64,000 nucleotides of DNA from a bacterium HR21 (GTDB lineage Bacteria; Bacteroidota; Ignavibacteria; Kapaibacteriales; HRBIN21): assembly GCA_002898295.1 (NCBI GenBank), contig BEHX01000008.1, positions 1 to 64,000 of the forward strand, written 5' to 3'. The notes below the pieces were generated by a model, which worked only from the letters and a program-made list of their open reading frames with translations, did no database searches and was not told the DNA's origin. The position numbers and the translations under genes were made by a program. Positions 1-64,000 of the stretch are shown one piece after another (within the stretch, counting starts at the first letter, position 1; each line of letters opens with the position of its first letter).

Positions 1-3000
1 CATCGTAGCTGCCCCCATCCCCAATCCCAACCGGATCGACCCGCAACTGCGCCGTCCGCGCCCCGCTGATATTGCCCCCATCTGCCAACGGCTGCCCATC
101 GCGCCGCCACTGATACTCCACCCGCTGCGCCCCACCACCCGCCTGCGCCTGCACCGTCAACACCACCGCCGCCCCCACACAAAACTGCCCACCCTGCGGC
201 TGCTGCACAACCTCCACCGTCGGCGACAACACCGCATACCCGTGCTGCTCTGCCCGCCCACACAACCCGCTGACCTCCACCCAGTACTCACCCCCAATGT
301 CCCCCGCCTCAACCCCCTGAATTACTAACCGCGACGACCGCGCCCCACTGATGCGCCCCCCATCCTGCAACGCCACCGCCCCACGGTACCACTGGTACTG
401 CGCCTGATACGTCGGCGGCGCCCCAATTACCTCCGCCTCCACCTCCAAGACCGCCTCCCCACCAAGCCCCACATACACCGTGTCGGGAGAGGAGATGATT
501 TGGGTCGGTCCGGCAACATAGACCACCGCTGTATCGGTCGGTACCGTATCTGTGCCACATGTCCCGAAGACGACGCAGCGATAGACCCCCGACTGCCCAT
601 AGTCCGCATTGGAAATCCGATATTCCGCCCCTGTTGCTCCCGGAATATTCTGCCACCCCTGTGGCGTCCTCCGCTGCCACTGATATCCCAGGATTGTTCC
701 ATCCGCAATGACCCGGAGAATCGCCTCTCCCTCGAGGCAAGTCATCACTGACTGCGGCTGCTCGACGATACTCAAAGGCACGGCAACAACCAATTCGGCA
801 AGCTCGGACAGCACGGGCGTTGCCCCACTATTGCCCGTCACCAGACATGCGTAGCTACCGGCGTCACCAGCCTGGACGTTCTGAATCGTCAATGTGGCAG
901 TTGTTGTCCCGAAGAACCGCCCATCGTACCCTTCCGGAATCGGCGCCCCATTATGCAGCCACTGATAGCTCAACGTTCCATTGAACGTGATCGATGCCTG
1001 AATACTCAGTGTGGCATCCGAACCCTGACAGCCGTAGAGTGTATCCTGAGGCTGCTGCGTGATGGTAATGACCGGAATCACCTCGTCAGCCCCCATGTAT
1101 GGGTTCCGCCGCGTCTCACCGTCAATATCATTCGTCACCACCGTCAGCAGCGCCGTACTCCCATAGAGTGGCTCAGCTACTTGCGTGAGATGATACCGGT
1201 CAGAAGCAAATGGCGGCAGATAGCTCACCGAATTCCCTTCGAACCCAGTTGCTGCCTGCCACGCTGCCAGGTCTGTATAGTCTGTGTAATCCCAATTTCC
1301 GATGAAGCTCCCGCTGGTGTAGAGATCGTTGTAATCAGACGCGCTGATCCCGCTCCCGCTCGTCCCTTGGTAGGCGTACCCACCTCCGAGATTGACAAAC
1401 ACGTTGTTGACCACATTGAGGCTTTGATAGCCATCTGCCCAGAATGCCACACCGTACGGGTCACTTGAGCCAACCACAACCGTGTTGTGGTAAATATTGG
1501 CATTCGCCGAGTACACATAGATCCCATAAGCGCTGTTACTGGTTCCCGCTCCGATCTGCACCGCGTTGTTGACCAGCAGTCCTGAAGGTTCACTACTGGG
1601 TCGGTAATCGAGGTAGACCCCGTACCCTCCGTCCAAACCAATGACATTCCGCTCAATGAGGAAGCTCCCAAGGAGGTAGTAGACGTAGATCCCGTAGTTC
1701 CACCCACTGCCGCTCAGCGCCTGGAGGGTGTTCCTCGTAATTTGGACAGCGCTGGCATACGTCACCAGCATCCCAGCCCAGTAGAAGTTCTGCAGCGTGT
1801 TGTTGGAGATTTCCACACCCTGGACTGCTCCGCCGTAGTACTCCAACCACAGCGAGACACTCCCACCGTTGAACGTATTACCGCGGAGCTTCAGATTGTG
1901 ATAGGCTTGTCCAGAGGAGTAAAAGACCACATCGCTGGAGCTATAGGCGTAGGTAGCAGGTCCCCCGTTGAAGACACAGCTCTCAAAAGTGAGGTTCTCC
2001 GTCCCGCCGCTCAGATTCACCACACGCCAGAAGTTCCCTGTCCCGTTGCTGGTAAAGGTAAGCTTTCGGAAGGTTAGCCAGTCTGTTCCATTGATCTGCA
2101 GCACGTAGTTTGCGGTGCTGCTATTGGAGCCCTGGATGATTACCCCCGATGCATTACCGGACTCCGATTCAAAAGTAATACGGCGTGCCGCGCTCCCTGC
2201 ACCAGGGATTGTCCCGAAGCTCAACTGCCCCGTGTACGTCCCATTGCGGATACGGAAGAGCACGGTATCCAAAACACCGGCAACATGCAAGTACTGCACT
2301 GCTGCAGCCGGGGTAGCGAAATCCGGTGAGCTCCCACCGACAGTGTAGACTCCTGCCAGTGCCGCACCGAGCTGAGCGGTATAGCTGTCGTTTGCCGGAT
2401 TCCCATCCGTCTGTCCATTCGGGTTGCTGGTGGAAACCTGGAAGGTATAGAGGGTCTTCGGGGCAAAAGTGAACGTACCGATTGTCACCGTCGTGGTCGC
2501 CCCGCTTGCCAGCGAGCCGCTCCAGCTATACGGCGTCTGCGGTGTCCCATTGACCGACCAGTTGATCGTCACGCTGGTGAGCGTATTCGTACCGTAGTTC
2601 TTCAGCTGCACTGCAACTGTCTGGCTGCCGCTGGAAAAGGGCGCCACCGGGGAGAGAATCGCCGTAATCCCCGCATCGTTCGGCACCCCTGCCTGAATAT
2701 CCAACCGCAGATTCGGGCGATTCGAGGAAGTTGTCCCCGAGGAAACACTGCAGACTCCATAGTCACAGTCATTGATATAGTACACCACGCTGGTAAAGCT
2801 CGTGGGTGTGTAGTAGGTACTGGCGTTGTAGGTGTAGTCGTAGCAGCTCCCTTGGTAGAAGCAGATGTCGATGAGGAGGTTGGAGGAGCCGTCCCAAGCG
2901 AAAGGCGTGCTGAAGGTATGCACGTTCCAGCCCGTGGTAGGCGTATAGGAGCTGACCGAGTAGACCGTTGTCCAGCCCGAGTTATCGAAACTGCTCGAGA

Positions 3001-3298
3001 GGGAGTTTGCCGTCGTCTGCTTGAGTTTGATGGTAAAGTTCTGGAGTGCCTGGCTATTGTTCGTGCTCGACACGTTGAAGCCCAAACTCGTGATGGTTCC
3101 CGAGCTTCCTCCGGCAGCGATAATCTCTGAGGCAAGGACCAGAATTTGGTGCCGTGCCATCGTGAACCAGTTGCCGTAAGGAGCAGGGTAGGAATAGGCA
3201 CTGTTGGAGCTTGTTCCCGTCCCGATTGTCACGACAACGGCGGAAGCGGAGACAGTGCCGACAATAAGTGCTGCAATCAGCAGTGAACACCGGCGCAT
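1..3298 (-). CDS. Giant secreted beta-helix/Ig-repeat surface protein (C-terminus beyond window)
   Basis: The frame is open from an ATG at 3298 to the left edge (1099 codons, no stop), so the protein is partial. I translated selected blocks (3298-3240, 2700-2640, 1020-960, 60-1) and they stay in one frame. An AGGAG ribosome site lies about 8 nt before the ATG. A signal peptide (MRRCSLLIAALIVG, ending SASA) starts it. A Thr/Ser/Tyr-rich N-terminal domain follows (about 25-195), then a CARDB-like adhesion segment (about 200-310) and an Asn/Gly/Tyr-rich right-handed beta-helix with repeated isNNt-type rungs (about 320-710). At least four Ig-like repeats come after about 740, each opening with a Q-P-Q or S-P-D type strand and carrying a YxCxV strand. 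The architecture suggests a cell-surface or secreted adhesin or carbohydrate-binding protein; a T9SS tail would be expected past the edge but is not visible. Specific function unknown. Confidence 0.85.
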   Translation of the reverse strand, partial: MRRCSLLIAALIVGTVSASAVVVTIGTGTSSNSAYSYPAPYGNWFTMARHQILVLASEIIAAGGSSGTITSLGFNVSSTNNSQALQNFTIKLKQTTANSLSSSFDNSGWTTVYSVSSYTPTTGWNVHTFSTPFAWDGSSNLLIDICFYQGSCYDYTYNASTYYTPTSFTSVVYYINDCDYGVCSVSSGTTSSNRPNLRLDIQAGVPNDAGITAILSPVAPFSSGSQTVAVQLKNYGTNTLTSVTINWSVNGTPQTPYSWSGSLASGATTTVTIGTFTFAPKTLYTFQVSTSNPNGQTDGNPANDSYTAQLGAALAGVYTVGGSSPDFATPAAAVQYLHVAGVLDTVLFRIRNGTYTGQLSFGTIPGAGSAARRITFESESGNASGVIIQGSNSSTANYVLQINGTDWLTFRKLTFTSNGTGNFWRVVNLSGGTENLTFESCVFNGGPATYAYSSSDVVFYSSGQAYHNLKLRGNTFNGGSVSLWLEYYGGAVQGVEISNNTLQNFYWAGMLVTYASAVQITRNTLQALSGSGWNYGIYVYYLLGSFLIERNVIGLDGGYGVYLDYRPSSEPSGLLVNNAVQIGAGTSNSAYGIYVYSANANIYHNTVVVGSSDPYGVAFWADGYQSLNVVNNVFVNLGGGYAYQGTSGSGISASDYNDLYTSGSFIGNWDYTDYTDLAAWQAATGFEGNSVSYLPPFASDRYHLTQVAEPLYGSTALLTVVTNDIDGETRRNPYMGADEVIPVITITQQPQDTLYGCQGSDATLSIQASITFNGTLSYQWLHNGAPIPEGYDGRFFGTTTATLTIQNVQAGDAGSYACLVTGNSGATPVLSELAELVVAVPLSIVEQPQSVMTCLEGEAILRVIADGTILGYQWQRRTPQGWQNIPGATGAEYRISNADYGQSGVYRCVVFGTCGTDTVPTDTAVVYVAGPTQIISSPDTVYVGLGGEAVLEVEAEVIGAPPTYQAQYQWYRGAVALQDGGRISGARSSRLVIQGVEAGDIGGEYWVEVSGLCGRAEQHGYAVLSPTVEVVQQPQGGQFCVGAAVVLTVQAQAGGGAQRVEYQWRRDGQPLADGGNISGARTAQLRVDPVGIGDGGSYD

Positions 3299-3398
3299 GG
3301 TTGACTCCTAGTACGTCTTGTGACACATCAAGCCACCCTTATAACCCGTAGTCGGGGGGACAGGTTTCCAACTTTCAATTTACGCTACCTCTCGGATT

Positions 3399-4241
3399 TC
3401 AGCGGGTGAAGCGTCCACCGAGAGCCACAGACACCAGCACAGCCAGGAGAAGTACCCAGCCTACAGCAGTACTACCGAGCCACTTCTGCCCTGCCTGTAC
3501 CATATCCGGCAGGTTCGGAAGATACCCAGCAAAATTGCGCTGCAGTCCATACCAGAGTGTCACGGCAATTCCTGCTGCAACACCAATGCCGATCCCCGTG
3601 GCACTGAATGTTCCGAGGAGCGCTGGCAGGCGGAGTCTCCGCGGGGGAATTCCCAGGAGCACCAGGACTCCATATTCTGCCAACCGACGGCGGAGTTCTC
3701 TCCCCACAAGCCAGGCAAAGGAAAGCCAGAGAAGTCCTACCCCGCCCCCGCAGCCGTACCATCCAACCTGCATCAGGGCACGCTGCCAGAGGAGCTCAGA
3801 AAAGCGGTGCCACGGAAAATCAAGCGCGTGCACCCCTTCCACCTTCCACAGCTGCTCGTAGAGTCTCCCGAGCTGCTGTGGGGGAATCCGCTCCCGCAGG
3901 CTGACACTCAACACGGCTGGCAGTACAGTATCGGACCCCAGTGCCGTCTCTTCAACCCTGAGAAGGTGCCGCACGAGGCGCCACCCTTCCTCCGGAGATA
4001 TCACAGTGAGCGTTGCTACAAGCCCGCTCTGCTCCAGGAGCTGACGAGCTCTCGGGATACTCTCCGGCCGACAGAATACCTGCAACCGAAGCTGCATCCA
4101 CTGCGACCGCCAAGACTCCCACAATCCCCAGCCGATCCACCCCCACGCCGCCAGACCCAGCGTCCCAAGCGCCACCGCTCCACTCCACATCAGGAGTACT
4201 CCCGCATGGCGTTTCCAAAAGTGTCCGAAAAGCCTTACCAT
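3399..4241 (-). CDS. ftsX: Cell-division ABC-transporter permease FtsX
   Basis: 280 aa with the FtsX layout: a cytoplasmic N-terminus, TM1 about 15-38, a periplasmic domain of about 115 residues, then three more membrane spans (about 158-180, 205-232, 252-275). The periplasmic part contains the SLRERIP...LYEQLWKVEGV type strand-helix seen in FtsX, where the complex reaches out to activate peptidoglycan hydrolases. FtsX normally pairs with the ATPase FtsE to link constriction to cell-wall splitting; no ftsE is visible in this window, which is not rare in Bacteroidota. The ATG overlaps the 3' end of the flippase gene by 7 bp, so the two are probably co-translated. It could be another FtsX-like permease, but size and topology favour FtsX itself. 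Confidence 0.82.
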   Translation of the reverse strand: MVRLFGHFWKRHAGVLLMWSGAVALGTLGLAAWGWIGWGLWESWRSQWMQLRLQVFCRPESIPRARQLLEQSGLVATLTVISPEEGWRLVRHLLRVEETALGSDTVLPAVLSVSLRERIPPQQLGRLYEQLWKVEGVHALDFPWHRFSELLWQRALMQVGWYGCGGGVGLLWLSFAWLVGRELRRRLAEYGVLVLLGIPPRRLRLPALLGTFSATGIGIGVAAGIAVTLWYGLQRNFAGYLPNLPDMVQAGQKWLGSTAVGWVLLLAVLVSVALGGRFTR

Positions 4242-5551
4242 AGCGCTCTCGACGAACGTAGGCTCGTCACAAACCCGCGCACATCCCTGAAAGCACGGAA
4301 GAGCTCACGCCAAGGAATCCCGAAGGAACGTCGTATGAAGGCAAAATTCATCGCCCCCAGGCTCAAGGTGTAGACCACCATCCCCAGAGGGGACAGGACA
4401 GCAATCCCGAGCATCCCCGCAACCCCGACAGCTGCTACCCCCAGCACCGTGGATACCGCAATATGCCCCAGCATCCGCCGGGAGCGCCCCAGCGCCAGGA
4501 TTGCCGGACCCAAGACCGCAAACGGAATTCCCAAAGCGCCCAGGGAAAGCAGCTTGAAGTAGTCAATCGCCGCCTCGTACTCAGCAACCAAAAGCGGTCG
4601 CAGGATCATGTCCGCAAGTCCAAGTTCCAGCACCACAACACTGCTACCGATCCCCAGGAACGTCATCGACAGCACTTTCGCCAGAAGTGTCCGCAACTCC
4701 TGCTGTGCTCCCGCTGCAAGGAGACGCACAGCCGCTGGATGGAGCAATCCCGTCACGAGGTCAAACAGCGTGTCGAATACCCGGTAGAAGGTCTTCGCGC
4801 TCTGGTAAATCCCGACGACAGCGACCCCGAAGAAGTACTGCACCGCGTACACATCGAGCTGCCGCAACGCCGTGTGCAGTGCCGATGCCAGAGTCTGCGG
4901 GAACGTAAAACGGACAATTTCTCGCAGCCGAATCGTCCCCGACCAGCCAAAGCGCAGCCACGGTCGGCTCAGCACAATCCCCACCAGTGAGCTGACCGCC
5001 ATCCCGCTCAGGGCAATCAGCGCCAATTCATCAAACGTCCGCAGTTCCCGCTGCCAGAAAAGCCAGATTGTGAGCAGCGCCATCGTGCCTACCCAGCTCA
5101 GATCCAACCAGAAAACCCGCTGCATTGCCAGCTCTCGATAGAGCAGCTTGACGCAGAACGTCCGCGGCAGGCTCAGTACACAGAACGGGACAAGCACCGT
5201 AGCAACCCGTACCAGTTGCGGCTCCCGGAACAGCTCCGCCAGAGGGTAACGCAGAAGCCAGAACAGTCCCGCCAGTCCAAGAACCACCGCCGCATGCAGG
5301 ATTCCAACCAAGAGGTTGACCCGAGGCTGCTCCTCCAGTCGAGCCCCGAACTGGACAAGTCCCAAAAGGGCAGAGGAATCGCTGAGGATGAAAATCCACG
5401 TCTGCACATTGACCAGCAGAGCGAAAAGCCCGTATTCGTGCGGCGGCACTACGGCAATCTGCAGCAGCATGACAAATCCATAGCCCACAAAGAGCAGACG
5501 CCCTGCTACCGCCCAGGAAAGCGTACCGATATGCTGCTGCAAGCGTACCAT
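4235..5551 (-). CDS. Oligosaccharide flippase (MOP/Wzx-type polysaccharide exporter)
   Basis: 438 aa, very hydrophobic, with 12-14 predicted membrane helices and the N-terminal MOP-superfamily pattern (SWAVAGRLLFVGYGFVM, then EYGLFALLVNVQ). This family flips lipid-linked sugar units across the inner membrane for O-antigen, capsule or teichuronic-type polymers. The frame opens at 5575, but a perfect TAnnTTTG promoter box sits at 5559-5566, inside that extension, so I take the ATG at 5551 (MVRLQQHIG). This leaves only 7 nt between promoter box and start, so the transcript is nearly leaderless. Downstream it overlaps ftsX by 7 bp. Substrate cannot be told; the neighbouring GT9 and exporter genes point to surface polysaccharide. 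Confidence 0.8.
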   Translation of the reverse strand: MVRLQQHIGTLSWAVAGRLLFVGYGFVMLLQIAVVPPHEYGLFALLVNVQTWIFILSDSSALLGLVQFGARLEEQPRVNLLVGILHAAVVLGLAGLFWLLRYPLAELFREPQLVRVATVLVPFCVLSLPRTFCVKLLYRELAMQRVFWLDLSWVGTMALLTIWLFWQRELRTFDELALIALSGMAVSSLVGIVLSRPWLRFGWSGTIRLREIVRFTFPQTLASALHTALRQLDVYAVQYFFGVAVVGIYQSAKTFYRVFDTLFDLVTGLLHPAAVRLLAAGAQQELRTLLAKVLSMTFLGIGSSVVVLELGLADMILRPLLVAEYEAAIDYFKLLSLGALGIPFAVLGPAILALGRSRRMLGHIAVSTVLGVAAVGVAGMLGIAVLSPLGMVVYTLSLGAMNFAFIRRSFGIPWRELFRAFRDVRGFVTSLRSSRALW

Positions 5552-5558
5552 TGAGGCG

Positions 5559-5566
5559 CAAAAATA
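5559..5566 (-). promoter_or_regulatory. TAnnTTTG promoter -7 box for the flippase
   Basis: On the minus strand the sequence reads TATTTTTG, an exact match to the Bacteroidota -7 consensus TAnnTTTG. Its last base is 8 positions from the A of the flippase ATG (7 nt between). No clear -33 TTG is visible. Such spacing puts the transcription start at or within a few bases of the start codon. Confidence 0.6.
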
Positions 5567-5578
5567 GCAGCCCACCCT

Positions 5579-6388
5579 CTACCCTACCGGGGCTTCCAGA
5601 ACTGCAACCTCAAGCACCTGGCGTAGACGGGGTGCCAGATGCGTCAAGACGTGGAGGACCTCGCGGTGCGAAAGTGGCTGCGCGCTCCGCCCTGCCGCCC
5701 AGTTCGTCACCACGGAAAACGCCAACACCTGCATTCCTACCGCTCTAGCGCAGTGGAGTTCGTGCACCGTGGACATCCCTACCACATCGGCTCCAAGCCG
5801 CGAGAGCATCCGCACCTCTGCCGGTGTCTCGTACGATGGTCCCAGGACTGCAGCGTAGACACCCGATGGGACACAGAGTCCCTGCGCCGCTAAACGCTGC
5901 TGAACCCGGTGCCACCACAGGGATTCCAGATTGTGCCCCCGCCCCAACACCAGCGGCAGGCTGCGGAAAGTCATATTGAGCACTGCCCGCAAGTTGAGGA
6001 TATCTCCCGGGGCAACCGCCTCAGAGACTGCCCCGGCAGCGTTGGTCATGATGATGGCACGGCTTCGCAGAAGCGCCGCCAGCACCACCGGCGCAACGAC
6101 CTCTCCGACCGAGTACCCTTCGTAGAGATGCACTCGCCCACAGAAAGCCAGGACAGGGACTTTCCCAACTCGGCGCAGCTCCACCACCCCAGGATGTCCT
6201 GCCACCCTCGGACAGGGGAAGTCGGGCAGCTCCACATACGGGATCTCCGCCAGGCATACGCCGGGAAGTGCCTCCGATACCCCAGACCCAGCAATGAGCG
6301 CAAGGCGCGGCTCCTCCGGCAGAACTTGCCGCAGCTTCTGTGCCGCTGCTTCCCACCGCCGACACTGCTCTTCCAGCCACCGCACCAT
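5579..6388 (-). CDS. Purine nucleoside phosphorylase (trimeric PNP/MTAP family)
   Basis: 269 aa from the chosen ATG at 6388 (MVRWLEEQ), the usual family length. The open frame begins 39 codons earlier, but that extension has no homologous look. Diagnostic stretches are IAGSGVSEALPGV (phosphate-binding glycine loop), GHPG, CGRVHLYEGYS, MTNAAGAV, the LGPSYETPAEVRML motif and VGMSTVHEL, then SVVTNWAAG near the C-terminus. It cleaves purine nucleosides with phosphate to free base and ribose-1-phosphate in purine salvage. The Asn in VVTNWAAG, where the base is read, favours 6-oxopurines (inosine/guanosine). It lies 27 bp upstream of the flippase start and is unrelated to it in function. A one-mismatch promoter-like box (TACGTTTC, 6414-6421) is 25 nt upstream. 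Confidence 0.9.
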   Translation of the reverse strand: MVRWLEEQCRRWEAAAQKLRQVLPEEPRLALIAGSGVSEALPGVCLAEIPYVELPDFPCPRVAGHPGVVELRRVGKVPVLAFCGRVHLYEGYSVGEVVAPVVLAALLRSRAIIMTNAAGAVSEAVAPGDILNLRAVLNMTFRSLPLVLGRGHNLESLWWHRVQQRLAAQGLCVPSGVYAAVLGPSYETPAEVRMLSRLGADVVGMSTVHELHCARAVGMQVLAFSVVTNWAAGRSAQPLSHREVLHVLTHLAPRLRQVLEVAVLEAPVG

Positions 6389-6536
6389 TCTCGCAACACC
6401 CCGGCAGGAGATGGAAACGTACAGCCTTCCCACCAATTTGCTGGGAACATACCCAGCCCAGCGCCTGTATAAGCCGACCGCGGCAGCAGCAGAGCAGCCC
6501 TTCACCCTTCCCTGCGCCCCGCACGGGGCACCTCGG

Positions 6537-6572
6537 CTACAGCCCGCTCCCGATATGGGAGACGGGCTGTAG
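6537..6572. other. Long inverted repeat between divergent pnp and GT9 genes
   Basis: A perfect 10-bp inverted repeat (CTACAGCCCG ... CGGGCTGTAG) encloses a second 5-bp repeat (CTCCC GATAT GGGAG) with one unpaired base, forming a nested 36-nt stem-loop. It lies upstream of both divergent genes and upstream of the GT9 promoter box at 6604, so it is not a terminator for either. A smaller stem (GCCCC GCAC GGGGC, about 6516-6529) is adjacent. It may be an operator for a dimeric regulator or a structured transcript from elsewhere. Confidence 0.6.
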
Positions 6573-6603
6573 TGTTTTGTGCACGCAGGCTCGCCGCGCG
6601 GTG

Positions 6604-6611
6604 TAGTTTTG
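6604..6611 (+). promoter_or_regulatory. TAnnTTTG promoter -7 box for the GT9 gene
   Basis: TAGTTTTG matches the Bacteroidota -7 consensus exactly. Only 7 nt separate it from the ATG at 6619, predicting a leaderless or nearly leaderless transcript. A TTTTG at 6575-6579 could be the -33 element but is about 24 nt upstream, longer than the usual 19-21. Confidence 0.6.
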
Positions 6612-6618
6612 CACTGCT

Positions 6619-7725
6619 ATGGGTGCTTCGCTCCTCAAAAGAGTCGAAATCCAGCTGCGCCGTTGGCTGCTCCGCCGATGGGAAGGAGCGGCGCCACTTC
6701 TGGTCACGACGCCCACACCCCTGCTCCAGCTCCATCCGGGTTCCCGGGTGCTCTTTCTCCGGCAAGACCGCATCGGCGATGTGCTCGTGAGTATCCCCCT
6801 CCTGCGGAGCTTTCGCCGGCATTTTCCCGAGGTTTCCATCGAACTGCTCCTGGGGCGAACAAACTGGGAGGTACGCCATGCGACCAGACCCTACGTAGAC
6901 CGCTGCTGGCGCTATGAGAAAACTCCCCGCGCGCTGCTGCGCCTCCTCTCAGAGCTGCGAGCACAACGCTACGACGCCCTGGTGGACCTTATGGACAATC
7001 CTTCGGTGACTTCCTCCGTGTTTCTGACCATCGTCCCGGCAAGGGCTCGGGTTGGGATCGCAAAGGGGAACGACGCTGCCTATACGCATGTGGTACCGCT
7101 CCTGGAGCGCTCGCGTGTTCACATTGTGGAGCGGCTCGCGCAGCTTCTGCTCCCGTTCGGTATTGACCCAGTCGGAGAGGATTTGCGTCTTGAGTATCCG
7201 ATCACCGATGCCGAGCGGGAATGGGCAACCGCGGTCCTGGGTCCGTGTCGGAAGGCATACCGTGTTGGGATTAACCTCGCTGCCTCGCATCCTGATAAAA
7301 CCTGGAGTGCAGCACAGTGGAGCACCTTTCTCCGGGAGCTTTCGCGGAAGCATCCGGAAGCAGAGCTTCTCCTCTTTGCCTCACCTGCGTACGCCCGGGC
7401 GCAGGCGGAAATTGCCGCAGAAACAGGGGTACGTCCTGTCCCCACCATGCCGTCGTTCCACCAGTTCGCGATTCTGCTGGAACGCTGTGACATCATCGTC
7501 ACCCCGGACACCGCTGCCGTTCATCTAGCAGCGGCATGGCAGCGTCCATGCGTTGCGCTCTACGTCTGGGACCGCCCCGAGCTAATGCCCTGGCTCCCGT
7601 ATCGCTCGCCGCACGAGGCAGTCTATACCCGACAGAGCCCGCTGCAGAATCTTCCTGTGGCCGACGCGCTCGATGCTTTTGAGCGCCTGCTGAACCGTCT
7701 CAGCCATCCGGTCAGCCCTCAATGA
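6619..7725 (+). CDS. Glycosyltransferase family 9 (heptosyltransferase-like)
   Basis: 368 aa. The N-terminal Rossmann half carries the GT9 signature VLFLRQDRIGDVLVSIPLL and the C-terminal half has GINLAASHPDKTWSAAQW and CDIIVTPDTAAVHLAAA (nucleotide-sugar binding and the ADP-heptose contact loop). GT9 enzymes add heptose or a related sugar to lipopolysaccharide core on the cytoplasmic face of the inner membrane. The gene is coupled to the MsbA-like exporter by a 4-bp ATGA overlap, which fits a role in lipid-linked glycan assembly followed by flipping. There is no ribosome site before the ATG and a promoter box lies 7 nt away, so it probably starts leaderless. Donor sugar unknown. Confidence 0.87.
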   Translation: MGASLLKRVEIQLRRWLLRRWEGAAPLLVTTPTPLLQLHPGSRVLFLRQDRIGDVLVSIPLLRSFRRHFPEVSIELLLGRTNWEVRHATRPYVDRCWRYEKTPRALLRLLSELRAQRYDALVDLMDNPSVTSSVFLTIVPARARVGIAKGNDAAYTHVVPLLERSRVHIVERLAQLLLPFGIDPVGEDLRLEYPITDAEREWATAVLGPCRKAYRVGINLAASHPDKTWSAAQWSTFLRELSRKHPEAELLLFASPAYARAQAEIAAETGVRPVPTMPSFHQFAILLERCDIIVTPDTAAVHLAAAWQRPCVALYVWDRPELMPWLPYRSPHEAVYTRQSPLQNLPVADALDAFERLLNRLSHPVSPQ

Positions 7726-9578
7726 AGCCCAGCTGGCTCTTTCGGGAAACGCTCCGCCGCTTCGTCCTTCCCTCGGGGAAGCTGCTCCTGCTGGCGCTGG
7801 GGTTGAATACGGCGCTGTCCGTGGTAAGTACTGCCTCCATCGCTATTGTAGAGCCGGTCTTGCGCGTGCTGTTCGGGCATGCGCCGGCTCCGGCACCTGC
7901 TCCGCCGACGGATTTTCTCGGACGCCTCAAGGCAACGCTCTTCGAGACCGTCGCTGCCTGGGTTTTCGTCCCCTCCCCGGAGGCAACCCTGCTGCGGCTC
8001 GGGGGATTTGTCTTTGGGCTCTTCCTGCTGAAGAACCTCCTCAAGTACGCCAGCGCGCTCGTCGGGGTACAGCTCGAAGAAGGGATCGTCAAGCGTCTCC
8101 GCGATGCCCTCGTCCAGCGCTTGGTACGGCTTTCGGTCGATTACTTCGCCCAGCAGCGGACCGGCGAGCTGATGTCGGTGGTCACCAATGACGTTGCCGT
8201 ACTCAATTCCCACCTTGTCGGGGCGCCTCTGACGCTCGTGCGCGAGGGGCTGCAAGCTGTGCTCTTCCTCGGCATCCTCGTGCTCCTCTCCTGGGAATTG
8301 ACCCTTGTGGCCGTGGGGGCAAGCCTGATAAGCCTTGTACTGATTCGCACCGCGACGCGCTATCTGCGGCGCTACGGGATGCGGATGCAAGCAGCGATGG
8401 CAAACTACACAGCCATTCTCCAAGAGCTGTTGAGCGCCATCCGAGTAGTCAAAGCTTTCTCTGCCGAGTCGCGGATGGCAGATGCCTTTGCCCGGGAGAC
8501 ATCTTCCTACGTGCGCTCTGCTGTCAAGCACCAGCGTGTCCTGGCATTGCTGCCGGGAATCAACGAATTGGTGGCAATTGGCGCACTCATCCTCGTGCTG
8601 GTCATCGGCGGGTATTGGGTCTTTTCCGGGCGCATGCAGCCTCACGAGCTGCTTACCTTTCTTTTCTGCTTCTTCGCCCTGATGGCACCTGTCACGGCGG
8701 TGCTCCACGTTATCTCGCAGCTCCAGCGTGGACTTGTCGCTGCCGAGCGAATTTTCCGCATCCTGGGGCAGGAACCGAGCGTGCGCTCCGGGCACCGCCC
8801 TGTTGCCGGCTTCCGACACGAGCTGCGGGTCGAACGACTCTGCTTCGCCTACCGCCCTGGAGTCCCAGTGCTGGAAGACGTCTCGTTTGTGCTCCGCAAG
8901 GGAGAAAAGCTCGCTATCGTCGGTGCCAGCGGGAGCGGGAAATCCACTCTGCTGGACCTGCTCATCCGCTTCTACGACCCGACCGAGGGACGCATCCTCC
9001 TTGACGGAATTGACATCCGCGAACTCCGTCTGGAGGAGTACCGTGCCCTCTTTGGCATCGTCCCGCAGGACGCACCGTTGTTCAACGATACGGTTGCCAA
9101 CAACATCCGTTTCGGGGCACCCGAAGCCTCCCTGGAGGAAGTCATCCGCGCTGCGCGCCTTGCCAACGCTCACGAGTTCATCATGGAGCTACCGCGAGGC
9201 TACGAGACCCTCATCGGCGATCGCGGCGTTCTGCTCTCCGGCGGGCAGCGGCAGCGCATCGCCATTGCCCGTGCGCTGGTGCGCAATCCCGCAATTCTCC
9301 TCTTCGACGAGGCGACCTCTTCCCTGGACACAGAATCCGAGCGCCTGGTGCAGCAAGCAATCGACCGCGCCCTGGAAGGACGCTCTGCCATTATCGTAGC
9401 GCACCGTCTGTCAACCATCACTGGCGCCGATCACATCCTGGTGCTCGACCGCGGGCGGATTGTCGAACAGGGGACCCATACAGAGTTGCTTGCCCGCAAT
9501 GGGCTCTACGCCCGCCTCTGGTCCCTGCAGTTTGCCGACACCCCGCTACCGACGACGCACGGGCAGCTCGAAGACTAA
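7722..9578 (+). CDS. ABC exporter, MsbA-like lipid/glycolipid flippase (TMD-NBD fusion)
   Basis: 618 aa half-transporter. The membrane domain covers about 1-350 with six spans, then an ATPase domain with Walker A GASGSGKST (about 401), Q-loop IVPQDAPLFNDTV, signature LSGGQRQRIA (about 505), Walker B ILLFDEATSSLD and the H-loop IVAHRLSTI. It should act as a homodimer moving lipid-like substrates outward across the inner membrane. The first loop between TM1 and TM2 carries an unusual Ala-Pro stretch (HAPAPAPAPP). The start overlaps the GT9 stop by 4 bp, and the 3' end overlaps the convergent DUF1573 gene by 33 bp. The lipid A role is inferred from family and neighbour, not shown. Confidence 0.9.
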   Translation: MKPSWLFRETLRRFVLPSGKLLLLALGLNTALSVVSTASIAIVEPVLRVLFGHAPAPAPAPPTDFLGRLKATLFETVAAWVFVPSPEATLLRLGGFVFGLFLLKNLLKYASALVGVQLEEGIVKRLRDALVQRLVRLSVDYFAQQRTGELMSVVTNDVAVLNSHLVGAPLTLVREGLQAVLFLGILVLLSWELTLVAVGASLISLVLIRTATRYLRRYGMRMQAAMANYTAILQELLSAIRVVKAFSAESRMADAFARETSSYVRSAVKHQRVLALLPGINELVAIGALILVLVIGGYWVFSGRMQPHELLTFLFCFFALMAPVTAVLHVISQLQRGLVAAERIFRILGQEPSVRSGHRPVAGFRHELRVERLCFAYRPGVPVLEDVSFVLRKGEKLAIVGASGSGKSTLLDLLIRFYDPTEGRILLDGIDIRELRLEEYRALFGIVPQDAPLFNDTVANNIRFGAPEASLEEVIRAARLANAHEFIMELPRGYETLIGDRGVLLSGGQRQRIAIARALVRNPAILLFDEATSSLDTESERLVQQAIDRALEGRSAIIVAHRLSTITGADHILVLDRGRIVEQGTHTELLARNGLYARLWSLQFADTPLPTTHGQLED

Positions 9579-9935
9579 CGGGCTGTTGCAGGCATTGCTC
9601 TCGATAGTGAAGCGGAGCCGCTCTTCGCGCTCATCCCCAAGCCCCGCAGCCGTAACCATCACCCGCAGTATCCCGAGCGAATCCGGTGGGACACCGCCTC
9701 GCTGTACGGAAACCGTTGCACACCAGCACTCACTCCGCACAGCCCGGAGCTGCAAGAGCTGACCTCCCCGATTGCGGAAGAGCACAGTAACAGTGGCAAA
9801 ACGCGCTGTATCCGGTAGCTCAATGCTCGGCAGTGGCTGCAAGAGCTCCAGCTCTGGGGGAAATGGCTGGGCGCAGAGGGCTGCTGTAGCCAGCAGCCCC
9901 CCTACCAGGCTACCGGAGAAGCTCTTCGAGCACAT
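9546..9935 (-). CDS. DUF1573-type Ig-fold exported protein
   Basis: 129 aa from the ATG at 9935 (MCSKSFSGSLVGGLLATAALCAQ), a short signal peptide; the open frame extends 52 codons upstream through dapB but without a plausible start. The mature part reads as a single beta-sandwich: FATVTVLFRNRGGQLLQLRAVRSECWCATV followed by LGILRVMVTAAG and a closing strand. This is the pattern of DUF1573, where a Cys-x-Cys turn after the second strand is common. The role of these proteins is not established. It overlaps the end of dapB by 26 bp and the end of the convergent exporter gene by 33 bp, so it is the last gene of the permease-dapB unit. Confidence 0.65.
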   Translation of the reverse strand: MCSKSFSGSLVGGLLATAALCAQPFPPELELLQPLPSIELPDTARFATVTVLFRNRGGQLLQLRAVRSECWCATVSVQRGGVPPDSLGILRVMVTAAGLGDEREERLRFTIESNACNSPLVFELPVRRR

Positions 9936-10644
9936 CGCCGAATTCGTAGAGCCCCTGACGGTGGACAATCCACTCTGCTGCCAGTAACGCCCCGGCGGCA
10001 AAGGCTCGCCGGTGCTTTGCCCGATGCACCAGCTCAATTCCCTCGCTTGCGGCATCCAGATACACCACATGGGTCCCGATGAGCTCCCCACCCCGGGAGA
10101 AGCTCAGATGGAGCGCCTCCGGTGGCAGTGGACCGGTCTCCGCTGTGACGATGCGCTGCTTCCGGGGACATGCCTGGAGAATCGCCTCCGCGATCCGCAG
10201 AGCTGTGCCACTGGGAGCATCACGCTTGTGCCGATGGTGCAGCTCGTGGACGAAGATATCGAAATCCGCAAACGGTGCCACAAGCCGCGCGGCATACTGC
10301 ACGATGCGCACGAAGAGCTGAACGCCGAGAGCAAAGTTGCTGCTGTAAACAACCCCACCGTGGAAGCGGGCAACGAGCTCTTCCAATTCCCGGCGCTGTG
10401 CCGTCCAGCCAGTTGTCCCGATCACCAGCCGTTTCCCTGCCGCCAGCACCTGCCGCGCTGTCCCTATGACAGCCTCCGCAACGGAGAAATCGACCACAAC
10501 ATCGGCTGCCTGGAGGTGCGCTGGTTCCAGCGGGCGAGAGCGGGAGGCGACCCCAACCACCAGGAAACCGCGCTCCTGTGCCAGCTGCTCCACCTCCCGC
10601 CCCATCCGCCCGTAGCCGACCAGGAACAGCGCCGGTTTTGCCAT
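9910..10644 (-). CDS. dapB: 4-hydroxy-tetrahydrodipicolinate reductase
   Basis: 244 aa. The N-terminal Rossmann loop is VGYGRMG (about 9-15), followed by VDFSV and IGTTGW, and the signature ELHHRHKRDAPSGTA (134-148) provides the catalytic His and Lys. It reduces hydroxy-tetrahydrodipicolinate with NAD(P)H in lysine and diaminopimelate synthesis, supplying peptidoglycan. The ATG at 10644 shares one base with the permease stop (TGATG), and a GTG one codon earlier is also possible. At about 245 aa it is slightly short but typical for Bacteroidota enzymes. The only other diaminopimelate-pathway gene nearby is the aspartate kinase at 35.5 kb. Confidence 0.93.
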   Translation of the reverse strand: MAKPALFLVGYGRMGREVEQLAQERGFLVVGVASRSRPLEPAHLQAADVVVDFSVAEAVIGTARQVLAAGKRLVIGTTGWTAQRRELEELVARFHGGVVYSSNFALGVQLFVRIVQYAARLVAPFADFDIFVHELHHRHKRDAPSGTALRIAEAILQACPRKQRIVTAETGPLPPEALHLSFSRGGELIGTHVVYLDAASEGIELVHRAKHRRAFAAGALLAAEWIVHRQGLYEFGDVLEELLR

Positions 10645-12155
10645 CACGAACCAGGCTCTGCTGGTGTGGACTCAACGGCTCCTTCTCTCCCTGCCGCCGG
10701 TGCGACCTGCTGCCCGAGCACGCTATGTTTGCGCCCGTAGACAGCGTAGATCAGCAACCCCAGCGCCATCCAGCCCAGCAGCCGAATCCACGTATCGAGC
10801 GGCAACGAGAACATCTGTGCCAACGACACCAGCGCCCCACCGATGGGAATCACCGGCATCAGCGGTACGCGAAACGGGCGTGGGAGGTCCGGGCGCGTGA
10901 CGCGGAGTACGATCACCGCAATGCAGACAATCGTAAACGCCAGTAATGTCCCGATGGAGACCAGCTCCCCGAGAATACCAATTGGGAAAAGCCCCGCAAT
11001 GATCCCAGCACTCGTCCCTGTTAGGATAGTCGCCCGAGCTGGGGTACGGAAACGCCTATGAACGTGCGAGAAAAACGGCGGCAGCAGCCCATCCTTTGCC
11101 ATGGTGTAGAGAATCCGCGGCTGCCCCAGCAAGAGGACCAGAATCACCGAACTCAAGCCCGCAATCGCCCCGAGCTTGACGGCATGGCGTAGCCAGTAAA
11201 GAGGTTCGCCACTGGCGCTCTGCATCGCATTGACTGCAACCGCCATCGGATCAGGCACTCCCAACTCACTGTAGTGGACTACCCCCGTCATAACGAGCGC
11301 CACGAGGATATACAGCAGCGTGGAAATCCCCAACGAGCCGATGATCCCGATGGGCATATCCTTCTGCGGATTGCGCGCCTCCTGCGCCGCGGTCGACACC
11401 GCATCGAAACCAATGTAGGCAAAGAAGATCACCCCTGCTCCACGGAGCACCCCACTCCAGCCGTAATGCCCAAACTGCCCAGTGTTCTCCGGGATAAACG
11501 GCATCCAATTGGCGACGTTGACATACGCCGCCCCGAAGAGGATAAAGAGCACAATGACGCCCACCTTGATAATGACGATGATGTTGTTGAAGGTCGCCGA
11601 TTCCCGAATCCCGAGCACCAGCAGCGTGGTAAGCACCGCAATGATGGATGCTGCCGGCACATTGAACAGCGCCCCTGTCTGCGACCACTGCCCCGTTTTG
11701 GGATCAAATGCCAGCGGTGCCGAAGCCCACTCCTTCGGGATGTGGATGCCTAAGTCCGCCAGCCAACTGACGACATACCCAGACCAGCCCACCGCCACGG
11801 TTGAAGCCCCGAAGAGGTACTCCAGCAGCAAATCCCAGCCAATGATCCAGGCGAAGAACTGACCCAGTGTCGCATAGGCATACGTGTACGCACTCCCGGC
11901 AATAGGGATGAGCGAGGCAAACTCCGCATAGCAGAATGCCGCAAACATGCATCCAATACCGGAGATCACAAACGACAGAGCAATTGCCGGTCCCGCATAC
12001 TGCGCCGCTGCCTGCCCTGTCAGAACAAAAATCCCCGCGCCGATAATTGCCCCGACACCGAGAGCAACGAGGTTGGTCGGTCCCAACACTCGCCGCAGCT
12101 CCTGAGTCTGCTGAGCTTCCCGAATCAGTTCATCAACGGACTTGCGCACGCGCAT
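10644..12155 (-). CDS. APC-family amino-acid permease (cationic amino-acid transporter type)
   Basis: 503 aa with about 12 membrane helices. The first helices hold the APC substrate loop GVGAIIGAGIFVLTG, and the fold continues with YTYAYATLGQFFAWIIGWDLLLEY, AGVIFFAYIGFDAVST and the late FRVPLMPVIPIGGAL loop. These are typical of the CAT/YfnA branch that takes up amino acids by proton symport. The gene heads a minus-strand unit with dapB, so lysine is a possible but unproven substrate. The ATG at 12155 lies about 40 nt after a shortened promoter-like TAATTTGC (minus strand, near 12197). Confidence 0.88.
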   Translation of the reverse strand: MRVRKSVDELIREAQQTQELRRVLGPTNLVALGVGAIIGAGIFVLTGQAAAQYAGPAIALSFVISGIGCMFAAFCYAEFASLIPIAGSAYTYAYATLGQFFAWIIGWDLLLEYLFGASTVAVGWSGYVVSWLADLGIHIPKEWASAPLAFDPKTGQWSQTGALFNVPAASIIAVLTTLLVLGIRESATFNNIIVIIKVGVIVLFILFGAAYVNVANWMPFIPENTGQFGHYGWSGVLRGAGVIFFAYIGFDAVSTAAQEARNPQKDMPIGIIGSLGISTLLYILVALVMTGVVHYSELGVPDPMAVAVNAMQSASGEPLYWLRHAVKLGAIAGLSSVILVLLLGQPRILYTMAKDGLLPPFFSHVHRRFRTPARATILTGTSAGIIAGLFPIGILGELVSIGTLLAFTIVCIAVIVLRVTRPDLPRPFRVPLMPVIPIGGALVSLAQMFSLPLDTWIRLLGWMALGLLIYAVYGRKHSVLGQQVAPAAGREGAVESTPAEPGS

Positions 12156-12233
12156 TACCGGCTACCACTGTGTGACATCCTCAAGGGCGCCGCAAATTAG
12201 GGAACCCATGCCACTCGTATCGGGCGCTACCCG

Positions 12234-12241
12234 TAAGTTTG
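12234..12241 (+). promoter_or_regulatory. TAnnTTTG promoter -7 box for peroxiredoxin
   Basis: TAAGTTTG matches the Bacteroidota -7 consensus exactly and is followed 46 nt later by the peroxiredoxin ATG. It lies in the divergent gap between the amino-acid permease and the peroxiredoxin. Confidence 0.6.
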
Positions 12242-12287
12242 CCGTGCCACACAGCTTGCACTGTTCCACAAATCGCAGGTGTGTCCA

Positions 12288-12770
12288 ATGCCCGTTGATG
12301 TCGGACAGAAAGCCCCGGACTTCACGCTCGTGGATACAGAACTCAAACCTCGATCGCTCCAGGAGTTCCTCCAGGGCGGCAAGCCGGTTGTCCTGGCGTT
12401 CTTCCCCGGAGCCTTCACCGGGGTCTGCACGAAGGAGATGTGTACCTTCCGCGACTCCTTCAGCCGGCTGCAAGACCTGAATGCCACACTTGTTGCCATC
12501 AGCGTGGATGGTCCCTTCGCAAACAAAGCCTTTGCGCAGGAACACAATCTTCCCTTCCCCGTACTGTCTGACTACACCCGGGAAGTGGTCCGGCTCTACG
12601 ACGTCTACCACGAGGACTTCGCCGGGCTGAAGGGCTACACGGCAGCCAAGCGAAGTGTCTTCGTCCTGGATAGCACCGGAACCGTCCGCTACAAGTGGGT
12701 CACCGAGAACCCGGCAATCGAGCCGCCGTACGAGGAAGTCTTTCGCGCTGTAGAGCAGCTCCGACACTAA
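12288..12770 (+). CDS. Peroxiredoxin (AhpC/TSA, BCP/PrxQ-like two-Cys arrangement)
   Basis: 160 aa from the ATG at 12288 with AGGTG about 8 nt upstream; a GTG 9 nt earlier is the alternative. The active site is PGAFTGVCTKEMC: peroxidatic Cys47 preceded by the conserved Thr44, and Cys52 five residues later, as in BCP/PrxQ enzymes that make an intramolecular disulfide. A conserved Arg-containing motif follows in the second half (AAKRSVFVLD). It detoxifies peroxides in the cytoplasm using thioredoxin or another thiol as reductant; the bacilliredoxin at 56.9 kb is one possible partner. It is transcribed alone and ends at a strong hairpin at 12778-12805. Confidence 0.9.
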   Translation: MPVDVGQKAPDFTLVDTELKPRSLQEFLQGGKPVVLAFFPGAFTGVCTKEMCTFRDSFSRLQDLNATLVAISVDGPFANKAFAQEHNLPFPVLSDYTREVVRLYDVYHEDFAGLKGYTAAKRSVFVLDSTGTVRYKWVTENPAIEPPYEEVFRAVEQLRH

Positions 12771-12777
12771 ACGAAAC

Positions 12778-12805
12778 AAGCCCCACGGGGAACCCCGTGA
12801 GGCTT
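12778..12805. terminator. Bidirectional intrinsic terminator between peroxiredoxin and OmpA genes
   Basis: An AAGCC..CACGGGG stem pairs with CCCCGTG..GGCTT around a short AA loop, placed between the convergent peroxiredoxin stop (12770) and OmpA stop (12810). T-rich bases follow on the plus side (TTTATCT) and an A-rich stretch (acgaaacaag) precedes it, which gives a T-rich tail for the minus direction. Confidence 0.8.
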
Positions 12806-12809
12806 TATC

Positions 12810-14036
12810 TCAGGGCAGCAATACAATTTCCACGCGCCGGTTCTCCTGCCGTTGCCACTCGTAGACTTCCGGATTCCACAGGGGTCGGCTCTCCCCATAG
12901 CCGCGTGCCACAACTTGCCAAGGCGCCGCCCCATAGCTGAGAAGGAGCTGCCGGACGCGTTCGGCACGCTCCTGCGAGAGCCGCCGATTGAGGCGCTCAC
13001 TCCCCGTCAGGTCCGTATGCCCCTGAACTTCAATGCGCACATGCGGGTAGCGCCGGAGATACTGTGCCCACTCCATCAGCACAGGATGGGCAGAGGGCTC
13101 GATGGCAGAGGAATTCGGCGCAAAGCGGGCAACAACCCGCTGCGGGATGCCACTGTCGGGATCGATCGTCTCCAGGAGCTGCTGCAGAACACGCACGAGC
13201 CGCTCCAGTGAGACGCGGTACGGCGGGGCAACCCGTACGGTGACACTCCCGAAGCGGCTCCGGAACTCAACTGCATAGGCTCGCTCGGGTTCCTCTACCT
13301 CGTAGGTCCGAACCTCGGGCGCGCCTCCCGGCGCTTGCTCCTCTTCAGCAGGAGCCTGCTGCGGGGGCGGGGCACCTTTCGTAATCGGGGGCTCCTCCGT
13401 CCACGGACGGGCACGCACGACCGGTATAAGTGTCCGCTCAACATATGTCCCACTGCCGTACGCTCGCAAAATGAGCACCTGTCCCCGAGCAAGAGGATAC
13501 CAGAGATTCCCAACACTGCCCAGCCTCCGGGCAATTCCAATAAGCTCGACCGAATCGGCATCCTCAACATCCCACTGGATGAGGACACGTTCGCCCTCAA
13601 TGGGTTCCTCCGGCACGATGCGAAACATCCGAATGAGAGGCACCGACCGCCGGATCACCGGCGGCTCCACCCCGGAGCGCTCCTCCCGCGGAGGCACCGA
13701 GCGCCGCGAGACTGGTAGCGTATCGCCCGGCTCTTGTCCCCAGCGGGGATGAACGACGACGCTGGCGATCCGCTCCGCTGCTTGAGCCCCCCGATAAGCA
13801 CGCAGCACGAAGGACTGCCCACTAAACAGCCGCTGCCGCAGACTCCCGCTTTCCCCCAGACCTGTCGCCAGCCCAGCAATTTCGATAGAATCCGCATTGC
13901 GGACCCGCCAGACCAGAACGGTGCTCTCCCCTGCTGTCACCTCCGGGGGAATTGCCTCGAAACGCTCAATGACCGGTACCGTCTGGCACCCAACACCGAT
14001 CAGCAGCACAGCACAGGCGATAGATACGGGACGCAT
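12810..14036 (-). CDS. OmpA-family lipoprotein with duplicated Ig-like N-terminal domain
   Basis: 408 aa from the ATG at 14036; the longer frame to 14114 lacks a signal. Signal peptide MRPVSIACAVLLIGVGC gives a probable lipidated Cys17. Two similar segments (24-97 and 135-208) share F-x-x-x-P, GE-x-V-LxW-x-V, ADS-x-E-x-xGxA and the ending LRAY, so the domain was duplicated. A Pro/Glu linker (210-250) precedes an OmpA-like peptidoglycan-binding domain (about 300-408) with GHTD (339-342), the LxRxLSxERAxxV helix and NRRVEI (399-404). It should sit in the outer membrane and hold the peptidoglycan. The Ig repeats are unlike classical Pal. Ends at the terminator at 12778-12805. Confidence 0.85.
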   Translation of the reverse strand: MRPVSIACAVLLIGVGCQTVPVIERFEAIPPEVTAGESTVLVWRVRNADSIEIAGLATGLGESGSLRQRLFSGQSFVLRAYRGAQAAERIASVVVHPRWGQEPGDTLPVSRRSVPPREERSGVEPPVIRRSVPLIRMFRIVPEEPIEGERVLIQWDVEDADSVELIGIARRLGSVGNLWYPLARGQVLILRAYGSGTYVERTLIPVVRARPWTEEPPITKGAPPPQQAPAEEEQAPGGAPEVRTYEVEEPERAYAVEFRSRFGSVTVRVAPPYRVSLERLVRVLQQLLETIDPDSGIPQRVVARFAPNSSAIEPSAHPVLMEWAQYLRRYPHVRIEVQGHTDLTGSERLNRRLSQERAERVRQLLLSYGAAPWQVVARGYGESRPLWNPEVYEWQRQENRRVEIVLLP

Positions 14037-14423
14037 GAGCACCCGAGCATGTGTGGAACATATGACCCAGACGCATTGCTGCCACTGTGTCATACCTCTC
14101 CCGGCATGAGACATCGCGAACCGGGAAGCGCTCCTGTTGTGAGCGGCTTACGAGAAACCCCTCTTGCCTTCTAGCCGAATCACTGCCCCCACGTGCGCGC
14201 TTTTCTAGGAGCTGCTGCCGAAAGTGATGTCTTGCAAGCTTTCGCTAGTGAAATCGCTACGCGATGCCAGAAGGCATTATCCCTCGTCCGTGGTACGTAA
14301 CCGGAGCCTTATGACGATTTCTGCGATTCCCTCGTGTCGGTCTCTACCATGGCTGGCGAGGATGTGCCAAAGCTCTAACTTCGCGTGGTGTTACGTAGTT
14401 CAACCGCTGGTGTACACCCTCCC
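14037..14423. other. 387-bp divergent intergenic region
   Basis: Between the OmpA lipoprotein (minus) and the Omp28-like gene (plus). Small open frames here have no signal peptide, ribosome site or recognisable motif, and I see no tRNA. A one-mismatch promoter-like box (TAACTTCG, 14376-14383) lies 40 nt before the Omp28-like ATG. No promoter could be assigned to the OmpA gene. Confidence 0.5.
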
Positions 14424-15260
14424 ATGCGGTGGATGCTCGTGCTCGGCATCCTTGCCCTCGGTAGTGGATGCGACATCATCGAGCCCCCTTACCGGGAACT
14501 GTCTCCGCCGGCGGCAGATACGGCAGCCGTGACCGTTCTGTTGGAAGATTTCACCGGCTTTCGCTGTGGGAACTGTCCTGAAGCGCATGAGCGCGCGGAG
14601 GAACTCCGGCAGCTCTATGGAGACCGGCTCATTGTCATGAGTATCCATGCTGGCTTCTTCGCTCGCCCGACGGCACCACCGTATACGTACGACTTCCGCA
14701 ACCCTGTTGCAGAAGAGCTCGATCGTTTCTTCGGTATCAGTCAAGCAGGCAATCCCAACGGCATGGTCAATCGTCGGGGATATCCCACTGGGCACATTCT
14801 CGGCAAAGATGCTTGGGCAGCTGCTGTTGCTACCGAGCTCCGGCGTTCCGCCCCGCTCACGCTGCAGGTAACAGCCGAGATGGATACCCCAAGCCGCACC
14901 GTCACCATTGCTGTGCGCATTCGGTACCTGCAGCCGGGCTCTCCGGACCACTACCTGGCACTGTATGTGGTGGAAGACAGCGTCATTCAATACCAGCTCG
15001 ACTACCGTCGAACCCCACCAGACATCCCAGACTACGTCCATCGCTTCGTCCTCCGCGATGGCGTCCTGGGCACCTGGGGCGAACAGCTCGATGCCACCGG
15101 TATCCCTGCCGGCACAGAACTCCGGCGCTCCTACAGCTACCGCTTCCCCGAGGCAGCTGACTGGAAGCCGCACCATTGCTGGATTGTCGCAATCGTCCAT
15201 CGCTACGGCACGACATACGACGTACTGCAAGCTGCCTCAGCCCCCATCCATCTTCGCTAG
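14424..15260 (+). CDS. Omp28-family thioredoxin-fold lipoprotein
   Basis: 278 aa from the ATG at 14424; a frame opening at 14385 would hide the signal peptide. MRWMLVLGILALGSGC ends in a likely lipid-attached Cys16. The mature domain starts VTVLLEDFTGFRCGNCPEAHERAEELR, the Omp28/thioredoxin-like motif with CGNC at 48-51, then LIVMSIHAGFF and GNPNGMVNRRGY, where thioredoxin folds carry their cis-proline. A beta-rich C-terminal half (about 140-278) follows. Omp28 proteins are outer-membrane lipoproteins of Bacteroidota with unsettled function; the CxxC suggests redox or metal binding. It stops 24 bp before icd, so the two may be co-transcribed. Confidence 0.8.
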   Translation: MRWMLVLGILALGSGCDIIEPPYRELSPPAADTAAVTVLLEDFTGFRCGNCPEAHERAEELRQLYGDRLIVMSIHAGFFARPTAPPYTYDFRNPVAEELDRFFGISQAGNPNGMVNRRGYPTGHILGKDAWAAAVATELRRSAPLTLQVTAEMDTPSRTVTIAVRIRYLQPGSPDHYLALYVVEDSVIQYQLDYRRTPPDIPDYVHRFVLRDGVLGTWGEQLDATGIPAGTELRRSYSYRFPEAADWKPHHCWIVAIVHRYGTTYDVLQAASAPIHLR

Positions 15261-15284
15261 AGTAAGCTCGCGGAGGGAATCGCT

Positions 15285-16697
15285 ATGGACTATCCAACAG
15301 CCGTCCGGAAACAACGGGTTACGCTCATCCGTGGAGATGGAATTGGACCGGAAATCACGGCGGCAGTGGAGGAAATCTTCGACGCCGCTGCTGTACCGAT
15401 CGAATGGGAAGAGCACTTCGCAGGGCTGGAATGCCTCCACCGCTTCGGAACCCCATTGCCGGAGGAGACGCTGGAGGCAATCGTGCGCACGCGTGTAGCC
15501 CTGAAAGGACCTACGACAACCCCAATTGGGGGTGGGCACAAGAGCATCAACGTCACCATTCGCAAGGCGCTCGACCTCTTTGCAAACGTCCGTCCGGCGC
15601 GTTCGCTGCCCGGAGTCCGCACCCGCTTTGAGAATGTGGACCTTATCGTCCTGCGGGAAAACATCGAAGACACCTACGGAGGGATCGAGCACTGGCAAAC
15701 CCCAGACGTGGTGCAGCAACTGCGCATTATCACCCGCCCGGGCAGCGATGCCTTCCTGCGCTTCGCCTTTGAGCTTGCCCGCAGCCAAGGGCGCCGCCGC
15801 ATCACGTGCGTCCACAAAGCGAACATCCACAAGATGACTGACGGGCTCTTCCGCGAACGCTTCTACACCATCGCCGCGGAATACCCCGAACTCCACGCCG
15901 ATGACATCCTCATTGACAACCTCTGCATGCAGCTGGTCGTGCGTCCGGAGGCCTTCGACGTCTTGGTCTTGCCGAATCTCTTCGGCGATATCGTCAGTGA
16001 TCTCTGTGCCGGACTGGTCGGCGGGCTTGGGGTTGCCCCGGGAGGCAATATCGGGCACGGGCGCGCGGTCTTCGAGGCTGTCCACGGTTCAGCCCCCGAC
16101 ATCGCTGGGAAAGGCATCGCGAATCCAACGGCGCTGCTCCTGTCTGCCGTGCAGATGCTGCACTTTCTCAGCCTCCACCGGCATGCCCAGCGCATTGAGG
16201 AAGCCCTCCGCCTGACCCTTGCCGCAGGCATTCGCACCCGGGACCTCGGCGGCAATGCCTCCACCCGAGAGTTTACCCGGGCAATCATCAGCAACCTGCG
16301 CCCTCTGGATTTTGCAGAAGAGCCAACCCTGCCACCAGCTCCAGAGCCAGCGCCACAGCCAGTCTCCTCTACCCCCGATGCCCCATGGCAGCTCCGCGGG
16401 ATGGACCTCTTCGTGCGCTCCCCCGAAGGACTCCCGCAGCTGCCGGAGAAGCTGGGGAAACTCCAGCTGGTGATGATTTCAAACCGTGGCACAAAAGTTT
16501 ACCCCGGCATCACTCCCCCGATTCTGCTGGTAGACTGGTACCGCTGCCGCTACCTGGCGGAGGAAGCCCTGACCCACGCCGAACTGGCTGCTGCCCTCGC
16601 TGAGCTGACTGCCGCCGGCGTCGAATGGATGCACGTAGAAAAGCTCCACCACGTCAACGGCACTGCACTCTACAGCAAAGCCCAAGGCGAAGAGTAA
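15285..16697 (+). CDS. icd: Isocitrate dehydrogenase, long form with C-terminal extra domain
   Basis: 470 aa. The catalytic part (about 1-345) has the family motifs LIRGDGIGPEI, KGPTTTPIGGG (isocitrate contact), NVRPARSLPGVRT, RENIEDTYGGIEH, VHKANIHKMTDGLF, and the signature VLVLPNLFGDIVSDLCAGLVGGLGVAPGGNIG ending in HGSAPDIAGKGIANP. It oxidises isocitrate to 2-oxoglutarate and CO2 in the citric-acid cycle. A Pro-rich linker (about 348-370) leads to an extra domain of about 100 residues, as in the Thermus/Rickettsia type enzyme. The His-Gly-Ser loop and lack of a clear Arg set leave NAD or NADP open. A CGGAGGGA ribosome site precedes the ATG. Confidence 0.92.
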   Translation: MDYPTAVRKQRVTLIRGDGIGPEITAAVEEIFDAAAVPIEWEEHFAGLECLHRFGTPLPEETLEAIVRTRVALKGPTTTPIGGGHKSINVTIRKALDLFANVRPARSLPGVRTRFENVDLIVLRENIEDTYGGIEHWQTPDVVQQLRIITRPGSDAFLRFAFELARSQGRRRITCVHKANIHKMTDGLFRERFYTIAAEYPELHADDILIDNLCMQLVVRPEAFDVLVLPNLFGDIVSDLCAGLVGGLGVAPGGNIGHGRAVFEAVHGSAPDIAGKGIANPTALLLSAVQMLHFLSLHRHAQRIEEALRLTLAAGIRTRDLGGNASTREFTRAIISNLRPLDFAEEPTLPPAPEPAPQPVSSTPDAPWQLRGMDLFVRSPEGLPQLPEKLGKLQLVMISNRGTKVYPGITPPILLVDWYRCRYLAEEALTHAELAAALAELTAAGVEWMHVEKLHHVNGTALYSKAQGEE

Positions 16698-16724
16698 CTG
16701 TCCCACAACCTCCGACAACGCCCG

Positions 16725-17759
16725 ATGTCCTTCGAGCTGCTCAAACGCTTGTGCGCAACCCCGGGTGTCCCCGGACGCGAAGACACCTTCCGCGAACTCC
16801 TCATTGCCGAGCTACAGGGTGTTGCCGAAGAGCTCCGCACCGACGCCATGGGAAACCTCATTGCCGTACGCCGGGGGAAGGGACAGCGCCCACGCAAAAT
16901 CATGCTCGCTGCCCACATGGATGAGATTGCCTTCGTTGTCCGCTCCATCCACAAAGATGGCTTCATCTACTTCCATCCCTTGGGAGGATTCGACCCCCGG
17001 ACACTGGTTGCCCAACGCGTCAAAGTCTACGGAAAGCGCGTCCTCGATGGCGTCATCGGGATCAAAGCCACCCATCTGACGACACCGGAGGAGCGCTCGA
17101 AGGTCATCCCGCTGGAAGAGCTCTTCATTGACGTGGGCTTACCCGCCGAGGAAGTCAAAGAACTGGTCAGTATCGGCGACCCCATCACGCTGGAGCGAGA
17201 ACTCATCGAGATGGGCAACCTCTATACGGGCAAGACCCTCGATGACCGCGTTGGGGTCTACGTCATGCTTGAAGCTTTCCGGAGCTTCTCTGAAAGTGCC
17301 GACGATGTCTACGCTGTGGCCACCGTCCAGGAAGAAGTTGGTGTCCGCGGGGCACAGGTAGCGTCCTTCGGATTAGAGCCCGAGATCGGTATCGCCATTG
17401 ACGTCACTATCGCGGCTGACACGCCCGGGATGGACGAACACCAGCAGTGCACGCGACTGGGCAAGGGAGTTGCCATCAAGATTCTGGACTCCTACTCCAT
17501 CTCACATCCCGGGCTGGTACGCTTCCTCCGCGAGATTGCCGAGCAGGAGGGTATCCCGTACCAGCTCGAAGTCCTTCCCCGAGGTGGGACAGATGCGGCA
17601 GCCATGCAACGGAGCCGAGCCGGGATTCCGGTCTGCACTCTCTCTATCCCGAACCGCTACACGCACTCGGTTGTGGAGTGTGTGCACAAAGAAGACGTTG
17701 CCGCTGCCATCACGCTTCTGCGCCGGTTCCTGGAGCGCTCGGCGGAATTCCAATGGTAG
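16725..17759 (+). CDS. M42-family metallopeptidase (tetrahedral aminopeptidase)
   Basis: 344 aa. Metal ligands and catalytic residues of the M42 family are visible: AAHMDEIAF (His64, Asp66), KTLDDRVG (bridging Asp), VQEEVGVRGAQ (catalytic Glu-Glu), DVTIAADTPG and the late CTLSIPNRYTHS with its His. It cuts N-terminal residues from peptides in the cytoplasm, usually as a large tetrahedral particle. Members were once annotated as endoglucanase or glutamyl aminopeptidase; substrate preference cannot be read here. It sits 27 bp after icd and 3 bp before the TamB gene, in the same transcription unit. Confidence 0.9.
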   Translation: MSFELLKRLCATPGVPGREDTFRELLIAELQGVAEELRTDAMGNLIAVRRGKGQRPRKIMLAAHMDEIAFVVRSIHKDGFIYFHPLGGFDPRTLVAQRVKVYGKRVLDGVIGIKATHLTTPEERSKVIPLEELFIDVGLPAEEVKELVSIGDPITLERELIEMGNLYTGKTLDDRVGVYVMLEAFRSFSESADDVYAVATVQEEVGVRGAQVASFGLEPEIGIAIDVTIAADTPGMDEHQQCTRLGKGVAIKILDSYSISHPGLVRFLREIAEQEGIPYQLEVLPRGGTDAAAMQRSRAGIPVCTLSIPNRYTHSVVECVHKEDVAAAITLLRRFLERSAEFQW

Positions 17760-17762
17760 AGC

Positions 17763-20700
17763 ATGCCCGATTCTATGACGGTGCACCGGCATCGGTGGTG
17801 GATCCGGCTCCTGGGAGGGCTCGTCGGAACGCTCTTCCTGGGAGGACTCCTCCTGAGTGTCGCGCTGCAGCTGCCGGCGGTTCGTGCCTGGCTGCTGGAA
17901 CAGCTCCTTGTCTTCCTCAATCGCCGACTTGAAGGCACCGTCTCCATTGGAGACCTGCGCCTGCGGGGTCTGTCCGGGCTTGAATTCTCCAACGTTGTCG
18001 TACGGGACGCCGCTGGGGATACCCTCCTTGCCGTCCCGTCTCTCCGTGTCGCGTACGAACCCCTGGGGCTGACCCGACGCCGGATCAGTCTGCCGACGGT
18101 CTTCCTTGAAAGCCCTTCTGTGGTGCTCGTCCGCGGGCGGGACGGGCTGTGGAACTTCGAACGCCTCCTGCCTCGGGATACCACCCCGACAGAGCCACTG
18201 GAGATCAGCATCTGGCTCCGAGGATTCCGAGTCCAGAACGCCCGGGTCCTCCTCATCGACTCACTGGCCCCAGCGGGTCCGGGGCTCCGCGGGCAAACCC
18301 GCTGGTCCTTCCAGCAAGGAGAGCTCCTCGGCAGCGCTCTCGTGCTCCCGCATCAGCAGCGTGTGTTCCTGAGCCTACGCTCCCTCCGCTTCCGGGAAGC
18401 GTTCTCCGGGCTGGAGCTGGAACACCTTCACGGGCACATCACCCTCTCGCCCACGCTCCTCCGGGTTGAGGGGCTGCGGCTCCGCTTCCCAGGACTCGGG
18501 CTGCAGACCACGGCCACACTCCGACTGCTCGATACAATCCCCTCCAAGCTCCATCTGGAACTGTTCGGTCAACGCGGGCAGGGAGACGGGAGCCTCCTTG
18601 TCGACTCCCTCGTCCTGCTTCGGCTTCGACAGTGGTTCCCCGAACTCCCTCCGGTAGCAGAACAGGTTCAGGCACAGGTGCATCTCGCAGGCACTCTCCA
18701 GAGGCTCCGTTTCGACCTCTTTACGGCACGCCTGGGAACGGCACAGCTCAGCGCCTCCGGCGTGGTATCGCACCTCAATGAGCCGCGGCAGCGACACTTC
18801 GAAGGGATGATCACCGCGGGCTTTATCCCTACGGAGCTGCTTGCCCGCCTTGTTCCAGGGTTTCCCCCGGAAGGGCGCCGGCTGCGCTTCCTCCGCCTGC
18901 GCCGGTTTTCCCTCCGCCTGACCTCCGACTCCGCGGCAGCGCACGGGAAGGTCTCGACTGCGCTCGGAGACATGGAGCTGCGATTGAGCCTCCAGCGGTG
19001 GGCATCCCAGCAGCCGAGCTATAGTCTCTGGCTCCGTACCTCGGGGCTTGCCTTCGGGAGCGTCGTGCCACTTCCGGTGCAACCACTGGTCCTTGCCGGG
19101 ACACTGGAAGCCCAAGGGGTTGGGAGCGAACTCCCACGGGCACGCCTCCAGCTGCGGCTCCGGGCATCCCAGGGCACTGTCGGACCATTCCCGCTGCACA
19201 ATGCCCAGCTCACTCTCCGGCTCGCCGGAGGGTTCCTGCAGCTCGATACTGCAGCCTGCTGGCTCCTGCTCCCCGCCGATACCGCCGCTGCCCAGCTGAC
19301 AGGATGGGTCAATATGCAACCAGCGTCCTCTCCATCGTACCGTCTGGCGCTTTCTCTGAGACGTTTCCCCGTTGCAGCGCTGCTGGGCGATACCACACTT
19401 CCCTCCGCGTTGACAGCAACGGTTCAGCTCTCCGGTCAAGGGGTCCATCTCGACAGCCTCAGCGGCTTCCTCCGGGCTCGCGTAGAGGCACTCGAATACC
19501 CCACCTGGGCGCTATTTCCCTTCGAGGTAGCGCTCCAGCTCAGTCAGCCCTCTGCTACCACCCGCTTCTTGCAGGTCACTGGGGATTACTTCACTGCACA
19601 GCTTTCGGGAACGTGGCGGCTAAGCACGCTTCCTGCTCTGCTGCGTTCTCTGGCAGCCTCCGGGACAGAGTGGGTTGCCCAGCGTACCCGCTTCCTGCCC
19701 CGTCGTCCGACCGTTTTGCCGGTTTCTCCACTTCCTGAGAGCGCTGAGCTCCGCTTCCGCATCGAACTCCGTGATCTAGCGTGGCTGGAGCGCTGGACAG
19801 AGCCCCTGGCTCTGCAAGGCTCGCTCAGCCTCGATGGGCAGCTGTCTGTTGCTCCGGATACGGCATTTATCCAGCTAGACCGTCTGGCACTCCGACAGCT
19901 CACGTTGCGCCAGGACTCCTTCCGGTTATACTTGGAGCATTTCCACGGCAGCGACCTCTCTGCTGGCTTCCGCGTGCGGGCGACAGTGCCAGAGCTGCAG
20001 AGCGTGCATGGTCGGCTTACTCTCCTCTCGCTACGCTGGATGGAGAGTTCTCTGGACAGCCTCCGCCTCGATGCGGATATCAGTGGCACCAGAGGCATGC
20101 TCACCTTCCGCGGAAGCCTGCCTGAAGTGCTCGGACTTGCCGCTACTTGTGAGATCACCGACCAGGGGACTGCCTACCAGATGCGACTTCCGGAGCTCCG
20201 GCTGAGCCACTATCCGACGGGCTTCATCTGGGAAAATGCCGCTCCCGTGGTCGTGCATCTGACCGCCGACGGGATCTCCATTGACTCCCTTGCTCTCCAG
20301 CGCTGGGGCAGCGAACGCATCCTCGTGCGTGGGACGCTCGGATGGGACTCCCTGCCTGGACTCCGGCTCACCGTGCGGGGAGCTCCGCTTGCAGACCTCC
20401 TCCGGCTTGTGCCCTTGCAGTCCCGCTCTGTTTCCCTCGCGCTGCTGACAGGGCGCCTTGACTCTTTGCAGTTGACCCTGACCGGGGCGCTCCGCATGCC
20501 GTCGGTAGAGCTCCAGCTCCAGCTCAGCGCTCTGCGGTATGATACCACCAGCCTGGGTACTTTCCAACTCGCTGCCCTCCTCCATGACAGTGTGCTCACA
20601 GGCACCGGAGTGCTACAGGACGGACCGCGTCAGCTCCGGCTCCGTGTCAGCTCCTGCCCGAGCCGACCGGAATTGTTCTCCCGCATCCCTCTCCATGCTC

Positions 20701-22229
20701 GCGTAGAAGCCACGGACATCAGCGCAGCGCTCCTCTCGCCCTTCCTCCTGGAGCTCCGCAACCTCCAGGGGTCGGTCACCATTGCCGCAACGCTATGGGG
20801 ACATTTGCCCGACGAGCTCCAGGCAGAGGGAACTCTTACGGCTTCGGGACTCCGTTTCCAGCTGGTCCGTACGGGTGTGACGTACCAGGGAGCCTGTACT
20901 CTCCGGCTGCGGGGGCAGGCAGTGGTGGTAGAGGACTGCACGCTCCGCAACCTCCCTGAGGACTTGCCCGAGGGGAAGCTGCAGATACGGGGCACCATTG
21001 GGCTTCGGGAACTCCGCCCCTGGAGCTTTGATCTGCGTTTTTCCTCGCCCCAGGTTCTCGTCTTGAGCAGCGCCTCTGCCCGGGCAAGCCTCCCTGCTTA
21101 CGGAGTGCTGATTCTCTCCACGGGACAGCCTCCACTGCAGTTGGTCGGCACCTGGGAGCACCCTCGTCTGATTGGGACACTCCTGATTCGCCGGGCGCGT
21201 TTGATTTTTCCCGCCGAAGCCCTCACCGCTTCGAGTACCGCCCCGTCGCTCCTGGCTGACTACTACTGGCACGCCGCGCCGTCCACAACCCCGCAAGCTC
21301 CCCAGCAGGAGCTCGCGCCGACAGCCCTCCGTGCCGAGCCCCACTTCGCTGAGCGGCTCTTCTACGATCTTCGCATCTACCTTCTGGACCCCCTCTCCAT
21401 CACCATGGACCTTGCCCCAACGCAACAGCTCGTTGCTGACCTGGAACCAGAAAACCCGAGCATCCCGCTGGCATACGTGACCGGTCCAGAGGGGAAACCG
21501 CAGTTGCTCGGACGTCTGCGCCTGCTGCCAGGCTCGGTGTATAAGTTCTACCGCAACTTCGCCGCCAGCGGCACCATTAGCTTCACCACCGGCGAGATCG
21601 ATAATCCGGAGCTGGACATCGAAGTCCGGTACCGGGGCACCCGCGTCTTCGCGAATCAACGGCAGAGCTACGAAATTCGCTTCACTGTCCGGGGTACCCG
21701 CCGCAATCCCTCGATCGGCAACTGGAGCTACACCATTGCCGGCACAGAAGGTACCGGCGACGAGAACCAACTCTTCAACGACGTGATCTGGCTCTTACTC
21801 GTCGGGCAAACACAGCAGGAGCTGGAAGGCTCGCTGAGCACCAACGGGGCATCGTTCGGGCGGGAGATTCCGCTGGCGAATCTCTCCACACTGGCTTCAA
21901 AAGCCGCAACAGAGCTCTTCCGGGGACTGGGGATTGTGCAAGACGTCCAGATTGACCCGACCACCGGCACCCTCGATCTCGAGCAGATGCGGGCACGCAT
22001 TACCGGGCAGCTCGGCGGCATTACGCTCCGCTGGGGCGGGACACTGGGCAATCCGCTGCAGCTGGCAGAATTCACCGTTGACATCCCCTTGAGCGAACTT
22101 CTCCGGGGCGATACGGGATTCCTGCGACAAGTCCTGCTGCAGTTGAGCACAACCACCGGGAGCACGAGCGTGACACTGCCTTCCTCCACCCAGCGCCTCT
22201 GGGAAGTCCGGCTCAGCATCCGCCTGTAA
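17763..22229 (+). CDS. TamB-like intermembrane lipid-transport/assembly protein
   Basis: 1488 aa with an N-terminal membrane anchor (about 14-38, RLLGGLVGTLFLGGLLLSVAL), then the AsmA/TamB start pattern LNRRLEGTVSIGDLRLRGLSGLEFSNVVVRD. A very long beta-strand-rich groove region with many LRL/LSL alternations fills the middle. The C-terminal TamB domain (about 1130-1488) includes YVTGPEGKPQLLGRLRLLPGSVYKFYRNF, FTTGEIDNPELDIEVRYRGTR and an aliphatic end. These proteins form hydrophobic bridges from inner to outer membrane, carrying phospholipid or helping barrel assembly. No TamA or BamA gene is adjacent. Its stop shares one base with the RlpA start (TAATG). Confidence 0.85.
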   Translation: MPDSMTVHRHRWWIRLLGGLVGTLFLGGLLLSVALQLPAVRAWLLEQLLVFLNRRLEGTVSIGDLRLRGLSGLEFSNVVVRDAAGDTLLAVPSLRVAYEPLGLTRRRISLPTVFLESPSVVLVRGRDGLWNFERLLPRDTTPTEPLEISIWLRGFRVQNARVLLIDSLAPAGPGLRGQTRWSFQQGELLGSALVLPHQQRVFLSLRSLRFREAFSGLELEHLHGHITLSPTLLRVEGLRLRFPGLGLQTTATLRLLDTIPSKLHLELFGQRGQGDGSLLVDSLVLLRLRQWFPELPPVAEQVQAQVHLAGTLQRLRFDLFTARLGTAQLSASGVVSHLNEPRQRHFEGMITAGFIPTELLARLVPGFPPEGRRLRFLRLRRFSLRLTSDSAAAHGKVSTALGDMELRLSLQRWASQQPSYSLWLRTSGLAFGSVVPLPVQPLVLAGTLEAQGVGSELPRARLQLRLRASQGTVGPFPLHNAQLTLRLAGGFLQLDTAACWLLLPADTAAAQLTGWVNMQPASSPSYRLALSLRRFPVAALLGDTTLPSALTATVQLSGQGVHLDSLSGFLRARVEALEYPTWALFPFEVALQLSQPSATTRFLQVTGDYFTAQLSGTWRLSTLPALLRSLAASGTEWVAQRTRFLPRRPTVLPVSPLPESAELRFRIELRDLAWLERWTEPLALQGSLSLDGQLSVAPDTAFIQLDRLALRQLTLRQDSFRLYLEHFHGSDLSAGFRVRATVPELQSVHGRLTLLSLRWMESSLDSLRLDADISGTRGMLTFRGSLPEVLGLAATCEITDQGTAYQMRLPELRLSHYPTGFIWENAAPVVVHLTADGISIDSLALQRWGSERILVRGTLGWDSLPGLRLTVRGAPLADLLRLVPLQSRSVSLALLTGRLDSLQLTLTGALRMPSVELQLQLSALRYDTTSLGTFQLAALLHDSVLTGTGVLQDGPRQLRLRVSSCPSRPELFSRIPLHARVEATDISAALLSPFLLELRNLQGSVTIAATLWGHLPDELQAEGTLTASGLRFQLVRTGVTYQGACTLRLRGQAVVVEDCTLRNLPEDLPEGKLQIRGTIGLRELRPWSFDLRFSSPQVLVLSSASARASLPAYGVLILSTGQPPLQLVGTWEHPRLIGTLLIRRARLIFPAEALTASSTAPSLLADYYWHAAPSTTPQAPQQELAPTALRAEPHFAERLFYDLRIYLLDPLSITMDLAPTQQLVADLEPENPSIPLAYVTGPEGKPQLLGRLRLLPGSVYKFYRNFAASGTISFTTGEIDNPELDIEVRYRGTRVFANQRQSYEIRFTVRGTRRNPSIGNWSYTIAGTEGTGDENQLFNDVIWLLLVGQTQQELEGSLSTNGASFGREIPLANLSTLASKAATELFRGLGIVQDVQIDPTTGTLDLEQMRARITGQLGGITLRWGGTLGNPLQLAEFTVDIPLSELLRGDTGFLRQVLLQLSTTTGSTSVTLPSSTQRLWEVRLSIRL

Positions 22230-22612
22230 TGCGGTTCCGGGTTGCGCTCCTTTTCTGCTGCTTTGGAGGACTGGCTCTGCTGGGCTGCTCGACAGCCTCG
22301 CACCTTTCCCGAACTGGGACACAGCGTTTCCGCGGACTGGCTTCGTACTACGGCAGCGAATTCGCCGGGCGTCTCACTGCCAGCGGTGAACCCTACGATC
22401 CGCGAGCCTTCACCGCTGCCCACCGCGATTTGCCTTTCGGAACGCGCCTGCGAGTGCGCAATCTCCGCAACGGACGGAGCGTCATCGTCCGCATCAACGA
22501 TCGAGGACCTTGGCATCCGGAGCGGATTCTAGACCTCTCCGAAGCCGCTGCCACCGCACTGGACATGCTCCGCGACGGGGTAGTTGAAGTCGAGTGTGAG
22601 ATCCTCCCGTGA
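22229..22612 (+). CDS. RlpA-family lipoprotein (double-psi beta-barrel)
   Basis: 127 aa. A lipoprotein signal (MRFRVALLFCCFGGLALLGC, Cys20) precedes a compact DPBB domain: GLASYYGSEFAGRLTASGEPYDP, AHRDLPFGTRLRVRN, NGRSVIVRINDRGPW and ILDLSEAAATAL. These are the RlpA core motifs, including the Asp of NDRGP. In Pseudomonas RlpA cuts naked glycan strands at the septum; E. coli RlpA shows no activity, so enzymatic function here is uncertain. No C-terminal SPOR domain is present, so it is the minimal form. It overlaps the TamB stop by one base and ends the icd-M42-TamB-RlpA unit; a tRNA on the other strand follows 58 bp later. Confidence 0.88.
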   Translation: MRFRVALLFCCFGGLALLGCSTASHLSRTGTQRFRGLASYYGSEFAGRLTASGEPYDPRAFTAAHRDLPFGTRLRVRNLRNGRSVIVRINDRGPWHPERILDLSEAAATALDMLRDGVVEVECEILP

Positions 22613-22670
22613 ATGTTCCTGCCGGACAGCACTTCTCCACCTCGCTCTCCTCCCCAGGCGAACGGAGTAG

Positions 22671-22754
22671 CGGAGGGTGAGGGACTCGAACCCTCATGGG
22701 CTCATCGCCCGGCGGTTTTCAAGACCGCTGCCCTACCAGTTAGGCGAACCCTCC
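22671..22754 (-). tRNA. tRNA-Ser (anticodon UGA)
   Basis: Reading the minus strand, a GGAGGGT acceptor pairs with ACCCTCC followed by discriminator G. The anticodon arm GCGGT-CTTGAAA-ACCGC shows anticodon TGA. A long variable arm (CGGGCGATGAGCCC) and T arm AGGGTTCGAGTCCCT follow. The 84-nt length and long variable arm are typical of class II serine tRNA. CCA is not encoded. Confidence 0.93.
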
Positions 22755-22789
22755 GCACCGACCACCACTACGGCAGCATAGGAGACGCT

Positions 22790-23572
22790 TCACTGCACCC
22801 GATAGTTGACCAGCACGCTCTGCTCTCCCCCAAACTTCTCCTGCCAAGGGGGCAGCGGTGGTGGCAGCTGGGCTGTCAGTGCCGAAGGCTCTTGCCGAGA
22901 ACGGACCTGACCAATATTCCCGGCAAACCAGCTCCGCACCGTCTGGGTCAGCTGCACTGGAATACCGGCTGACTGCCCCTCGGGGACGAACGTGCCTTGG
23001 ATCTGCAGTGTATGGACAAATTCCTGCGCCTGCACAGTCTGATTCTTCTCTGCGATGGTCACTGAGGTCGTCCCTCCACGAGAACCCCGAATCGTCAGCT
23101 GCATCATGAGAGTCCCTCTCATGCCACGGAGCTCAACACCTTCGAGGGTATCTGACACACTCGCTGTGGTCCACTGCGCCTGAGTTGCATCAATCCAGAG
23201 CACCCAGCCAGTGAGGAGGTCAAACGGGGATTCCACTTCCTGTGGGGCATGGAAGTACAGGTAGAGCTTCCCTCCGCTGGCACTCAGGACGGTCGTGTCA
23301 GTGGTCCCGTTTTGGTGGTGCGTCACGGCAACGAACCCCGTTCTGCCCTCCAGCTGGGTCTGAGCGACGATGACCATCGAGTCACGGCTCTCTGTTCCGG
23401 CAACCACATTGCCATTAGTATCGAGCTGCACTGTTGTAGAAACCCACCAGTTACCCACCGCGAGCGGGAAGTAGTTCGGTGCTGTTCCGGGACCCGTCGA
23501 GCTTTCTTCCTTCGCACACCCCCAAAGCAGCACGAGGAGGAGAAGTGAACCGAGTTTCCTCACCGAACGCAT
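22790..23572 (-). CDS. Hypothetical lipoprotein
   Basis: 260 aa from the ATG at 23572, preceded by a perfect AAGGAGGT ribosome site; the frame opens earlier but without merit. The signal MRSVRKLGSLLLLVLLWGC ends in the lipobox LWGC (Cys19). The mature protein starts with a Ser/Thr/Gly linker, then NYFPLAVGNWWVSTT, a segment common at the start of secreted Bacteroidota proteins of unknown function, and continues as beta-rich Thr/Gln/Val-rich sequence with no catalytic motif. I cannot assign a function. It probably sits on the periplasmic side of the outer membrane or on the surface. Confidence 0.75.
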   Translation of the reverse strand: MRSVRKLGSLLLLVLLWGCAKEESSTGPGTAPNYFPLAVGNWWVSTTVQLDTNGNVVAGTESRDSMVIVAQTQLEGRTGFVAVTHHQNGTTDTTVLSASGGKLYLYFHAPQEVESPFDLLTGWVLWIDATQAQWTTASVSDTLEGVELRGMRGTLMMQLTIRGSRGGTTSVTIAEKNQTVQAQEFVHTLQIQGTFVPEGQSAGIPVQLTQTVRSWFAGNIGQVRSRQEPSALTAQLPPPLPPWQEKFGGEQSVLVNYRVQ

Positions 23573-23631
23573 GGCACAGACCTCCTTACTGCTTATAACA
23601 CATACCACGCAGCACCAGCAGTGCTGTACGC

Positions 23632-24726
23632 TTATGCAATATCCACTTCCGGGCAGAGGTACACATCTTGGATCGCGTGCAGCAGCCGAACCCCCTCCGC
23701 CATTGGGCGTTGGAAGGCTTTCCGCCCGGAGATCAGTCCCATTCCGCCGGCACGCTTGTTGATGATCGCTGTGCGGACAGCTTCGGCAAAGTCGCTGGCA
23801 CCCTTAGACTCGCCTCCGCTGTTGATAAGCCCAATGCGTCCCATATAACAGTTGGCAACCTGGTAGCGGCACAGATCTATGGGGTGGTCGCTGGTGAGCT
23901 TCTCGTAGACCAGCGGACTGGTGCGCCCGAACCGCAGGGCGAGGAATCCCCCATTCGTCTCGGGCAACTTCTGCTTGATGAGGTCTGCCTGGAGCGTTGC
24001 CCCTAGATGATTCGCCTGCCCCGTTAGATCTGCAGCAACGTGGTAGTCCTTGTCCGCTTTGAAGGCGCTGTTGCGCAGGTAGCACCACAGCACGGTTGCC
24101 AGTCCCAGCTCATGCGCATAGGCGAAAGCTTCGGCAATCTCCCGAATCTGCCGACTGCTTTCGGCAGAGCCGAAGTAGATCGTCGCCCCAATTGCTGCCG
24201 CCCCCATGTCATACGCTTGCCGAACAGTTCCGAAGAGCACCTGATCGTACTTATTCGGGTAGGTCAGCAGCTCGTTGTGGTTGATCTTGACAATGAAGGG
24301 GATTTTATGTGCGTACTTGCGCGCCACACTGCCCAAGACACCGAAGGTCGAAGCCACAGCATTACAGCCGCCCTCGAGTGCCAGGCGCACAATGTTTTCG
24401 GGGTCGAAGTAGATGGGGTTCGGCGCAAAGCTCGCGCCCGCCGAATGCTCTACACCTTGATCCACCGGGAGGATGGAGAGATAGCCCGTCCCCGCAAGCC
24501 GACCGGTGTTGAAGATCCATTGCAGATTGCGCAGTACGCGGGGATTCCGGTCCGAGGGGACAAAAACCCGATCCACGAAATCCGGACCGGGAAGCTGGAG
24601 ATGTTCCTTCGGAATTGTGGTGCAGCGATGTTCCAGCAGATAGCGCGCTTGCTCCTCCCCGAGCAGCTCTACAATGCGGTCAAGCGTCACTGCGGATGGG
24701 GCACTTTGGACGGTCACCACCTCCAT
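23632..24726 (-). CDS. Class I fructose-bisphosphate aldolase (DhnA/FbaB type)
   Basis: 364 aa from the ATG at 24726 ([10 protein letters not shown]), preceded by GGAGG at a normal distance and a promoter box; the open frame continues 119 codons upstream into non-homologous sequence. Key segments are [26 protein letters not shown], the lysine strand [28 protein letters not shown], a C-terminal Lys/Asn-rich region and [12 protein letters not shown]. The family makes a Schiff base with a lysine and catalyses glyceraldehyde-3-phosphate plus DHAP to fructose-1,6-bisphosphate. The lysine of the FIVKINHNE strand may help bind substrate; a second lysine elsewhere may be the Schiff base. Glycolysis/gluconeogenesis role is likely. 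It is transcribed separately from the cluster upstream. Confidence 0.9.
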
Positions 24727-24752
24727 CGCCCTCCGGTCCCATAAGACGCCTG

Positions 24753-24760
24753 CAAAACTA
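24753..24760 (-). promoter_or_regulatory. TAnnTTTG promoter -7 box for the aldolase
   Basis: The minus strand reads TAGTTTTG, an exact consensus match, 26 nt before the aldolase ATG at 24726. This supports choosing that ATG over the long open frame. Confidence 0.6.
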
Positions 24761-24782
24761 CGAAGTACCTTTGAGATCCTCT

Positions 24783-25538
24783 TCAGGCAAAGCTCCGGTA
24801 GGCGTGCTGGGTGCCCGCACGCAGACCGCGAAGCAGGAAGACGAACCCGACGGTGCTCATCCCCACCGCCATGACCGCGGAAATTCCCAGCACAGTCCCC
24901 AGGCTGTGGAAAGAGAGCGCTGCAAGCGGTATTCCGAAAATTCCCAGCAGGCCAATCACCAACAGTATTGGAGAGAGAATACCACTGATGACAAGCCCGC
25001 TCCCGATAGCATATCCCCACAGAGCCGTCAAGAGTTCCCAGGAAGTCCCCTGCTGCGTTGCTCCAATGATCGTCATAAGCCACGCTCCAGCGCTGAGCAG
25101 TCCCCAGATAATCCCAATCCGCGAACCGAGCCGGAGTTTCCCCCTTTCGAATCTCCCTTGGTGAACGGCGAGACTATAGACAAGTGCCATTGCTATCCCA
25201 ATCCCGGCAAACAGCATCCCCCAGGTTACGAGCGGATCTTTTACCCACACGCGGAGAAGCCCAACCAGCATCCCTATACCCAGCCACACCAGCACTGTCA
25301 CGAAAAGCCTGAGATGGAGGAAGGTTGCAACAGCGAACGGCACCAGCAATGTCTCCGCCCACCACCCGCGCCCAAACACGAGCTCAGAACCCAGATTGAG
25401 GAGCCAGTAAAGCCCAAAGCTCAGCAGATACGGCGCCAATTCTTGTAGTTCCTGCCGTCCCTTTGCCAGGAGCAAATGGAGAACGTCAAGGGTTTCGAGC
25501 ACCTCTCGAAGCTGCTCTTGGCTGACTTCCCGCTGCAT
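24783..25538 (-). CDS. Multi-pass membrane protein of unknown function, paired with a winged-helix regulator
   Basis: 251 aa from the ATG at 25538 ([26 protein letters not shown]); the frame extends 27 codons further but overlaps the gap after the regulator. An amphipathic start is followed by about seven hydrophobic helices with Gly/Ile/Leu content (for example [16 protein letters not shown] and [21 protein letters not shown]). There is no transport or enzyme motif. It lies 28 bp after a winged-helix repressor gene, an arrangement often seen where the repressor controls a membrane protein. Function unknown; a role in envelope stress or permeability is only a guess. Confidence 0.7.
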
Positions 25539-25566
25539 GATGAATGAGCTGCTGAAAGTTGGACAT

Positions 25567-25863
25567 TTACTCCAGAAACGAGCCGAGCAATGTCCGCAGA
25601 GAGCGAATGTAGGCAGCAAACCGCTGCTCCCCTTCCGGAGTCAGCCGGTACGTGGTCCGGGGACGCCGCCTGAGAAACGTCTTCTGCACCTCGATGCCCC
25701 CTCCTTCCTCCAGCGCCCGAAGGTGCTGCGCGAGGTTTCCATCTGTTACCCCGAGCAGACGTTTGAGGCTCTGGAAGTCCAATTCACCGTGCTGCACCAA
25801 GAGCACCAGAATCCCGAGCCGCACTCTCTCGTGGAGCAAGGGATCAAGATCCCCGACCACCAT
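25567..25863 (-). CDS. Winged-helix transcriptional regulator
   Basis: 98 aa, one domain. MVVGDLDPLLHERVRLGILVLLVQ is the first helix pair, DFQSLKRLLGVTDGNLAQHLRALEEGG the recognition helix-turn-helix, and VQKTFLRRRPRTTYRLTPEGEQRFAAYI the wing and third helix. This is the short PF13601-type winged helix related to MarR/PadR proteins. No ligand domain is present. It overlaps the end of the beta-barrel gene by 20 bp and is followed by the membrane protein gene, so it probably regulates its own operon. Effector unknown. Confidence 0.85.
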   Translation of the reverse strand: MVVGDLDPLLHERVRLGILVLLVQHGELDFQSLKRLLGVTDGNLAQHLRALEEGGGIEVQKTFLRRRPRTTYRLTPEGEQRFAAYIRSLRTLLGSFLE

Positions 25864-26557
25864 GCTGCCCGTCCCTTGCGTAGATTCTCTCCCACGGAGT
25901 ACCCCCGCCCAGGGTAAAGCGCACCGATATCCCTTGTAGCTTCAGTTGCGGGGCATCCGCAAGGGCTTGATCCTCAAGCGCTAAACCACCCCAGCCCAAT
26001 GGCTGCAGATACCCAACCCGAACCCCAAGGAACCAGCCATGACCGAGCCATGCATCAATTCCGAGACTTACCTGCGCAAGCCAGCCTCCCGTTGTCAACG
26101 TCGTGCTTCCTGTCGGCTCTTGCAGGAGACTCCCAAAGGAGAGCTCCCGCGGTTGCCAGAGCCGGATTACAAGACCTCCCCCACCAATAGCCCCGAGAAG
26201 GAGCACCCGTGCATGCTTCCATACCGGGACTCCGTACCCAACAGTAGCCATGCCCCAGCTGCCACCGAACCGCACGTGCCCCCGACTCCCCATCGCTGTT
26301 TGCTCCAGAAGCCAATAGCCTTCGCCGCCCACCAGGACACGCCCAATCCAGCCAGCTCCACCACCGCCGATGCTCCACATCTGCGGGCGCAGCTCACCAT
26401 ACCCTGCCTCACGCAGCTGCTGCCGAAAGCGTTCCCCAACCACTTGCTGCACCCCAATAGCACAATACCCCATCCCCCCGTGTCCACTCTGCGCCACCAA
26501 CTCTCCAATGCCCGCAAGAGAGAAACTCAGCAGTAGCGTTACCACGCTCCTCCGCAT
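25844..26557 (-). CDS. Putative outer-membrane beta-barrel protein
   Basis: 237 aa from the ATG at 26557 (MRRSVVTLLLSFSLAGIGELVAQ), a signal peptide ending at Ala-Gln. The mature part is Gly-rich with alternating hydrophobic residues and aromatic girdles (WIGRVLVGGEGYWLLEQ, VRFGGSWGMATVGYGV, WFLGVRVGYLQPLGWGG), as in small porins of Bacteroidota. The last strand ends in a hydrophobic-rich segment before a charged tail. No homologous family could be named. It is the first gene of a unit with the winged-helix regulator, which it overlaps by 20 bp, and the multi-pass protein. Confidence 0.7.
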   Translation of the reverse strand: MRRSVVTLLLSFSLAGIGELVAQSGHGGMGYCAIGVQQVVGERFRQQLREAGYGELRPQMWSIGGGGAGWIGRVLVGGEGYWLLEQTAMGSRGHVRFGGSWGMATVGYGVPVWKHARVLLLGAIGGGGLVIRLWQPRELSFGSLLQEPTGSTTLTTGGWLAQVSLGIDAWLGHGWFLGVRVGYLQPLGWGGLALEDQALADAPQLKLQGISVRFTLGGGTPWERIYARDGQHGGRGS

Positions 26558-26606
26558 CGCCTCGCCTCGCCTCATAATGTGGGACATGCATCACCGACAC
26601 CGACGA

Positions 26607-26614
26607 CAAACTTA
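26607..26614 (-). promoter_or_regulatory. TAnnTTTG promoter -7 box for the barrel-regulator-membrane cluster
   Basis: The minus strand reads TAAGTTTG, an exact consensus match, 49 nt before the barrel ATG at 26557. A second TTTG-bearing box (TACTTTG, about 26623-26629) is 9 nt upstream. Either would drive the three-gene unit. Confidence 0.55.
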
Positions 26615-26682
26615 CTGCAGAGCAAAGTACTTTTCACCACAAAGTCTCTTGCGCTCCTCCTTCGTTTGGGGGAAGTGCGATT

Positions 26683-28071
26683 TCAGACCAGCTGCGGTTG
26701 CGACCGAACCCCCAGCAGAGAGTGCAGCTTAGAGATAGAGCCGGCACCCAGTGTCAGCAGCATATCGCCGGGCTGGAGGAGGGAAGACACCACCGAGGCT
26801 GCCTCTTCCAGGGTCGGGGCATAGTACACGGCACGATGCCCACTGCGCCGAGCAGCCTGGGCAATCAGCTCGCCGGTGACCCCAGGGATCGGCTCCTCCC
26901 GAGCAGGATAGACATCGGTGACGACGAGGATATCGGCTTCCTCGAAAGCTTTCCCGAATTCCGGGGCGAAGTCACGGGTACGCGTGTACGTGTGGGGTTG
27001 GAAAACACAGACCAGGCGGCGGTCCCATCCCTGGCGGGCTGCCTGCAGCGTTGCCCGGACCTCCGTAGGATGGTGAGCATAGTCATCCACGAAGAGCACC
27101 CCCGCATGCTCACCGATAATCTCGAAGCGGCGGTAGACGCCGGTGAATTCCTCGAGGGCTTCCCGGACAGTCTCAAACGGGATGCCGAGCTCGCGCCCGA
27201 CCACAACAGCTGCCAGAGCATTGCGGACGTTATGGACACCGGGGACTCGGAGGGCAATCTCGCCGAGGAATTCCCCGTCGGCAAAGACCTCAAAGCGCGC
27301 AGAGCGCTCCGCAAGTCGGACCCGGCGCGCACGGACATCGCTCTGCGGAGAAAGCCCATAGGTTCGAACCTTGCGGCTCAGACGTGGCAAGAGCTCTTTG
27401 ACCCCGTCATCATCGACGCAGACAACCACCAGACCATAGAAAGGGACGCTGTTGGCAAAGCGCGTGAACGCCTCCAGAATATCCTGCCGATCTGCGTAAA
27501 CGTCCAGATGCTCCTCTTCAATGTTGGTGACCACGGCAATGGTCGGCAGCAACGAGAGGAAGGAACGGTCGTACTCATCGGCTTCGACCACAATCCATTC
27601 GCCGCGTCCCAGGCGGGCGTTGCTCCCACCCAACCCACGCAACCGCCCCCCGACGATGACTGTCGGGTCCAATCCACCCCGAATGAGCACCAGCCCGCAT
27701 AGTGAAGTCGTCGTCGTCTTCCCATGAGTCCCGGCAATTGCCAGGCAGTATTTCAGGCGTGCAACCTCTGCCAGCATTTCTGCCCGCCGCAGGAGCGGAA
27801 TACCGCGCTCACTGGCTGCCTGTGTCTCAGGATTTGTCCGAGGGTCCACTGCACTGGAGTAGACAACAACGTCGGCGCCTTCGATGTGTGCAGCGTCATG
27901 TCCGTAGTAGATGACCGCCCCTTTGCGCTTCAAGGACTCCGTGTTGTCCGACTCCAGGAGATCAGAGCCACTGATGCGGAACCCTTGCTGGAGGAGGATT
28001 TCCGCCAACCCACTCATTCCAATTCCCCCAATACCAACGAAGTGAATGTGGCGCACTGCGGAGAAAAACAT
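26683..28071 (-). CDS. murC: UDP-N-acetylmuramate--L-alanine ligase
   Basis: 462 aa, normal for MurC. The N-terminal Rossmann motif is HFVGIGGIGMSGLAEILL, the ATP-binding P-loop AIAGTHGKTTTTSL (about 112-123), and the central domain has VVEADEYDRSFLSLLP and VTNIEEEHLDVY. The C-terminal ligase domain contains FVDDYAHHPTEVRATLQA and VFQPHTYTRT. It adds the first amino acid to UDP-MurNAc in the cytoplasm. No other mur genes are nearby. The ATG lies 24 nt after a perfect TAnnTTTG box, and the gene diverges from the T9SS protein gene. Confidence 0.96.
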   Translation of the reverse strand: MFFSAVRHIHFVGIGGIGMSGLAEILLQQGFRISGSDLLESDNTESLKRKGAVIYYGHDAAHIEGADVVVYSSAVDPRTNPETQAASERGIPLLRRAEMLAEVARLKYCLAIAGTHGKTTTTSLCGLVLIRGGLDPTVIVGGRLRGLGGSNARLGRGEWIVVEADEYDRSFLSLLPTIAVVTNIEEEHLDVYADRQDILEAFTRFANSVPFYGLVVVCVDDDGVKELLPRLSRKVRTYGLSPQSDVRARRVRLAERSARFEVFADGEFLGEIALRVPGVHNVRNALAAVVVGRELGIPFETVREALEEFTGVYRRFEIIGEHAGVLFVDDYAHHPTEVRATLQAARQGWDRRLVCVFQPHTYTRTRDFAPEFGKAFEEADILVVTDVYPAREEPIPGVTGELIAQAARRSGHRAVYYAPTLEEAASVVSSLLQPGDMLLTLGAGSISKLHSLLGVRSQPQLV

Positions 28072-28095
28072 TGCATCCTCATGCTCTGTGCCTTA

Positions 28096-28103
28096 CAAAA
28101 ATA
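28096..28103 (-). promoter_or_regulatory. TAnnTTTG promoter -7 box for murC
   Basis: The minus strand reads TATTTTTG, an exact consensus match and the same octamer as at 5559 and 44846, 24 nt before the murC ATG. It faces the plus-strand box at 28170, 66 bp away. Confidence 0.6.
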
Positions 28104-28169
28104 CACTGCCCTCGGTGCCGGTTCGCCAGCGGAGGTCTGCTCCCAGCTGCCGGAATAGCGCAGGGGGCG

Positions 28170-28177
28170 TATATTTG
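28170..28177 (+). promoter_or_regulatory. TAnnTTTG promoter -7 box for the T9SS-exported protein
   Basis: TATATTTG matches the consensus exactly. It is 36 nt before the chosen ATG at 28214 and 9 nt before an in-frame ATG at 28187 (MYILSGGLLMRWG), which would be nearly leaderless if used. Confidence 0.6.
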
Positions 28178-28213
28178 CGTCGATCCATGTACATTCTCTC
28201 TGGGGGTCTTCTA

Positions 28214-31200
28214 ATGCGCTGGGGTTCTGTAGTGATAGGGTTCCTTGCTGCTCTTACCGTCCAGGGGCAGAGCGCCAAAGTACCTCCGGCGGAGTGGATT
28301 CTGAACAACTCTGCGCAGGGGCGGGAATTCTGGATTGCCATCCCGCCCAATGAGGTAGATGGCTATCCAGGGCAGCTATTGGAAATTTACGTGACCTCTA
28401 GCTACAACACAGAAGTCACACTCTACAGTGCGCTGGACGGACGCGTTATTCGGAAGCCTGTTCGGGCAATGGATATTACGACCTTTTCCCTCCTCAATGG
28501 GGAGCTGTTCTGGTCGGACGAGATTCGGGAAAGCGAGACTGTCACGCAGAAAGGCATTCGTCTCAGCGCGCCACAGCCTATCTCGGTCTATGTGCTCAAC
28601 GGCAAGCAGTACACCTCAGACGGCTACTTAGCATTGCCGGTCAACGTTTGGGGTACGGAGTACATGCACCTGTCGTACTATGACTACGAGGACTTCGGGC
28701 AACAGCGCGGGAACGGCTTTGTCATCGTCGCTGCCGAGGACCAGACGCTGGTCACTATCCAGCTCTATGGTCGAGGCTATGGACGGACTGTCGGTGGACG
28801 CCGCATCGGGGACCGCATCACCGTGCTCCTCAACCGAGGACAGACCTACATGGTCCGGGGCGACGGGGCCCCACCGGCAGGACAGAACGATTTCAGCGGC
28901 ACCCGCATCAGCAGTAACAAGCCCATCGGGCTGATTTCCTTCCACATGCGCACGATGATCCCCATGATGCCGCAGGTCGGTCCCATCAGCCGGGATTTCC
29001 TCGTCGAAATGCTCCCGCCTATCTCGGCATGGGGCAAGCGGTACGTCACCATTGAGTACCAGCGCAAAGCTCGCAAGGGGGATTTCTTCCGCGTTCTCGC
29101 CGCGCAGCCGAACACCCGCTTCACGGTGCGCTGGTATCGCAATGGAGAGTTGCGCGGTAGCATGTCCGGAATGCTCCAGTATGCAGGCGACTTCTGGGAG
29201 TACAACAAGAGCACCGTGCCTGATGATTCCTCCATCTACGGGCAATCCATCTGGGAGGCAGACAAACCCGTACTGCTCATGCAGTATTCCTACTCTGCCT
29301 TCTGGGACAACGACCCGAACTTCGACCCCTTCATGATTGTTGTCACCCCGGTGGAGCAATACATCCGCTCGACCGTCTTCCAAACCCCTGCGAACAAAGC
29401 CTTTGCAACGAATTACTTCAACCTCATCGCCATTGGGGACACAGCTGACCCAACGCAGGCAAAGCTCAAAAGCATCACTGTCGATGGGCGCCATGTCTAC
29501 CGAACCAACCCAGAGTTCCTCGGGCAACGGATTCCGGGCACTAACCTCTACTGGGTTGTCCTCCGCATGCAGCCGGGTCCCCATCGCATCATCGGAGAGA
29601 CTCCCTTCGGGGGCTACATCTACGGCTTCAGCCAGTACGATAGCTACGGCTGGCCGGCAGCGATGGCAATCAATAAAATCGATGAGCTCGACACGCTCCC
29701 ACCGGAACTCCACAAGCAAGTCAGCTGCGGCGATTGGGAAATTCTCGCCACGGAAATCCGCAATGGAAAGGAAGGCGATAACCCTCGCCAGATCGACCAA
29801 GGCATTGCCCAGATTGAGCTCCTGGAAGGGAGCTACAACTACCGTCTGCGCCTCGTGACGGCAGAAGAGCTGAAGCCCTATCCGAAGGTGGAGCGCTTCG
29901 TCTTCCGCGTCGAGGTCATTGACAAGCGCTACTCTGCCTTTGCTCGTATTGGGGTGCTCGACCGTGCCGGCAATCTCGCCATTGATTCGGTCTGGTACAT
30001 TGCCGACAGCCTCATCACCCAGCCTGAGGAGCCCATCGATGCCGGCGCTGTACGTCTGGGGCAGACGCAGGTGGTCTCTGTCAGCATTATCAACGCTCGG
30101 GATAGCGTGACCGTACTCAAAGAGGCACGCCTACTCAAGGGAAGTGCCTTCCAGATTGTCGCCGGTGCTATCCCGCCAGAACGTCGGCTTGCCGGTGGGG
30201 AATCCCACCAGTTCCAGATTCAGTACCGTCCAACGCAGGAACATCCGCCCGGCGTGTACGACTGGGATACCCTCCTGGTCCGGACCGAGTGTGCGGAGTT
30301 CCGCTGGGCACTCCGTGGACGGGGCGTGCAGCCCCATATCTGGGTTGAAGACTGGGATGCCGGCACCATTCCCGTCAACACCACCGTGTGTGCCGGAGCC
30401 GGGCTCCTCATCCGCAATCCCGGCACGGACACGCTCCACATCAGCGACATTCAGAACGTGCAGCCACCCTTTACGCTGAACACTGTAGACCCACCACTGC
30501 CGATCACCATCCCTCCGGGACAGGAAATTCGGCTCCGCTTGCCATGCTACCAACCCACCGCCATTGGGACTCATACGGCGGATGTCCTCTTCGTATGCAA
30601 TGCGCCGCCGGGGGACAAAAACATCTCGCACTGGCGTGGACGCGCTGTGCAAGCAGGTCCATACATCACCTCGTACGACTGGGGTGAGCGGCGCGTGGGA
30701 ACTGTGCAGGAAGCCACGCTCTTCGTGCGCAACTCGGGTTCTAGCCCAGCCTACCTGACCGATGTCCGGCTCCGTGGGCTTGCGCCGGCAGGAACGTTCA
30801 CGCTCCTTGCCATCGAGCCCCAGCCCTCGCCGGGGAATCCCGTGGAAGTGCTCCCGAACGAGCAATCGGAGGTGCGCATCCGGGTCCGCTACACCCCACA
30901 GGCTGAAGGGCTTCACCTGGACAGCGTGGACGCCTTCTTCACGAATGCCGAGCCCGTCACAGGCTTCGTGCGCGGGATTGGGATCCTGCCCAAGCTCGAA
31001 GCACAAGGACACACGTTCGAGTGCATCCTGCTGGGGGAATCTGCCGAAGAGCCGACCGCTCTGCTGCTCCGGAATCCCAGCACGACGGCAGAGCTGACCA
31101 TCAGCGCCATCCGCTGGGCAGCCGGTAGTGATCCCGATTTCGCGTGGACGCAGCCTCTGCCTGCTTTTCCCTACCGCCTGGCGCGCAACGGCGGCGAACT

Positions 31201-32377
31201 CCGGTTGGGAATCCGCTTTACCCCTCAAGCGGTTGGAACCCGACGTGCAGTTGTAGAAATCCACGCCGATGCTGCTCCAGCACCGGATTCGCTGACGGTT
31301 ACCCGCGTGGAAATTCTCGGCAGTGGCTGCATCAACACTATCGCCGCAGAGGGGCTGGACTTCGGGCGAGTCTTAACATGCGATGAGCCCGAGGGAACGT
31401 TCCCCGTCATCAACCCGAACCCTGCTGGAGATATCCTCATCGACGGGCTCGACCTGGTTGCAGGTGATATCACAGCCTTCGAGCTGCTGGAGCCCACCGT
31501 CTTCCCCGTGCGCATTCCCGCCGGGGACACGCTCTGGGTGCGCGTTCGCTTCCGCCCAACAGCTCCACGCCCATACCAGGCAACGGTTGCCATCCGCAAC
31601 ACGATTGACCCGAACCTCACCGTGATCCTCCGCGGCGAGGGGTACCGGGTAGCAACAGCCTATGCCTTGACTCCGGCTCAGATTGTCACCGCACCCGGCG
31701 ACCAGCTCGGTCTTGCCCTCGTCGGGCAGAGTGGCAGCTGGGCTGCCGCGGCAGTGCGCTCCTTCGTCGCAGAGGTCCGCTACAACAGCACGCTCCTGCA
31801 GTACATTCCGGGAAGTCTCGAACGCGGCACCGTTCTCGACGCTACGTGGCAGCTCCAAGCGCAGGAAATTCCGGAAACCGGGAACATGGCGCGGCTGGTG
31901 CTCTCTGCTGCCGGACAGACCCCTATTGCCGGCGATGGCGAGCTCCTTCGGTTCCGCTTCCAAACCTACCTGGGCGAGGCTCTCCGCATTGAGCCGCAGC
32001 TGCAGTTGCGGCTCCCTGAGCGGGAAGCCTGCGTTGAGGTCACGACTCGTCCGAACCGGATTGAGCTCGCTGGCTGCTTCGTCAACGGGCGGCTCATCCG
32101 CCTCTCTCCTGAGGGCTACATGCTGCGTCCGATCCAACCGAATCCGGTTTCCGATGGGGTGCTCTCGGTCGAGTACAGCCTCGGCTTCGAAGCGCCAACC
32201 CGGCTGGAAGTCCTCAATAGCATGGGCGAATGTGTCTTGACGCTCGTAGAAGGGATTCTCCCTGCCGGAGGCTACCGGCAGGAGGTCGATATCCGTACCC
32301 TGCCAGCGGGTGCTTACTGGATCCGGCTCCTCTCCGGTCCCTTTGCAGCCGTTGAGCGCTTCGTTATCACCCGGTAA
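28214..32377 (+). CDS. Giant surface protein: IgGFc-binding-like domain, choice-of-anchor D repeats, T9SS sorting tail
   Basis: 1387 aa from the ATG at 28214 (MRWGSVVIGFLAALTVQGQ, a signal peptide); an ATG 27 nt earlier is an alternative. The N-terminal third (GREFWIAIPPNE..., about 35-480) resembles the IgGFc-binding domain found in secreted Bacteroidota proteins. Four or more choice-of-anchor D / HYDIN-type repeats follow (about 590-1120), each with a G(A/V)V-like strand, an IxNPG turn and a TLxxRVRFxP ending. A cohesin-like beta sandwich (about 1145-1260, LVGQSGSWAAAAVRSFVAEVRYN) precedes a classical type A T9SS sorting domain: YMLRPIQPNPVSDGVLSVEY, then a LPAGAYWIRLLSG strand and a basic end. 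It should be exported by type IX secretion and anchored to the surface or released. Confidence 0.88.
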   Translation: MRWGSVVIGFLAALTVQGQSAKVPPAEWILNNSAQGREFWIAIPPNEVDGYPGQLLEIYVTSSYNTEVTLYSALDGRVIRKPVRAMDITTFSLLNGELFWSDEIRESETVTQKGIRLSAPQPISVYVLNGKQYTSDGYLALPVNVWGTEYMHLSYYDYEDFGQQRGNGFVIVAAEDQTLVTIQLYGRGYGRTVGGRRIGDRITVLLNRGQTYMVRGDGAPPAGQNDFSGTRISSNKPIGLISFHMRTMIPMMPQVGPISRDFLVEMLPPISAWGKRYVTIEYQRKARKGDFFRVLAAQPNTRFTVRWYRNGELRGSMSGMLQYAGDFWEYNKSTVPDDSSIYGQSIWEADKPVLLMQYSYSAFWDNDPNFDPFMIVVTPVEQYIRSTVFQTPANKAFATNYFNLIAIGDTADPTQAKLKSITVDGRHVYRTNPEFLGQRIPGTNLYWVVLRMQPGPHRIIGETPFGGYIYGFSQYDSYGWPAAMAINKIDELDTLPPELHKQVSCGDWEILATEIRNGKEGDNPRQIDQGIAQIELLEGSYNYRLRLVTAEELKPYPKVERFVFRVEVIDKRYSAFARIGVLDRAGNLAIDSVWYIADSLITQPEEPIDAGAVRLGQTQVVSVSIINARDSVTVLKEARLLKGSAFQIVAGAIPPERRLAGGESHQFQIQYRPTQEHPPGVYDWDTLLVRTECAEFRWALRGRGVQPHIWVEDWDAGTIPVNTTVCAGAGLLIRNPGTDTLHISDIQNVQPPFTLNTVDPPLPITIPPGQEIRLRLPCYQPTAIGTHTADVLFVCNAPPGDKNISHWRGRAVQAGPYITSYDWGERRVGTVQEATLFVRNSGSSPAYLTDVRLRGLAPAGTFTLLAIEPQPSPGNPVEVLPNEQSEVRIRVRYTPQAEGLHLDSVDAFFTNAEPVTGFVRGIGILPKLEAQGHTFECILLGESAEEPTALLLRNPSTTAELTISAIRWAAGSDPDFAWTQPLPAFPYRLARNGGELRLGIRFTPQAVGTRRAVVEIHADAAPAPDSLTVTRVEILGSGCINTIAAEGLDFGRVLTCDEPEGTFPVINPNPAGDILIDGLDLVAGDITAFELLEPTVFPVRIPAGDTLWVRVRFRPTAPRPYQATVAIRNTIDPNLTVILRGEGYRVATAYALTPAQIVTAPGDQLGLALVGQSGSWAAAAVRSFVAEVRYNSTLLQYIPGSLERGTVLDATWQLQAQEIPETGNMARLVLSAAGQTPIAGDGELLRFRFQTYLGEALRIEPQLQLRLPEREACVEVTTRPNRIELAGCFVNGRLIRLSPEGYMLRPIQPNPVSDGVLSVEYSLGFEAPTRLEVLNSMGECVLTLVEGILPAGGYRQEVDIRTLPAGAYWIRLLSGPFAAVERFVITR

Positions 32378-32403
32378 AGCCAGAGGAAAGACCGGGCAAA
32401 AAG

Positions 32404-32431
32404 GAACGGGCGGCTCTGATGCCGCCCGTTC
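32404..32431 (-). terminator. Intrinsic terminator for the tRNA-Ser/tRNA-Lys transcript
   Basis: An 11-bp perfect stem (GAACGGGCGGC / GCCGCCCGTTC) encloses a 6-nt loop. On the minus strand it is followed by CCTTTTTG (plus-strand AAAAAGG at 32395-32402), a good U-tract. It lies just beyond the tRNA-Lys 3' end and could also stop the convergent T9SS gene. Confidence 0.85.
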
Positions 32432-32440
32432 TCGCGCCTG

Positions 32441-32512
32441 TGACCCCGGCTGGGATCGAACCAGCGACCCACGGCTTAAAAGGCCGTTGCTCTACCACTG
32501 AGCTACGGGGTC
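32441..32512 (-). tRNA. tRNA-Lys (anticodon UUU)
   Basis: On the minus strand GACCCCG pairs with CGGGGTC, discriminator A. D arm GCTCAGTGGTAGAGC, anticodon arm ACGGC-CTTTTAA-GCCGT (anticodon TTT), 5-nt variable loop GGGTC and T arm GCTGGTTCGATCCCAGC are all in place, giving 72 nt. CCA is not encoded. Six bp separate it from tRNA-Ser, so the two are co-transcribed. Confidence 0.95.
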
Positions 32513-32517
32513 GCGTG

Positions 32518-32607
32518 CGGAAAGGGTGGGATTCGAACCCACGGTGCCCCTTGTGGGAGCACACTCGCTCTCCAGGCGAGCCCGTTCGACCACTCCGGCA
32601 CCTTTCC
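32518..32607 (-). tRNA. tRNA-Ser (anticodon GGA)
   Basis: On the minus strand GGAAAGG pairs with CCTTTCC, discriminator G. The anticodon arm CTCGC-CTGGAGA-GCGAG gives GGA; the long variable arm and T arm GTGGGTTCGAATCCCAC mark a class II serine tRNA of 90 nt. It is the second serine isoacceptor in this window. Plus-strand open frames that run through it are not real coding sequence. Confidence 0.94.
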
Positions 32608-32645
32608 GTCCGGGGTGCGAAATTACTGAAAACCGCACGCCTTGC

Positions 32646-33707
32646 ATGCTGTCCTACGCCGAGTACAGGCTGTTCGTCTCTTGCATCGCAACAGGCGCAG
32701 AGCCCTGGATGGCAGCCCTCTGGCGCTGGATCTTACTCGGGGTAGGTGCTCTCGGGCTCCTGCTTGGCGGAGCCATACTGTATCTCGGGCAGCAGCTGGA
32801 GGAACCCGCCCAGTGTTGGATACCTCCGGGGAGTCGTGCACGGGCAGCTTTCGAACAGGTCGCCCGATGCTGCCGCCTGCGATTCCCAGAGCTCTTCGTG
32901 ATGTTCGCAATGGCATACGCCCAGCTGAGCCAGAAGCCAGTCCTGGCAGGAACACACCGCTTCGATTCCACGATGTGCTACTGGGAGCTGCTCCAGGCAC
33001 TCTTCTCCGGGCAGCGGCTCGCTCGGGTTCGAGTCACTATCCCCGAAGGACTTACCCTGCGACAGATTGCCTCACTCCTGCAGCGAGACGCAGGGGTAGA
33101 CTCCGCCCGCTTCCTCGCTTTCGCCTTCTCCGACAGTTTTGCCTCCCGCTGGGGCATTCCCATTGCCTCGCTTGAGGGCTACCTGATGCCGAATACCTAC
33201 GAACTGTTCTGGAACCACCCGGCAGAGGACGTTCTCGAACGCCTCCTGCGGGCGCAGAACCGGCTCTGGGAGGAGCGCTTTGCCGAGCGTGCTCGTCAGC
33301 GTGGACTTTCGCGGCATGAGGTCTTGACACTCGCCTCCATCATCGAAGCCGAATCCCCCCATCCCGACGAGCGCCGCCGCATCAGTGGCGTCTTCTGGAA
33401 TCGGCTCCGGCACGGTATGCCGCTCCAGGCAGATCCGACAACCGCCTACGCGCTGGGCAAACCCGGCAAGCCGCTCTCCCGCGCAGAGCTCCAGACTGCC
33501 CATCCGTATAACACGTACACCACCCCTGGACTCCCTCCTGGACCCATCAACAACCCTGGACCCGACGCCATTGAAGCAGCGCTCGAGCCAGAAGACCACG
33601 ACTTCCTCTACTTCGTCCTGCGCCGCGACGGCTCCCAACGCCACATCTTCTCCCGCACCTATCGGGAACACCGCCGCGCCATCGCGGCACAACGGGCGCT
33701 TCTATAA
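32646..33707 (+). CDS. mltG: Endolytic murein transglycosylase MltG
   Basis: 353 aa from the ATG at 32646; the open frame starts at 32526 inside tRNA-Ser and cannot be real, while an ATG at 32709 (MAALWRWILLG) is an alternative. One N-terminal membrane helix (about 27-50) is followed by a LysM-like region with RVTIPEGLTLRQIASLL. The YceG domain comes next: LEGYLMPNTYELFW, LTLASIIEAESPHPDERRRISGVFWNRL (catalytic Glu), MPLQADPTTAYALG, HPYNTYTTPGLPPGPINNPG and a YFVLRRDGSQRHIFSRTYREH end. It cuts growing glycan strands at the inner membrane to set their length. Its 3' end is 2 bp from the convergent exporter gene. Confidence 0.93.
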   Translation: MLSYAEYRLFVSCIATGAEPWMAALWRWILLGVGALGLLLGGAILYLGQQLEEPAQCWIPPGSRARAAFEQVARCCRLRFPELFVMFAMAYAQLSQKPVLAGTHRFDSTMCYWELLQALFSGQRLARVRVTIPEGLTLRQIASLLQRDAGVDSARFLAFAFSDSFASRWGIPIASLEGYLMPNTYELFWNHPAEDVLERLLRAQNRLWEERFAERARQRGLSRHEVLTLASIIEAESPHPDERRRISGVFWNRLRHGMPLQADPTTAYALGKPGKPLSRAELQTAHPYNTYTTPGLPPGPINNPGPDAIEAALEPEDHDFLYFVLRRDGSQRHIFSRTYREHRRAIAAQRALL

Positions 33708-33709
33708 GC

Positions 33710-35500
33710 TCAGGCAGCGAGTTCCCGTTCGTGCTGGAGGCGGTAGAGACGCGCGTAGATACCATCCCGAGCCAGCAGCTCGGCATGAGTGCCAATTTCG
33801 CGGACCTGCCCTCGGTGAAGCACAATCACGCAATCTGCCCGCTGGACCGTTGCTAACCGATGGGCAATGATGATACAGGTTCGTCCCTCGCGACGCAACC
33901 TCTCGAGCGCTCCCTCCAGCAGGCGCTCCGTTTCTGAATCCAGATGGGCGGTGGCTTCATCCAGGATGATGATGTCCGCCTCTCCGACAAACGCACGGCA
34001 TAGCGCTACCAGCTGGCGTTCACCTGCTGAGAGATTGACTCCGCGTTCCCCGACGACTGTTGCCAAGCCGTGGGGCAAACGCTTGACAAACTCCTCCAGC
34101 CCGAGGCGTTGCAATGCCTGCCAGACTCTCTGTTCGGAAATCTCCCGGCGCCCGAACACGATGTTCTCCAGGACGGTGCGGGAGAAGAGCACATCGTCTT
34201 GCAGCACCAGCGCAATGCGCCGGCGTAAGCTCGCCTGTTGGAGCTTCCGGATGCTCCGCCCGTCGATGAGGATGTCGCCTGCCTGAAACTCATAGAAACG
34301 GCACAGCAAGCTCACCACCGAGCTCTTTCCCGCCCCTGTTGCCCCGACCAGAGCCACCATCTGCCCTTTGCGGAGAGTGAAGGAGACATCCCGCAGCACG
34401 GGCGTGACCCCATCGTAACTGAAGGTAACCTGCCGGAACTCAATTCCGAAGCGTAGCGGCGGCATCGGAACAGCGTCGGGGGCATCCTCAATCCGCTGGC
34501 GGACGCTCAGGATATCGAAAATGCGCTCTGCCGAAACTAACGCTGTCTGCAGCACATTGTAGCGCTCCGTTACATCCCGAATCGGGCGGAAGAACATCTC
34601 CACGTACTGCATGAAGGCGATAAGCGTCCCAACCGTCAACCCCCCAACCCCGAGCCAGTGGGCAGCGTACCAGAGGATCACTACGATGGCAAGTGCCCAG
34701 ACCAGGTCGACGCTCGGGAAGAAGACGGCGTAGTAGAAGATGGAACGGCGCTGCAGCTGGAGATAGCGCCGATTGAGACGCTCGAAACGCCGGAATTGCT
34801 CTGCCTCCTGCTGGAAGAGCTGGATGGTCGTAATACCGCTGATGTACTCATTCAGAAAGGCATTCATCCGCGCCAGCTGCTGGCGAATCTGCCGGTATAC
34901 CTTCCGCACCTTTGCCCGGAAGAGCAGACTTGCTATCACCAGGAGCGGCAGCACCGAGAGCGTCAGCAACGCCAGCCGCCAATCCGTTGCGACCATAAAG
35001 CCAACGAGGCACAACAGGAGCAGAAGATCGGCAATCAGCTGCACCAGCCCCGAGGAAAAGAACTCACTCAACCCCTCCACATCGTTGGTGACGCGGGTGA
35101 CCATACGCCCGACCGGGGTTGTGTCGTGGAAGCGCAACCCCAGACGCAGGATATGCTCGTAGACCTCGGTGCGGACCGCCAGCAGGGCACGCTGCCCGAT
35201 CCACTGCAAGAGATACGTCACCCCGTACTGGAGTGCAGCGTAGACGAGCACCAGGGCGAGAACCCCTGCCAACAGCCACGCGAAGCTCCCCCACTCCTGA
35301 AAGTGGAGGGCGTGGTCTATAGCGAGCTTGCTCACATACGGGCGTGCTGGGGCAATCACGGCACCGAGCACCGCTAGCACCACCCCCAGCAGCAGCCAAC
35401 CCCGATAGGGGCGCAAGAAGACCAACAGGCGACGGAGCAGTGCCCAATCAATCCCGCGAACTTGCTCGGCTTCCCCGTCGCTGTGCAGCTGCACCGCCAT
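33710..35500 (-). CDS. ABC exporter with non-canonical LSAGE signature (MdlB/YheH-like)
   Basis: 596 aa half-transporter: six membrane helices (about 35-320) and an ATPase with Walker A GATGAGKSS, Q-loop LVLQDDVLFSRTV, Walker B IIILDEATAHLD and H-loop IIAHRLATV. The ABC signature reads LSAGERQLVALCRAF rather than LSGGQ, as in MdlB/YheH heterodimer partners. Many such proteins pair with a second half-transporter; none is adjacent, and the 7.7-kb exporter is a canonical type. Substrate unknown. It lies 3 bp after aspartate kinase, so is probably co-transcribed, and is convergent with mltG with a 2-bp gap. Confidence 0.88.
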   Translation of the reverse strand: MAVQLHSDGEAEQVRGIDWALLRRLLVFLRPYRGWLLLGVVLAVLGAVIAPARPYVSKLAIDHALHFQEWGSFAWLLAGVLALVLVYAALQYGVTYLLQWIGQRALLAVRTEVYEHILRLGLRFHDTTPVGRMVTRVTNDVEGLSEFFSSGLVQLIADLLLLLCLVGFMVATDWRLALLTLSVLPLLVIASLLFRAKVRKVYRQIRQQLARMNAFLNEYISGITTIQLFQQEAEQFRRFERLNRRYLQLQRRSIFYYAVFFPSVDLVWALAIVVILWYAAHWLGVGGLTVGTLIAFMQYVEMFFRPIRDVTERYNVLQTALVSAERIFDILSVRQRIEDAPDAVPMPPLRFGIEFRQVTFSYDGVTPVLRDVSFTLRKGQMVALVGATGAGKSSVVSLLCRFYEFQAGDILIDGRSIRKLQQASLRRRIALVLQDDVLFSRTVLENIVFGRREISEQRVWQALQRLGLEEFVKRLPHGLATVVGERGVNLSAGERQLVALCRAFVGEADIIILDEATAHLDSETERLLEGALERLRREGRTCIIIAHRLATVQRADCVIVLHRGQVREIGTHAELLARDGIYARLYRLQHERELAA

Positions 35501-35503
35501 GGC

Positions 35504-36829
35504 TCATACCGACACGCACCGAAAGCACTGCTCCAGAAGCATCCGGTGAAGTACAAAGACGGCTCGTTGCCAGATTTCCTGCCGCACCACCAGGCGCAGC
35601 GCCCAGGGCGGATCGACCACGCAGCTCGTCGGCGCAATTCCCTCCTTGGCAAGCGCTTCCAGCATCAGGATCGACCATCGCTCCGGCACCCCACCGACGA
35701 CGGTTACCAGGGCATAGGTCCCCTCCCATGCGCTCCATCCCTCGGGGACTTCCAGCGGGAACTCAGACACCACGACGGAGCCCGTTCGGGAGACAATGCT
35801 CAGCAGGGGCGTCCGTAACCCCGGTGAGCTTTCCAGGGCAGGAACTGGGCAGCTGTATACCCAGCACGGCTGCCGCCATGCAAGGGCAAGCGGAGCAGCG
35901 GGAACTTCCCGAGCGGGCACGATTCTCGTGCCACTCCGTCCCGGCTCTGTAACGCTCCGCAGCACGACTCGAATCCCCTGGGAAAGCGCCGGCTCGACTG
36001 CATCCGGGTGGAGCACCTTTGCCCCTGCTGCCGCCAATTCCCGCATCTCAGCGGCAGAAATCTCGGCAATCAGCTGTGCCCCTGGCACAATCAGTGGATC
36101 AGCGGTGAAGAGTCCAGGGACGTCCTTCCAGACGACGACTTCCTCGGCTCCGAGAGCAGCGGCGAAGAGCGCTGCGGAGAAATCCGAGCCTCCACGCCCG
36201 AGCGTCGTCGTTCTCCCCTCCGCTGTTGCCCCGATGAAGCCCTGCGTGACGACAAGTCTGCCGTGCCGAAGGTGTTCCAGGAGTCCCTGGGAATGGACCC
36301 GCTGGATGAGGAGCTCCAGCTGTGGACGTGCAGCCCCGAAGGTTGCATCTGTGATCACATAGTGCCGAGCATCGACGAGCACAACGGGCATCGGCACGAG
36401 CTGTTCCAGCACTGCGGCAACCACTTGGCTGGAGAGTAGCTCTCCAAAGGCGAGCATTGCATCGCGGCTCCGCGGGGTGAGCTCTCGCAGAGCAGCAATC
36501 CCTCGGCACAACTGCAGCGCCTGCTGTCCCAGCCCGCGGAGGCGTTCCTCTAGCCCGCGTGCGACCGGCTCCGGGAGTACTTGCCGTCCCTGCTCGCAGT
36601 GCCATTCGAGAAGCTGCTGCAGCCCTGCTACCGCCGTTGTGGTTTCCCCTCGGGCGGCACGTTCGGCGATGACCAGCAGTCGATCCGTGACCCCAGCACA
36701 GGCAGAGACAACAACCAGCGCCGGCAGCTCAGCGCTTGCTGCAAGCGCCTCGGCTGCCTTCCGAATCCCTCCCGCATCCGGGAGAACACTGCCCCCGAGC
36801 TTGTGTACACGGAGTGCGTCAGCGCTCAC
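35504..36829 (-). CDS. Aspartate kinase
   Basis: 441 aa from a GTG at 36829 (read as Met, then SADALRVHKLGGSV). AAGGGGG lies 3-5 nt upstream and overlaps the stop of the preceding gene; the open frame runs to 36862 but then overlaps it more. The kinase domain shows VHKLGGSV (KFGGTS motif), SACAGVTDRLL, ELLSSQVVAAVLEQ, VVTQGFIGATAEGRTTTLGRGGSDFSAALFA (active-site loop) and VWKDVPGLFTADPLIVPGA. A regulatory C-terminal part of about 150 residues looks ACT-like, so lysine or threonine feedback is likely. It phosphorylates aspartate, feeding the dapB pathway for lysine/diaminopimelate. Confidence 0.92.
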   Translation of the reverse strand: MSADALRVHKLGGSVLPDAGGIRKAAEALAASAELPALVVVSACAGVTDRLLVIAERAARGETTTAVAGLQQLLEWHCEQGRQVLPEPVARGLEERLRGLGQQALQLCRGIAALRELTPRSRDAMLAFGELLSSQVVAAVLEQLVPMPVVLVDARHYVITDATFGAARPQLELLIQRVHSQGLLEHLRHGRLVVTQGFIGATAEGRTTTLGRGGSDFSAALFAAALGAEEVVVWKDVPGLFTADPLIVPGAQLIAEISAAEMRELAAAGAKVLHPDAVEPALSQGIRVVLRSVTEPGRSGTRIVPAREVPAAPLALAWRQPCWVYSCPVPALESSPGLRTPLLSIVSRTGSVVVSEFPLEVPEGWSAWEGTYALVTVVGGVPERWSILMLEALAKEGIAPTSCVVDPPWALRLVVRQEIWQRAVFVLHRMLLEQCFRCVSV

Positions 36830-36836
36830 TGCCCCC

Positions 36837-37535
36837 TTACTCCACCGTTGCCCGTTCCACACCGAAGAAGAAATGGTAGCTCAAGCCAACCGCCAATGCG
36901 GCAATCCGGGGTGCATAGCGCTCCTCAACCGGGGGTTGCGGTCCTAAGCCGATCAGCTCGTACGACTTTGCCGGGAACTTACTCAAGCCGTAGGTGGCAA
37001 AGAGCTGGAAGTTCAGCCGACCGGCTTTGGGGTCCTTGACCAGCGGAGCGGAAATACCCAGCCGGAGCTCGAGGAGTACCCCCATGTCGGAGGTGGCAAC
37101 ATCTTTCTCAACTGTGCCGCTGCGATTGCGGAGTGTCCCACCGAGCGGAATGCCGATATTGAGCCCGAGTCCGAGCACGTTGAGGTAAAATGTCGGGGCA
37201 ATCCCCAAGTAGCGGTAATGCTGCGTGAAGGTGTTGTTGTCGGTGGTCGTGTCCGCATCGCCTGGCTTCGTTATGAAGGCATGGCTGGCGTAGCCAATAT
37301 CGAGCCCGACAGCGATTTCCCCATAGCGGTCCAACGGCAGAATGCCCTGTGCCCAAATATCGGGCACTCCAGTGAAGGCAACGCCGGTCTTGGTCCCTGC
37401 GGGAATTTCGCCAGCGTTGATGCCGAACTTGGGGTGAAGACCCACTCCTGCCGCGAAGCGATAGATAAACTGCGCCGAACCACTCAGCGTGCTGGCCAGG
37501 AAAAGCATCCATAGACTCACGATCCGCGCAGTCAT
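36837..37535 (-). CDS. Hypothetical outer-membrane beta-barrel protein
   Basis: 232 aa from the ATG at 37535 (MTARIVSLWMLFLASTLSGSAQF), a good signal peptide. This ATG overlaps the thioesterase stop (ATGA), while the longer frame starts inside it. The mature protein shows repeated amphipathic strands, such as YRFAAGVGLHPKFGINAG, GEIAVGLDIGYASHAFI, TFYLNVLGLGLNIGIPLGG and LAVGLSYHFFFG. This is a pattern of a small outer-membrane barrel of about 8-10 strands. I cannot name a family. It ends 8 bp before the aspartate kinase start and overlaps its ribosome site. Confidence 0.7.
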   Translation of the reverse strand: MTARIVSLWMLFLASTLSGSAQFIYRFAAGVGLHPKFGINAGEIPAGTKTGVAFTGVPDIWAQGILPLDRYGEIAVGLDIGYASHAFITKPGDADTTTDNNTFTQHYRYLGIAPTFYLNVLGLGLNIGIPLGGTLRNRSGTVEKDVATSDMGVLLELRLGISAPLVKDPKAGRLNFQLFATYGLSKFPAKSYELIGLGPQPPVEERYAPRIAALAVGLSYHFFFGVERATVE

Positions 37536-38074
37536 GGCGCACCTTCGGGAGATTGTGAGACATGCTGTTGCTGAAGCTGCCGGAGCAGCTCCCGCTGCTG
37601 TAAGCGTTGCTGGCGCCGGAGTTCTGCCTCCCGCCAGCGGCGCCATTCTTCGTCCGTCTGTGGCTCCACCGGCGGCACCGGGAGTGGCTTGCCGTACTGG
37701 TCAATAGCAACGAAGGTCAAGTACGCTGAAGCGGCATGCGTGCGTGTGCCATTGATCGGGTCTTCCCGAAAGACTTTGACCCCCACCTCCAGCGACGTCC
37801 GAAACGCTCGGTTGACTGAAGCCAGGATGTGGACAATGTGCCCGATCCGGATCGGCTCCAGGAAGCTAATGCTATCCACAGCAGCGGTCACACACACCTT
37901 CCCCGCATGGCGCATGGCAACGAGAGCCGCGGCAATATCCATCCACTGCATGAGCTGCCCCCCGAGCAGGTTCCCCAGCTGGTTGGCATGATTGGGCAAG
38001 ACCAAGTGGACCATTTCCACCGCTGATGCCGAAGGCGGTTTGCCGGCTGCCGTATGCCACGCCTCACTTGCCAT
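37532..38074 (-). CDS. Acyl-CoA thioesterase, hotdog fold (YciA/BFIT type)
   Basis: 180 aa. The hotdog domain (about 18-140) reads VHLVLPNHANQLGNLLGGQLMQWMDIAAALVAMRHAGKVCVTAAVDSISFLEPIRIGHIVHI, the classic YciA-type pattern with the Asn-His and the Asp at the active site. A Gln/Arg-rich coiled C-terminal tail (about 145-180, RRQQRLQQRELLRQLQQQ) is unusual. These enzymes hydrolyse acyl-CoA in the cytoplasm, possibly for lipid turnover. The gene overlaps the end of bamD by 11 bp and the next outer-membrane protein gene by 4 bp (ATGA). Confidence 0.88.
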   Translation of the reverse strand: MASEAWHTAAGKPPSASAVEMVHLVLPNHANQLGNLLGGQLMQWMDIAAALVAMRHAGKVCVTAAVDSISFLEPIRIGHIVHILASVNRAFRTSLEVGVKVFREDPINGTRTHAASAYLTFVAIDQYGKPLPVPPVEPQTDEEWRRWREAELRRQQRLQQRELLRQLQQQHVSQSPEGAP

Positions 38075-38804
38075 GGTTGAGATCTGCCGCTACTGTTTCC
38101 ACAAGCTGGCGCTGTGCCCCGTTGGGGAAGAGCCGACGGTATGTCTCAATTGCTTGTTGCGCCTCTGCCCAGCGTCCGAGTTCGACCAGCGCACGGATCT
38201 TTCCAACCCACGCCAGCTCAACGAAGTCCGTGTCTGCGTACTGCTGCAGAATCCCATCGTAGTAGATGAGAGCCGACTGTGGGCTATGGAGCTTGGTGTA
38301 GAGCTGAGCAATGCTGTACTCCCGCTGTGCGAGCTTATTGCGCAGCTGGCGGATCTGCTGTTCAACCTCGGGGAGCAGGGAATCGCCCGGATAGAGCTGG
38401 CGAAACTCGTTGAGCGCAGCGAGCGCCTTGTAGGTATATTCCTGGTCACGGTCATACGGCGGGGATAGCGCCCTATACGCCTGCCCGATCTGATAGAGCG
38501 CCTGCCGGGCATATGGACTGTTCGGGTACGTCTGCCGAAATTGCTGGTAGAGAAAGGCTGCCATGATGTACTCACCCCGCCGGAAGCGGAGCTCTGCCAG
38601 CAGGAAGAGCGCATCATCGGCGTATTGGCTGGCAGGATACTGCGTGCGGATAAGCTCCAACCATTTCTGCGCCAGCATGTCTTCCTTCTTCTCGTACGCC
38701 AGCTGGGCTGCCCGAAAAAGCGCTTCCACATCCCGAGGATCTGGCTCCGGGATACTGGCACAGGCACCCAGCAGGAGCACTATGAGGGAGAAGCTCTGCC
38801 GCAT
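38064..38804 (-). CDS. bamD: Outer-membrane assembly lipoprotein BamD
   Basis: 246 aa from the ATG at 38804 (MRQSFSLIVLLLGACASIPEPD). The lipobox LGAC gives a lipidated Cys16. Tetratricopeptide-like helices follow: EALFRAAQLAYEKKEDMLAQKWLELIRTQYPASQYADDALFLLAEL, YIMAAFLYQQFRQTYPNSPYARQALYQIGQAYRA and a later pair around LIYYDGILQQYADTDFVELA. This is the BamD/YfiO layout. The protein is the essential partner of BamA for inserting outer-membrane barrels. No bamA lies in the window. A perfect promoter box is only 8 nt before the ATG, so the transcript may be leaderless. Confidence 0.88.
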   Translation of the reverse strand: MRQSFSLIVLLLGACASIPEPDPRDVEALFRAAQLAYEKKEDMLAQKWLELIRTQYPASQYADDALFLLAELRFRRGEYIMAAFLYQQFRQTYPNSPYARQALYQIGQAYRALSPPYDRDQEYTYKALAALNEFRQLYPGDSLLPEVEQQIRQLRNKLAQREYSIAQLYTKLHSPQSALIYYDGILQQYADTDFVELAWVGKIRALVELGRWAEAQQAIETYRRLFPNGAQRQLVETVAADLNHGK

Positions 38805-38812
38805 GGCACATG

Positions 38813-38820
38813 CAAAATTA
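38813..38820 (-). promoter_or_regulatory. TAnnTTTG promoter -7 box for bamD
   Basis: The minus strand reads TAATTTTG, an exact consensus match with 8 nt to the bamD ATG. No ribosome site fits between, so the mRNA start would be at or near the start codon. Confidence 0.6.
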
Positions 38821-38927
38821 GCCTTTTCCCCAGGGCAGCGCGACCGGACCGCTTCCGCTGCCGATTGCTTTTTGCAGGCAAAGAGCGAATTTTGAATGTT
38901 GTCAAACGCTGCCACGCATCACGACAC

Positions 38928-39740
38928 ATGCCACATCCGATTCCGCAGCCGCACAATCCGGATGATCCTGTCGAACAATTCCGAGCGCTCTGGGAAATTG
39001 TTCGCCTGCTCCGGCAGGAGTGCCCCTGGGATCGCGAGCAGACCCACGCTTCGATCGCTCCCCTGCTCATTGAGGAAGCCTACGAAGCGGTGGAATCCAT
39101 TCGGAACGGAGACCCGCAGGAACTCTGCCGCGAGCTCGGCGATCTCCTGCTGCACGTGCTCATGCATAGCGTCATTGCCGAAGAGCAGGGAGAATTCCGT
39201 CTCAGCTCAGTCATTGAGCAGGAGCGAGCCAAGCTCATCCGCCGCCATCCGCATGTCTTCGGCTCCAGCTCCGCCACCAGCGCCCGGGAAGTCAAACAGC
39301 GCTGGGAACAGCTCAAGCTCGATGAGGGACGGCAATCCGTGCTGGAGGGGATTCCGAAGAGCCTGCCGGCGCTGCTCCGTGCGCAACGCCTCCAAGAGCG
39401 TGCCGCCTCTGTTGGCTTCGACTGGCAGCAGCGGGAAGGTGTCTGGGAGAAACTCCAGGAGGAGTTCGCCGAGCTGCAAACCGCTCTCCGCTCCGGGGAC
39501 CGCTCCCGCATTGCCGAAGAGCTTGGGGACATGCTCTTCGCCCTGGTCAACGCTGCCCGCTTCGAGCACCTCTCTGCCGAAGAGTGCCTGCAAGCAGCCA
39601 ACGACAAATTCACCCACCGCTTCCAGTACATTGAGCAACGGGCACACGAGCAGAACACCCCACTGCAGACACTGTCCCTGGAGCAGATGGATAGCCTCTG
39701 GGAGGAAGCCAAACAGCACGAAACTTCCAAAGAGAGATGA
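38928..39740 (+). CDS. mazG: Nucleoside triphosphate pyrophosphohydrolase MazG (two-domain)
   Basis: 270 aa from the ATG at 38928 (MPHPIPQPHNPDDP); the open frame begins 129 codons earlier, antisense to bamD, and is not credible. Two MazG domains are visible: the first with LRQECPWDREQTHASIAPLLIEEAYEAVESI (EExxE type metal site) and RELGDLLLHVLMHSVIAEE, the second with KLQEEFAELQTAL and IAEELGDMLFALVNAARF. It hydrolyses noncanonical or excess NTPs to NMP and pyrophosphate. It overlaps the LCP gene by 4 bp (ATGA). No strong ribosome site is seen; a near-consensus GAATTTTG at about 38888 may act as promoter. Confidence 0.92.
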   Translation: MPHPIPQPHNPDDPVEQFRALWEIVRLLRQECPWDREQTHASIAPLLIEEAYEAVESIRNGDPQELCRELGDLLLHVLMHSVIAEEQGEFRLSSVIEQERAKLIRRHPHVFGSSSATSAREVKQRWEQLKLDEGRQSVLEGIPKSLPALLRAQRLQERAASVGFDWQQREGVWEKLQEEFAELQTALRSGDRSRIAEELGDMLFALVNAARFEHLSAEECLQAANDKFTHRFQYIEQRAHEQNTPLQTLSLEQMDSLWEEAKQHETSKER

Positions 39741-41017
39741 GGTTGCGCCACCGCTGGGCGTGGGGAATCGGTCTCGGTGTTGTGTTCTGCGGAGCCCTCT
39801 TCCTGTGGCTCTACAGCCACAAGCTCTGGAGTAGTACTGAGGAGCAGCGCCTTGACTCGCTGCTGCATCACCCCGCTCTGCCCAAGACGGCGGAGACCGA
39901 TACCAGCTCCCGGGTTGACTCCCTTGCGCCCGAGCCTGCACAACATCCGGAGTGGCTCGAATCCGAACTGCTCCCTGCCCTCTGGGGACGAGCTCGCAGC
40001 GTCCCGCCGCCGTGTTCGCGCTGCATTGCCATTGCCCTCATCGGGGTTGATTCACGCCTTACCGACCCCACCGCGCATGCTGACGCCAATCACGTCGTGC
40101 TCATCGACCCCAGCTCGGGGCGTATTACCATCGTTGCCATTCCCCGCGATACTCCGGCAGATGCCGGCTTCCCCGACACGAGTCGGTACAACAAGCTAGC
40201 CAATGTCCGGGCACAGCGTGGCTTGAAAGCGCATCTGGCAACTCTGGCGGAGCTCATCGGTATACCGGAAATCCACTACTACGCCGAATTTGGCTTCTCG
40301 CAAGCCTTTGCCCTGCTTCGCCTGCTCCGCTTCGGCAATCCTACCGAGGTACTCCGTGTCCTGCGTGCCCGCACCGGCATCTGGGGTGATGACTACCACC
40401 GGGTGTATGTCCAAGCTCAATTCATTCGACAGCAGTTGCTGCGCTGGTTCGATTCCTACAACACTCCCTGGGGGCTGGCACTGCTGCGGGGCACCCTCGG
40501 GATTGTGAATACCAACCTGACCGTCGGCGTTCTGACACGCCTTGCCGATACCCTCCGCGCCCGCGGCTTTCCTGCTGACAGCAACGCCGTCTCCATTGTC
40601 GTCTACGGGGTACCTCTGCAGCGCGTTCCCGTCTACGACTTCGGTGATCCGCGCACCTTCGCCGCTCTCGCCGAGAAGCTCCGTCGCTTCTACCGACACC
40701 ACCATCCCGGGGGGAGTGATACGACATCGCACGAACAGCGCGTCCACGCCGTCCTGGCAGCCGCTCTGGACCGTGCACAGCGAGCCGCAGCCTCCGGGCG
40801 CCCGACCGAGGTTGTGCGCCTCCTCTCTCCACTTGTCCGGCAACGAGCTTGGTGGCAGCTCAGCCAGGCGGATGCTCGTTCAGCTTACCGCACGGCATAC
40901 GTGGAGCTCCTCTCGCACGCGTACGAGCGTCTCGGCAAACCTCGACAGGCGGAATTCTTGCGTACGGAATTCCTCCAACGCGAACGCGAGCTCGAAGAGC
41001 TCGTCTCCACACCGTGA
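39737..41017 (+). CDS. LytR-CpsA-Psr (LCP) family protein
   Basis: 426 aa, with an N-terminal membrane anchor (about 8-27) and a periplasmic LCP domain. Conserved pieces are IALIGVDSRL (101-108), NHVVLIDPSSGRITIVAIPRDT (119-139, with the catalytic-region Arg and Asp), RYNKLANVRAQRG and the GIPEIHYYAEFGFSQAFALLRLL helix. LCP enzymes transfer lipid-linked glycopolymers to a peptidoglycan or protein acceptor. A Gram-negative carrying one suggests transfer of a surface polymer made by the GT/flippase genes. The C-terminal 120 residues are a helical extension of unclear role. It overlaps mazG by 4 bp and abuts the convergent M1 gene exactly. Confidence 0.82.
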   Translation: MRLRHRWAWGIGLGVVFCGALFLWLYSHKLWSSTEEQRLDSLLHHPALPKTAETDTSSRVDSLAPEPAQHPEWLESELLPALWGRARSVPPPCSRCIAIALIGVDSRLTDPTAHADANHVVLIDPSSGRITIVAIPRDTPADAGFPDTSRYNKLANVRAQRGLKAHLATLAELIGIPEIHYYAEFGFSQAFALLRLLRFGNPTEVLRVLRARTGIWGDDYHRVYVQAQFIRQQLLRWFDSYNTPWGLALLRGTLGIVNTNLTVGVLTRLADTLRARGFPADSNAVSIVVYGVPLQRVPVYDFGDPRTFAALAEKLRRFYRHHHPGGSDTTSHEQRVHAVLAAALDRAQRAAASGRPTEVVRLLSPLVRQRAWWQLSQADARSAYRTAYVELLSHAYERLGKPRQAEFLRTEFLQRERELEELVSTP

Positions 41018-44000
41018 CTACCACCCCACTGCTGTGCGAAGCAGCGAGCGGAAACGCACCGTCCACCGGAATGCCCACCGTCTCTCCCCCGCCGGAGGAT
41101 GGCTCAGGTAGAGCGGGAAATCGAGCGCTAGCTCGTCAATTCTGAGCCGTTGCAGCAATGGGACCTCCGAGCCTGTCGGCATCAGAGCCATCAGCTGCAG
41201 GGAGCAACTCACACCGCCATCCCAGAGCCACTCTCGGAACGGTGCCCACCTCTCTCCAACGGCTCCGCCATCGGCAAAGAGGCGGAACTCCAGAAGCGAG
41301 CTCAGGAGCGCTCCACCCGGCAGCAAACGCAGCAACGGCGAGAGACCAAGCTCCACATTGAGCGCTGTCAACGTGCTGCCCACAACCGTGTCCTGAGCAA
41401 CGTAGCCCCGCAAGAAGGCACCCCCGACCGGGGCTGTCCGGCTCCGCCGCGCCGCCGGAGAGACAATCCCAGGGGCACGGTACAGCGGGAGCTCAAGCTC
41501 CTCCAGCGGCGCAACCGAAGCCCGACGGAACCCGAGCGGCACCGGGAGAAACTCCGGTGCGCTCGGCAAGAACCCGCCAAGGGCACCCCGGAGCACGACC
41601 GGGAAAGGGAAGTCCGGCTGCAGGATCAGCTCCGCCGTTCCCCGGATGAAGCCCCACTCCGTAGCGAGCGGCACAACTGGCGTGGTCCCATACGCATACC
41701 ACCCGGGCTCCAAACTCCCGTATAGCTGCAGAGACCCTGCGGGGAAATCCCCCCGGAGCCTTGCAGCAGCCCTCAGCAGTAGGAGCCGCTGTCTGTCCCG
41801 TGCAGCCAGTGGCGAACCTGGGAAGGCGTACTCTGCCGTTCTCTGCAGCCACATTCCCGCCGCAATGCGCCCGGTCAGCTCCCAGGGTGATGGTGGCTCA
41901 GGCGTCAGCTGCCAGCTTGCCCCGCCGCGGAAGCGCCACCAGCCATCCTGCCGCGCCAGCAATGCCTCCAGAAACGGGCGCCCGGGAAGTTGCCAGAGCA
42001 AATGCCCCCAGCGAAGCAGCACATTGAACGCCTGCGGACCGACGCGCATCCCCTGCAGGACCGAGAGATGGAACTGGTGAAAGAAGCCCAAGTACGCTCC
42101 ACGCAGCTCCACTCCCAGCTTGAGTCCATCCCGGTTGTTGAATCCCAGCGCCGGCTGCCATGAAATCCCATAGGCGGAAAGCTCTACCGGGTCCGAGCTG
42201 AGCGCCTCGAGGAAGAAGCGCACTCGCACCGGCGGGAAGAGTCCCGAACTGTTGTTGAGCCGGTTGATATCGAGCAGCAGCACCGTATCCGGATCAACCA
42301 CCGCCCGGATAGCGGGCGCAGGAAGGCGGATGGTCTTCTCCACCCGCCGCGGTCCGCGCAGCACCTCGTCTACCCCGAAGTGCAAGCGGTACCGCTGTCC
42401 GGTTGCAAGCAGCAACTCTACATCCACCGGCATAATTGCGCTGCCGCGCCGATCCAAGGCAACCGTAACATCCCAGAGCGAGCCCGCCGTGGGAGCCCGC
42501 CCTGCCGGTCCTACCGGCACATTCCGGAGTCCGCCGAAGGCATAGTCGAGCACAGGTGTCTGGGCAAACCACCGGTCGAAGAACCACCGCAGATCCACCC
42601 GCTGCCCCTCCCGCCGCAAAGCGATCTCGGACGCCAACCGTGCGAAATCCTCCGGATACACATGCCGGAAACGGTAACGGCGGAAGTACTCCTGCATCAG
42701 CTCGGCAAAGGTTTCCTGCCCCAGCACACCCCGAAGCATGAACAGAAGCGAAGCCGTCTTCGGGTACGAATTGACGCTGTAGCCGGCGACCGTCCGGTAC
42801 CAATCCGAGCGCGTCAGCAGTGGCTCATCCCAGCCGCGCAGCTGCCAGAGAATCGTGCTCACCGCATTGCGCGTCCGCTCATCAGCTGCAGGGATCAGGA
42901 AACGGAGCCAGCCCGGCACACGCAGCCCCATCGCCCACCGCCCGTAGAACGCCTCCAGTGCAAGGGTTGTGATGAAGGTGTTGAAGCCCTCATCCTGGAA
43001 GCCGAACTCGGTTTCGTTGGAGTTGACCACCATCGGGTACCAGTTATGCCCGATTTCGTGCATGATGACCTCAACTGTCCAGGGGGCGATCACGCCCCCG
43101 CCGAGCCCTCGCCCGATGAAGACAATGCCGGGATACTCCATCCCACCGGTTGTGCCGCCAACGATCACAACCAGGTCGCTGTACGGGTACCGCCCGAAAT
43201 GTTCGGAGAAATACCGCACGGCATGGACCGCGGCGCGGAGCCCCTCGTCGCGGTAGAAGCTCTCCAGGCGCTTTGGATAGAGCACGTGGACGAGGATACC
43301 ATCCCACTGCTGCGCATCCCAGAGATAGCGGCGCACAGCAGCCCAGGCAACTGTGCGGACCCGCTCAGCACGGAAGCGCCACGTCTTCAGAGCCGTATCG
43401 CTCAATGGACGGGCAGAGAAATCAGCGATGCGAACCGGCTGTGTCTGCGTCCGAGCTCGCTGCAGCGCCTGCCGTACCTCGTCGGGAAAGACCTCATCGG
43501 GATTGAGCAGAACCCCGGTATGCACCACACAGTACGTCCCCGGCAGTGTCAACTCAACTTCGAAATCGGCGATCTCCTCGAAAAACTCTCCCGTGCCCAA
43601 ATACTGCTCCGTATGCCAGCCGTAGCGGTCATACACACACACCGAGGGGAACCAGTTGGCAATGAAGTAGTCCTCCTCAAAGCGCCCCATACGCAGCCCT
43701 TCTGGGGGTACTTTCTGCGCAATGCTGCTGAGCACCACGAGAGAATCCCCTGGGGCAAGGGGCTTCGGCACCGGAAGGCGCACAATGGTGTTATCCACGC
43801 TGAAGTCGGTGCGTCGCTCGCCGGTAGAAGCAATGACCACGAAGGAATCGATCCGCACAGGGGGCAGCTCGGGGATTCGCTCCAGACGCCTCTCCCGGCT
43901 CAACTGTCGGGCATAACTCTGCGGGGCGAAGATGTTCCAGTACAGGTGCACGTATAGCTCCCGCAGCGTATCGGGGGAAGCATTCCGGTAGACCATCCGG

Positions 44001-44131
44001 GTCTGGACCGTCAGCAGTGTCTCTGCTGGCACGAGCACCGCACGGATGGCATATGAAACCCCCTGCTGCCACTCTTGCGCTACCGCTCCACACAGCACGA
44101 TACCCAGCAGGACACTCCACCGCAGGCGCAT
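41018..44131 (-). CDS. M1 metallopeptidase fused to a probable Omp85-type C-terminal barrel
   Basis: 1037 aa. A signal peptide (about 1-18) leads into an M1 fold: GGTTGGMEYPG (325-335, the GAMEN-equivalent), MHEIGHNWYP with zinc ligands His358/His362, and Glu381 18 residues later in FGFQDEGFNTF; the catalytic Tyr is probably in NSYPKTA (about 456). Zinc aminopeptidase activity is therefore likely. From about 640 the sequence changes to amphipathic beta strands with Omp85-like signposts: GAFLRGY, NVELGLSPL, LFADGGAVG, LALDFPLYLSHP and a closing WAFRWTVRFRSLLRTAVGW. The layout suggests an outer-membrane-anchored peptidase facing periplasm or surface. The barrel call is inference from pattern. 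It follows a second barrel gene by 12 bp. Confidence 0.75.
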   Translation of the reverse strand: MRLRWSVLLGIVLCGAVAQEWQQGVSYAIRAVLVPAETLLTVQTRMVYRNASPDTLRELYVHLYWNIFAPQSYARQLSRERRLERIPELPPVRIDSFVVIASTGERRTDFSVDNTIVRLPVPKPLAPGDSLVVLSSIAQKVPPEGLRMGRFEEDYFIANWFPSVCVYDRYGWHTEQYLGTGEFFEEIADFEVELTLPGTYCVVHTGVLLNPDEVFPDEVRQALQRARTQTQPVRIADFSARPLSDTALKTWRFRAERVRTVAWAAVRRYLWDAQQWDGILVHVLYPKRLESFYRDEGLRAAVHAVRYFSEHFGRYPYSDLVVIVGGTTGGMEYPGIVFIGRGLGGGVIAPWTVEVIMHEIGHNWYPMVVNSNETEFGFQDEGFNTFITTLALEAFYGRWAMGLRVPGWLRFLIPAADERTRNAVSTILWQLRGWDEPLLTRSDWYRTVAGYSVNSYPKTASLLFMLRGVLGQETFAELMQEYFRRYRFRHVYPEDFARLASEIALRREGQRVDLRWFFDRWFAQTPVLDYAFGGLRNVPVGPAGRAPTAGSLWDVTVALDRRGSAIMPVDVELLLATGQRYRLHFGVDEVLRGPRRVEKTIRLPAPAIRAVVDPDTVLLLDINRLNNSSGLFPPVRVRFFLEALSSDPVELSAYGISWQPALGFNNRDGLKLGVELRGAYLGFFHQFHLSVLQGMRVGPQAFNVLLRWGHLLWQLPGRPFLEALLARQDGWWRFRGGASWQLTPEPPSPWELTGRIAAGMWLQRTAEYAFPGSPLAARDRQRLLLLRAAARLRGDFPAGSLQLYGSLEPGWYAYGTTPVVPLATEWGFIRGTAELILQPDFPFPVVLRGALGGFLPSAPEFLPVPLGFRRASVAPLEELELPLYRAPGIVSPAARRSRTAPVGGAFLRGYVAQDTVVGSTLTALNVELGLSPLLRLLPGGALLSSLLEFRLFADGGAVGERWAPFREWLWDGGVSCSLQLMALMPTGSEVPLLQRLRIDELALDFPLYLSHPPAGERRWAFRWTVRFRSLLRTAVGW

Positions 44132-44143
44132 GGCGTCTCCGTC

Positions 44144-44809
44144 TCAGAAGCCTACCCCGGCATAGAGACCGAGGGACAGAACCCGAAGCTGCCGTAGCGG
44201 TTCGTTTTCCCGTAACGGTGGCTTGAGTTCCTCCCTGAGCACCGAGCGTGTCCCGAGCTGGAGCCGGACATCCACGAGCAGCCGCGCAGAGCGCCGGAGA
44301 GCAAGCTCCGTCCCTATGCCGGCAACGAATCCGAGATCTGCAGTGTGGAACGAAGCCCCCACCGGTCTCGGAACGGAGTTGGGGATTGCCTGCTCGAGCT
44401 CCCCGCTCAACCGGAATGCTGGGACGATCCCTAGCGCGGGGGCAAGCATGGAGCGCCCAACAGTAGTCGCTAAGCGTACCAGAAGCGGCAGCTCCACGTA
44501 CGCCAAATCGTAGCGCAGCGTGTAGCCACCGCCCCCGAGCTGGATGTCCTGCTCCGTGGTCCGGCGAGTGTAGAGCACCTCCACCTGCAGCCCTAGTTCC
44601 CCACCGGTGAAGCGCCGGAGAGCGAACACGGCGAAGCCTCCAGCAGATAGATTCGCCTGCATACTGGCTCCCTCTGCGTCAGCCCCAACGAAGGTTGTCC
44701 CCACCATCCCTACACGCAGTCCCTTGCGCTGCAAGGAAAACGGCCTGACATCCTGCGCCTGCGCGACAGCGGCAACCACTATGCACACCCCAATGCACCA
44801 CCTCCACAT
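44144..44809 (-). CDS. Outer-membrane beta-barrel protein (PorT-like)
   Basis: 221 aa from the ATG at 44809 (MWRWCIGVCIVVAAVAQAQ, signal peptide); the open frame extends 13 codons further, into the promoter box. The mature part has repeating strands, LQVEVLYTRRTTEQ, YTLRYDLAYVELPLLVRLATTVG, LAPALGIVPAFRLSGELE and VLSLGLYAGVGF, typical of the 8-stranded outer-membrane beta-barrel (PorT/OMP_b-brl) family that includes gliding and T9SS accessory proteins. The short final strand ends in Phe, as barrel proteins do. Exact role unknown. It is the first gene of a unit with the M1-barrel protein. Confidence 0.78.
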   Translation of the reverse strand: MWRWCIGVCIVVAAVAQAQDVRPFSLQRKGLRVGMVGTTFVGADAEGASMQANLSAGGFAVFALRRFTGGELGLQVEVLYTRRTTEQDIQLGGGGYTLRYDLAYVELPLLVRLATTVGRSMLAPALGIVPAFRLSGELEQAIPNSVPRPVGASFHTADLGFVAGIGTELALRRSARLLVDVRLQLGTRSVLREELKPPLRENEPLRQLRVLSLGLYAGVGF

Positions 44810-44845
44810 GGACAGCCCTCTCGTGCATGACACATTTCGCCTGGA

Positions 44846-44853
44846 CAAAAATA
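44846..44853 (-). promoter_or_regulatory. TAnnTTTG promoter -7 box for the PorT-like/M1 unit
   Basis: The minus strand reads TATTTTTG, an exact consensus match, 36 nt before the ATG at 44809. It lies within the divergent gap to the DUF3108 gene and shows that the longer open frame is not used. Confidence 0.6.
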
Positions 44854-44942
44854 GCCGTCGGCAGGAAGGAAAGACGGCACGCCGCGATAAGGTTGCCAGG
44901 CATGCGTCTTTCTCCCTCGCAAGACATTAGGTACGCCGCACA

Positions 44943-45743
44943 ATGCGGGTAGCTCTCCCTTTCAGCCTTGCGCTCTGTACCCTCGGGCTTTTGGGGTTGC
45001 AGACTCCTCCATGCCCACCCGGTGAATGGACCCGCTGGGTTCCCAACGAGGCGTTCGGATTCGGGGAGCGTCTGGAATTCGATGTCAAGTACCGCTTCAT
45101 CACTGCCGGGACTGCCTTCTTCCAGATTGCACCGCAGCCGCTCTACCGTCATGGGCGCCCCTGCTACGACATCCGTTTCGAAGTCCGCTCCGTCCCTGCC
45201 CTGGATTGGCTCTATCGAGTGCGAGACACCTACCGCACGGTGGTTGATGTGGCAGGGCTTTTCCCGTATGAATTCGAGCAACGCCTGCGGGAAGGGAACT
45301 ACCGCCGGGACTTCACCGCCCGTCTCGATCACGCCGCCTGCCGTGCATATACCTCCGATGGGGACTTCCCCATCCCCCGACACGTCCACGACATCGTTTC
45401 GGCATTCTACTACGTCCGCACGCTCAACCTCTCGGCAATGCCCCGGGATACGGTCATCCGCCTGCAGAATTTCTACGGCACGAAGACCTACGATCTCGGC
45501 GTGCGCATCCACGGCAAGCAGATCGTCACAGTTGCCGCAGGCACCTTCCGCTGCGTTGTGGTCGAACCCCTCGTCGTCGAAGGTGGGCTCTTCAAAAGCG
45601 AGGGGCGTATCCTCATCTGGCTCAGCGACGATGAGCGGAAAATCCCCGTCAAGGTCGCTACCAAGGTACTCATCGGCACCATTGATGCCGAGCTCACCGG
45701 CTACTCCGGGCTCCGGGGACCACTGCTAGCAAAGCTGCGATGA
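44943..45743 (+). CDS. DUF3108-family periplasmic protein
   Basis: 266 aa with a signal peptide (MRVALPFSLALCTLGLLGLQ). DUF3108 landmarks include ERLEFDVKYRFITAGTAFFQI, CYDIRFEVRSVPALDWLYRVRDTYRTVVD, LFPYEFEQRLREGNYRRDF, DIVSAFYYVRTLNL and a C-terminal LIWLSDDERKIPVKVATKVLIGTIDAELTGY. The family is beta-rich and periplasmic; its role is not established, but neighbours and LolA-like folds suggest lipoprotein or lipid handling. It overlaps lolA by 4 bp (ATGA), and the two are followed by the zinc-ribbon gene. Confidence 0.85.
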   Translation: MRVALPFSLALCTLGLLGLQTPPCPPGEWTRWVPNEAFGFGERLEFDVKYRFITAGTAFFQIAPQPLYRHGRPCYDIRFEVRSVPALDWLYRVRDTYRTVVDVAGLFPYEFEQRLREGNYRRDFTARLDHAACRAYTSDGDFPIPRHVHDIVSAFYYVRTLNLSAMPRDTVIRLQNFYGTKTYDLGVRIHGKQIVTVAAGTFRCVVVEPLVVEGGLFKSEGRILIWLSDDERKIPVKVATKVLIGTIDAELTGYSGLRGPLLAKLR

Positions 45744-46327
45744 GTCCCTTTGGGCTGTGCATCCTCCTTGCGATGGCGAGTACCCTCGCCCGTGGCGAGG
45801 AGTTGCAGGAGCTCCGGCGCTTCTCCTCACGACTGCAGAGCATTGCGGTCGAAGCGCGTTCGGAAACGGGGATCGAAGTCGCTCTGCTCGCCGCTCGCGG
45901 GAATCGCTTCCGCCTCCAGTGGCAGGGACGGCTGGTGGTCTGCGACGGGAAGACGGTCTGGAACTACAGCCCCGAACACCGGCAGGTGGTCATCTCGGAG
46001 GCACGTCGGCTATCTGGCGGGCTGGAGCAGGTCTTCACAGCCTTCCTGGAGCATGCCCACCTGCGGATTGTGGAGCGTCGTGCCGATACGCTCCGCGTTG
46101 AATGCCTTCCGGCATCCTCTTCTCCATCGCTTGGATTCCGCTCCGCGGTGCTCACAGTGCGCCGGGGTGATTGGACTCCGCTAGCACTGGAGCTCCGCAC
46201 CGAGGCAAGCACCCAGCGCTGGGAGCTCCGCAACTTCCGTGCAAACCCACCGGTGCGCCCTGAGGATTTCGCCTTTACCCCACCTCCAGGGACCGAAGTC
46301 ATCCGGCTCACCCCGCCAGGGCAGTAA
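45740..46327 (+). CDS. Outer-membrane lipoprotein carrier LolA-like
   Basis: 195 aa with a signal peptide (ending near ARGEE). The LolA fold is seen as LQELRRFSSRLQSIAVEARSETG, ARGNRFRLQWQGRLVVCDGKTVWNYSPEHRQVVIS (the half-barrel with the bottom strand) and FRSAVLTVRRGDWTPLALELRT, ending with an Ala/Pro-rich FAFTPPPGTEVI strand. LolA carries lipoproteins through the periplasm from LolCDE to the outer membrane. The many lipoproteins in this window need it. It is translationally coupled to DUF3108. Confidence 0.85.
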   Translation: MSPFGLCILLAMASTLARGEELQELRRFSSRLQSIAVEARSETGIEVALLAARGNRFRLQWQGRLVVCDGKTVWNYSPEHRQVVISEARRLSGGLEQVFTAFLEHAHLRIVERRADTLRVECLPASSSPSLGFRSAVLTVRRGDWTPLALELRTEASTQRWELRNFRANPPVRPEDFAFTPPPGTEVIRLTPPGQ

Positions 46328-46382
46328 GTGCTGCCAAAGCCGTATCTTGCTCGGCGCAATAGCCCCACAGCAGGAGGATGCT

Positions 46383-46613
46383 ATGGGTTCTGTCTTCAAT
46401 GCCTGGTGTGACTCCTGTGGGAAGAATACCCCGCACACGCAGCACGCTTCGGGACTGGTCACCTGCAACGTCTGCGGAGCATCCACATCCGCTACTCCGA
46501 CGGGCTGGATTACCGCCTACTGTCCACAGTGCGGCAAGCGGATCAGGCACATCGTCTCGGAGCTGGGCTACGCCACGTGCACCGTCTGCGGCAATCGCTG
46601 GAAGTATCGCTGA
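46383..46613 (+). CDS. Small tandem double zinc-ribbon protein
   Basis: 76 aa from the ATG at 46383, with a near-perfect ribosome site (AGGAGG) 5 nt before it; the open frame starts earlier, inside lolA. Eight cysteines form four CxxC pairs at 9/12, 28/31, 47/50 and 66/69. Each half is C-x2-C-x15-C-x2-C, and the halves are 38 residues apart, so the ribbon was duplicated. Paired segments are WCDSCGKNTPHTQHASGLVTCNVCG and YCPQCGKRIRHIVSELGYATCTVCG. Two zinc sites are expected. Similar mini-ribbons act in nucleic-acid or protein binding; no function can be given. Its stop abuts the convergent polyprenyl synthase end. Confidence 0.8.
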   Translation: MGSVFNAWCDSCGKNTPHTQHASGLVTCNVCGASTSATPTGWITAYCPQCGKRIRHIVSELGYATCTVCGNRWKYR

Positions 46614-47606
46614 CTACCACCGGCGGTGCCGAAGGTGCTCGAGGAGTTCCCGGAAAAGCTCCCGAGCCGGACCCGCTGGCAATTGCCCCAGGAGGGCAAA
46701 GGCACGCTCGTAGTAGGCGATAATCAGTTGCTCCATTTCGCTGAGAATCCCCGTCCGTTGGAGGAGCTCGATGAGCTGCGGCACGGACGCCTCCTCCGCA
46801 CCACGCCGGCGGCGATAGCGCTGCAGGAGCTCGTTGCCGGGGAGCAGCTCCAGAGCCCGCAGGATGGCATACGTGTATTTGCCCTCCCGAAGGTCTTGCC
46901 CGACTTGCTTGCCTGTCTGCTCTGTGTCCCCGACCAGGTCCAGAAGGTCATCCTGCAGTTGGAAAGCCCGTCCAAGCGGGACGGCAAGCTCTTCCAGCAA
47001 TGCCCGAGTGCGGGGCGTTACCTCCCCGACGAGTGCCCCGAGCTGCATGGCAGTACGCAGGAGGGCAACCGTTTTACCATCGACAAGCTCCCAGTAGTGC
47101 TCAAGCTCCGGCTGCGGGTAGGCGGGCAGTTGCAAGTCCAGCGCCTGCCCCTCGGAGACCTCAATCAAGCCTTGCGTGAAGAGGGACACCATGCGGGCAT
47201 AGAATGGGCGCTCAGCATACCGCTCCAGTAGCCGGTATGCCAGCCCGATGAGCACATCGCCGGTGAGAATCGCCACTGCTTCTCCCCAGCGCTTATACAC
47301 CGTCGGCTGTCCCCGGCGCAGTGGCGAACGATCCATGACGTCATCGTGCACGAGCGTGAAGGTGTGGATAACCTCCAGTGCTGCTGCCGCTGGCACGGCT
47401 TCCCACGGAGAAGCCCCCTCAACTGCCGATGCTAGCAGGCACAGCAGTGGGCGGAACCGTTTCCCAGGAAGCTGGAGCACGTACGGGACAGTTTCCCGGA
47501 GCACGGTCGTGGAGCGTACGGAGTGGAGCACTTCCCGGAGGGCGTTGTCAACGGCTGTCCGGAACTGCGCGTACACTTCGTCCGCGGGGGCATCGTACCA
47601 GCTCAT
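46614..47606 (-). CDS. Polyprenyl diphosphate synthase (trans-isoprenyl)
   Basis: 330 aa, all-helical. The first Asp-rich motif is in FTLVHDDVMDRSPLRRGQPTVYKRWGE and the second in FQLQDDLLDLVGDTEQTGKQVGQDLREGKYTY; LPGKRFRPLLCLLAS gives the diphosphate-binding KxRP-type motif. It joins IPP units to an allylic diphosphate to make a longer prenyl chain. Chain length (geranylgeranyl versus octaprenyl) is set by residues before the first DDxxD; I do not decide it. It is the last gene of a unit in which it overlaps GH3 by 4 bp. Its 3' end abuts the convergent zinc-ribbon gene. Confidence 0.9.
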   Translation of the reverse strand: MSWYDAPADEVYAQFRTAVDNALREVLHSVRSTTVLRETVPYVLQLPGKRFRPLLCLLASAVEGASPWEAVPAAAALEVIHTFTLVHDDVMDRSPLRRGQPTVYKRWGEAVAILTGDVLIGLAYRLLERYAERPFYARMVSLFTQGLIEVSEGQALDLQLPAYPQPELEHYWELVDGKTVALLRTAMQLGALVGEVTPRTRALLEELAVPLGRAFQLQDDLLDLVGDTEQTGKQVGQDLREGKYTYAILRALELLPGNELLQRYRRRRGAEEASVPQLIELLQRTGILSEMEQLIIAYYERAFALLGQLPAGPARELFRELLEHLRHRRW

Positions 47607-49126
47607 GAGGTCTCCTCTGCCTGTTCCCTTTCCAGCGGCGTCCCTGACAGGAGAAGGGCTGCCGCAGCAAGGCTCGGCTCCGTGTCAGAATACGTCCGCA
47701 CAACGGTAGCGACCGATCCCGGCAGCGGGACAAAGGGATTTCCCGCAAGGACTACCACGGTCGGCATCCGTTCGGCACAGCGGGCGAGCATACCATACCA
47801 GCGCGGCAGACCACGCTGGCTGCCCCGCGGGGGAACTAGCAGCAGGACCACTGCGTGGGTTGCTCCCGCTGCGGTATCGTAGAGCCGTTGCTCTTCCTCC
47901 GGGGTCACCCCCGGACTGACGTACGCCATATCGCAGCACAGACGCGTCTGCTGCGCTATGAGGCGAAAGAAGAAGGTTGCTTGCCCCATGAGAGTCTCCT
48001 CCGGCAGGCACGCCAGGAACAGCACGTGTGCATCAGCGGGCAGAGGGACAAGAGAGGTATTCCCGCTGATCTCCACGGCTGCCTGTGCCACTTGCAGTGC
48101 CAGCCGGACGTCGGCGAGGGTCTCCTCCAGCCCACTCTGCTCCGGAAATGGGGGGTCGGTGCGAAGCCAACGCCACCGCGCCAGACTCCGCCGCCGTTGC
48201 TCGATGAGCTCCGGCTGCGTATTCAGCAGATGCTCTGCCGCTGCCAGTGCTTCTTCCACATCGGCAGGCATGAGCAAGATATCCACACCTGCCCGGAGGG
48301 CATACTCAACCGCTTGCGCTGTGGTCCAGTGCTGGACGATGGCACCCATGTCCAAGGCATCGGTGAGCACCAGCCCGTCGTAGCCAAGCTCTTCCCGCAG
48401 GAGGGCGGTTGTCCGCGGGGAAAGCGATGCGGGCAGCTCCTCAATCCCGAGGGCGGGCACACGGAGATGCCCCACCATCACCCCGACAACTCCTGCAGCG
48501 AGCGCTTCCCGGAAAGGCTGCAGCTCCCGCTCCCAGAGTGTGGCACGGTCTGCCGTCACGGTGGGCAGCGCTTCGTGCGAATCCACCGTGACATCCCCAT
48601 GCCCTGGGAAATGCTTCGCACAGGCACCGACACCCTCGTTCTGCGTGGCTTCAATCCAGGCACGGATGTGCACGCTTGCCTCTTGCGGAGTCTGCCCGAA
48701 AGCACGGATGCCAATGACGGGATTAGCGGGGTTGGTAGTCACATCACAGACCGGAGCGAAATTCCACCCGATGCCCAGCTGCCGTGCCTGGCGGGCAATC
48801 ACGCGGGCAACCGCTGCCGTCCACTCCGGACGCCCCGCCCGGGCAAGCGCGAAAGCCCGCGGAAATGCCGTCCCCCCGGCAAAGCGCATCGGGAGTCCGT
48901 ACTCCAAGTCAGCAGCGAGGACCAAAGGCACGGAGGCTGCTGCCTGCACCTCGAGCGCAACCCGGGCAACCTCCTCTGGCGTCCCTCCGAATAGGCAGAA
49001 CCCACCGATGCCTTGCTCGACCCACCGCAGGACACGCTCCCGATAGGCGAGCTCTCGCCAGTACGCCGGGACGTCCAGTCGGGCAATGATACTGCGAGCA
49101 GCAAACCAGCGCGCCGGGGCACTCAT
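47603..49126 (-). CDS. Glycoside hydrolase family 3 (beta-N-acetylhexosaminidase, NagZ-like)
   Basis: 507 aa. The barrel domain shows RFAGGTAFPRAFALARA, the family signature KHFPGHGDVTVDSHEALPTV (His general acid dyad) and LVLTDALDMGAIV (nucleophile Asp). That signature is that of the NagZ branch, which removes beta-GlcNAc from muropeptides for recycling. A further 170 residues make an alpha/beta sandwich as in longer GH3 enzymes. There is no clear signal peptide, which agrees with cytoplasmic muropeptide recycling. It overlaps the YbgC-like gene and the polyprenyl synthase by 4 bp each. Confidence 0.88.
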   Translation of the reverse strand: MSAPARWFAARSIIARLDVPAYWRELAYRERVLRWVEQGIGGFCLFGGTPEEVARVALEVQAAASVPLVLAADLEYGLPMRFAGGTAFPRAFALARAGRPEWTAAVARVIARQARQLGIGWNFAPVCDVTTNPANPVIGIRAFGQTPQEASVHIRAWIEATQNEGVGACAKHFPGHGDVTVDSHEALPTVTADRATLWERELQPFREALAAGVVGVMVGHLRVPALGIEELPASLSPRTTALLREELGYDGLVLTDALDMGAIVQHWTTAQAVEYALRAGVDILLMPADVEEALAAAEHLLNTQPELIEQRRRSLARWRWLRTDPPFPEQSGLEETLADVRLALQVAQAAVEISGNTSLVPLPADAHVLFLACLPEETLMGQATFFFRLIAQQTRLCCDMAYVSPGVTPEEEQRLYDTAAGATHAVVLLLVPPRGSQRGLPRWYGMLARCAERMPTVVVLAGNPFVPLPGSVATVVRTYSDTEPSLAAAALLLSGTPLEREQAEETS

Positions 49127-49605
49127 CCGTCCGCTATCAGGACCTGTTCGCCTTCGTACTGCCGAATGAGCACGCGGTAGGCGTCCTGGATACGCTCCGG
49201 ACGGTGCGTTGCCGGATTCAAATGCACCATCACTGTCCGAGCCGCTGCCAGCAGTTCCCGGTCTGGCAGCCGGCGCACCAGCTGCTCAAAGCTCAGCGAG
49301 CTCCGCCCAACCGAGGCAATGCGGGTGAGCACCTCGTACTCGTCATCGAAGAGTGCCGCAAGGCGGTAGTCAATCTCGATGTGGGCAACCACGAAGCGGT
49401 GCTTCGTGATGAAGGTCTGCCGTTCGATGGGCAATCCCAAGGCGCGGAAGTACTCCACACGGGCGTTTTCCAGCCAGTAGAGGTAGACGGCGTTGTGGAC
49501 GATACCCTGGCGATCAACCTCGTGCGCACGGACACGTCCCAGGAGACGATGCGGGAAGCGCTCCGGTTCGGTACCTTGCCAGCGAGTGTCCTTCTGGTCT
49601 CCCAT
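49123..49605 (-). CDS. YbgC/4HBT-family acyl-CoA thioesterase
   Basis: 160 aa, a single hotdog domain. The active-site loop is HEVDRQGIVHNAVYLYWLENARVEYFRALGL, where the Asp and Asn of this family bind substrate, followed by VVAHIEIDYRLAALFDDEYEVLTRIASVGRSSLSFEQLV. Family members act on acyl- or hydroxybenzoyl-CoA; YbgC links to phospholipid and Tol-Pal biology in other bacteria. A GGGAGA ribosome site lies 9 nt before the ATG. It overlaps GH3 by 4 bp and follows threonine aldolase by 11 bp. Confidence 0.87.
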   Translation of the reverse strand: MGDQKDTRWQGTEPERFPHRLLGRVRAHEVDRQGIVHNAVYLYWLENARVEYFRALGLPIERQTFITKHRFVVAHIEIDYRLAALFDDEYEVLTRIASVGRSSLSFEQLVRRLPDRELLAAARTVMVHLNPATHRPERIQDAYRVLIRQYEGEQVLIADG

Positions 49606-49616
49606 CGCTGGTCTCC

Positions 49617-50657
49617 CTAGGTTCCCACCAGCACCGAACGCGCAGCCCGGATGACGGCATGGGCTGCCTGGAGGGCTTGCTTGCGGTCAATGTGCAAATG
49701 GAAGACAGCACGGGCAAATCCGGGCATTCCCTGGCTGAGCAACACGCCTTCCCGTCGGCATGCCTCAGCAAAGGCAGCAAAGGGAACATGCGCCGGATAG
49801 CGGAAGACGACAATATTGGTCTGTACCCGATCCAACTCCAGCTCAAAGAGCGCTGATTCAGCCAAGAGCCGGGCAAAGAGCAGCGCATTCTCGTGGTCCT
49901 CGCAGAGGCGCTCACGATGGTGCTGGAGTGCATAGAGCGCTGCTGCTGCTAAAATACCTGCTTGGCGCATTCCGCCCCCGAGGATTTTGCGCCATCGGCG
50001 TGCCTCTTCGATAAAGGCGCGGCTGCCCACAAGCGCTGAGCCAACAGGTGCTCCCAACCCCTTGGAGAAGCTCACCATAAGGCTGTCGAACGGCTCGGCA
50101 TATTGCCGGGGTTCCAGTCCCGTTGCGGCACACGCGTTCCATAGCCGTGCCCCATCGCAGTGGAGAGCGATGTTGTGGCGCTGAGCCAGGTGCGCCACCG
50201 CCTCGATGTAGTCCAGCGGCAGAATCGTTCCCCCGTGCCGGTTGTGCGTGTTCTCCAGGCAGATCAGCGCCGTCCGCGGGAAGTAGTATGCCGGTGGGCG
50301 GATCGCTTGCTCCAGCGCTGCCAGCGGCATTTGCCCTCGTTGCGAAGGGATACAGAAGAGCTGCACCCGGGCAATGAGCGCTGGCGCTGCAGTCTCGTAG
50401 GTAAAAATGTGCGAGGCTGCTTCCACAATCACCTCCTCTCCGGGGCGGCAATGGACAGCAAGCGCAATCTGATTCCCCATCACCCCGCTGGGGACGAAGA
50501 GTGCCGCCTCCTTCCCCAATAACTCGGCGACAAACTCCTGCAGGGCATTGACCGAAGGGTCCTCCCCGAAGACATCATCGCCGACGGGCGCCTGCGCCAT
50601 CACACGGCGCATCTCCTCGGTAGGCTGCGTGACAGTATCACTCCGCAAGTCAATCAT
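49617..50657 (-). CDS. ltaE: Low-specificity L-threonine aldolase
   Basis: 346 aa from the ATG at 50657 ([12 protein letters not shown]), the family start. The frame opens 26 codons earlier, exactly overlapping the LegB-like stop (ATGA), but that extension is unlike the family, and a TAnnTTTG box lies inside it. Key pieces are [15 protein letters not shown], the PLP-lysine segment [18 protein letters not shown], and [22 protein letters not shown]. It is a PLP enzyme of fold type I cleaving threonine to glycine and acetaldehyde. Substrate preference between L-threo and L-allo is not decided. Confidence 0.92.
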
Positions 50658-50680
50658 GACCCAGGCAGCACGAATGCCTA

Positions 50681-50688
50681 CAAAGATA
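50681..50688 (-). promoter_or_regulatory. TAnnTTTG promoter -7 box for threonine aldolase
   Basis: The minus strand reads TATCTTTG, an exact consensus match, 23 nt before the ATG at 50657. It lies inside the possible 5' extension, supporting the shorter start and a promoter internal to the long minus-strand run. Confidence 0.5.
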
Positions 50689-50731
50689 CCGCAGCCGCTC
50701 GGAGAACTCTCCCCGAGCGCTGCTGACTGGC

Positions 50732-51724
50732 TCATATCAGGTAGTCCTCCGGGCGGTATTGCGACACGTGCGCTACAAACCAGGCAATGGTTTCCCTGAG
50801 CCCCTGCTCAAGGCTATAGCGGGGCGCCCAGCCCAGACGCTGGCGTGCTTTGCGGCTATCGGCACAGAGGCGGTAGACCTCGCCCTGTTCTGGACGCATC
50901 CGCCGTTCCTCCTGCCGCACTGGCAGCTCGGGCTTGTCCAGCAGCGCACAGAGTGTACGGCATAGCTTCTCAATGCTGATCTCGTGCCCGGTCCCAACGT
51001 TGAAACTCTCCCCAACCACTCCTTCTGCCGGTGCCCGAAGGCAGGCAAGGAAGGCAGCGACGGTATCGGCAACGTAGAGCAAGTCGCGCGTGGTCTCCAG
51101 CCGCCCCAGCCGAATTTCCTCCCGCTGGAGCGCTTGCAGGAGAATCGTCGGGACAACCGCTCGCGGTGTCTGCCGAGGACCGTAGGTGTTGAACGGGCGG
51201 AGGATGACCACGGGTAAGCCATAGGTGTGGAAGAAGCTCTCGGCAAGCTTATCGGCGGCGACTTTACTGGCAGCGTAAGGTGAGCGCGGTCGCAGTGGAT
51301 GCCCTTCGTCCATCGGCACATACTGCGCTGTCCCGAAAACCTCGCTCGTTGAGGTCACCACGACACGCTCCACGCTCTCCTCTTCCAGAAGGGCAGAGAG
51401 CACATTGAGCGTCCCGGTGACATTGGTCTCCACCACCTCGCGGGGATGTACGGCAGAGTACGGGATGCTGATGCAAGCTGCCAAATGCAGCACGTACGGA
51501 CATCCCCGACAGGCGCGGCGGACAGCATCGGCGTCGCGCACATCCCCGCGGACGAGTTCGAGCTCGGAGAGCACCTCCGGGGCAACCCACCGCAGATTCC
51601 CCAGGCTGCCGTCAGAGACGTACCGCACAAAAGCACGCACCTGGTAACCTTCGCGCACGAGCGCCTCAACCAGATGGCTCCCAATAAAGCCTGCAGCACC
51701 AGTGACCAGCACACGTTCGGGCAT
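50732..51724 (-). CDS. LegB-like NAD-dependent sugar 4,6-dehydratase/epimerase
   Basis: 330 aa, extended SDR family. The nucleotide-binding start is [31 protein letters not shown], the active site includes [39 protein letters not shown] (Thr-Tyr-Lys triad), followed by [19 protein letters not shown]. This matches the LegB-type 4,6-dehydratases that begin legionaminic/pseudaminic-like sugar synthesis from UDP-GlcNAc or GDP-sugars. No other genes of a nine-carbon acid pathway are adjacent, so the final sugar is unknown. It lies 5 bp after GT4, so the pair probably builds one glycan. Confidence 0.85.
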
Positions 51725-51729
51725 CTTCC

Positions 51730-52881
51730 CTACGGACTCAGCAAACTACGGTAGAGCTCGAGGCATCGCCGTGCCAGTACGGACCAGTCCAGCCCCTGAG
51801 CCGCGCGCAGGGCATTGCAGCGCATCTGGTAGCGTCCTTCCCGGTCCTGCAGCATCCTCTGCAGCGCTGCTGCCAGTGCCCGCTCATCCGCCGGGGGCAC
51901 GACCAGTCCAGCACCGAAGTCCTCTACCAGGTCCTGAGCCCCATTGGTGTGGCAGATAACCAGTGGTAATCCGGCAGCGAGTGCATCAGCGCAGGAGAGT
52001 TCGAACCCTCCGCTGAGTGCCGGCGCTACGTAGACATCCGCAGCCACGAAGCGGCGAACCAACGCCTCCGGAGGCTGCAGCGGGACCCCGTGCTCATCGT
52101 GTTCGAGCGGTATTTCTCCGAGCAACTCCACCGGTGCCGGGACCTGCCCCGAGCGCAAGGCGTCCGTTCCCACTCCTGCAACCCAGAGCCGCCATCCACG
52201 GGGATAGTGCTGGAACAGATGCGCAGCAGCCCGCAGCAGAACCACTAATCCCTTCACAGGGCTGAGCCGGCTCACGGTGAGGAAAACCACTTCCTCAGCA
52301 CTGACGCCGAAGGCGCGCCGGAGCGCCTCGCGGTCCCAGCCTTGGAAGCGCTGGAGGTGTGTGCCATTCGGCAAAAAGAACGCCCGCTGCGCTGCCTCCG
52401 GAGCCAGCACAGCCAGCTCGCGCTGCATCAGACGGCTGCTGACCGTCAGCGCCGCCGCACGTCTGACCGTGCTCTGAATGCGCCGTTCCACACGGCGGGA
52501 GAGCCGCAGCCCATACCCGAGCGGCTCGTAGAGGTGGATGTCCGCCCCCTGGGGGGTCACCACCACCGGCACCCGCATCCAGCGTCCAAAGCGGCAGGCA
52601 TCGTATCCTGCCGGATAGAGCATCTGGGCGTGGAGAAGCTCATACGGGCGATGGCGGTGTAGCCGTGCCAGCGCCGCCCACGCACGGAGCGCTCGCGGCA
52701 CCCCACGCCACGACGGCAGCGGCACGATCCGATACGGCACCTCTACTCCCAGCGGCTGCCGTGGGACGACCACGCTGACCTCAACACCGAGCTCCGTGAG
52801 CGCTCGTGCAAGGTGATGAACAGCGATCTCCACCCCACCGATCCGTGGCAGAAAGTGGTATGTCAGCAAGGCGATGTGCAT
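51730..52881 (-). CDS. Glycosyltransferase family 4
   Basis: 383 aa, GT-B fold. The N-terminal half starts MHIALLTYHFLPRIGGVEIAVHHLARAL, a GT4 opening, with HAQMLYPAGYDACRF and VTPQGADIHLYEP. The C-terminal half has VVFLTVSRLSPVKGLVVLLRAA and the nucleotide-sugar motif ALSGGFELSCADALAAGLPLVICHTNGAQDLVEDFGAG, with the catalytic Glu in GFELSCADALA. It retains anomeric configuration when transferring sugar to a lipid or glycan acceptor. The neighbouring LegB-like gene suggests it adds a modified sugar to a surface polymer. Confidence 0.9.
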   Translation of the reverse strand: MHIALLTYHFLPRIGGVEIAVHHLARALTELGVEVSVVVPRQPLGVEVPYRIVPLPSWRGVPRALRAWAALARLHRHRPYELLHAQMLYPAGYDACRFGRWMRVPVVVTPQGADIHLYEPLGYGLRLSRRVERRIQSTVRRAAALTVSSRLMQRELAVLAPEAAQRAFFLPNGTHLQRFQGWDREALRRAFGVSAEEVVFLTVSRLSPVKGLVVLLRAAAHLFQHYPRGWRLWVAGVGTDALRSGQVPAPVELLGEIPLEHDEHGVPLQPPEALVRRFVAADVYVAPALSGGFELSCADALAAGLPLVICHTNGAQDLVEDFGAGLVVPPADERALAAALQRMLQDREGRYQMRCNALRAAQGLDWSVLARRCLELYRSLLSP

Positions 52882-52890
52882 CCGGTGCGT

Positions 52891-53307
52891 TCACGCCCTC
52901 TCCAGCAGTGGGAGCAGTTCCCGGCGCAGCCGCTCTACGAGCTCATCCCGAACGCGGCGGAACGCAGCAAGCCGCTCTTCCGGGTCCGTTACAACCCCGG
53001 GATCGGACAGGCTCCAGTGCATCATCCGTGGCGCGCCGGGAAAGACCGGGCACTGCTCCCGCGCCTGGTCGCAGACTGTGAGCACCACATCGAAGTGCTG
53101 CCCAGCGAATTCCTCGACAGACTTCGAGCGCAAGTCCTCGGTCGGTACCCCCAGCTCGTGCAGCACCGTGAAAACGTCCGGGTCCACCTCTGCGGGTTGG
53201 GTCCCAGCGCTGAACACCTCACACCGGCTGCCAGCAAGCCAGCGCAGGAGTGCTTCCGCCATCTGGGAGCGCCGGGCGTTATGGGTGCACAGGATCAGGA
53301 TACGCAT
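52891..53307 (-). CDS. Arsenate reductase-like low-molecular-weight phosphatase (ArsC)
   Basis: 138 aa. The LMW-PTP P-loop is CTHNARRS (Cys7, Arg13, Ser14), with redox Cys79 and Cys86 in VCDQAREQCPVFPG, the classic three-cysteine arsenate reductase arrangement of the thioredoxin-coupled type. It would reduce arsenate to arsenite. No arsenite pump or ArsR regulator is nearby, and it is squeezed 2 bp after DUF4175 and 9 bp before GT4, so it may work as a housekeeping protein or phosphatase. Absence of the rest of the ars genes is the odd point. Confidence 0.88.
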   Translation of the reverse strand: MRILILCTHNARRSQMAEALLRWLAGSRCEVFSAGTQPAEVDPDVFTVLHELGVPTEDLRSKSVEEFAGQHFDVVLTVCDQAREQCPVFPGAPRMMHWSLSDPGVVTDPEERLAAFRRVRDELVERLRRELLPLLERA

Positions 53308-53309
53308 GG

Positions 53310-56300
53310 CTACCGCGTCCCCGGTCGGAGAGCCTCGTGGAGGAGTTCGAAGTAGCGTTCGATGAGCTGCTGGTAATCGGGACTGTATTTCTGCCGCAGC
53401 AGCTGCAAGAAATCCGGTGGGACCGGCGGGGGCTGTCCCTGTGGCAGCCGCAGGGCGGGCGGGCTCGGACGCACGACGTTCTGCCCCGGGCGCGATTCCC
53501 GCTGCGGTTCGTAATCCCGTTCGTAGAGCGAGCGCATCGCATCGAGCATGCGGGTCAGGATCCGGTGCTGGCGGCGCAGCGTCTCCGCGGTGAGCTTCCC
53601 GCTCTGGAGCTCTTCGACCACTTCGCGCATCTCCTCGGCAATGCGGCGCAGATCACCCAGGAGGCGTTCGCCGCCGAGCGTGCGCTGCTGATGGGAAAGC
53701 TCCTCCAAGGCACGCTGCACTTGCCCTTGCTGCGCTGCCAGGCGTGCCAGCTGTGCCTGTTGCTCTGGTGTGAGCCGCCCCTGGAAGAGCTGCTGCAGCG
53801 CGGCGGTGATTCCCTGTTGCTGGAGAGCCAATTGTTGCAATCGTTCCAGGAATCCGGCGGCGCCGGCTCCTTGTCCCATACCGGGGTTCGGGCAGGCACC
53901 GGAACCTGCTGCCTGGAGGGCGGAGAGCGCATCTTGCAGCAAGAGGGTTGCGCGGTTGAGTGCCTCCATAGCTTGCTGCTGTGCCTGCGCTGCCGAGACG
54001 GGCTCTCGCTCCGAGAGCTGTTCCCGAGCCTGCTGCATGGAGCGCAGAGCAATGCCGAGTTCCCGCGCCATCTGCGGGGTAACGACGAAGGACTTCTGGG
54101 CAACGGTCATGACGCGCTCTGTCAGGGTTGCCACTGCGCGCCGCAACTGCTCCTGCTGTCGGGCAACGTCGGAGAGGCGTTGCAGCCCAGGCAGAGCGTT
54201 CCGGGTTGTGTTCCAGAGCTGCTCTTGCTGCTCGGAGAGCTCCAGTGCGTCGAGCACTGCCTTCTGCAGCTGGCGCTGGACCTCACGGGTGAGATTCCGC
54301 TGGAGCTCTTCCCAGAGCTGCTGGAGGGCACCGGCAGCGGAGCGCATCTGCGAGGCTGCTTGTCGCTGGAATTGCTGCGCCTGATGGAAGCTCCTCTGCT
54401 GGAGGTGCTGCCCGGCTTGCCGGAGGGCTTCCCCCGTTCGTGGATTGTCCATCTGCTGAGAAGCTCTCTGGAGTGCCTCCTGCGGAGCTTCCGGCATGAC
54501 CTCGCGCAGGAGACGTTCCAGCTGCTGCCATTCCCCTTGCAGGCGCTCCCACTGCTGTTGGAGCTCCCTCTGGCGCTGCGCCAACTGTTCGTACTGCTCC
54601 GGTGTCTGCGCCCGCTCGGTCTCCCGGTGGAGCGCTTCCTGCTCTTCTGCCATGCGCTCCAGCTGCCGACGGAGAGCATCGAGCTTCTGCTCCGCCTGGA
54701 GGCGTTTCAGCAAACGGAGGGTGCGCTCCAGAGCTGCCCGAAACTCTTGCTCGTTGAAGCGGAAGTTCTGCAGCGCTTGGCGTAGCTGTTCCGGGCTCAT
54801 CTGCTGCAGCGCCTGCTGCATCCGCTCCAGGAGCTGTTGGAGCTGAGGGGATTGAATCTCGCGGAGGAGCTGCTGCAGCTCGCGGTACTTCTGCACTGTC
54901 TCCGGCGAAATCGCTTGGAACTGCTCCAGCCTCTGGAGTGTCTCCTCTATCTCGCGTTGCACCTGCCCCAGGCGTTCCTGCAACTCCTGATGATGCTCAA
55001 CGAGCACCTGGAGCTGACGCTGCTGTTCCCACTGGGCTTCCTGCTGCCGCGCCGGTGGAGCACTGAGCTGCCGCTGAAGCTGCTCACTGCGACGGCGCAG
55101 CTCTTCGAGCTGACGGGCAGCCTCTTGCAGCTCCTGTACTGCCCGCTCTTGAGCTACCTCCGAACGCTGGAGGACCTGCTCCAGCGTGGGAAGCTGCACC
55201 GTAAGCTGGCGCGTCCGTGCCGATTTCGGTCCTGTAACCGCATCGTTATCCCATACCTCGACGAAGAACTCGTAGCGATCCCCCGGCGAGATCTTCACCG
55301 CCGTAAGGTCCCAGACGTACGGAACCTCTTGCGAAAGGAGCCGCGGCAGGAAAGGAATCGGGATGCTCCGGAACTCCCGGTGCACGGGCGCATACTGAGA
55401 AGCCACCAGCCGGTAGAAGAGAAGCAGCCGAGAAAAGCCATAGTCATCGCTGATGAAGACCCGCAGTGGGAGAATCCCGCTTTCGGACAGCTCCACATCC
55501 TCCGTCGGCTCCAGGAGCATAATCTGCGGCGATGCATCCTCCTGCGCCACGAGACGATACTGGACAGGGAACGGATTCCGTTGCCCGTCGTGGTCTACTA
55601 GCTCCACTGTCCAGCTGCCGGAGCTCTCCACACGAAAGCTCCCGGAAGCGGTGGCACCGGTCACGCGCAGCTCGGTGATGAGTGTGTCCGTCTGCTGTTG
55701 CTCACTCTCCCCCTCTATCTCCACCCCACGGTCCGGGACGAAGACAACCCGGGCGGCACGCAATGGCTTGTTTGCCTCAACTGTTAGCCAGAGGAGCGAA
55801 CCGAGCGGGGCGACAAGCTCCGACGAGCGGTCGTCGAAAGTAAAGGGCGCCAGGTGCGTGTAAGCAGGAGGCTCCACCTTTCCCCGCAGAGAACGGAGCA
55901 GCAGAGGCTCCAGCATGCGGATGGATCCCACCGGGCTGCTGACCTCCTGCCCCATCCAGTGGGCACGGGCGTAGAAGCGCAACGAGCTGCTGAGCTGCCC
56001 CAGCTCCGCAAGGAAGAGTCCTGGCGTATCTGCGTGCAACTCCCGCACGGACTGCTGCCCACCTTCGGGAATCAAGTGCAGGAAGACCTCTGCCGGCGGA
56101 ATGCCCTCCGCACGGACAGTGATCGTCACCGGGGTACCGCGGGGCAGCGCTACGTCCTGAGGCTCTATCCGGAGAGTGAATGGGGGCGGCGGGACAAACG
56201 AGCGATGCCATTCCACGAGCCGCTGCAGTGCTGCTCTGAGGGGATCAACGGCACCGAGGAGAGCACCTGAAAGTCCCAGCACTGCCAGCAGGAGCAGCAC

Positions 56301-56783
56301 TGCTCGGCGTACCCGCCGGCGGTCCAAAAGAACGTCGAAATCCAGATTCTCCGCCTGGCGAGCAACGTGGACAAAGGCAGCCAGCGCCAATTCCCGCGAG
56401 ACACCCTGCTGCCGGTCAAGAGTCCCGACGAGCTGCAGGACATTGCAGAGCATATCCCCCAGCTGGGGATAATAGCGTCCGAGGCGGAGCGCCAGCTGCT
56501 CCAGGGGCTCTCGTGCAGCGATCCCAAGGAGACGCAACAGGCTCGGCACCGCTGCTGCCAGCACCAGCCCCGCAGTCAGTATCAACCATCCGTACCAGAG
56601 AAACATTCGCACCGAAGAGCTGGCAAAAAGCAGCGCTTCTGTGGTTGCCACAAGCACCAGTGCGAGCAGTGCCCCCGCCACCGCCCATGCCTCTGCGTGG
56701 AGCAGCTTCAACAGCAGCTCCCGCTGCTGTGTCCGCAGGAGACGCTGCCGCAATGCGCGATACACAAGCTGATACTCCGCCAT
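53310..56783 (-). CDS. DUF4175-family membrane protein with a giant Gln/Glu/Arg coiled-coil
   Basis: 1157 aa from the ATG at 56783 (MAEYQLVYRALRQRL); an upstream ATG at 56840 adds 19 residues. Two or three membrane helices lie near the N-terminus (about 34-85 and 155-180), with the DUF4175 region LALRLGRYYPQLGDMLCNVLQLV between. A beta-rich periplasmic part follows, including Ig-like SYDDGxR-like strands and YEFFVEVWDNDAVTGPKSART (about 480-500). From about 530 to 1050 there is an almost unbroken coiled coil of QLxxLQxRxxQLE repeats with runs such as QQQLQR. The C-terminus is proline-rich. Found in Bacteroidota next to envelope genes; function unknown. It heads the long minus-strand run. Confidence 0.82.
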   Translation of the reverse strand: MAEYQLVYRALRQRLLRTQQRELLLKLLHAEAWAVAGALLALVLVATTEALLFASSSVRMFLWYGWLILTAGLVLAAAVPSLLRLLGIAAREPLEQLALRLGRYYPQLGDMLCNVLQLVGTLDRQQGVSRELALAAFVHVARQAENLDFDVLLDRRRVRRAVLLLLAVLGLSGALLGAVDPLRAALQRLVEWHRSFVPPPPFTLRIEPQDVALPRGTPVTITVRAEGIPPAEVFLHLIPEGGQQSVRELHADTPGLFLAELGQLSSSLRFYARAHWMGQEVSSPVGSIRMLEPLLLRSLRGKVEPPAYTHLAPFTFDDRSSELVAPLGSLLWLTVEANKPLRAARVVFVPDRGVEIEGESEQQQTDTLITELRVTGATASGSFRVESSGSWTVELVDHDGQRNPFPVQYRLVAQEDASPQIMLLEPTEDVELSESGILPLRVFISDDYGFSRLLLFYRLVASQYAPVHREFRSIPIPFLPRLLSQEVPYVWDLTAVKISPGDRYEFFVEVWDNDAVTGPKSARTRQLTVQLPTLEQVLQRSEVAQERAVQELQEAARQLEELRRRSEQLQRQLSAPPARQQEAQWEQQRQLQVLVEHHQELQERLGQVQREIEETLQRLEQFQAISPETVQKYRELQQLLREIQSPQLQQLLERMQQALQQMSPEQLRQALQNFRFNEQEFRAALERTLRLLKRLQAEQKLDALRRQLERMAEEQEALHRETERAQTPEQYEQLAQRQRELQQQWERLQGEWQQLERLLREVMPEAPQEALQRASQQMDNPRTGEALRQAGQHLQQRSFHQAQQFQRQAASQMRSAAGALQQLWEELQRNLTREVQRQLQKAVLDALELSEQQEQLWNTTRNALPGLQRLSDVARQQEQLRRAVATLTERVMTVAQKSFVVTPQMARELGIALRSMQQAREQLSEREPVSAAQAQQQAMEALNRATLLLQDALSALQAAGSGACPNPGMGQGAGAAGFLERLQQLALQQQGITAALQQLFQGRLTPEQQAQLARLAAQQGQVQRALEELSHQQRTLGGERLLGDLRRIAEEMREVVEELQSGKLTAETLRRQHRILTRMLDAMRSLYERDYEPQRESRPGQNVVRPSPPALRLPQGQPPPVPPDFLQLLRQKYSPDYQQLIERYFELLHEALRPGTR

Positions 56784-56907
56784 TGCTGTCCCAACGGTGT
56801 GGGCACACAGACGTAGAAGCTGCCACCGAGGTGTGCCCACTCCACGAAGCTGCTCGTGGCATCGTCATTCTGTCCAGTGGTGTGTCTCTCTGCAGGGTTT
56901 CAAGCTC

Positions 56908-57342
56908 ATGTGGGATCTGTTCGCTGAGCAGATTCGCCGGGAAGTTCGCCAGCTGGGTTTCGAAGAGCTCCGAACGCCGGAGGAAGTTGACGCCGCCGTT
57001 CAGCGCCCAGGGACGCTGCTGGTTTTTGTCAACTCCATGTGCGGTTGCTCTGGCGGAATTGCCCGACCGGCCGTTGCCTTGGCGCTCCGGAATGCCCGAG
57101 TTCGCCCAGATTGCCTGCTGACGGTCTTTGCCGGCTACGACCGCGAAGCCACCGCCCGCATGCGGGAGTACTTCGTCGGGCAGCCGCCTTCGTCACCGGC
57201 ATTCGCCCTCCTACGGGATGGGAAGCTCCTGGCAATGCTCCACCGGGAGGATATCCAGGGACGAACGCCGGAGGTAGTAGCGGCATTGCTGCAAGAACTC
57301 TTTGAACGCCACTGCACCGTTCCGGAACCTTCCCAGCCGTGA
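56908..57342 (+). CDS. Bacilliredoxin (BrxA/BrxB, YphP/YqiW family)
   Basis: 144 aa from the ATG at 56908 (MWDLFAEQIRREV); the open frame opens 37 codons earlier over the divergent gap. The central motif is LVFVNSMCGCSGGIARPA, with Cys45-Gly-Cys47 typical of the BrxB type, then CLLTVFAGYDREATARMREYF and a final SPAFALLRDGKLLAMLHREDIQGR strand-helix. These small thioredoxin-like proteins take bacillithiol off proteins in Firmicutes; homologues occur in Bacteroidota. Its stop shares bases with the next gene (TGATG), so it is coupled to the AI-2E membrane protein and deoC. Confidence 0.88.
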   Translation: MWDLFAEQIRREVRQLGFEELRTPEEVDAAVQRPGTLLVFVNSMCGCSGGIARPAVALALRNARVRPDCLLTVFAGYDREATARMREYFVGQPPSSPAFALLRDGKLLAMLHREDIQGRTPEVVAALLQELFERHCTVPEPSQP

Positions 57343-58580
57343 TGGCGGAGGAGCGAGCCCCATTCCTGTGGCTGCTGTTCCTGCTGGCAGCCACCGCGCT
57401 GACGGCGTTCCTCGTGCTAACGGGGCTTGCCACCGCTCCGCTCGTCCTGCTCCTGCTGGGGATTGCGCTCGTGTATCCGTATCGGCACCGAGCGCCGACA
57501 GCTCGCCACCTCCTGTGGCTCTTCGTGCTTGCCTTTGTCCTGTGGCTCGTACGAGAAGCCGGCTTGCTCTTACTTCCCTTTGTTCTCGCCGTACTGGCAG
57601 GCTACCTGTTTGACCCTTGGCTGGAATGGTTGCAGCGGCGGGGTATCCCGCGCTGGCTCAGCGCTTTGGGCATCGTCATCGCGCTACTTGGGCTTGCAAC
57701 GCTGCTGTCTGTGCTTATCTTCCCAGTTGTCTTCACGCAGTTGGACACTCTGGTCAAACAGCTCTCGAACCTCTACAGCACCGCCGCCTCGTATCTGGAA
57801 AGCCGGCGTTTCTTCCGCAGCCTGGCGCGCTACGGGATTCCGCCTGAGCTGGCGCAGAAGCTCTTCCAACAGGAAGTGCTCCCCCGCCTGGAGCAGGCCT
57901 TTCAGGCACTGATGAGTTCCCTGCTGACCGTGCTGGCAGGGCTTTCCCGAGTTCTGACCCACGTGGTCAACCTCCTGCTGCTGCCCATTGTGATATTCTA
58001 CCTCCTGAAGGACTTCCCGAAGCTGCGTGCGCTCCTTGTGGAAGTGCTCTCCCGGCAGGCGCCGAAGGCGCTAACCATCGTGCGCCAGGCAAACCCGATC
58101 GTGCGGACTTACCTGGGCTGGATCCTGTTCATCTCCACCCTCATCGGGATACTCTCGGGCACTCTCTACGTGCTGTTCGACATCCCTTACGGACTCATGC
58201 TCGGTTTGCTCAGCGGCATACTCAATCCGATCCCGTACTTCGGGATTCTCATCGTCATGGGTGCTGGCGCCATTGCGATTGTGCTTGGGCAATCGGCGAA
58301 CTTCCTGCGGGACTTCCTCCTCTTCGCGCTCATCATCAACGGGCTGCACTTCCTGAATGCGTACGTGGTCGAGCCGCGTGTGCTCGGCACTCGGATTGGG
58401 GTCCATCCCGTTGTGCTGATCCTCTCGCTCCTCCTCTTCGGCTCGATTCTGGGATTTGTCGGACTCCTCATCGCTGTTCCCACCACTGCTGTTGCTGCTC
58501 TGCTTTTCGAGCAGTGGCGTGCAAGCGCTCGTGTCTTACCAGCCCTGGATGTCTCCTCGCCAGCGGAGCAAAAACGATGA
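57342..58580 (+). CDS. AI-2E-family membrane transporter
   Basis: 412 aa from the ATG at 57342, overlapping the bacilliredoxin stop by one base; a GTG one codon earlier is also open. The family layout has paired N-terminal helices, a cytoplasmic-side linker with long amphipathic helices (QLSNLYSTAASYLESRRFFRSL) and C-terminal helices. The core motif is YGLMLGLLSGILNPIPYFG followed by FLNAYVVEPRVLGTRIGVHPVVLILSLLLFGSILGFVGLLIAVP, a good match to PF01594. Some relatives export AI-2 or act as Na+/H+ antiporters, but most roles are unknown. Overlaps deoC by 4 bp. Confidence 0.9.
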   Translation: MAEERAPFLWLLFLLAATALTAFLVLTGLATAPLVLLLLGIALVYPYRHRAPTARHLLWLFVLAFVLWLVREAGLLLLPFVLAVLAGYLFDPWLEWLQRRGIPRWLSALGIVIALLGLATLLSVLIFPVVFTQLDTLVKQLSNLYSTAASYLESRRFFRSLARYGIPPELAQKLFQQEVLPRLEQAFQALMSSLLTVLAGLSRVLTHVVNLLLLPIVIFYLLKDFPKLRALLVEVLSRQAPKALTIVRQANPIVRTYLGWILFISTLIGILSGTLYVLFDIPYGLMLGLLSGILNPIPYFGILIVMGAGAIAIVLGQSANFLRDFLLFALIINGLHFLNAYVVEPRVLGTRIGVHPVVLILSLLLFGSILGFVGLLIAVPTTAVAALLFEQWRASARVLPALDVSSPAEQKR

Positions 58581-59257
58581 GTGCGGAAGAGCTCGCCGCC
58601 GTCATTGACCACACGCTCCTGAAGCCCACGGCAACGGCTGCCGATATCGAGCGCCTCTGCAGCGAAGCTCTCCAGTGGGGATGCGCCAGCGTGTGCGTAT
58701 TGCCATACTTCGTGCCACTTGCTTACCGTCTCCTGCGGGGAAGCCGGGTTGCAGTCTGCACCGTCATTGGCTTTCCGCTCGGGGGCACGACACGGCGGAC
58801 AAAACTCACGGAAGCCGAGGAAGCAGTCATGCTTGGGGCACGGGAGCTCGATATGGTCATCAATCTCCCCGCCTTCCTCAGTGGGGAAGAAAACGAAGTC
58901 GAGCGCGAGATTGCCACCGTGGCAGCCGTCGCACACCGCCGAGGTGCGCTGCTCAAAGTCATCCTCGAATGTGGGCTGCTCACTCCGGAGCAAGCACGCC
59001 GCGCCGCCGAGCTAGCAGCCCGGGCAGGAGCGGATTTCCTGAAAACCTCTACTGGCTTCCTCTCCCGAGGCGCAACGGTAGATGACGTCCGGCTCCTCCG
59101 TACCACCGTCCCCGCACACGTCCAGATCAAAGCTGCTGGGGGGATTCGGACCTACGACCAGGCACGGGAACTCCTGCAGGCGGGTGCCACACGCCTTGGG
59201 ACGAGTGCAACAGCGGCACTCCTGGAAGAGGCACGCCGGCGTGTTACCATTTCGTAA
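58577..59257 (+). CDS. deoC: Deoxyribose-phosphate aldolase
   Basis: 226 aa from the ATG at 58577 (MSAEELAAVIDHTLLKPTAT), overlapping the AI-2E stop by 4 bp. Active-site pieces are DHTLLKP, VIGFPLGG, Asp92 in LDMVINLP, Schiff-base Lys156 in FLKTSTGF and Lys185 in IKAAGGIR. It splits 2-deoxyribose-5-phosphate into glyceraldehyde-3-phosphate and acetaldehyde in nucleoside catabolism. It is the downstream partner of purine nucleoside phosphorylase in salvage, though that gene is far away at 5.6 kb. Ends 75 bp before pstS, with a weak GGACC/GGTCC stem but no U-tract between. Confidence 0.95.
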   Translation: MSAEELAAVIDHTLLKPTATAADIERLCSEALQWGCASVCVLPYFVPLAYRLLRGSRVAVCTVIGFPLGGTTRRTKLTEAEEAVMLGARELDMVINLPAFLSGEENEVEREIATVAAVAHRRGALLKVILECGLLTPEQARRAAELAARAGADFLKTSTGFLSRGATVDDVRLLRTTVPAHVQIKAAGGIRTYDQARELLQAGATRLGTSATAALLEEARRRVTIS

Positions 59258-59292
59258 TCCCCCATCTCTCCCCCGGACCTCCGCCCGGTCCC

Positions 59293-59300
59293 TAAGTTTG
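59293..59300 (+). promoter_or_regulatory. TAnnTTTG promoter -7 box for the pst operon
   Basis: TAAGTTTG matches the consensus exactly and lies 32 nt before the pstS ATG. No classical Pho box was recognised; the gap has only 75 bp, with a weak stem just upstream (about 59273-59290). Confidence 0.55.
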
Positions 59301-59332
59301 CGTTCCGGTGTCCGACCACATTCAGTCTTGTC

Positions 59333-60184
59333 ATGCGCCGATTCCTCCTCGGTGGAGTGCTCGCGGTGATCGCTCTCCTGACGCTCGCAGCACTCCAGCA
59401 GCAGACTATCACAATCAAAGGCTCCGACACAATGGTCATCCTCTGCCAACGGTGGACGGAGCTTTACCCGAACCGGGGGCGCGTTCGGTTCCAGGTCACT
59501 GGAGGGGGTTCGGGGACGGGAATCGCCGCCCTCATCAATGGGACAACCGATATCTGCGCCTCCTCTCGTCCGCTGCGTCCAGCCGAGATTGAGCAGCTCC
59601 AGCGGAGGTACGGTAGCCGCGGGGTTGAGGTCCGTGTTGCCCGCGACGGGCTTGCCGTCTACGTCAACCGAAATAACCCGGTCAACAAGCTCACGCTGCA
59701 GCAGCTGCAGGACATCTTCACCGGCAAAATCACCAACTGGAAGCAGGTCGGTGGACCCGACGCCCGCATCATCGTCTACAGCCGTGAGAACAACTCAGGC
59801 ACGTACGAGTTCTTCAAAGACCATGTGCTGCAGGGCAAAGACTTCGCGCCGCAGGTCCAGCACATGCCCGGTACTGCCGCTCTGGTCAATGCTATCGCGA
59901 AAGACCGCTGGGGCATCGGGTACGGTGGCGCCGCCTATGCGAAGGAGGTCAAGGAAGTGGCTGTTGCCGCAGCTCCGGGGAAGCCGTACTATTTGCCGAC
60001 ATTGGAGAATGTCGTCTCCGGTCGCTACCCGATCAGCCGCTTCCTCTACTTCTACTTGCGGGAGCGCCCTCGCGGCGAAGTGAAAGCCTTCATAGACTGG
60101 GTGCTCAGCGATGAAGGACAGCGCGTCGTCACCGACGTCGGCTACTTCCCCATCCGCCCTCCAGCAGGCAGCTCGAAACGGTGA
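59333..60184 (+). CDS. pstS: Phosphate-binding periplasmic protein PstS
   Basis: 283 aa with a signal peptide (MRRFLLGGVLAVIALLTLAAL). The binding-protein motifs are TIKGSDTM, QVTGGGSGTGIAALINGTTDICASSRPL (phosphate loop), LAVYVNRNNPVNKLTLQQLQDIFTGKITNWKQVGG and SRENNSGTYEFFKDHVL, typical of PstS. It hands phosphate to the PstCA permease. No lipobox is visible, so it is probably soluble in the periplasm. The next gene, pstC, starts 74 bp inside its 3' end. The operon probably runs pstSCAB-phoU-era. Confidence 0.94.
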   Translation: MRRFLLGGVLAVIALLTLAALQQQTITIKGSDTMVILCQRWTELYPNRGRVRFQVTGGGSGTGIAALINGTTDICASSRPLRPAEIEQLQRRYGSRGVEVRVARDGLAVYVNRNNPVNKLTLQQLQDIFTGKITNWKQVGGPDARIIVYSRENNSGTYEFFKDHVLQGKDFAPQVQHMPGTAALVNAIAKDRWGIGYGGAAYAKEVKEVAVAAAPGKPYYLPTLENVVSGRYPISRFLYFYLRERPRGEVKAFIDWVLSDEGQRVVTDVGYFPIRPPAGSSKR

Positions 60185-61307
60185 GGAAGCCGGCTTCCAG
60201 GGCGTTCCCCATAACCCGTTTCGGCGTTCTCGGCGTTCGCGCTGGGGGGAAACGCTCATAGAGAACCTGGTCCGCGTCATTGCCTTCAGTGCGATCGCCC
60301 TCATCGTTTTGATTTTCCTCTTCATTGCTCGCGAGGCACTCGGGATTTTCACAGCAGCTGATACTGCGGTGGGCTCACAGCCGGCGGCGACCTCCGAGCT
60401 CTCCCCGGAGCTCTATGGAACGGAGAGCGAATCCGCAGCCCCTGAAGTGTACAATCCCGATGTGGACTTCCCGGAGCCAGAAGCTCCTGCAGGTCCAGCT
60501 GAACGCCCGGTAGCGGAGCCCGGGCAAGGCACGCCGCCTCTGCTGGCCAACCTCCTGAGCACTACTTGGCAGCCTGTCTCCAGCCAGCCGAAGTACGGTA
60601 TCCTGCCGCTCCTTGTTGGGACACTCAAAATCGCGCTGCTCGCCATTCTGTTGGCTGCTCCGATAGGAATTCTGGCTGCCATCTATGCCGCATTCTTTGC
60701 TCCCCGGTGGTTTCGGGAGTTTCTCAAGCCGCTCATTGAGCTGCTGGCGGGCTTCCCGTCGGTGGTCATCGGATTTTTCTGTCTGATGGTGCTCGCCAGC
60801 ATCGTCCAGGAGTCTCTCGGCACAACCTTTCGGCTCAACGCCTTGGTCGGGAGCCTCGGGGTAGCCATCGCCATTATACCGATTGTCTTCACTATCGCGG
60901 AGGACAGCCTCAGCCGTCTGCCCCGTGTTCTCTGGGAAGCCGGCTTAGCTTTGGGGGCGCAGCCTTGGCAGGTTGTCTTCCGTATCCTGGTGCCTGCTGC
61001 TACGCCAGGGCTTTTTGCCGCCGTGCTGCTGGGCTTCGGACGCGCCTTCGGCGAGACAATGATCGTTCTGATGGCAAGCGGCAATGCTCCGCTGTTATCG
61101 TGGAGTCCGGTCGAGCCAGTGCGCACGCTTTCCGCCACTATCGGCTCGGAAATGGGCGAGGTCGTCTGGGGATCTCTCCACTACAGCGTGCTGTTCCTCC
61201 TTGGACTGTTGCTCTTTGTGGGGACTTTTCTGCTGAACGTAATTGCGGAATTCTGGGTTCGCCGGCGTCTCCTGCGTCGTTTCCAGGGTACGACAGCGGC
61301 TCTGTAG
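60111..61307 (+). CDS. pstC: Phosphate ABC transporter permease PstC
   Basis: 398 aa. The first ATG in frame (60111) lies 74 bp inside pstS; no in-frame ATG or GTG is seen nearer its end, so the overlap seems real unless a rare start is used. After TM1 (about 52-75) comes an 80-residue Pro/Glu/Ala-rich periplasmic insert (about 85-150) not found in E. coli PstC. The permease domain follows, with EALRRIP-like segments LLAGFPSVVIGFFCLMV and EAGLALGAQPWQVVFRILVPAATPGLFAAVLLGFGRAFGETMIVLM. It forms the channel with PstA. It ends 4 bp before pstA. Confidence 0.9.
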   Translation: MKDSASSPTSATSPSALQQAARNGEEAGFQGVPHNPFRRSRRSRWGETLIENLVRVIAFSAIALIVLIFLFIAREALGIFTAADTAVGSQPAATSELSPELYGTESESAAPEVYNPDVDFPEPEAPAGPAERPVAEPGQGTPPLLANLLSTTWQPVSSQPKYGILPLLVGTLKIALLAILLAAPIGILAAIYAAFFAPRWFREFLKPLIELLAGFPSVVIGFFCLMVLASIVQESLGTTFRLNALVGSLGVAIAIIPIVFTIAEDSLSRLPRVLWEAGLALGAQPWQVVFRILVPAATPGLFAAVLLGFGRAFGETMIVLMASGNAPLLSWSPVEPVRTLSATIGSEMGEVVWGSLHYSVLFLLGLLLFVGTFLLNVIAEFWVRRRLLRRFQGTTAAL

Positions 61308-61311
61308 CCCG

Positions 61312-62232
61312 ATGGGTAGAGGCTCGTACGGGTTCCGGAAAGAGTGGAGCTGGTACACGCTGGTGGGCGTTGCTGCCATCAGCATGACGGCTTTGGCAGC
61401 GCTGGCTATCGTCGGGCTGACGCTCAGTCTGCTGGGGCATTTCACGCTCGAAGGGCTACCCCACGTGACGTGGGAGTTCCTGACGCAGCCACCGCGGAAC
61501 AACAACACCGAGGGGGGCATCTTTCCTGCCATCTACGGGACGGTGCTGCTTGTCGTGCTGATGTCTCTGATGGGGGTACCGATCGGCACAGCAACCGCGC
61601 TCTATCTCTCGGAGTATGCCCGGGAGGATTCGGCGCTGACCCGGTGGGTGCGGTTCGGGGTCAACACGCTGGCAGGTGTGCCCGCGATTGTCTTCGGGCT
61701 TTTCGGGCTGGGGTTTTTCGTGCAGTTTCTCGGCAAAGGCATTGACCGCATCTTCGGTCTGGAGCTCGTCTGGGGGAAGCCTGCCATTATTTGGGCAGCT
61801 GCAACGATGGCCGTGCTGACCCTCCCGGTGGTCATTGTCTCGGTAGAGGAAGCGCTCCGCAGTGTCCCGCGACACCTCCGCGAAGCTGCCTTTGCACTGG
61901 GCGCAACACGCTGGCAGACGATCTGGCACGTTGTGCTCCCCCGGGCATTGACGGGGATTTTGACGGGCTCCATTCTGGCTGTCAGTCGCGGTGCCGGCGA
62001 GGTTGCCCCGATCCTCTTCTTGGGGGTGGCGTATTCTCTGCCCGAGTTACCCAAGGGACTCACCAGCCAGTTCATGGAGCTGGGCTACCATCTCTATGTG
62101 CTCTCCACGCAATCACCCGATGTGGAGACAACCCGACCGCTGCAGTACGCCACCACGCTCGTGCTGCTCTTGACCACCTTTGCCCTCAACTTATCCGCTG
62201 TCCTCCTACGTCTTAGGCTACGCCGAGGATAA
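61312..62232 (+). CDS. pstA: Phosphate ABC transporter permease PstA
   Basis: 306 aa from the ATG at 61312 (MGRGSYGFRKEWSW); the frame opens 23 codons earlier inside pstC, without a credible start. Six membrane helices are seen. The permease loop reads EEALRSVPRHLREAAFALGATRWQTIWHVVLPRALTGILTGSILAVSRGAGEVAPILFLGVAY, the EAA-type contact with PstB, and GGIFPAIYGTVLLVVLMSLMGVPIG opens the domain. It completes the PstCA channel. Sits 4 bp after pstC and 15 bp before pstB. Confidence 0.93.
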   Translation: MGRGSYGFRKEWSWYTLVGVAAISMTALAALAIVGLTLSLLGHFTLEGLPHVTWEFLTQPPRNNNTEGGIFPAIYGTVLLVVLMSLMGVPIGTATALYLSEYAREDSALTRWVRFGVNTLAGVPAIVFGLFGLGFFVQFLGKGIDRIFGLELVWGKPAIIWAAATMAVLTLPVVIVSVEEALRSVPRHLREAAFALGATRWQTIWHVVLPRALTGILTGSILAVSRGAGEVAPILFLGVAYSLPELPKGLTSQFMELGYHLYVLSTQSPDVETTRPLQYATTLVLLLTTFALNLSAVLLRLRLRRG

Positions 62233-62247
62233 GGGGCTGCAAACGGC

Positions 62248-63021
62248 ATGGCACCCGCGAGCCCGTTGCAGGTCAAAATCCGCACCATCGAGCTCAACGT
62301 CTACTACGGCTACAAGCATGCCCTGCAAGACGTCACGGTCGACATCTACGCCAACCGCGTGACGGCCTTTATTGGACCTTCCGGATGCGGGAAATCTACC
62401 TTCCTGCGGGCACTCAACCGCATGAACGAGCTCATCCCCAGCGCTCGCACCACGGGGCGGGTAGAAATCGACGGTATCAACATCTACGACCCCGAGGTGG
62501 ACGTCGTGCAGGTACGCCGCCGGATCGGAATGGTCTTCCAGCAGTGGGTGCCATTCCCGAAATCCATCTACGAGAACATCGCCTTCGGACTGCGTCTCAA
62601 CGGGAAGCCCTCGAAAGCGGAACTCGATGCCGTTGTCGAGCACAGCCTGCGCCGCGCTGCTCTCTGGGACGAAGTCAAAGATCGGCTCCAGCACTCGGCA
62701 CTGGAGCTCTCCGGCGGGCAGCAACAGCGGCTCTGCATTGCGCGAGCCCTCGCGGTCAACCCGGAGGTCCTCCTCATGGACGAGCCGTGTTCCGCACTGG
62801 ACCCGATCAGCACCGCCAAAATCGAGGAGCTCATCGAGGAACTCAAACACGACTACACCATCGTCATCGTCACGCACAACATCCAGCAGGCAGCCCGCAT
62901 CAGCGATTACACGGGCTTCTTCTACCTGGGACGCCTGGTCGAGTACAACCGCACCCGAGAGCTCTTCACAAACCCGCAGAAGCGGGAAACTGAACAGTAC
63001 ATCACTGGTCGCTTTGGCTGA
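62248..63021 (+). CDS. pstB: Phosphate ABC transporter ATPase PstB
   Basis: 257 aa. Walker A is GPSGCGKST (43-51), followed by [16 protein letters not shown], the typical PstB tail of the P-loop helix; Q-loop [25 protein letters not shown], signature [15 protein letters not shown] (about 154), Walker [17 protein letters not shown] and H-loop [29 protein letters not shown]. All parts needed for ATP-driven phosphate uptake are intact. It is 22 bp before the phoU ATG. Confidence 0.96.
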
Positions 63022-63043
63022 GTTCTACCAACAGCTCATCCCC

Positions 63044-63742
63044 ATGCACCGCAGCTTTGAAGAAGACCTGGATAAGCTTCGCACACGCCTCATCCGCATG
63101 GGCAGCATTGTCGAGGAGCAGGTTGAGTTCGCCTTCCGTGCTCTGCTGGAAGAGAATGCCCCGCTGGCCCAGTTGGTCATCGAGCGGGATGAGAAAGTCG
63201 ACGCCCTCGACCTCAAAATTGATGCCCAGTGCCAGCGCATCTTCGCACTCTACCAGCCCGTAGCAAGCGATTTGCGCCTCCTGCTCGCAGCGCTGAAGAT
63301 CAACAATGAGCTAGAACGCATCGGCGATATGGCGCTCGACATTGCCCGCATCGCCCTCGAGGTGCCCGAGGTGCACCAGCTGGCTCGCAACGTCGGACTG
63401 GAGCGCATGACGAAAGCCGTCTTCACGATGGTCAAGCACAGCTTGGATTCCTTCATCGGCGCCGACGTGGATCTAGCCAAACACCTGGTGAGCCTGGATG
63501 CGACCGTGGACTCCCTCGAACGGGAAATCTTCGACCACGTGATTGGGTTCATGCAGCAGCAGTCCCGCTGGATTCTCCCCGGAGCAAAGCTCGTTGTGGT
63601 TCTCCGAGCGCTGGAGCGGATGGCAGACCACGCCACCAACATCGCCGAAAACGTCATCTTCCTGACCGAAGCCCGTCTGGTCCGCCACCGGCAATTGGAA
63701 GAGTATCCGAAACCCGAACAGCAGACACCGCCGATCTCATGA
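63044..63742 (+). CDS. phoU: Phosphate-signalling regulator PhoU
   Basis: 232 aa from the ATG at 63044 ([16 protein letters not shown]), normal for PhoU; the open frame extends far upstream as a shadow of pstB. It has two three-helix bundles, each with the ExxxD...D metal pattern: [52 protein letters not shown] in the first and [15 protein letters not shown] with [22 protein letters not shown] in the second. PhoU links transporter state to phosphate-starvation signalling. No phoR/phoB pair is visible in the window. It overlaps era by 4 bp (ATGA). Confidence 0.95.
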
Positions 63743-64000
63743 CAGAGAACCCGATCGCACCGCCAGACCATCCCCTGCCCCAGCCCTCGGAAGCAGCCGT
63801 CCAGACACGGGCAGGATACGTTGCCATCATCGGCAAGCCGAACGTCGGGAAATCCACGCTGCTCAACACAATCCTAGGGACTAAGCTCTCTATCGTTACC
63901 CCGAAGCCCCAGACGACCCGCAAACGCGTCGTTGGCATCTACACCGACGAGCGGATGCAGATCCTCTTCCTGGATACCCCCGGGATTCTCGAGCCGCGCT
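63739..64000 (+). CDS. era: GTPase Era (partial, cut by the right edge)
   Basis: 87 codons to the window end. A 25-residue Pro-rich N-terminal extension precedes [22 protein letters not shown] (G1), [20 protein letters not shown] (G2 region, Era type) and [11 protein letters not shown] (G3). Era binds 16S rRNA and matures the small ribosomal subunit. The start overlaps phoU by 4 bp, so era is translated from the pst-phoU message. Confidence 0.93.

Follow-up and report, generated by a model that had tools for sequence, protein, structure and literature searches.

A gene joining an M1 zinc-peptidase module to a probable Omp85-type barrel, an old, widespread and apparently undescribed design in Bacteroidota

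The locus described here raises the question of whether a single gene can carry both a zinc peptidase and an outer-membrane barrel and, if so, on which side of the outer membrane the enzyme would work. The gene lies in a window of 64,000 nucleotides (the whole stretch of DNA that was analysed), where an open reading frame without internal stop runs exactly from 41018 to 44131 on the minus strand, and its product opens with a signal peptide, recognised by eye from the sequence, that reads MRLRWSVLLGIVLCGAVA up to the predicted cleavage point before QE. The parts of the gene that concern export and the peptidase are as follows.

41018-44131, minus strand: M1 peptidase-Omp85-like barrel fusion gene, 1037 residues, with full-length homologues at 15 genome loci
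44078-44131, minus strand: predicted Sec signal peptide, residues 1-18, cleaved between AVA and QE
42248-44074, minus strand: M1 peptidase module, residues 20-628, matching the unfused homologues in extent (PF01433; the DPD..NN motif also closes the unfused forms; Foldseek matches to IRAP and ERAP)
43127-43147, minus strand: GGMEYPG exopeptidase motif (GAMEN equivalent), residues 329-335, with GMEYP invariant in 16 sequences
43046-43060, minus strand: zinc-binding HEIGH, residues 358-362 (HEIGHNW, 358-364), from an alignment of 16 homologues
42989-42991, minus strand: Glu381, third zinc ligand, 18 residues after HEXXH and invariant in 16 sequences
42764-42766, minus strand: Tyr456, presumed catalytic tyrosine, invariant in 16 sequences

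The peptidase half of the question has a plain answer. The module matches PF01433 (Peptidase_M1, a gluzincin family; E 3e-15, residues 304-521, 56.8 bits against a curated cut-off of 27.7), the sole Pfam family matched, and the complete M1 machinery that had been read from the sequence alone is borne out: the zinc site (H358, H362 and E381), the catalytic E359 and Y456 show no variation among 16 homologues. In the exopeptidase motif GGMEYP (329-334), a Tyr replaces the Asn of the GxMEN-like pattern. NCBIfam and PDB sequence searches agree with an M1 assignment (leukotriene A4 hydrolase, ERAP and aminopeptidase N), and Foldseek, queried with the full AlphaFold2 model, returned insulin-regulated and endoplasmic reticulum aminopeptidases, the best 50 matches listed being M1 enzymes only. 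Such a complete active site suggests that the module would act as an aminopeptidase.

A frameshift or assembly artefact as the source of the fusion was ruled out, since 15 other genomes encode the same architecture at the same length. The sequence-only reading had proposed a search for the fusion in other Kapabacteria and Ignavibacteria, and it proved to be present across Bacteroidota and not rare. In a phylum-wide search, M1 relatives were found in 222 of 296 genomes and fall into two main size classes. When aligned with 29 long forms, the 16 short forms end 7-35 residues from a conserved D-P-D...N-N segment, which closes the peptidase module at residue 628 of the fusion protein; the long forms extend 358-442 residues past this segment, and occur in Kapabacteria, Flavobacteriales, Bacteroidales and other Bacteroidota, as well as in one member of the Calditrichota (Calditrichia sequence L010). 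In an unrooted maximum-likelihood tree restricted to the M1 module, a single branch with support of 100/97 divides long from short forms, so that one gain or one loss explains the data; because this one branch separates fused from unfused enzymes, the architecture is both old and kept. The 1.8 Mb genome itself encodes one M1 protein of this kind and one barrel of this type, alongside four PF01103 loci.

When the barrel was used as the sole query, 34 of 148 genomes gave matches, most of the best being stand-alone open reading frames of 403-472 residues. Among the neighbours examined (greA, NUDIX, acetate kinase and polysaccharide genes), no M1 gene was found beside a stand-alone barrel, and no split-gene pair was seen. 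These stand-alone, POTRA-less Omp85-like barrels (L152-L175) occur amid housekeeping genes in some Bacteroidota families and have no Pfam model; two stand in tandem at L157.

What, then, is the C-terminal domain? Its features are listed below; the conservation counts refer to 38 barrels (16 from fusions, 22 stand-alone).

42167-42247, minus strand: peptidase-barrel linker, residues 629-655, 27 residues, low-confidence coil in the model
41054-42166, minus strand: Omp85-like barrel of 16 predicted strands, residues 656-1026 (AlphaFold2 model, profile-profile match, Foldseek)
41375-41563, minus strand: long loop between strands 11 and 12, at the position of BamA loop L6, residues 857-919 (AlphaFold2 model)
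41402-41425, minus strand: GGAFLRGY, the L6 RG(Y/F) motif, residues 903-910 with Arg908, Arg in 37/38 barrels
41351-41353, minus strand: Glu927, strand 12, conserved in 36/38 barrels
41270-41272, minus strand: Asp954 of the F-x-D motif, strand 13, conserved in 38/38 barrels

A match to PF01103, suggested earlier as a check on the barrel, was not obtained with plain HMMER; neither this nor any other Pfam family was matched by the barrel domain of the fusion protein or of 19 relatives, even at E 10, and direct NCBIfam and PDB sequence searches likewise returned no match to it. Homology became visible when profiles were compared with profiles (hhalign in local mode, the pairwise E-values of which carry no database calibration). 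A profile of the 16 fused barrels matched, at 97.0% probability (E 1.3e-10), an Omp85 profile made from the phylum's own PF01103 proteins and, at 96.5%, the barrel of DUF5686, a second family that had been put forward for checking. For the same profile the controls remained low, with 1.0% for FadL, 2.2% for TonB-receptor barrels and 0.1% for the reversed profile against Omp85; over all profile tests, the FadL and TonB controls ranged from 0.7 to 2.2%. With the 22 stand-alone barrels included, the match to Omp85 improved to 97.9% across 288 columns, with E 3.4e-13 and a score of 101, against best scores of 18.6 for column-shuffled and 40.7 for block-shuffled Omp85 profiles. A broad profile was needed, as narrow ones made from four or six close sequences gave no match to Omp85. 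Since plain HMMER finds no match to PF01103, the barrel represents a distant, uncatalogued Omp85 branch, the whole of which Pfam misses.

Barrel profiles can cross-match, FadL against TonB scoring 85% in the same test, and this, together with the uncalibrated pairwise E-values, is why the motif evidence matters. In the profile alignment, LRGY, N-x-E, F-x-D-x-G and DAG-x-G stand in register between the stand-alone relatives and Omp85. The succession of Omp85-like elements pointed out from the sequence alone is likewise present in the order given, namely GAFLRGY (904-910), NVELGLSP (925-932), LFADGGAVG (951-959), LALDFPLYLSHP (1001-1012), WAFRWTVRF (1019-1027) and a C-terminal W; these are not chance resemblances, the core residues being nearly invariant across the 16 fused and 22 stand-alone barrels. 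The loop motif of the domain has the form GG-x-x-(L/V)-RG-Y. In our reading, the loop between strands 11 and 12, with its GGAFLRGY, sits where BamA has loop L6 with the VRGF/Y motif; Arg908 is presumably the counterpart of the L6 Arg of BamA, and Glu927 (strand 12) and Asp954 (strand 13) those of the acidic residues that partner it.

The full-length AlphaFold2 model, built from 16 alignment rows (mean pLDDT 72.9, the barrel mostly at 50-80), places 16 strands within residues 656-1026 at modest confidence, with closure of the barrel inferred and not seen. Modelling the barrel by itself gave a poor result (pLDDT 48.9), probably owing to the ten-row alignment; queried with this model, Foldseek gave as best PDB matches Porphyromonas gingivalis BamA (E 6e-4), Deinococcus BamA, TamA, Sam50 and further BamA structures, at TM-scores of only ~0.3. 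The proposal of an M1 peptidase joined to an Omp85-type barrel thus stands, on profile matches with clean controls, 16 predicted strands with RGY at L6 and the Foldseek matches, and we consider it highly probable that the C-terminal domain is an Omp85-type barrel.

The neighbourhood is rich in envelope genes.

44144-44809, minus strand: small outer-membrane beta-barrel gene with an ATG start (PF13568, E 1.2e-6), 12 bp upstream of the fusion gene

This second barrel gene, on the same strand, does precede the fusion as the sequence-only reading had it, and it holds the same relative position in three Kapabacteria relatives (L001, L002 and L003). A LytR-CpsA-Psr gene, convergent with the fusion gene, ends one base away from it. 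Near the fusion gene, outside its transcription unit, are a gene for a BamD/YfiO-like lipoprotein (38064-38915) as well as DUF3108 and LolA-like genes (44943-46327). The DUF3108 gene (44943-45743) is unusually conserved, with ~90% identity to its counterparts in L001 and L002 (Kapabacteria) against 47-68% for neighbouring envelope genes.

Elsewhere in the genome, a second zinc-peptidase-like Omp85 fusion of 1091 residues combines Peptidase_MA_2 (HELVH), a PD40 beta-propeller and a PF01103 barrel (L181:701-3973; G000:C1, about 280500-283772), and the 'WD40-Omp85' class may contain more members with a Peptidase_MA_2-like peptidase. A patatin-Omp85 (PlpD-like) gene is also present (L180:1375-4221; G000:C3, about 49174-52020, minus strand), which brings the enzyme-Omp85 fusions in this 1.8 Mb genome to three. 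In a separate comparison, the C-terminal half of DUF5686 proteins (PF18939; L080-L098) matched Omp85 at 81.6% by profile, which suggests that these proteins, too, may end in an Omp85-type barrel.

On these grounds we favour, with a probability of roughly 0.6, an M1 aminopeptidase anchored in the outer membrane, its catalytic domain most likely on the periplasmic side and its barrel serving mainly as an anchor. Sec would export the protein, and the Omp85-like barrel at its C-terminus, with 16 predicted strands, would insert into the outer membrane, there to provide mainly an anchor and docking site for a presumably active M1 zinc aminopeptidase; the catalytic domain would lie just beneath the outer membrane on its periplasmic side, where probable substrates are peptides that have crossed the outer membrane or remain from envelope protein turnover, and the barrel would probably no longer insert or secrete other proteins. 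Three considerations favour a periplasm-facing, anchored enzyme. An even number of strands (16) would leave the two termini of the barrel periplasmic, and with them most likely the catalytic domain. The gaps after odd strands, which would be extracellular, total ~124 residues in the model against ~65 after even strands, a difference that would fit a periplasmic N-terminus. The third is the precedent of PlpD, long held to be self-secreting, the enzyme domain of which is periplasmic (PMC11116518). The comparison with PlpD is inexact because POTRA is absent: no POTRA domain was matched by Pfam in the fusion protein, and there is no room for one in residues 629-655. Roughly half of the long forms (L010-L015, L025, L029-L039, L043 and L049) carry no RGY motif but retain the M1 domain and a beta-rich C-terminus, and this suggests that anchoring is the constant role of the barrel and insertase chemistry is not.

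The sequence-only reading had also suggested that the barrel might drive surface display of its own peptidase, for which we found no support. In such a type Vd-like arrangement, the barrel would help the M1 domain to cross the outer membrane, and the aminopeptidase would act at the surface on environmental peptides. Translocases such as FhaC do belong to the Omp85/TpsB barrels (PMC4104836), Arg908, Glu927 and Asp954 are kept, and a 27-residue linker without POTRA could in principle thread the barrel; however, M1 is a 600-residue globular enzyme, the predicted 16-strand topology would place the N-terminus in the periplasm, and the secretion model for PlpD has been overturned in favour of a periplasmic enzyme domain (PMC11116518). 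We therefore regard surface display as unlikely, if still worth considering. A more speculative version, which we think quite improbable, is that of an undescribed, POTRA-less Omp85 subfamily, occurring alone and fused to a zinc aminopeptidase, in which the fused barrel would let peptides, or the attached enzyme itself, cross the outer membrane and would so couple translocation to N-terminal trimming. We are very doubtful of an active Omp85 machine with a built-in protease, in which the barrel would still insert or export proteins and the M1 domain would trim or degrade clients in a quality-control-like manner; its Omp85 homology and L6 motif, the nearby BamD-like and LolA-like genes and the propeller-bearing fusion in the same genome speak for it, but Pfam finds no POTRA, many fused relatives without the RGY motif still keep the peptidase, and the BamD-like gene lies outside the transcription unit of the fusion. 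It is very improbable that the likeness to Omp85 is superficial and that the C-terminal domain belongs to some other barrel lineage or is a soluble beta domain: the domain has no Pfam match and barrel profiles do cross-match, but its Omp85 match is far above FadL and TonB, its stand-alone relatives share the four motifs in register with Omp85, and Foldseek favours BamA and TamA.

Returning to the anchored aminopeptidase, its two halves each have familiar relatives. The M1 module shares the GAMEN-like motif, HEXXH-X18-E, catalytic Tyr and fold with LTA4H, ERAP/IRAP and the cold-active aminopeptidase, none of which has a membrane barrel. With BamA, TamA and Sam50 the fusion has in common the L6 RG(Y/F) motif and its partner acidic residues, and its predicted 16 strands would agree with their 16-strand barrel, whereas it lacks POTRA, carries an N-terminal enzyme instead, and resembles them only from profile to profile. 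The C-terminal barrel of the Bacteroidota outer-membrane proteins of DUF5686 (PF18939) matches that of the fusion by profile, but their N-terminal region differs and has no M1 peptidase.

Among Omp85 proteins, POTRA domains are usual but not universal, POTRA-less members being known, and the ten-family census of Heinz and Lithgow includes WD40, patatin, 'Metallo' (PF00149), lipoprotein, noNterm and other classes (PMC4104836). Its 'noNterm' and 'Metallo' proteins lack POTRA and include stand-alone and enzyme-fused barrels of mutual resemblance, a pattern shared by the fusion family, and no M1 fusion is described in the text of that census (PMC4104836). The enzyme domain of the 'Metallo' subfamily is PF00149, whereas that of the fusion is PF01433. 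We take PF00149 to be the calcineurin-like phosphoesterase family, although the census authors speak of a metalloprotease, and their word is therefore no prior description of an M1 fusion. No report of an M1-Omp85 fusion was found in the open-access literature searched; as the fusion proteins are common, unremarked database entries surely exist. The fusion is an old and widespread design, apparently undescribed, and a variant among enzyme-Omp85 fusions.

The nearest known system is the PlpD-type patatin-Omp85 protein (type Vd), which, like the fusion, is a single exported protein with a hydrolase at the N-terminus and an Omp85 barrel at the C-terminus (PMC11116518). The fusion differs from it in having a zinc aminopeptidase in place of a patatin lipase, no POTRA before the barrel, and a barrel without a PF01103 match. 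By the account of the PlpD paper, all Omp85 proteins characterised earlier inserted or moved proteins, and PlpD was the first sign of re-use to hold an enzyme (PMC11116518). The M1 fusion places a second, unrelated enzyme on an Omp85-type barrel that is POTRA-less, is widespread in Bacteroidota and also occurs alone, and the family makes both the function of a POTRA-less Omp85 barrel and the membrane side of its enzyme testable.
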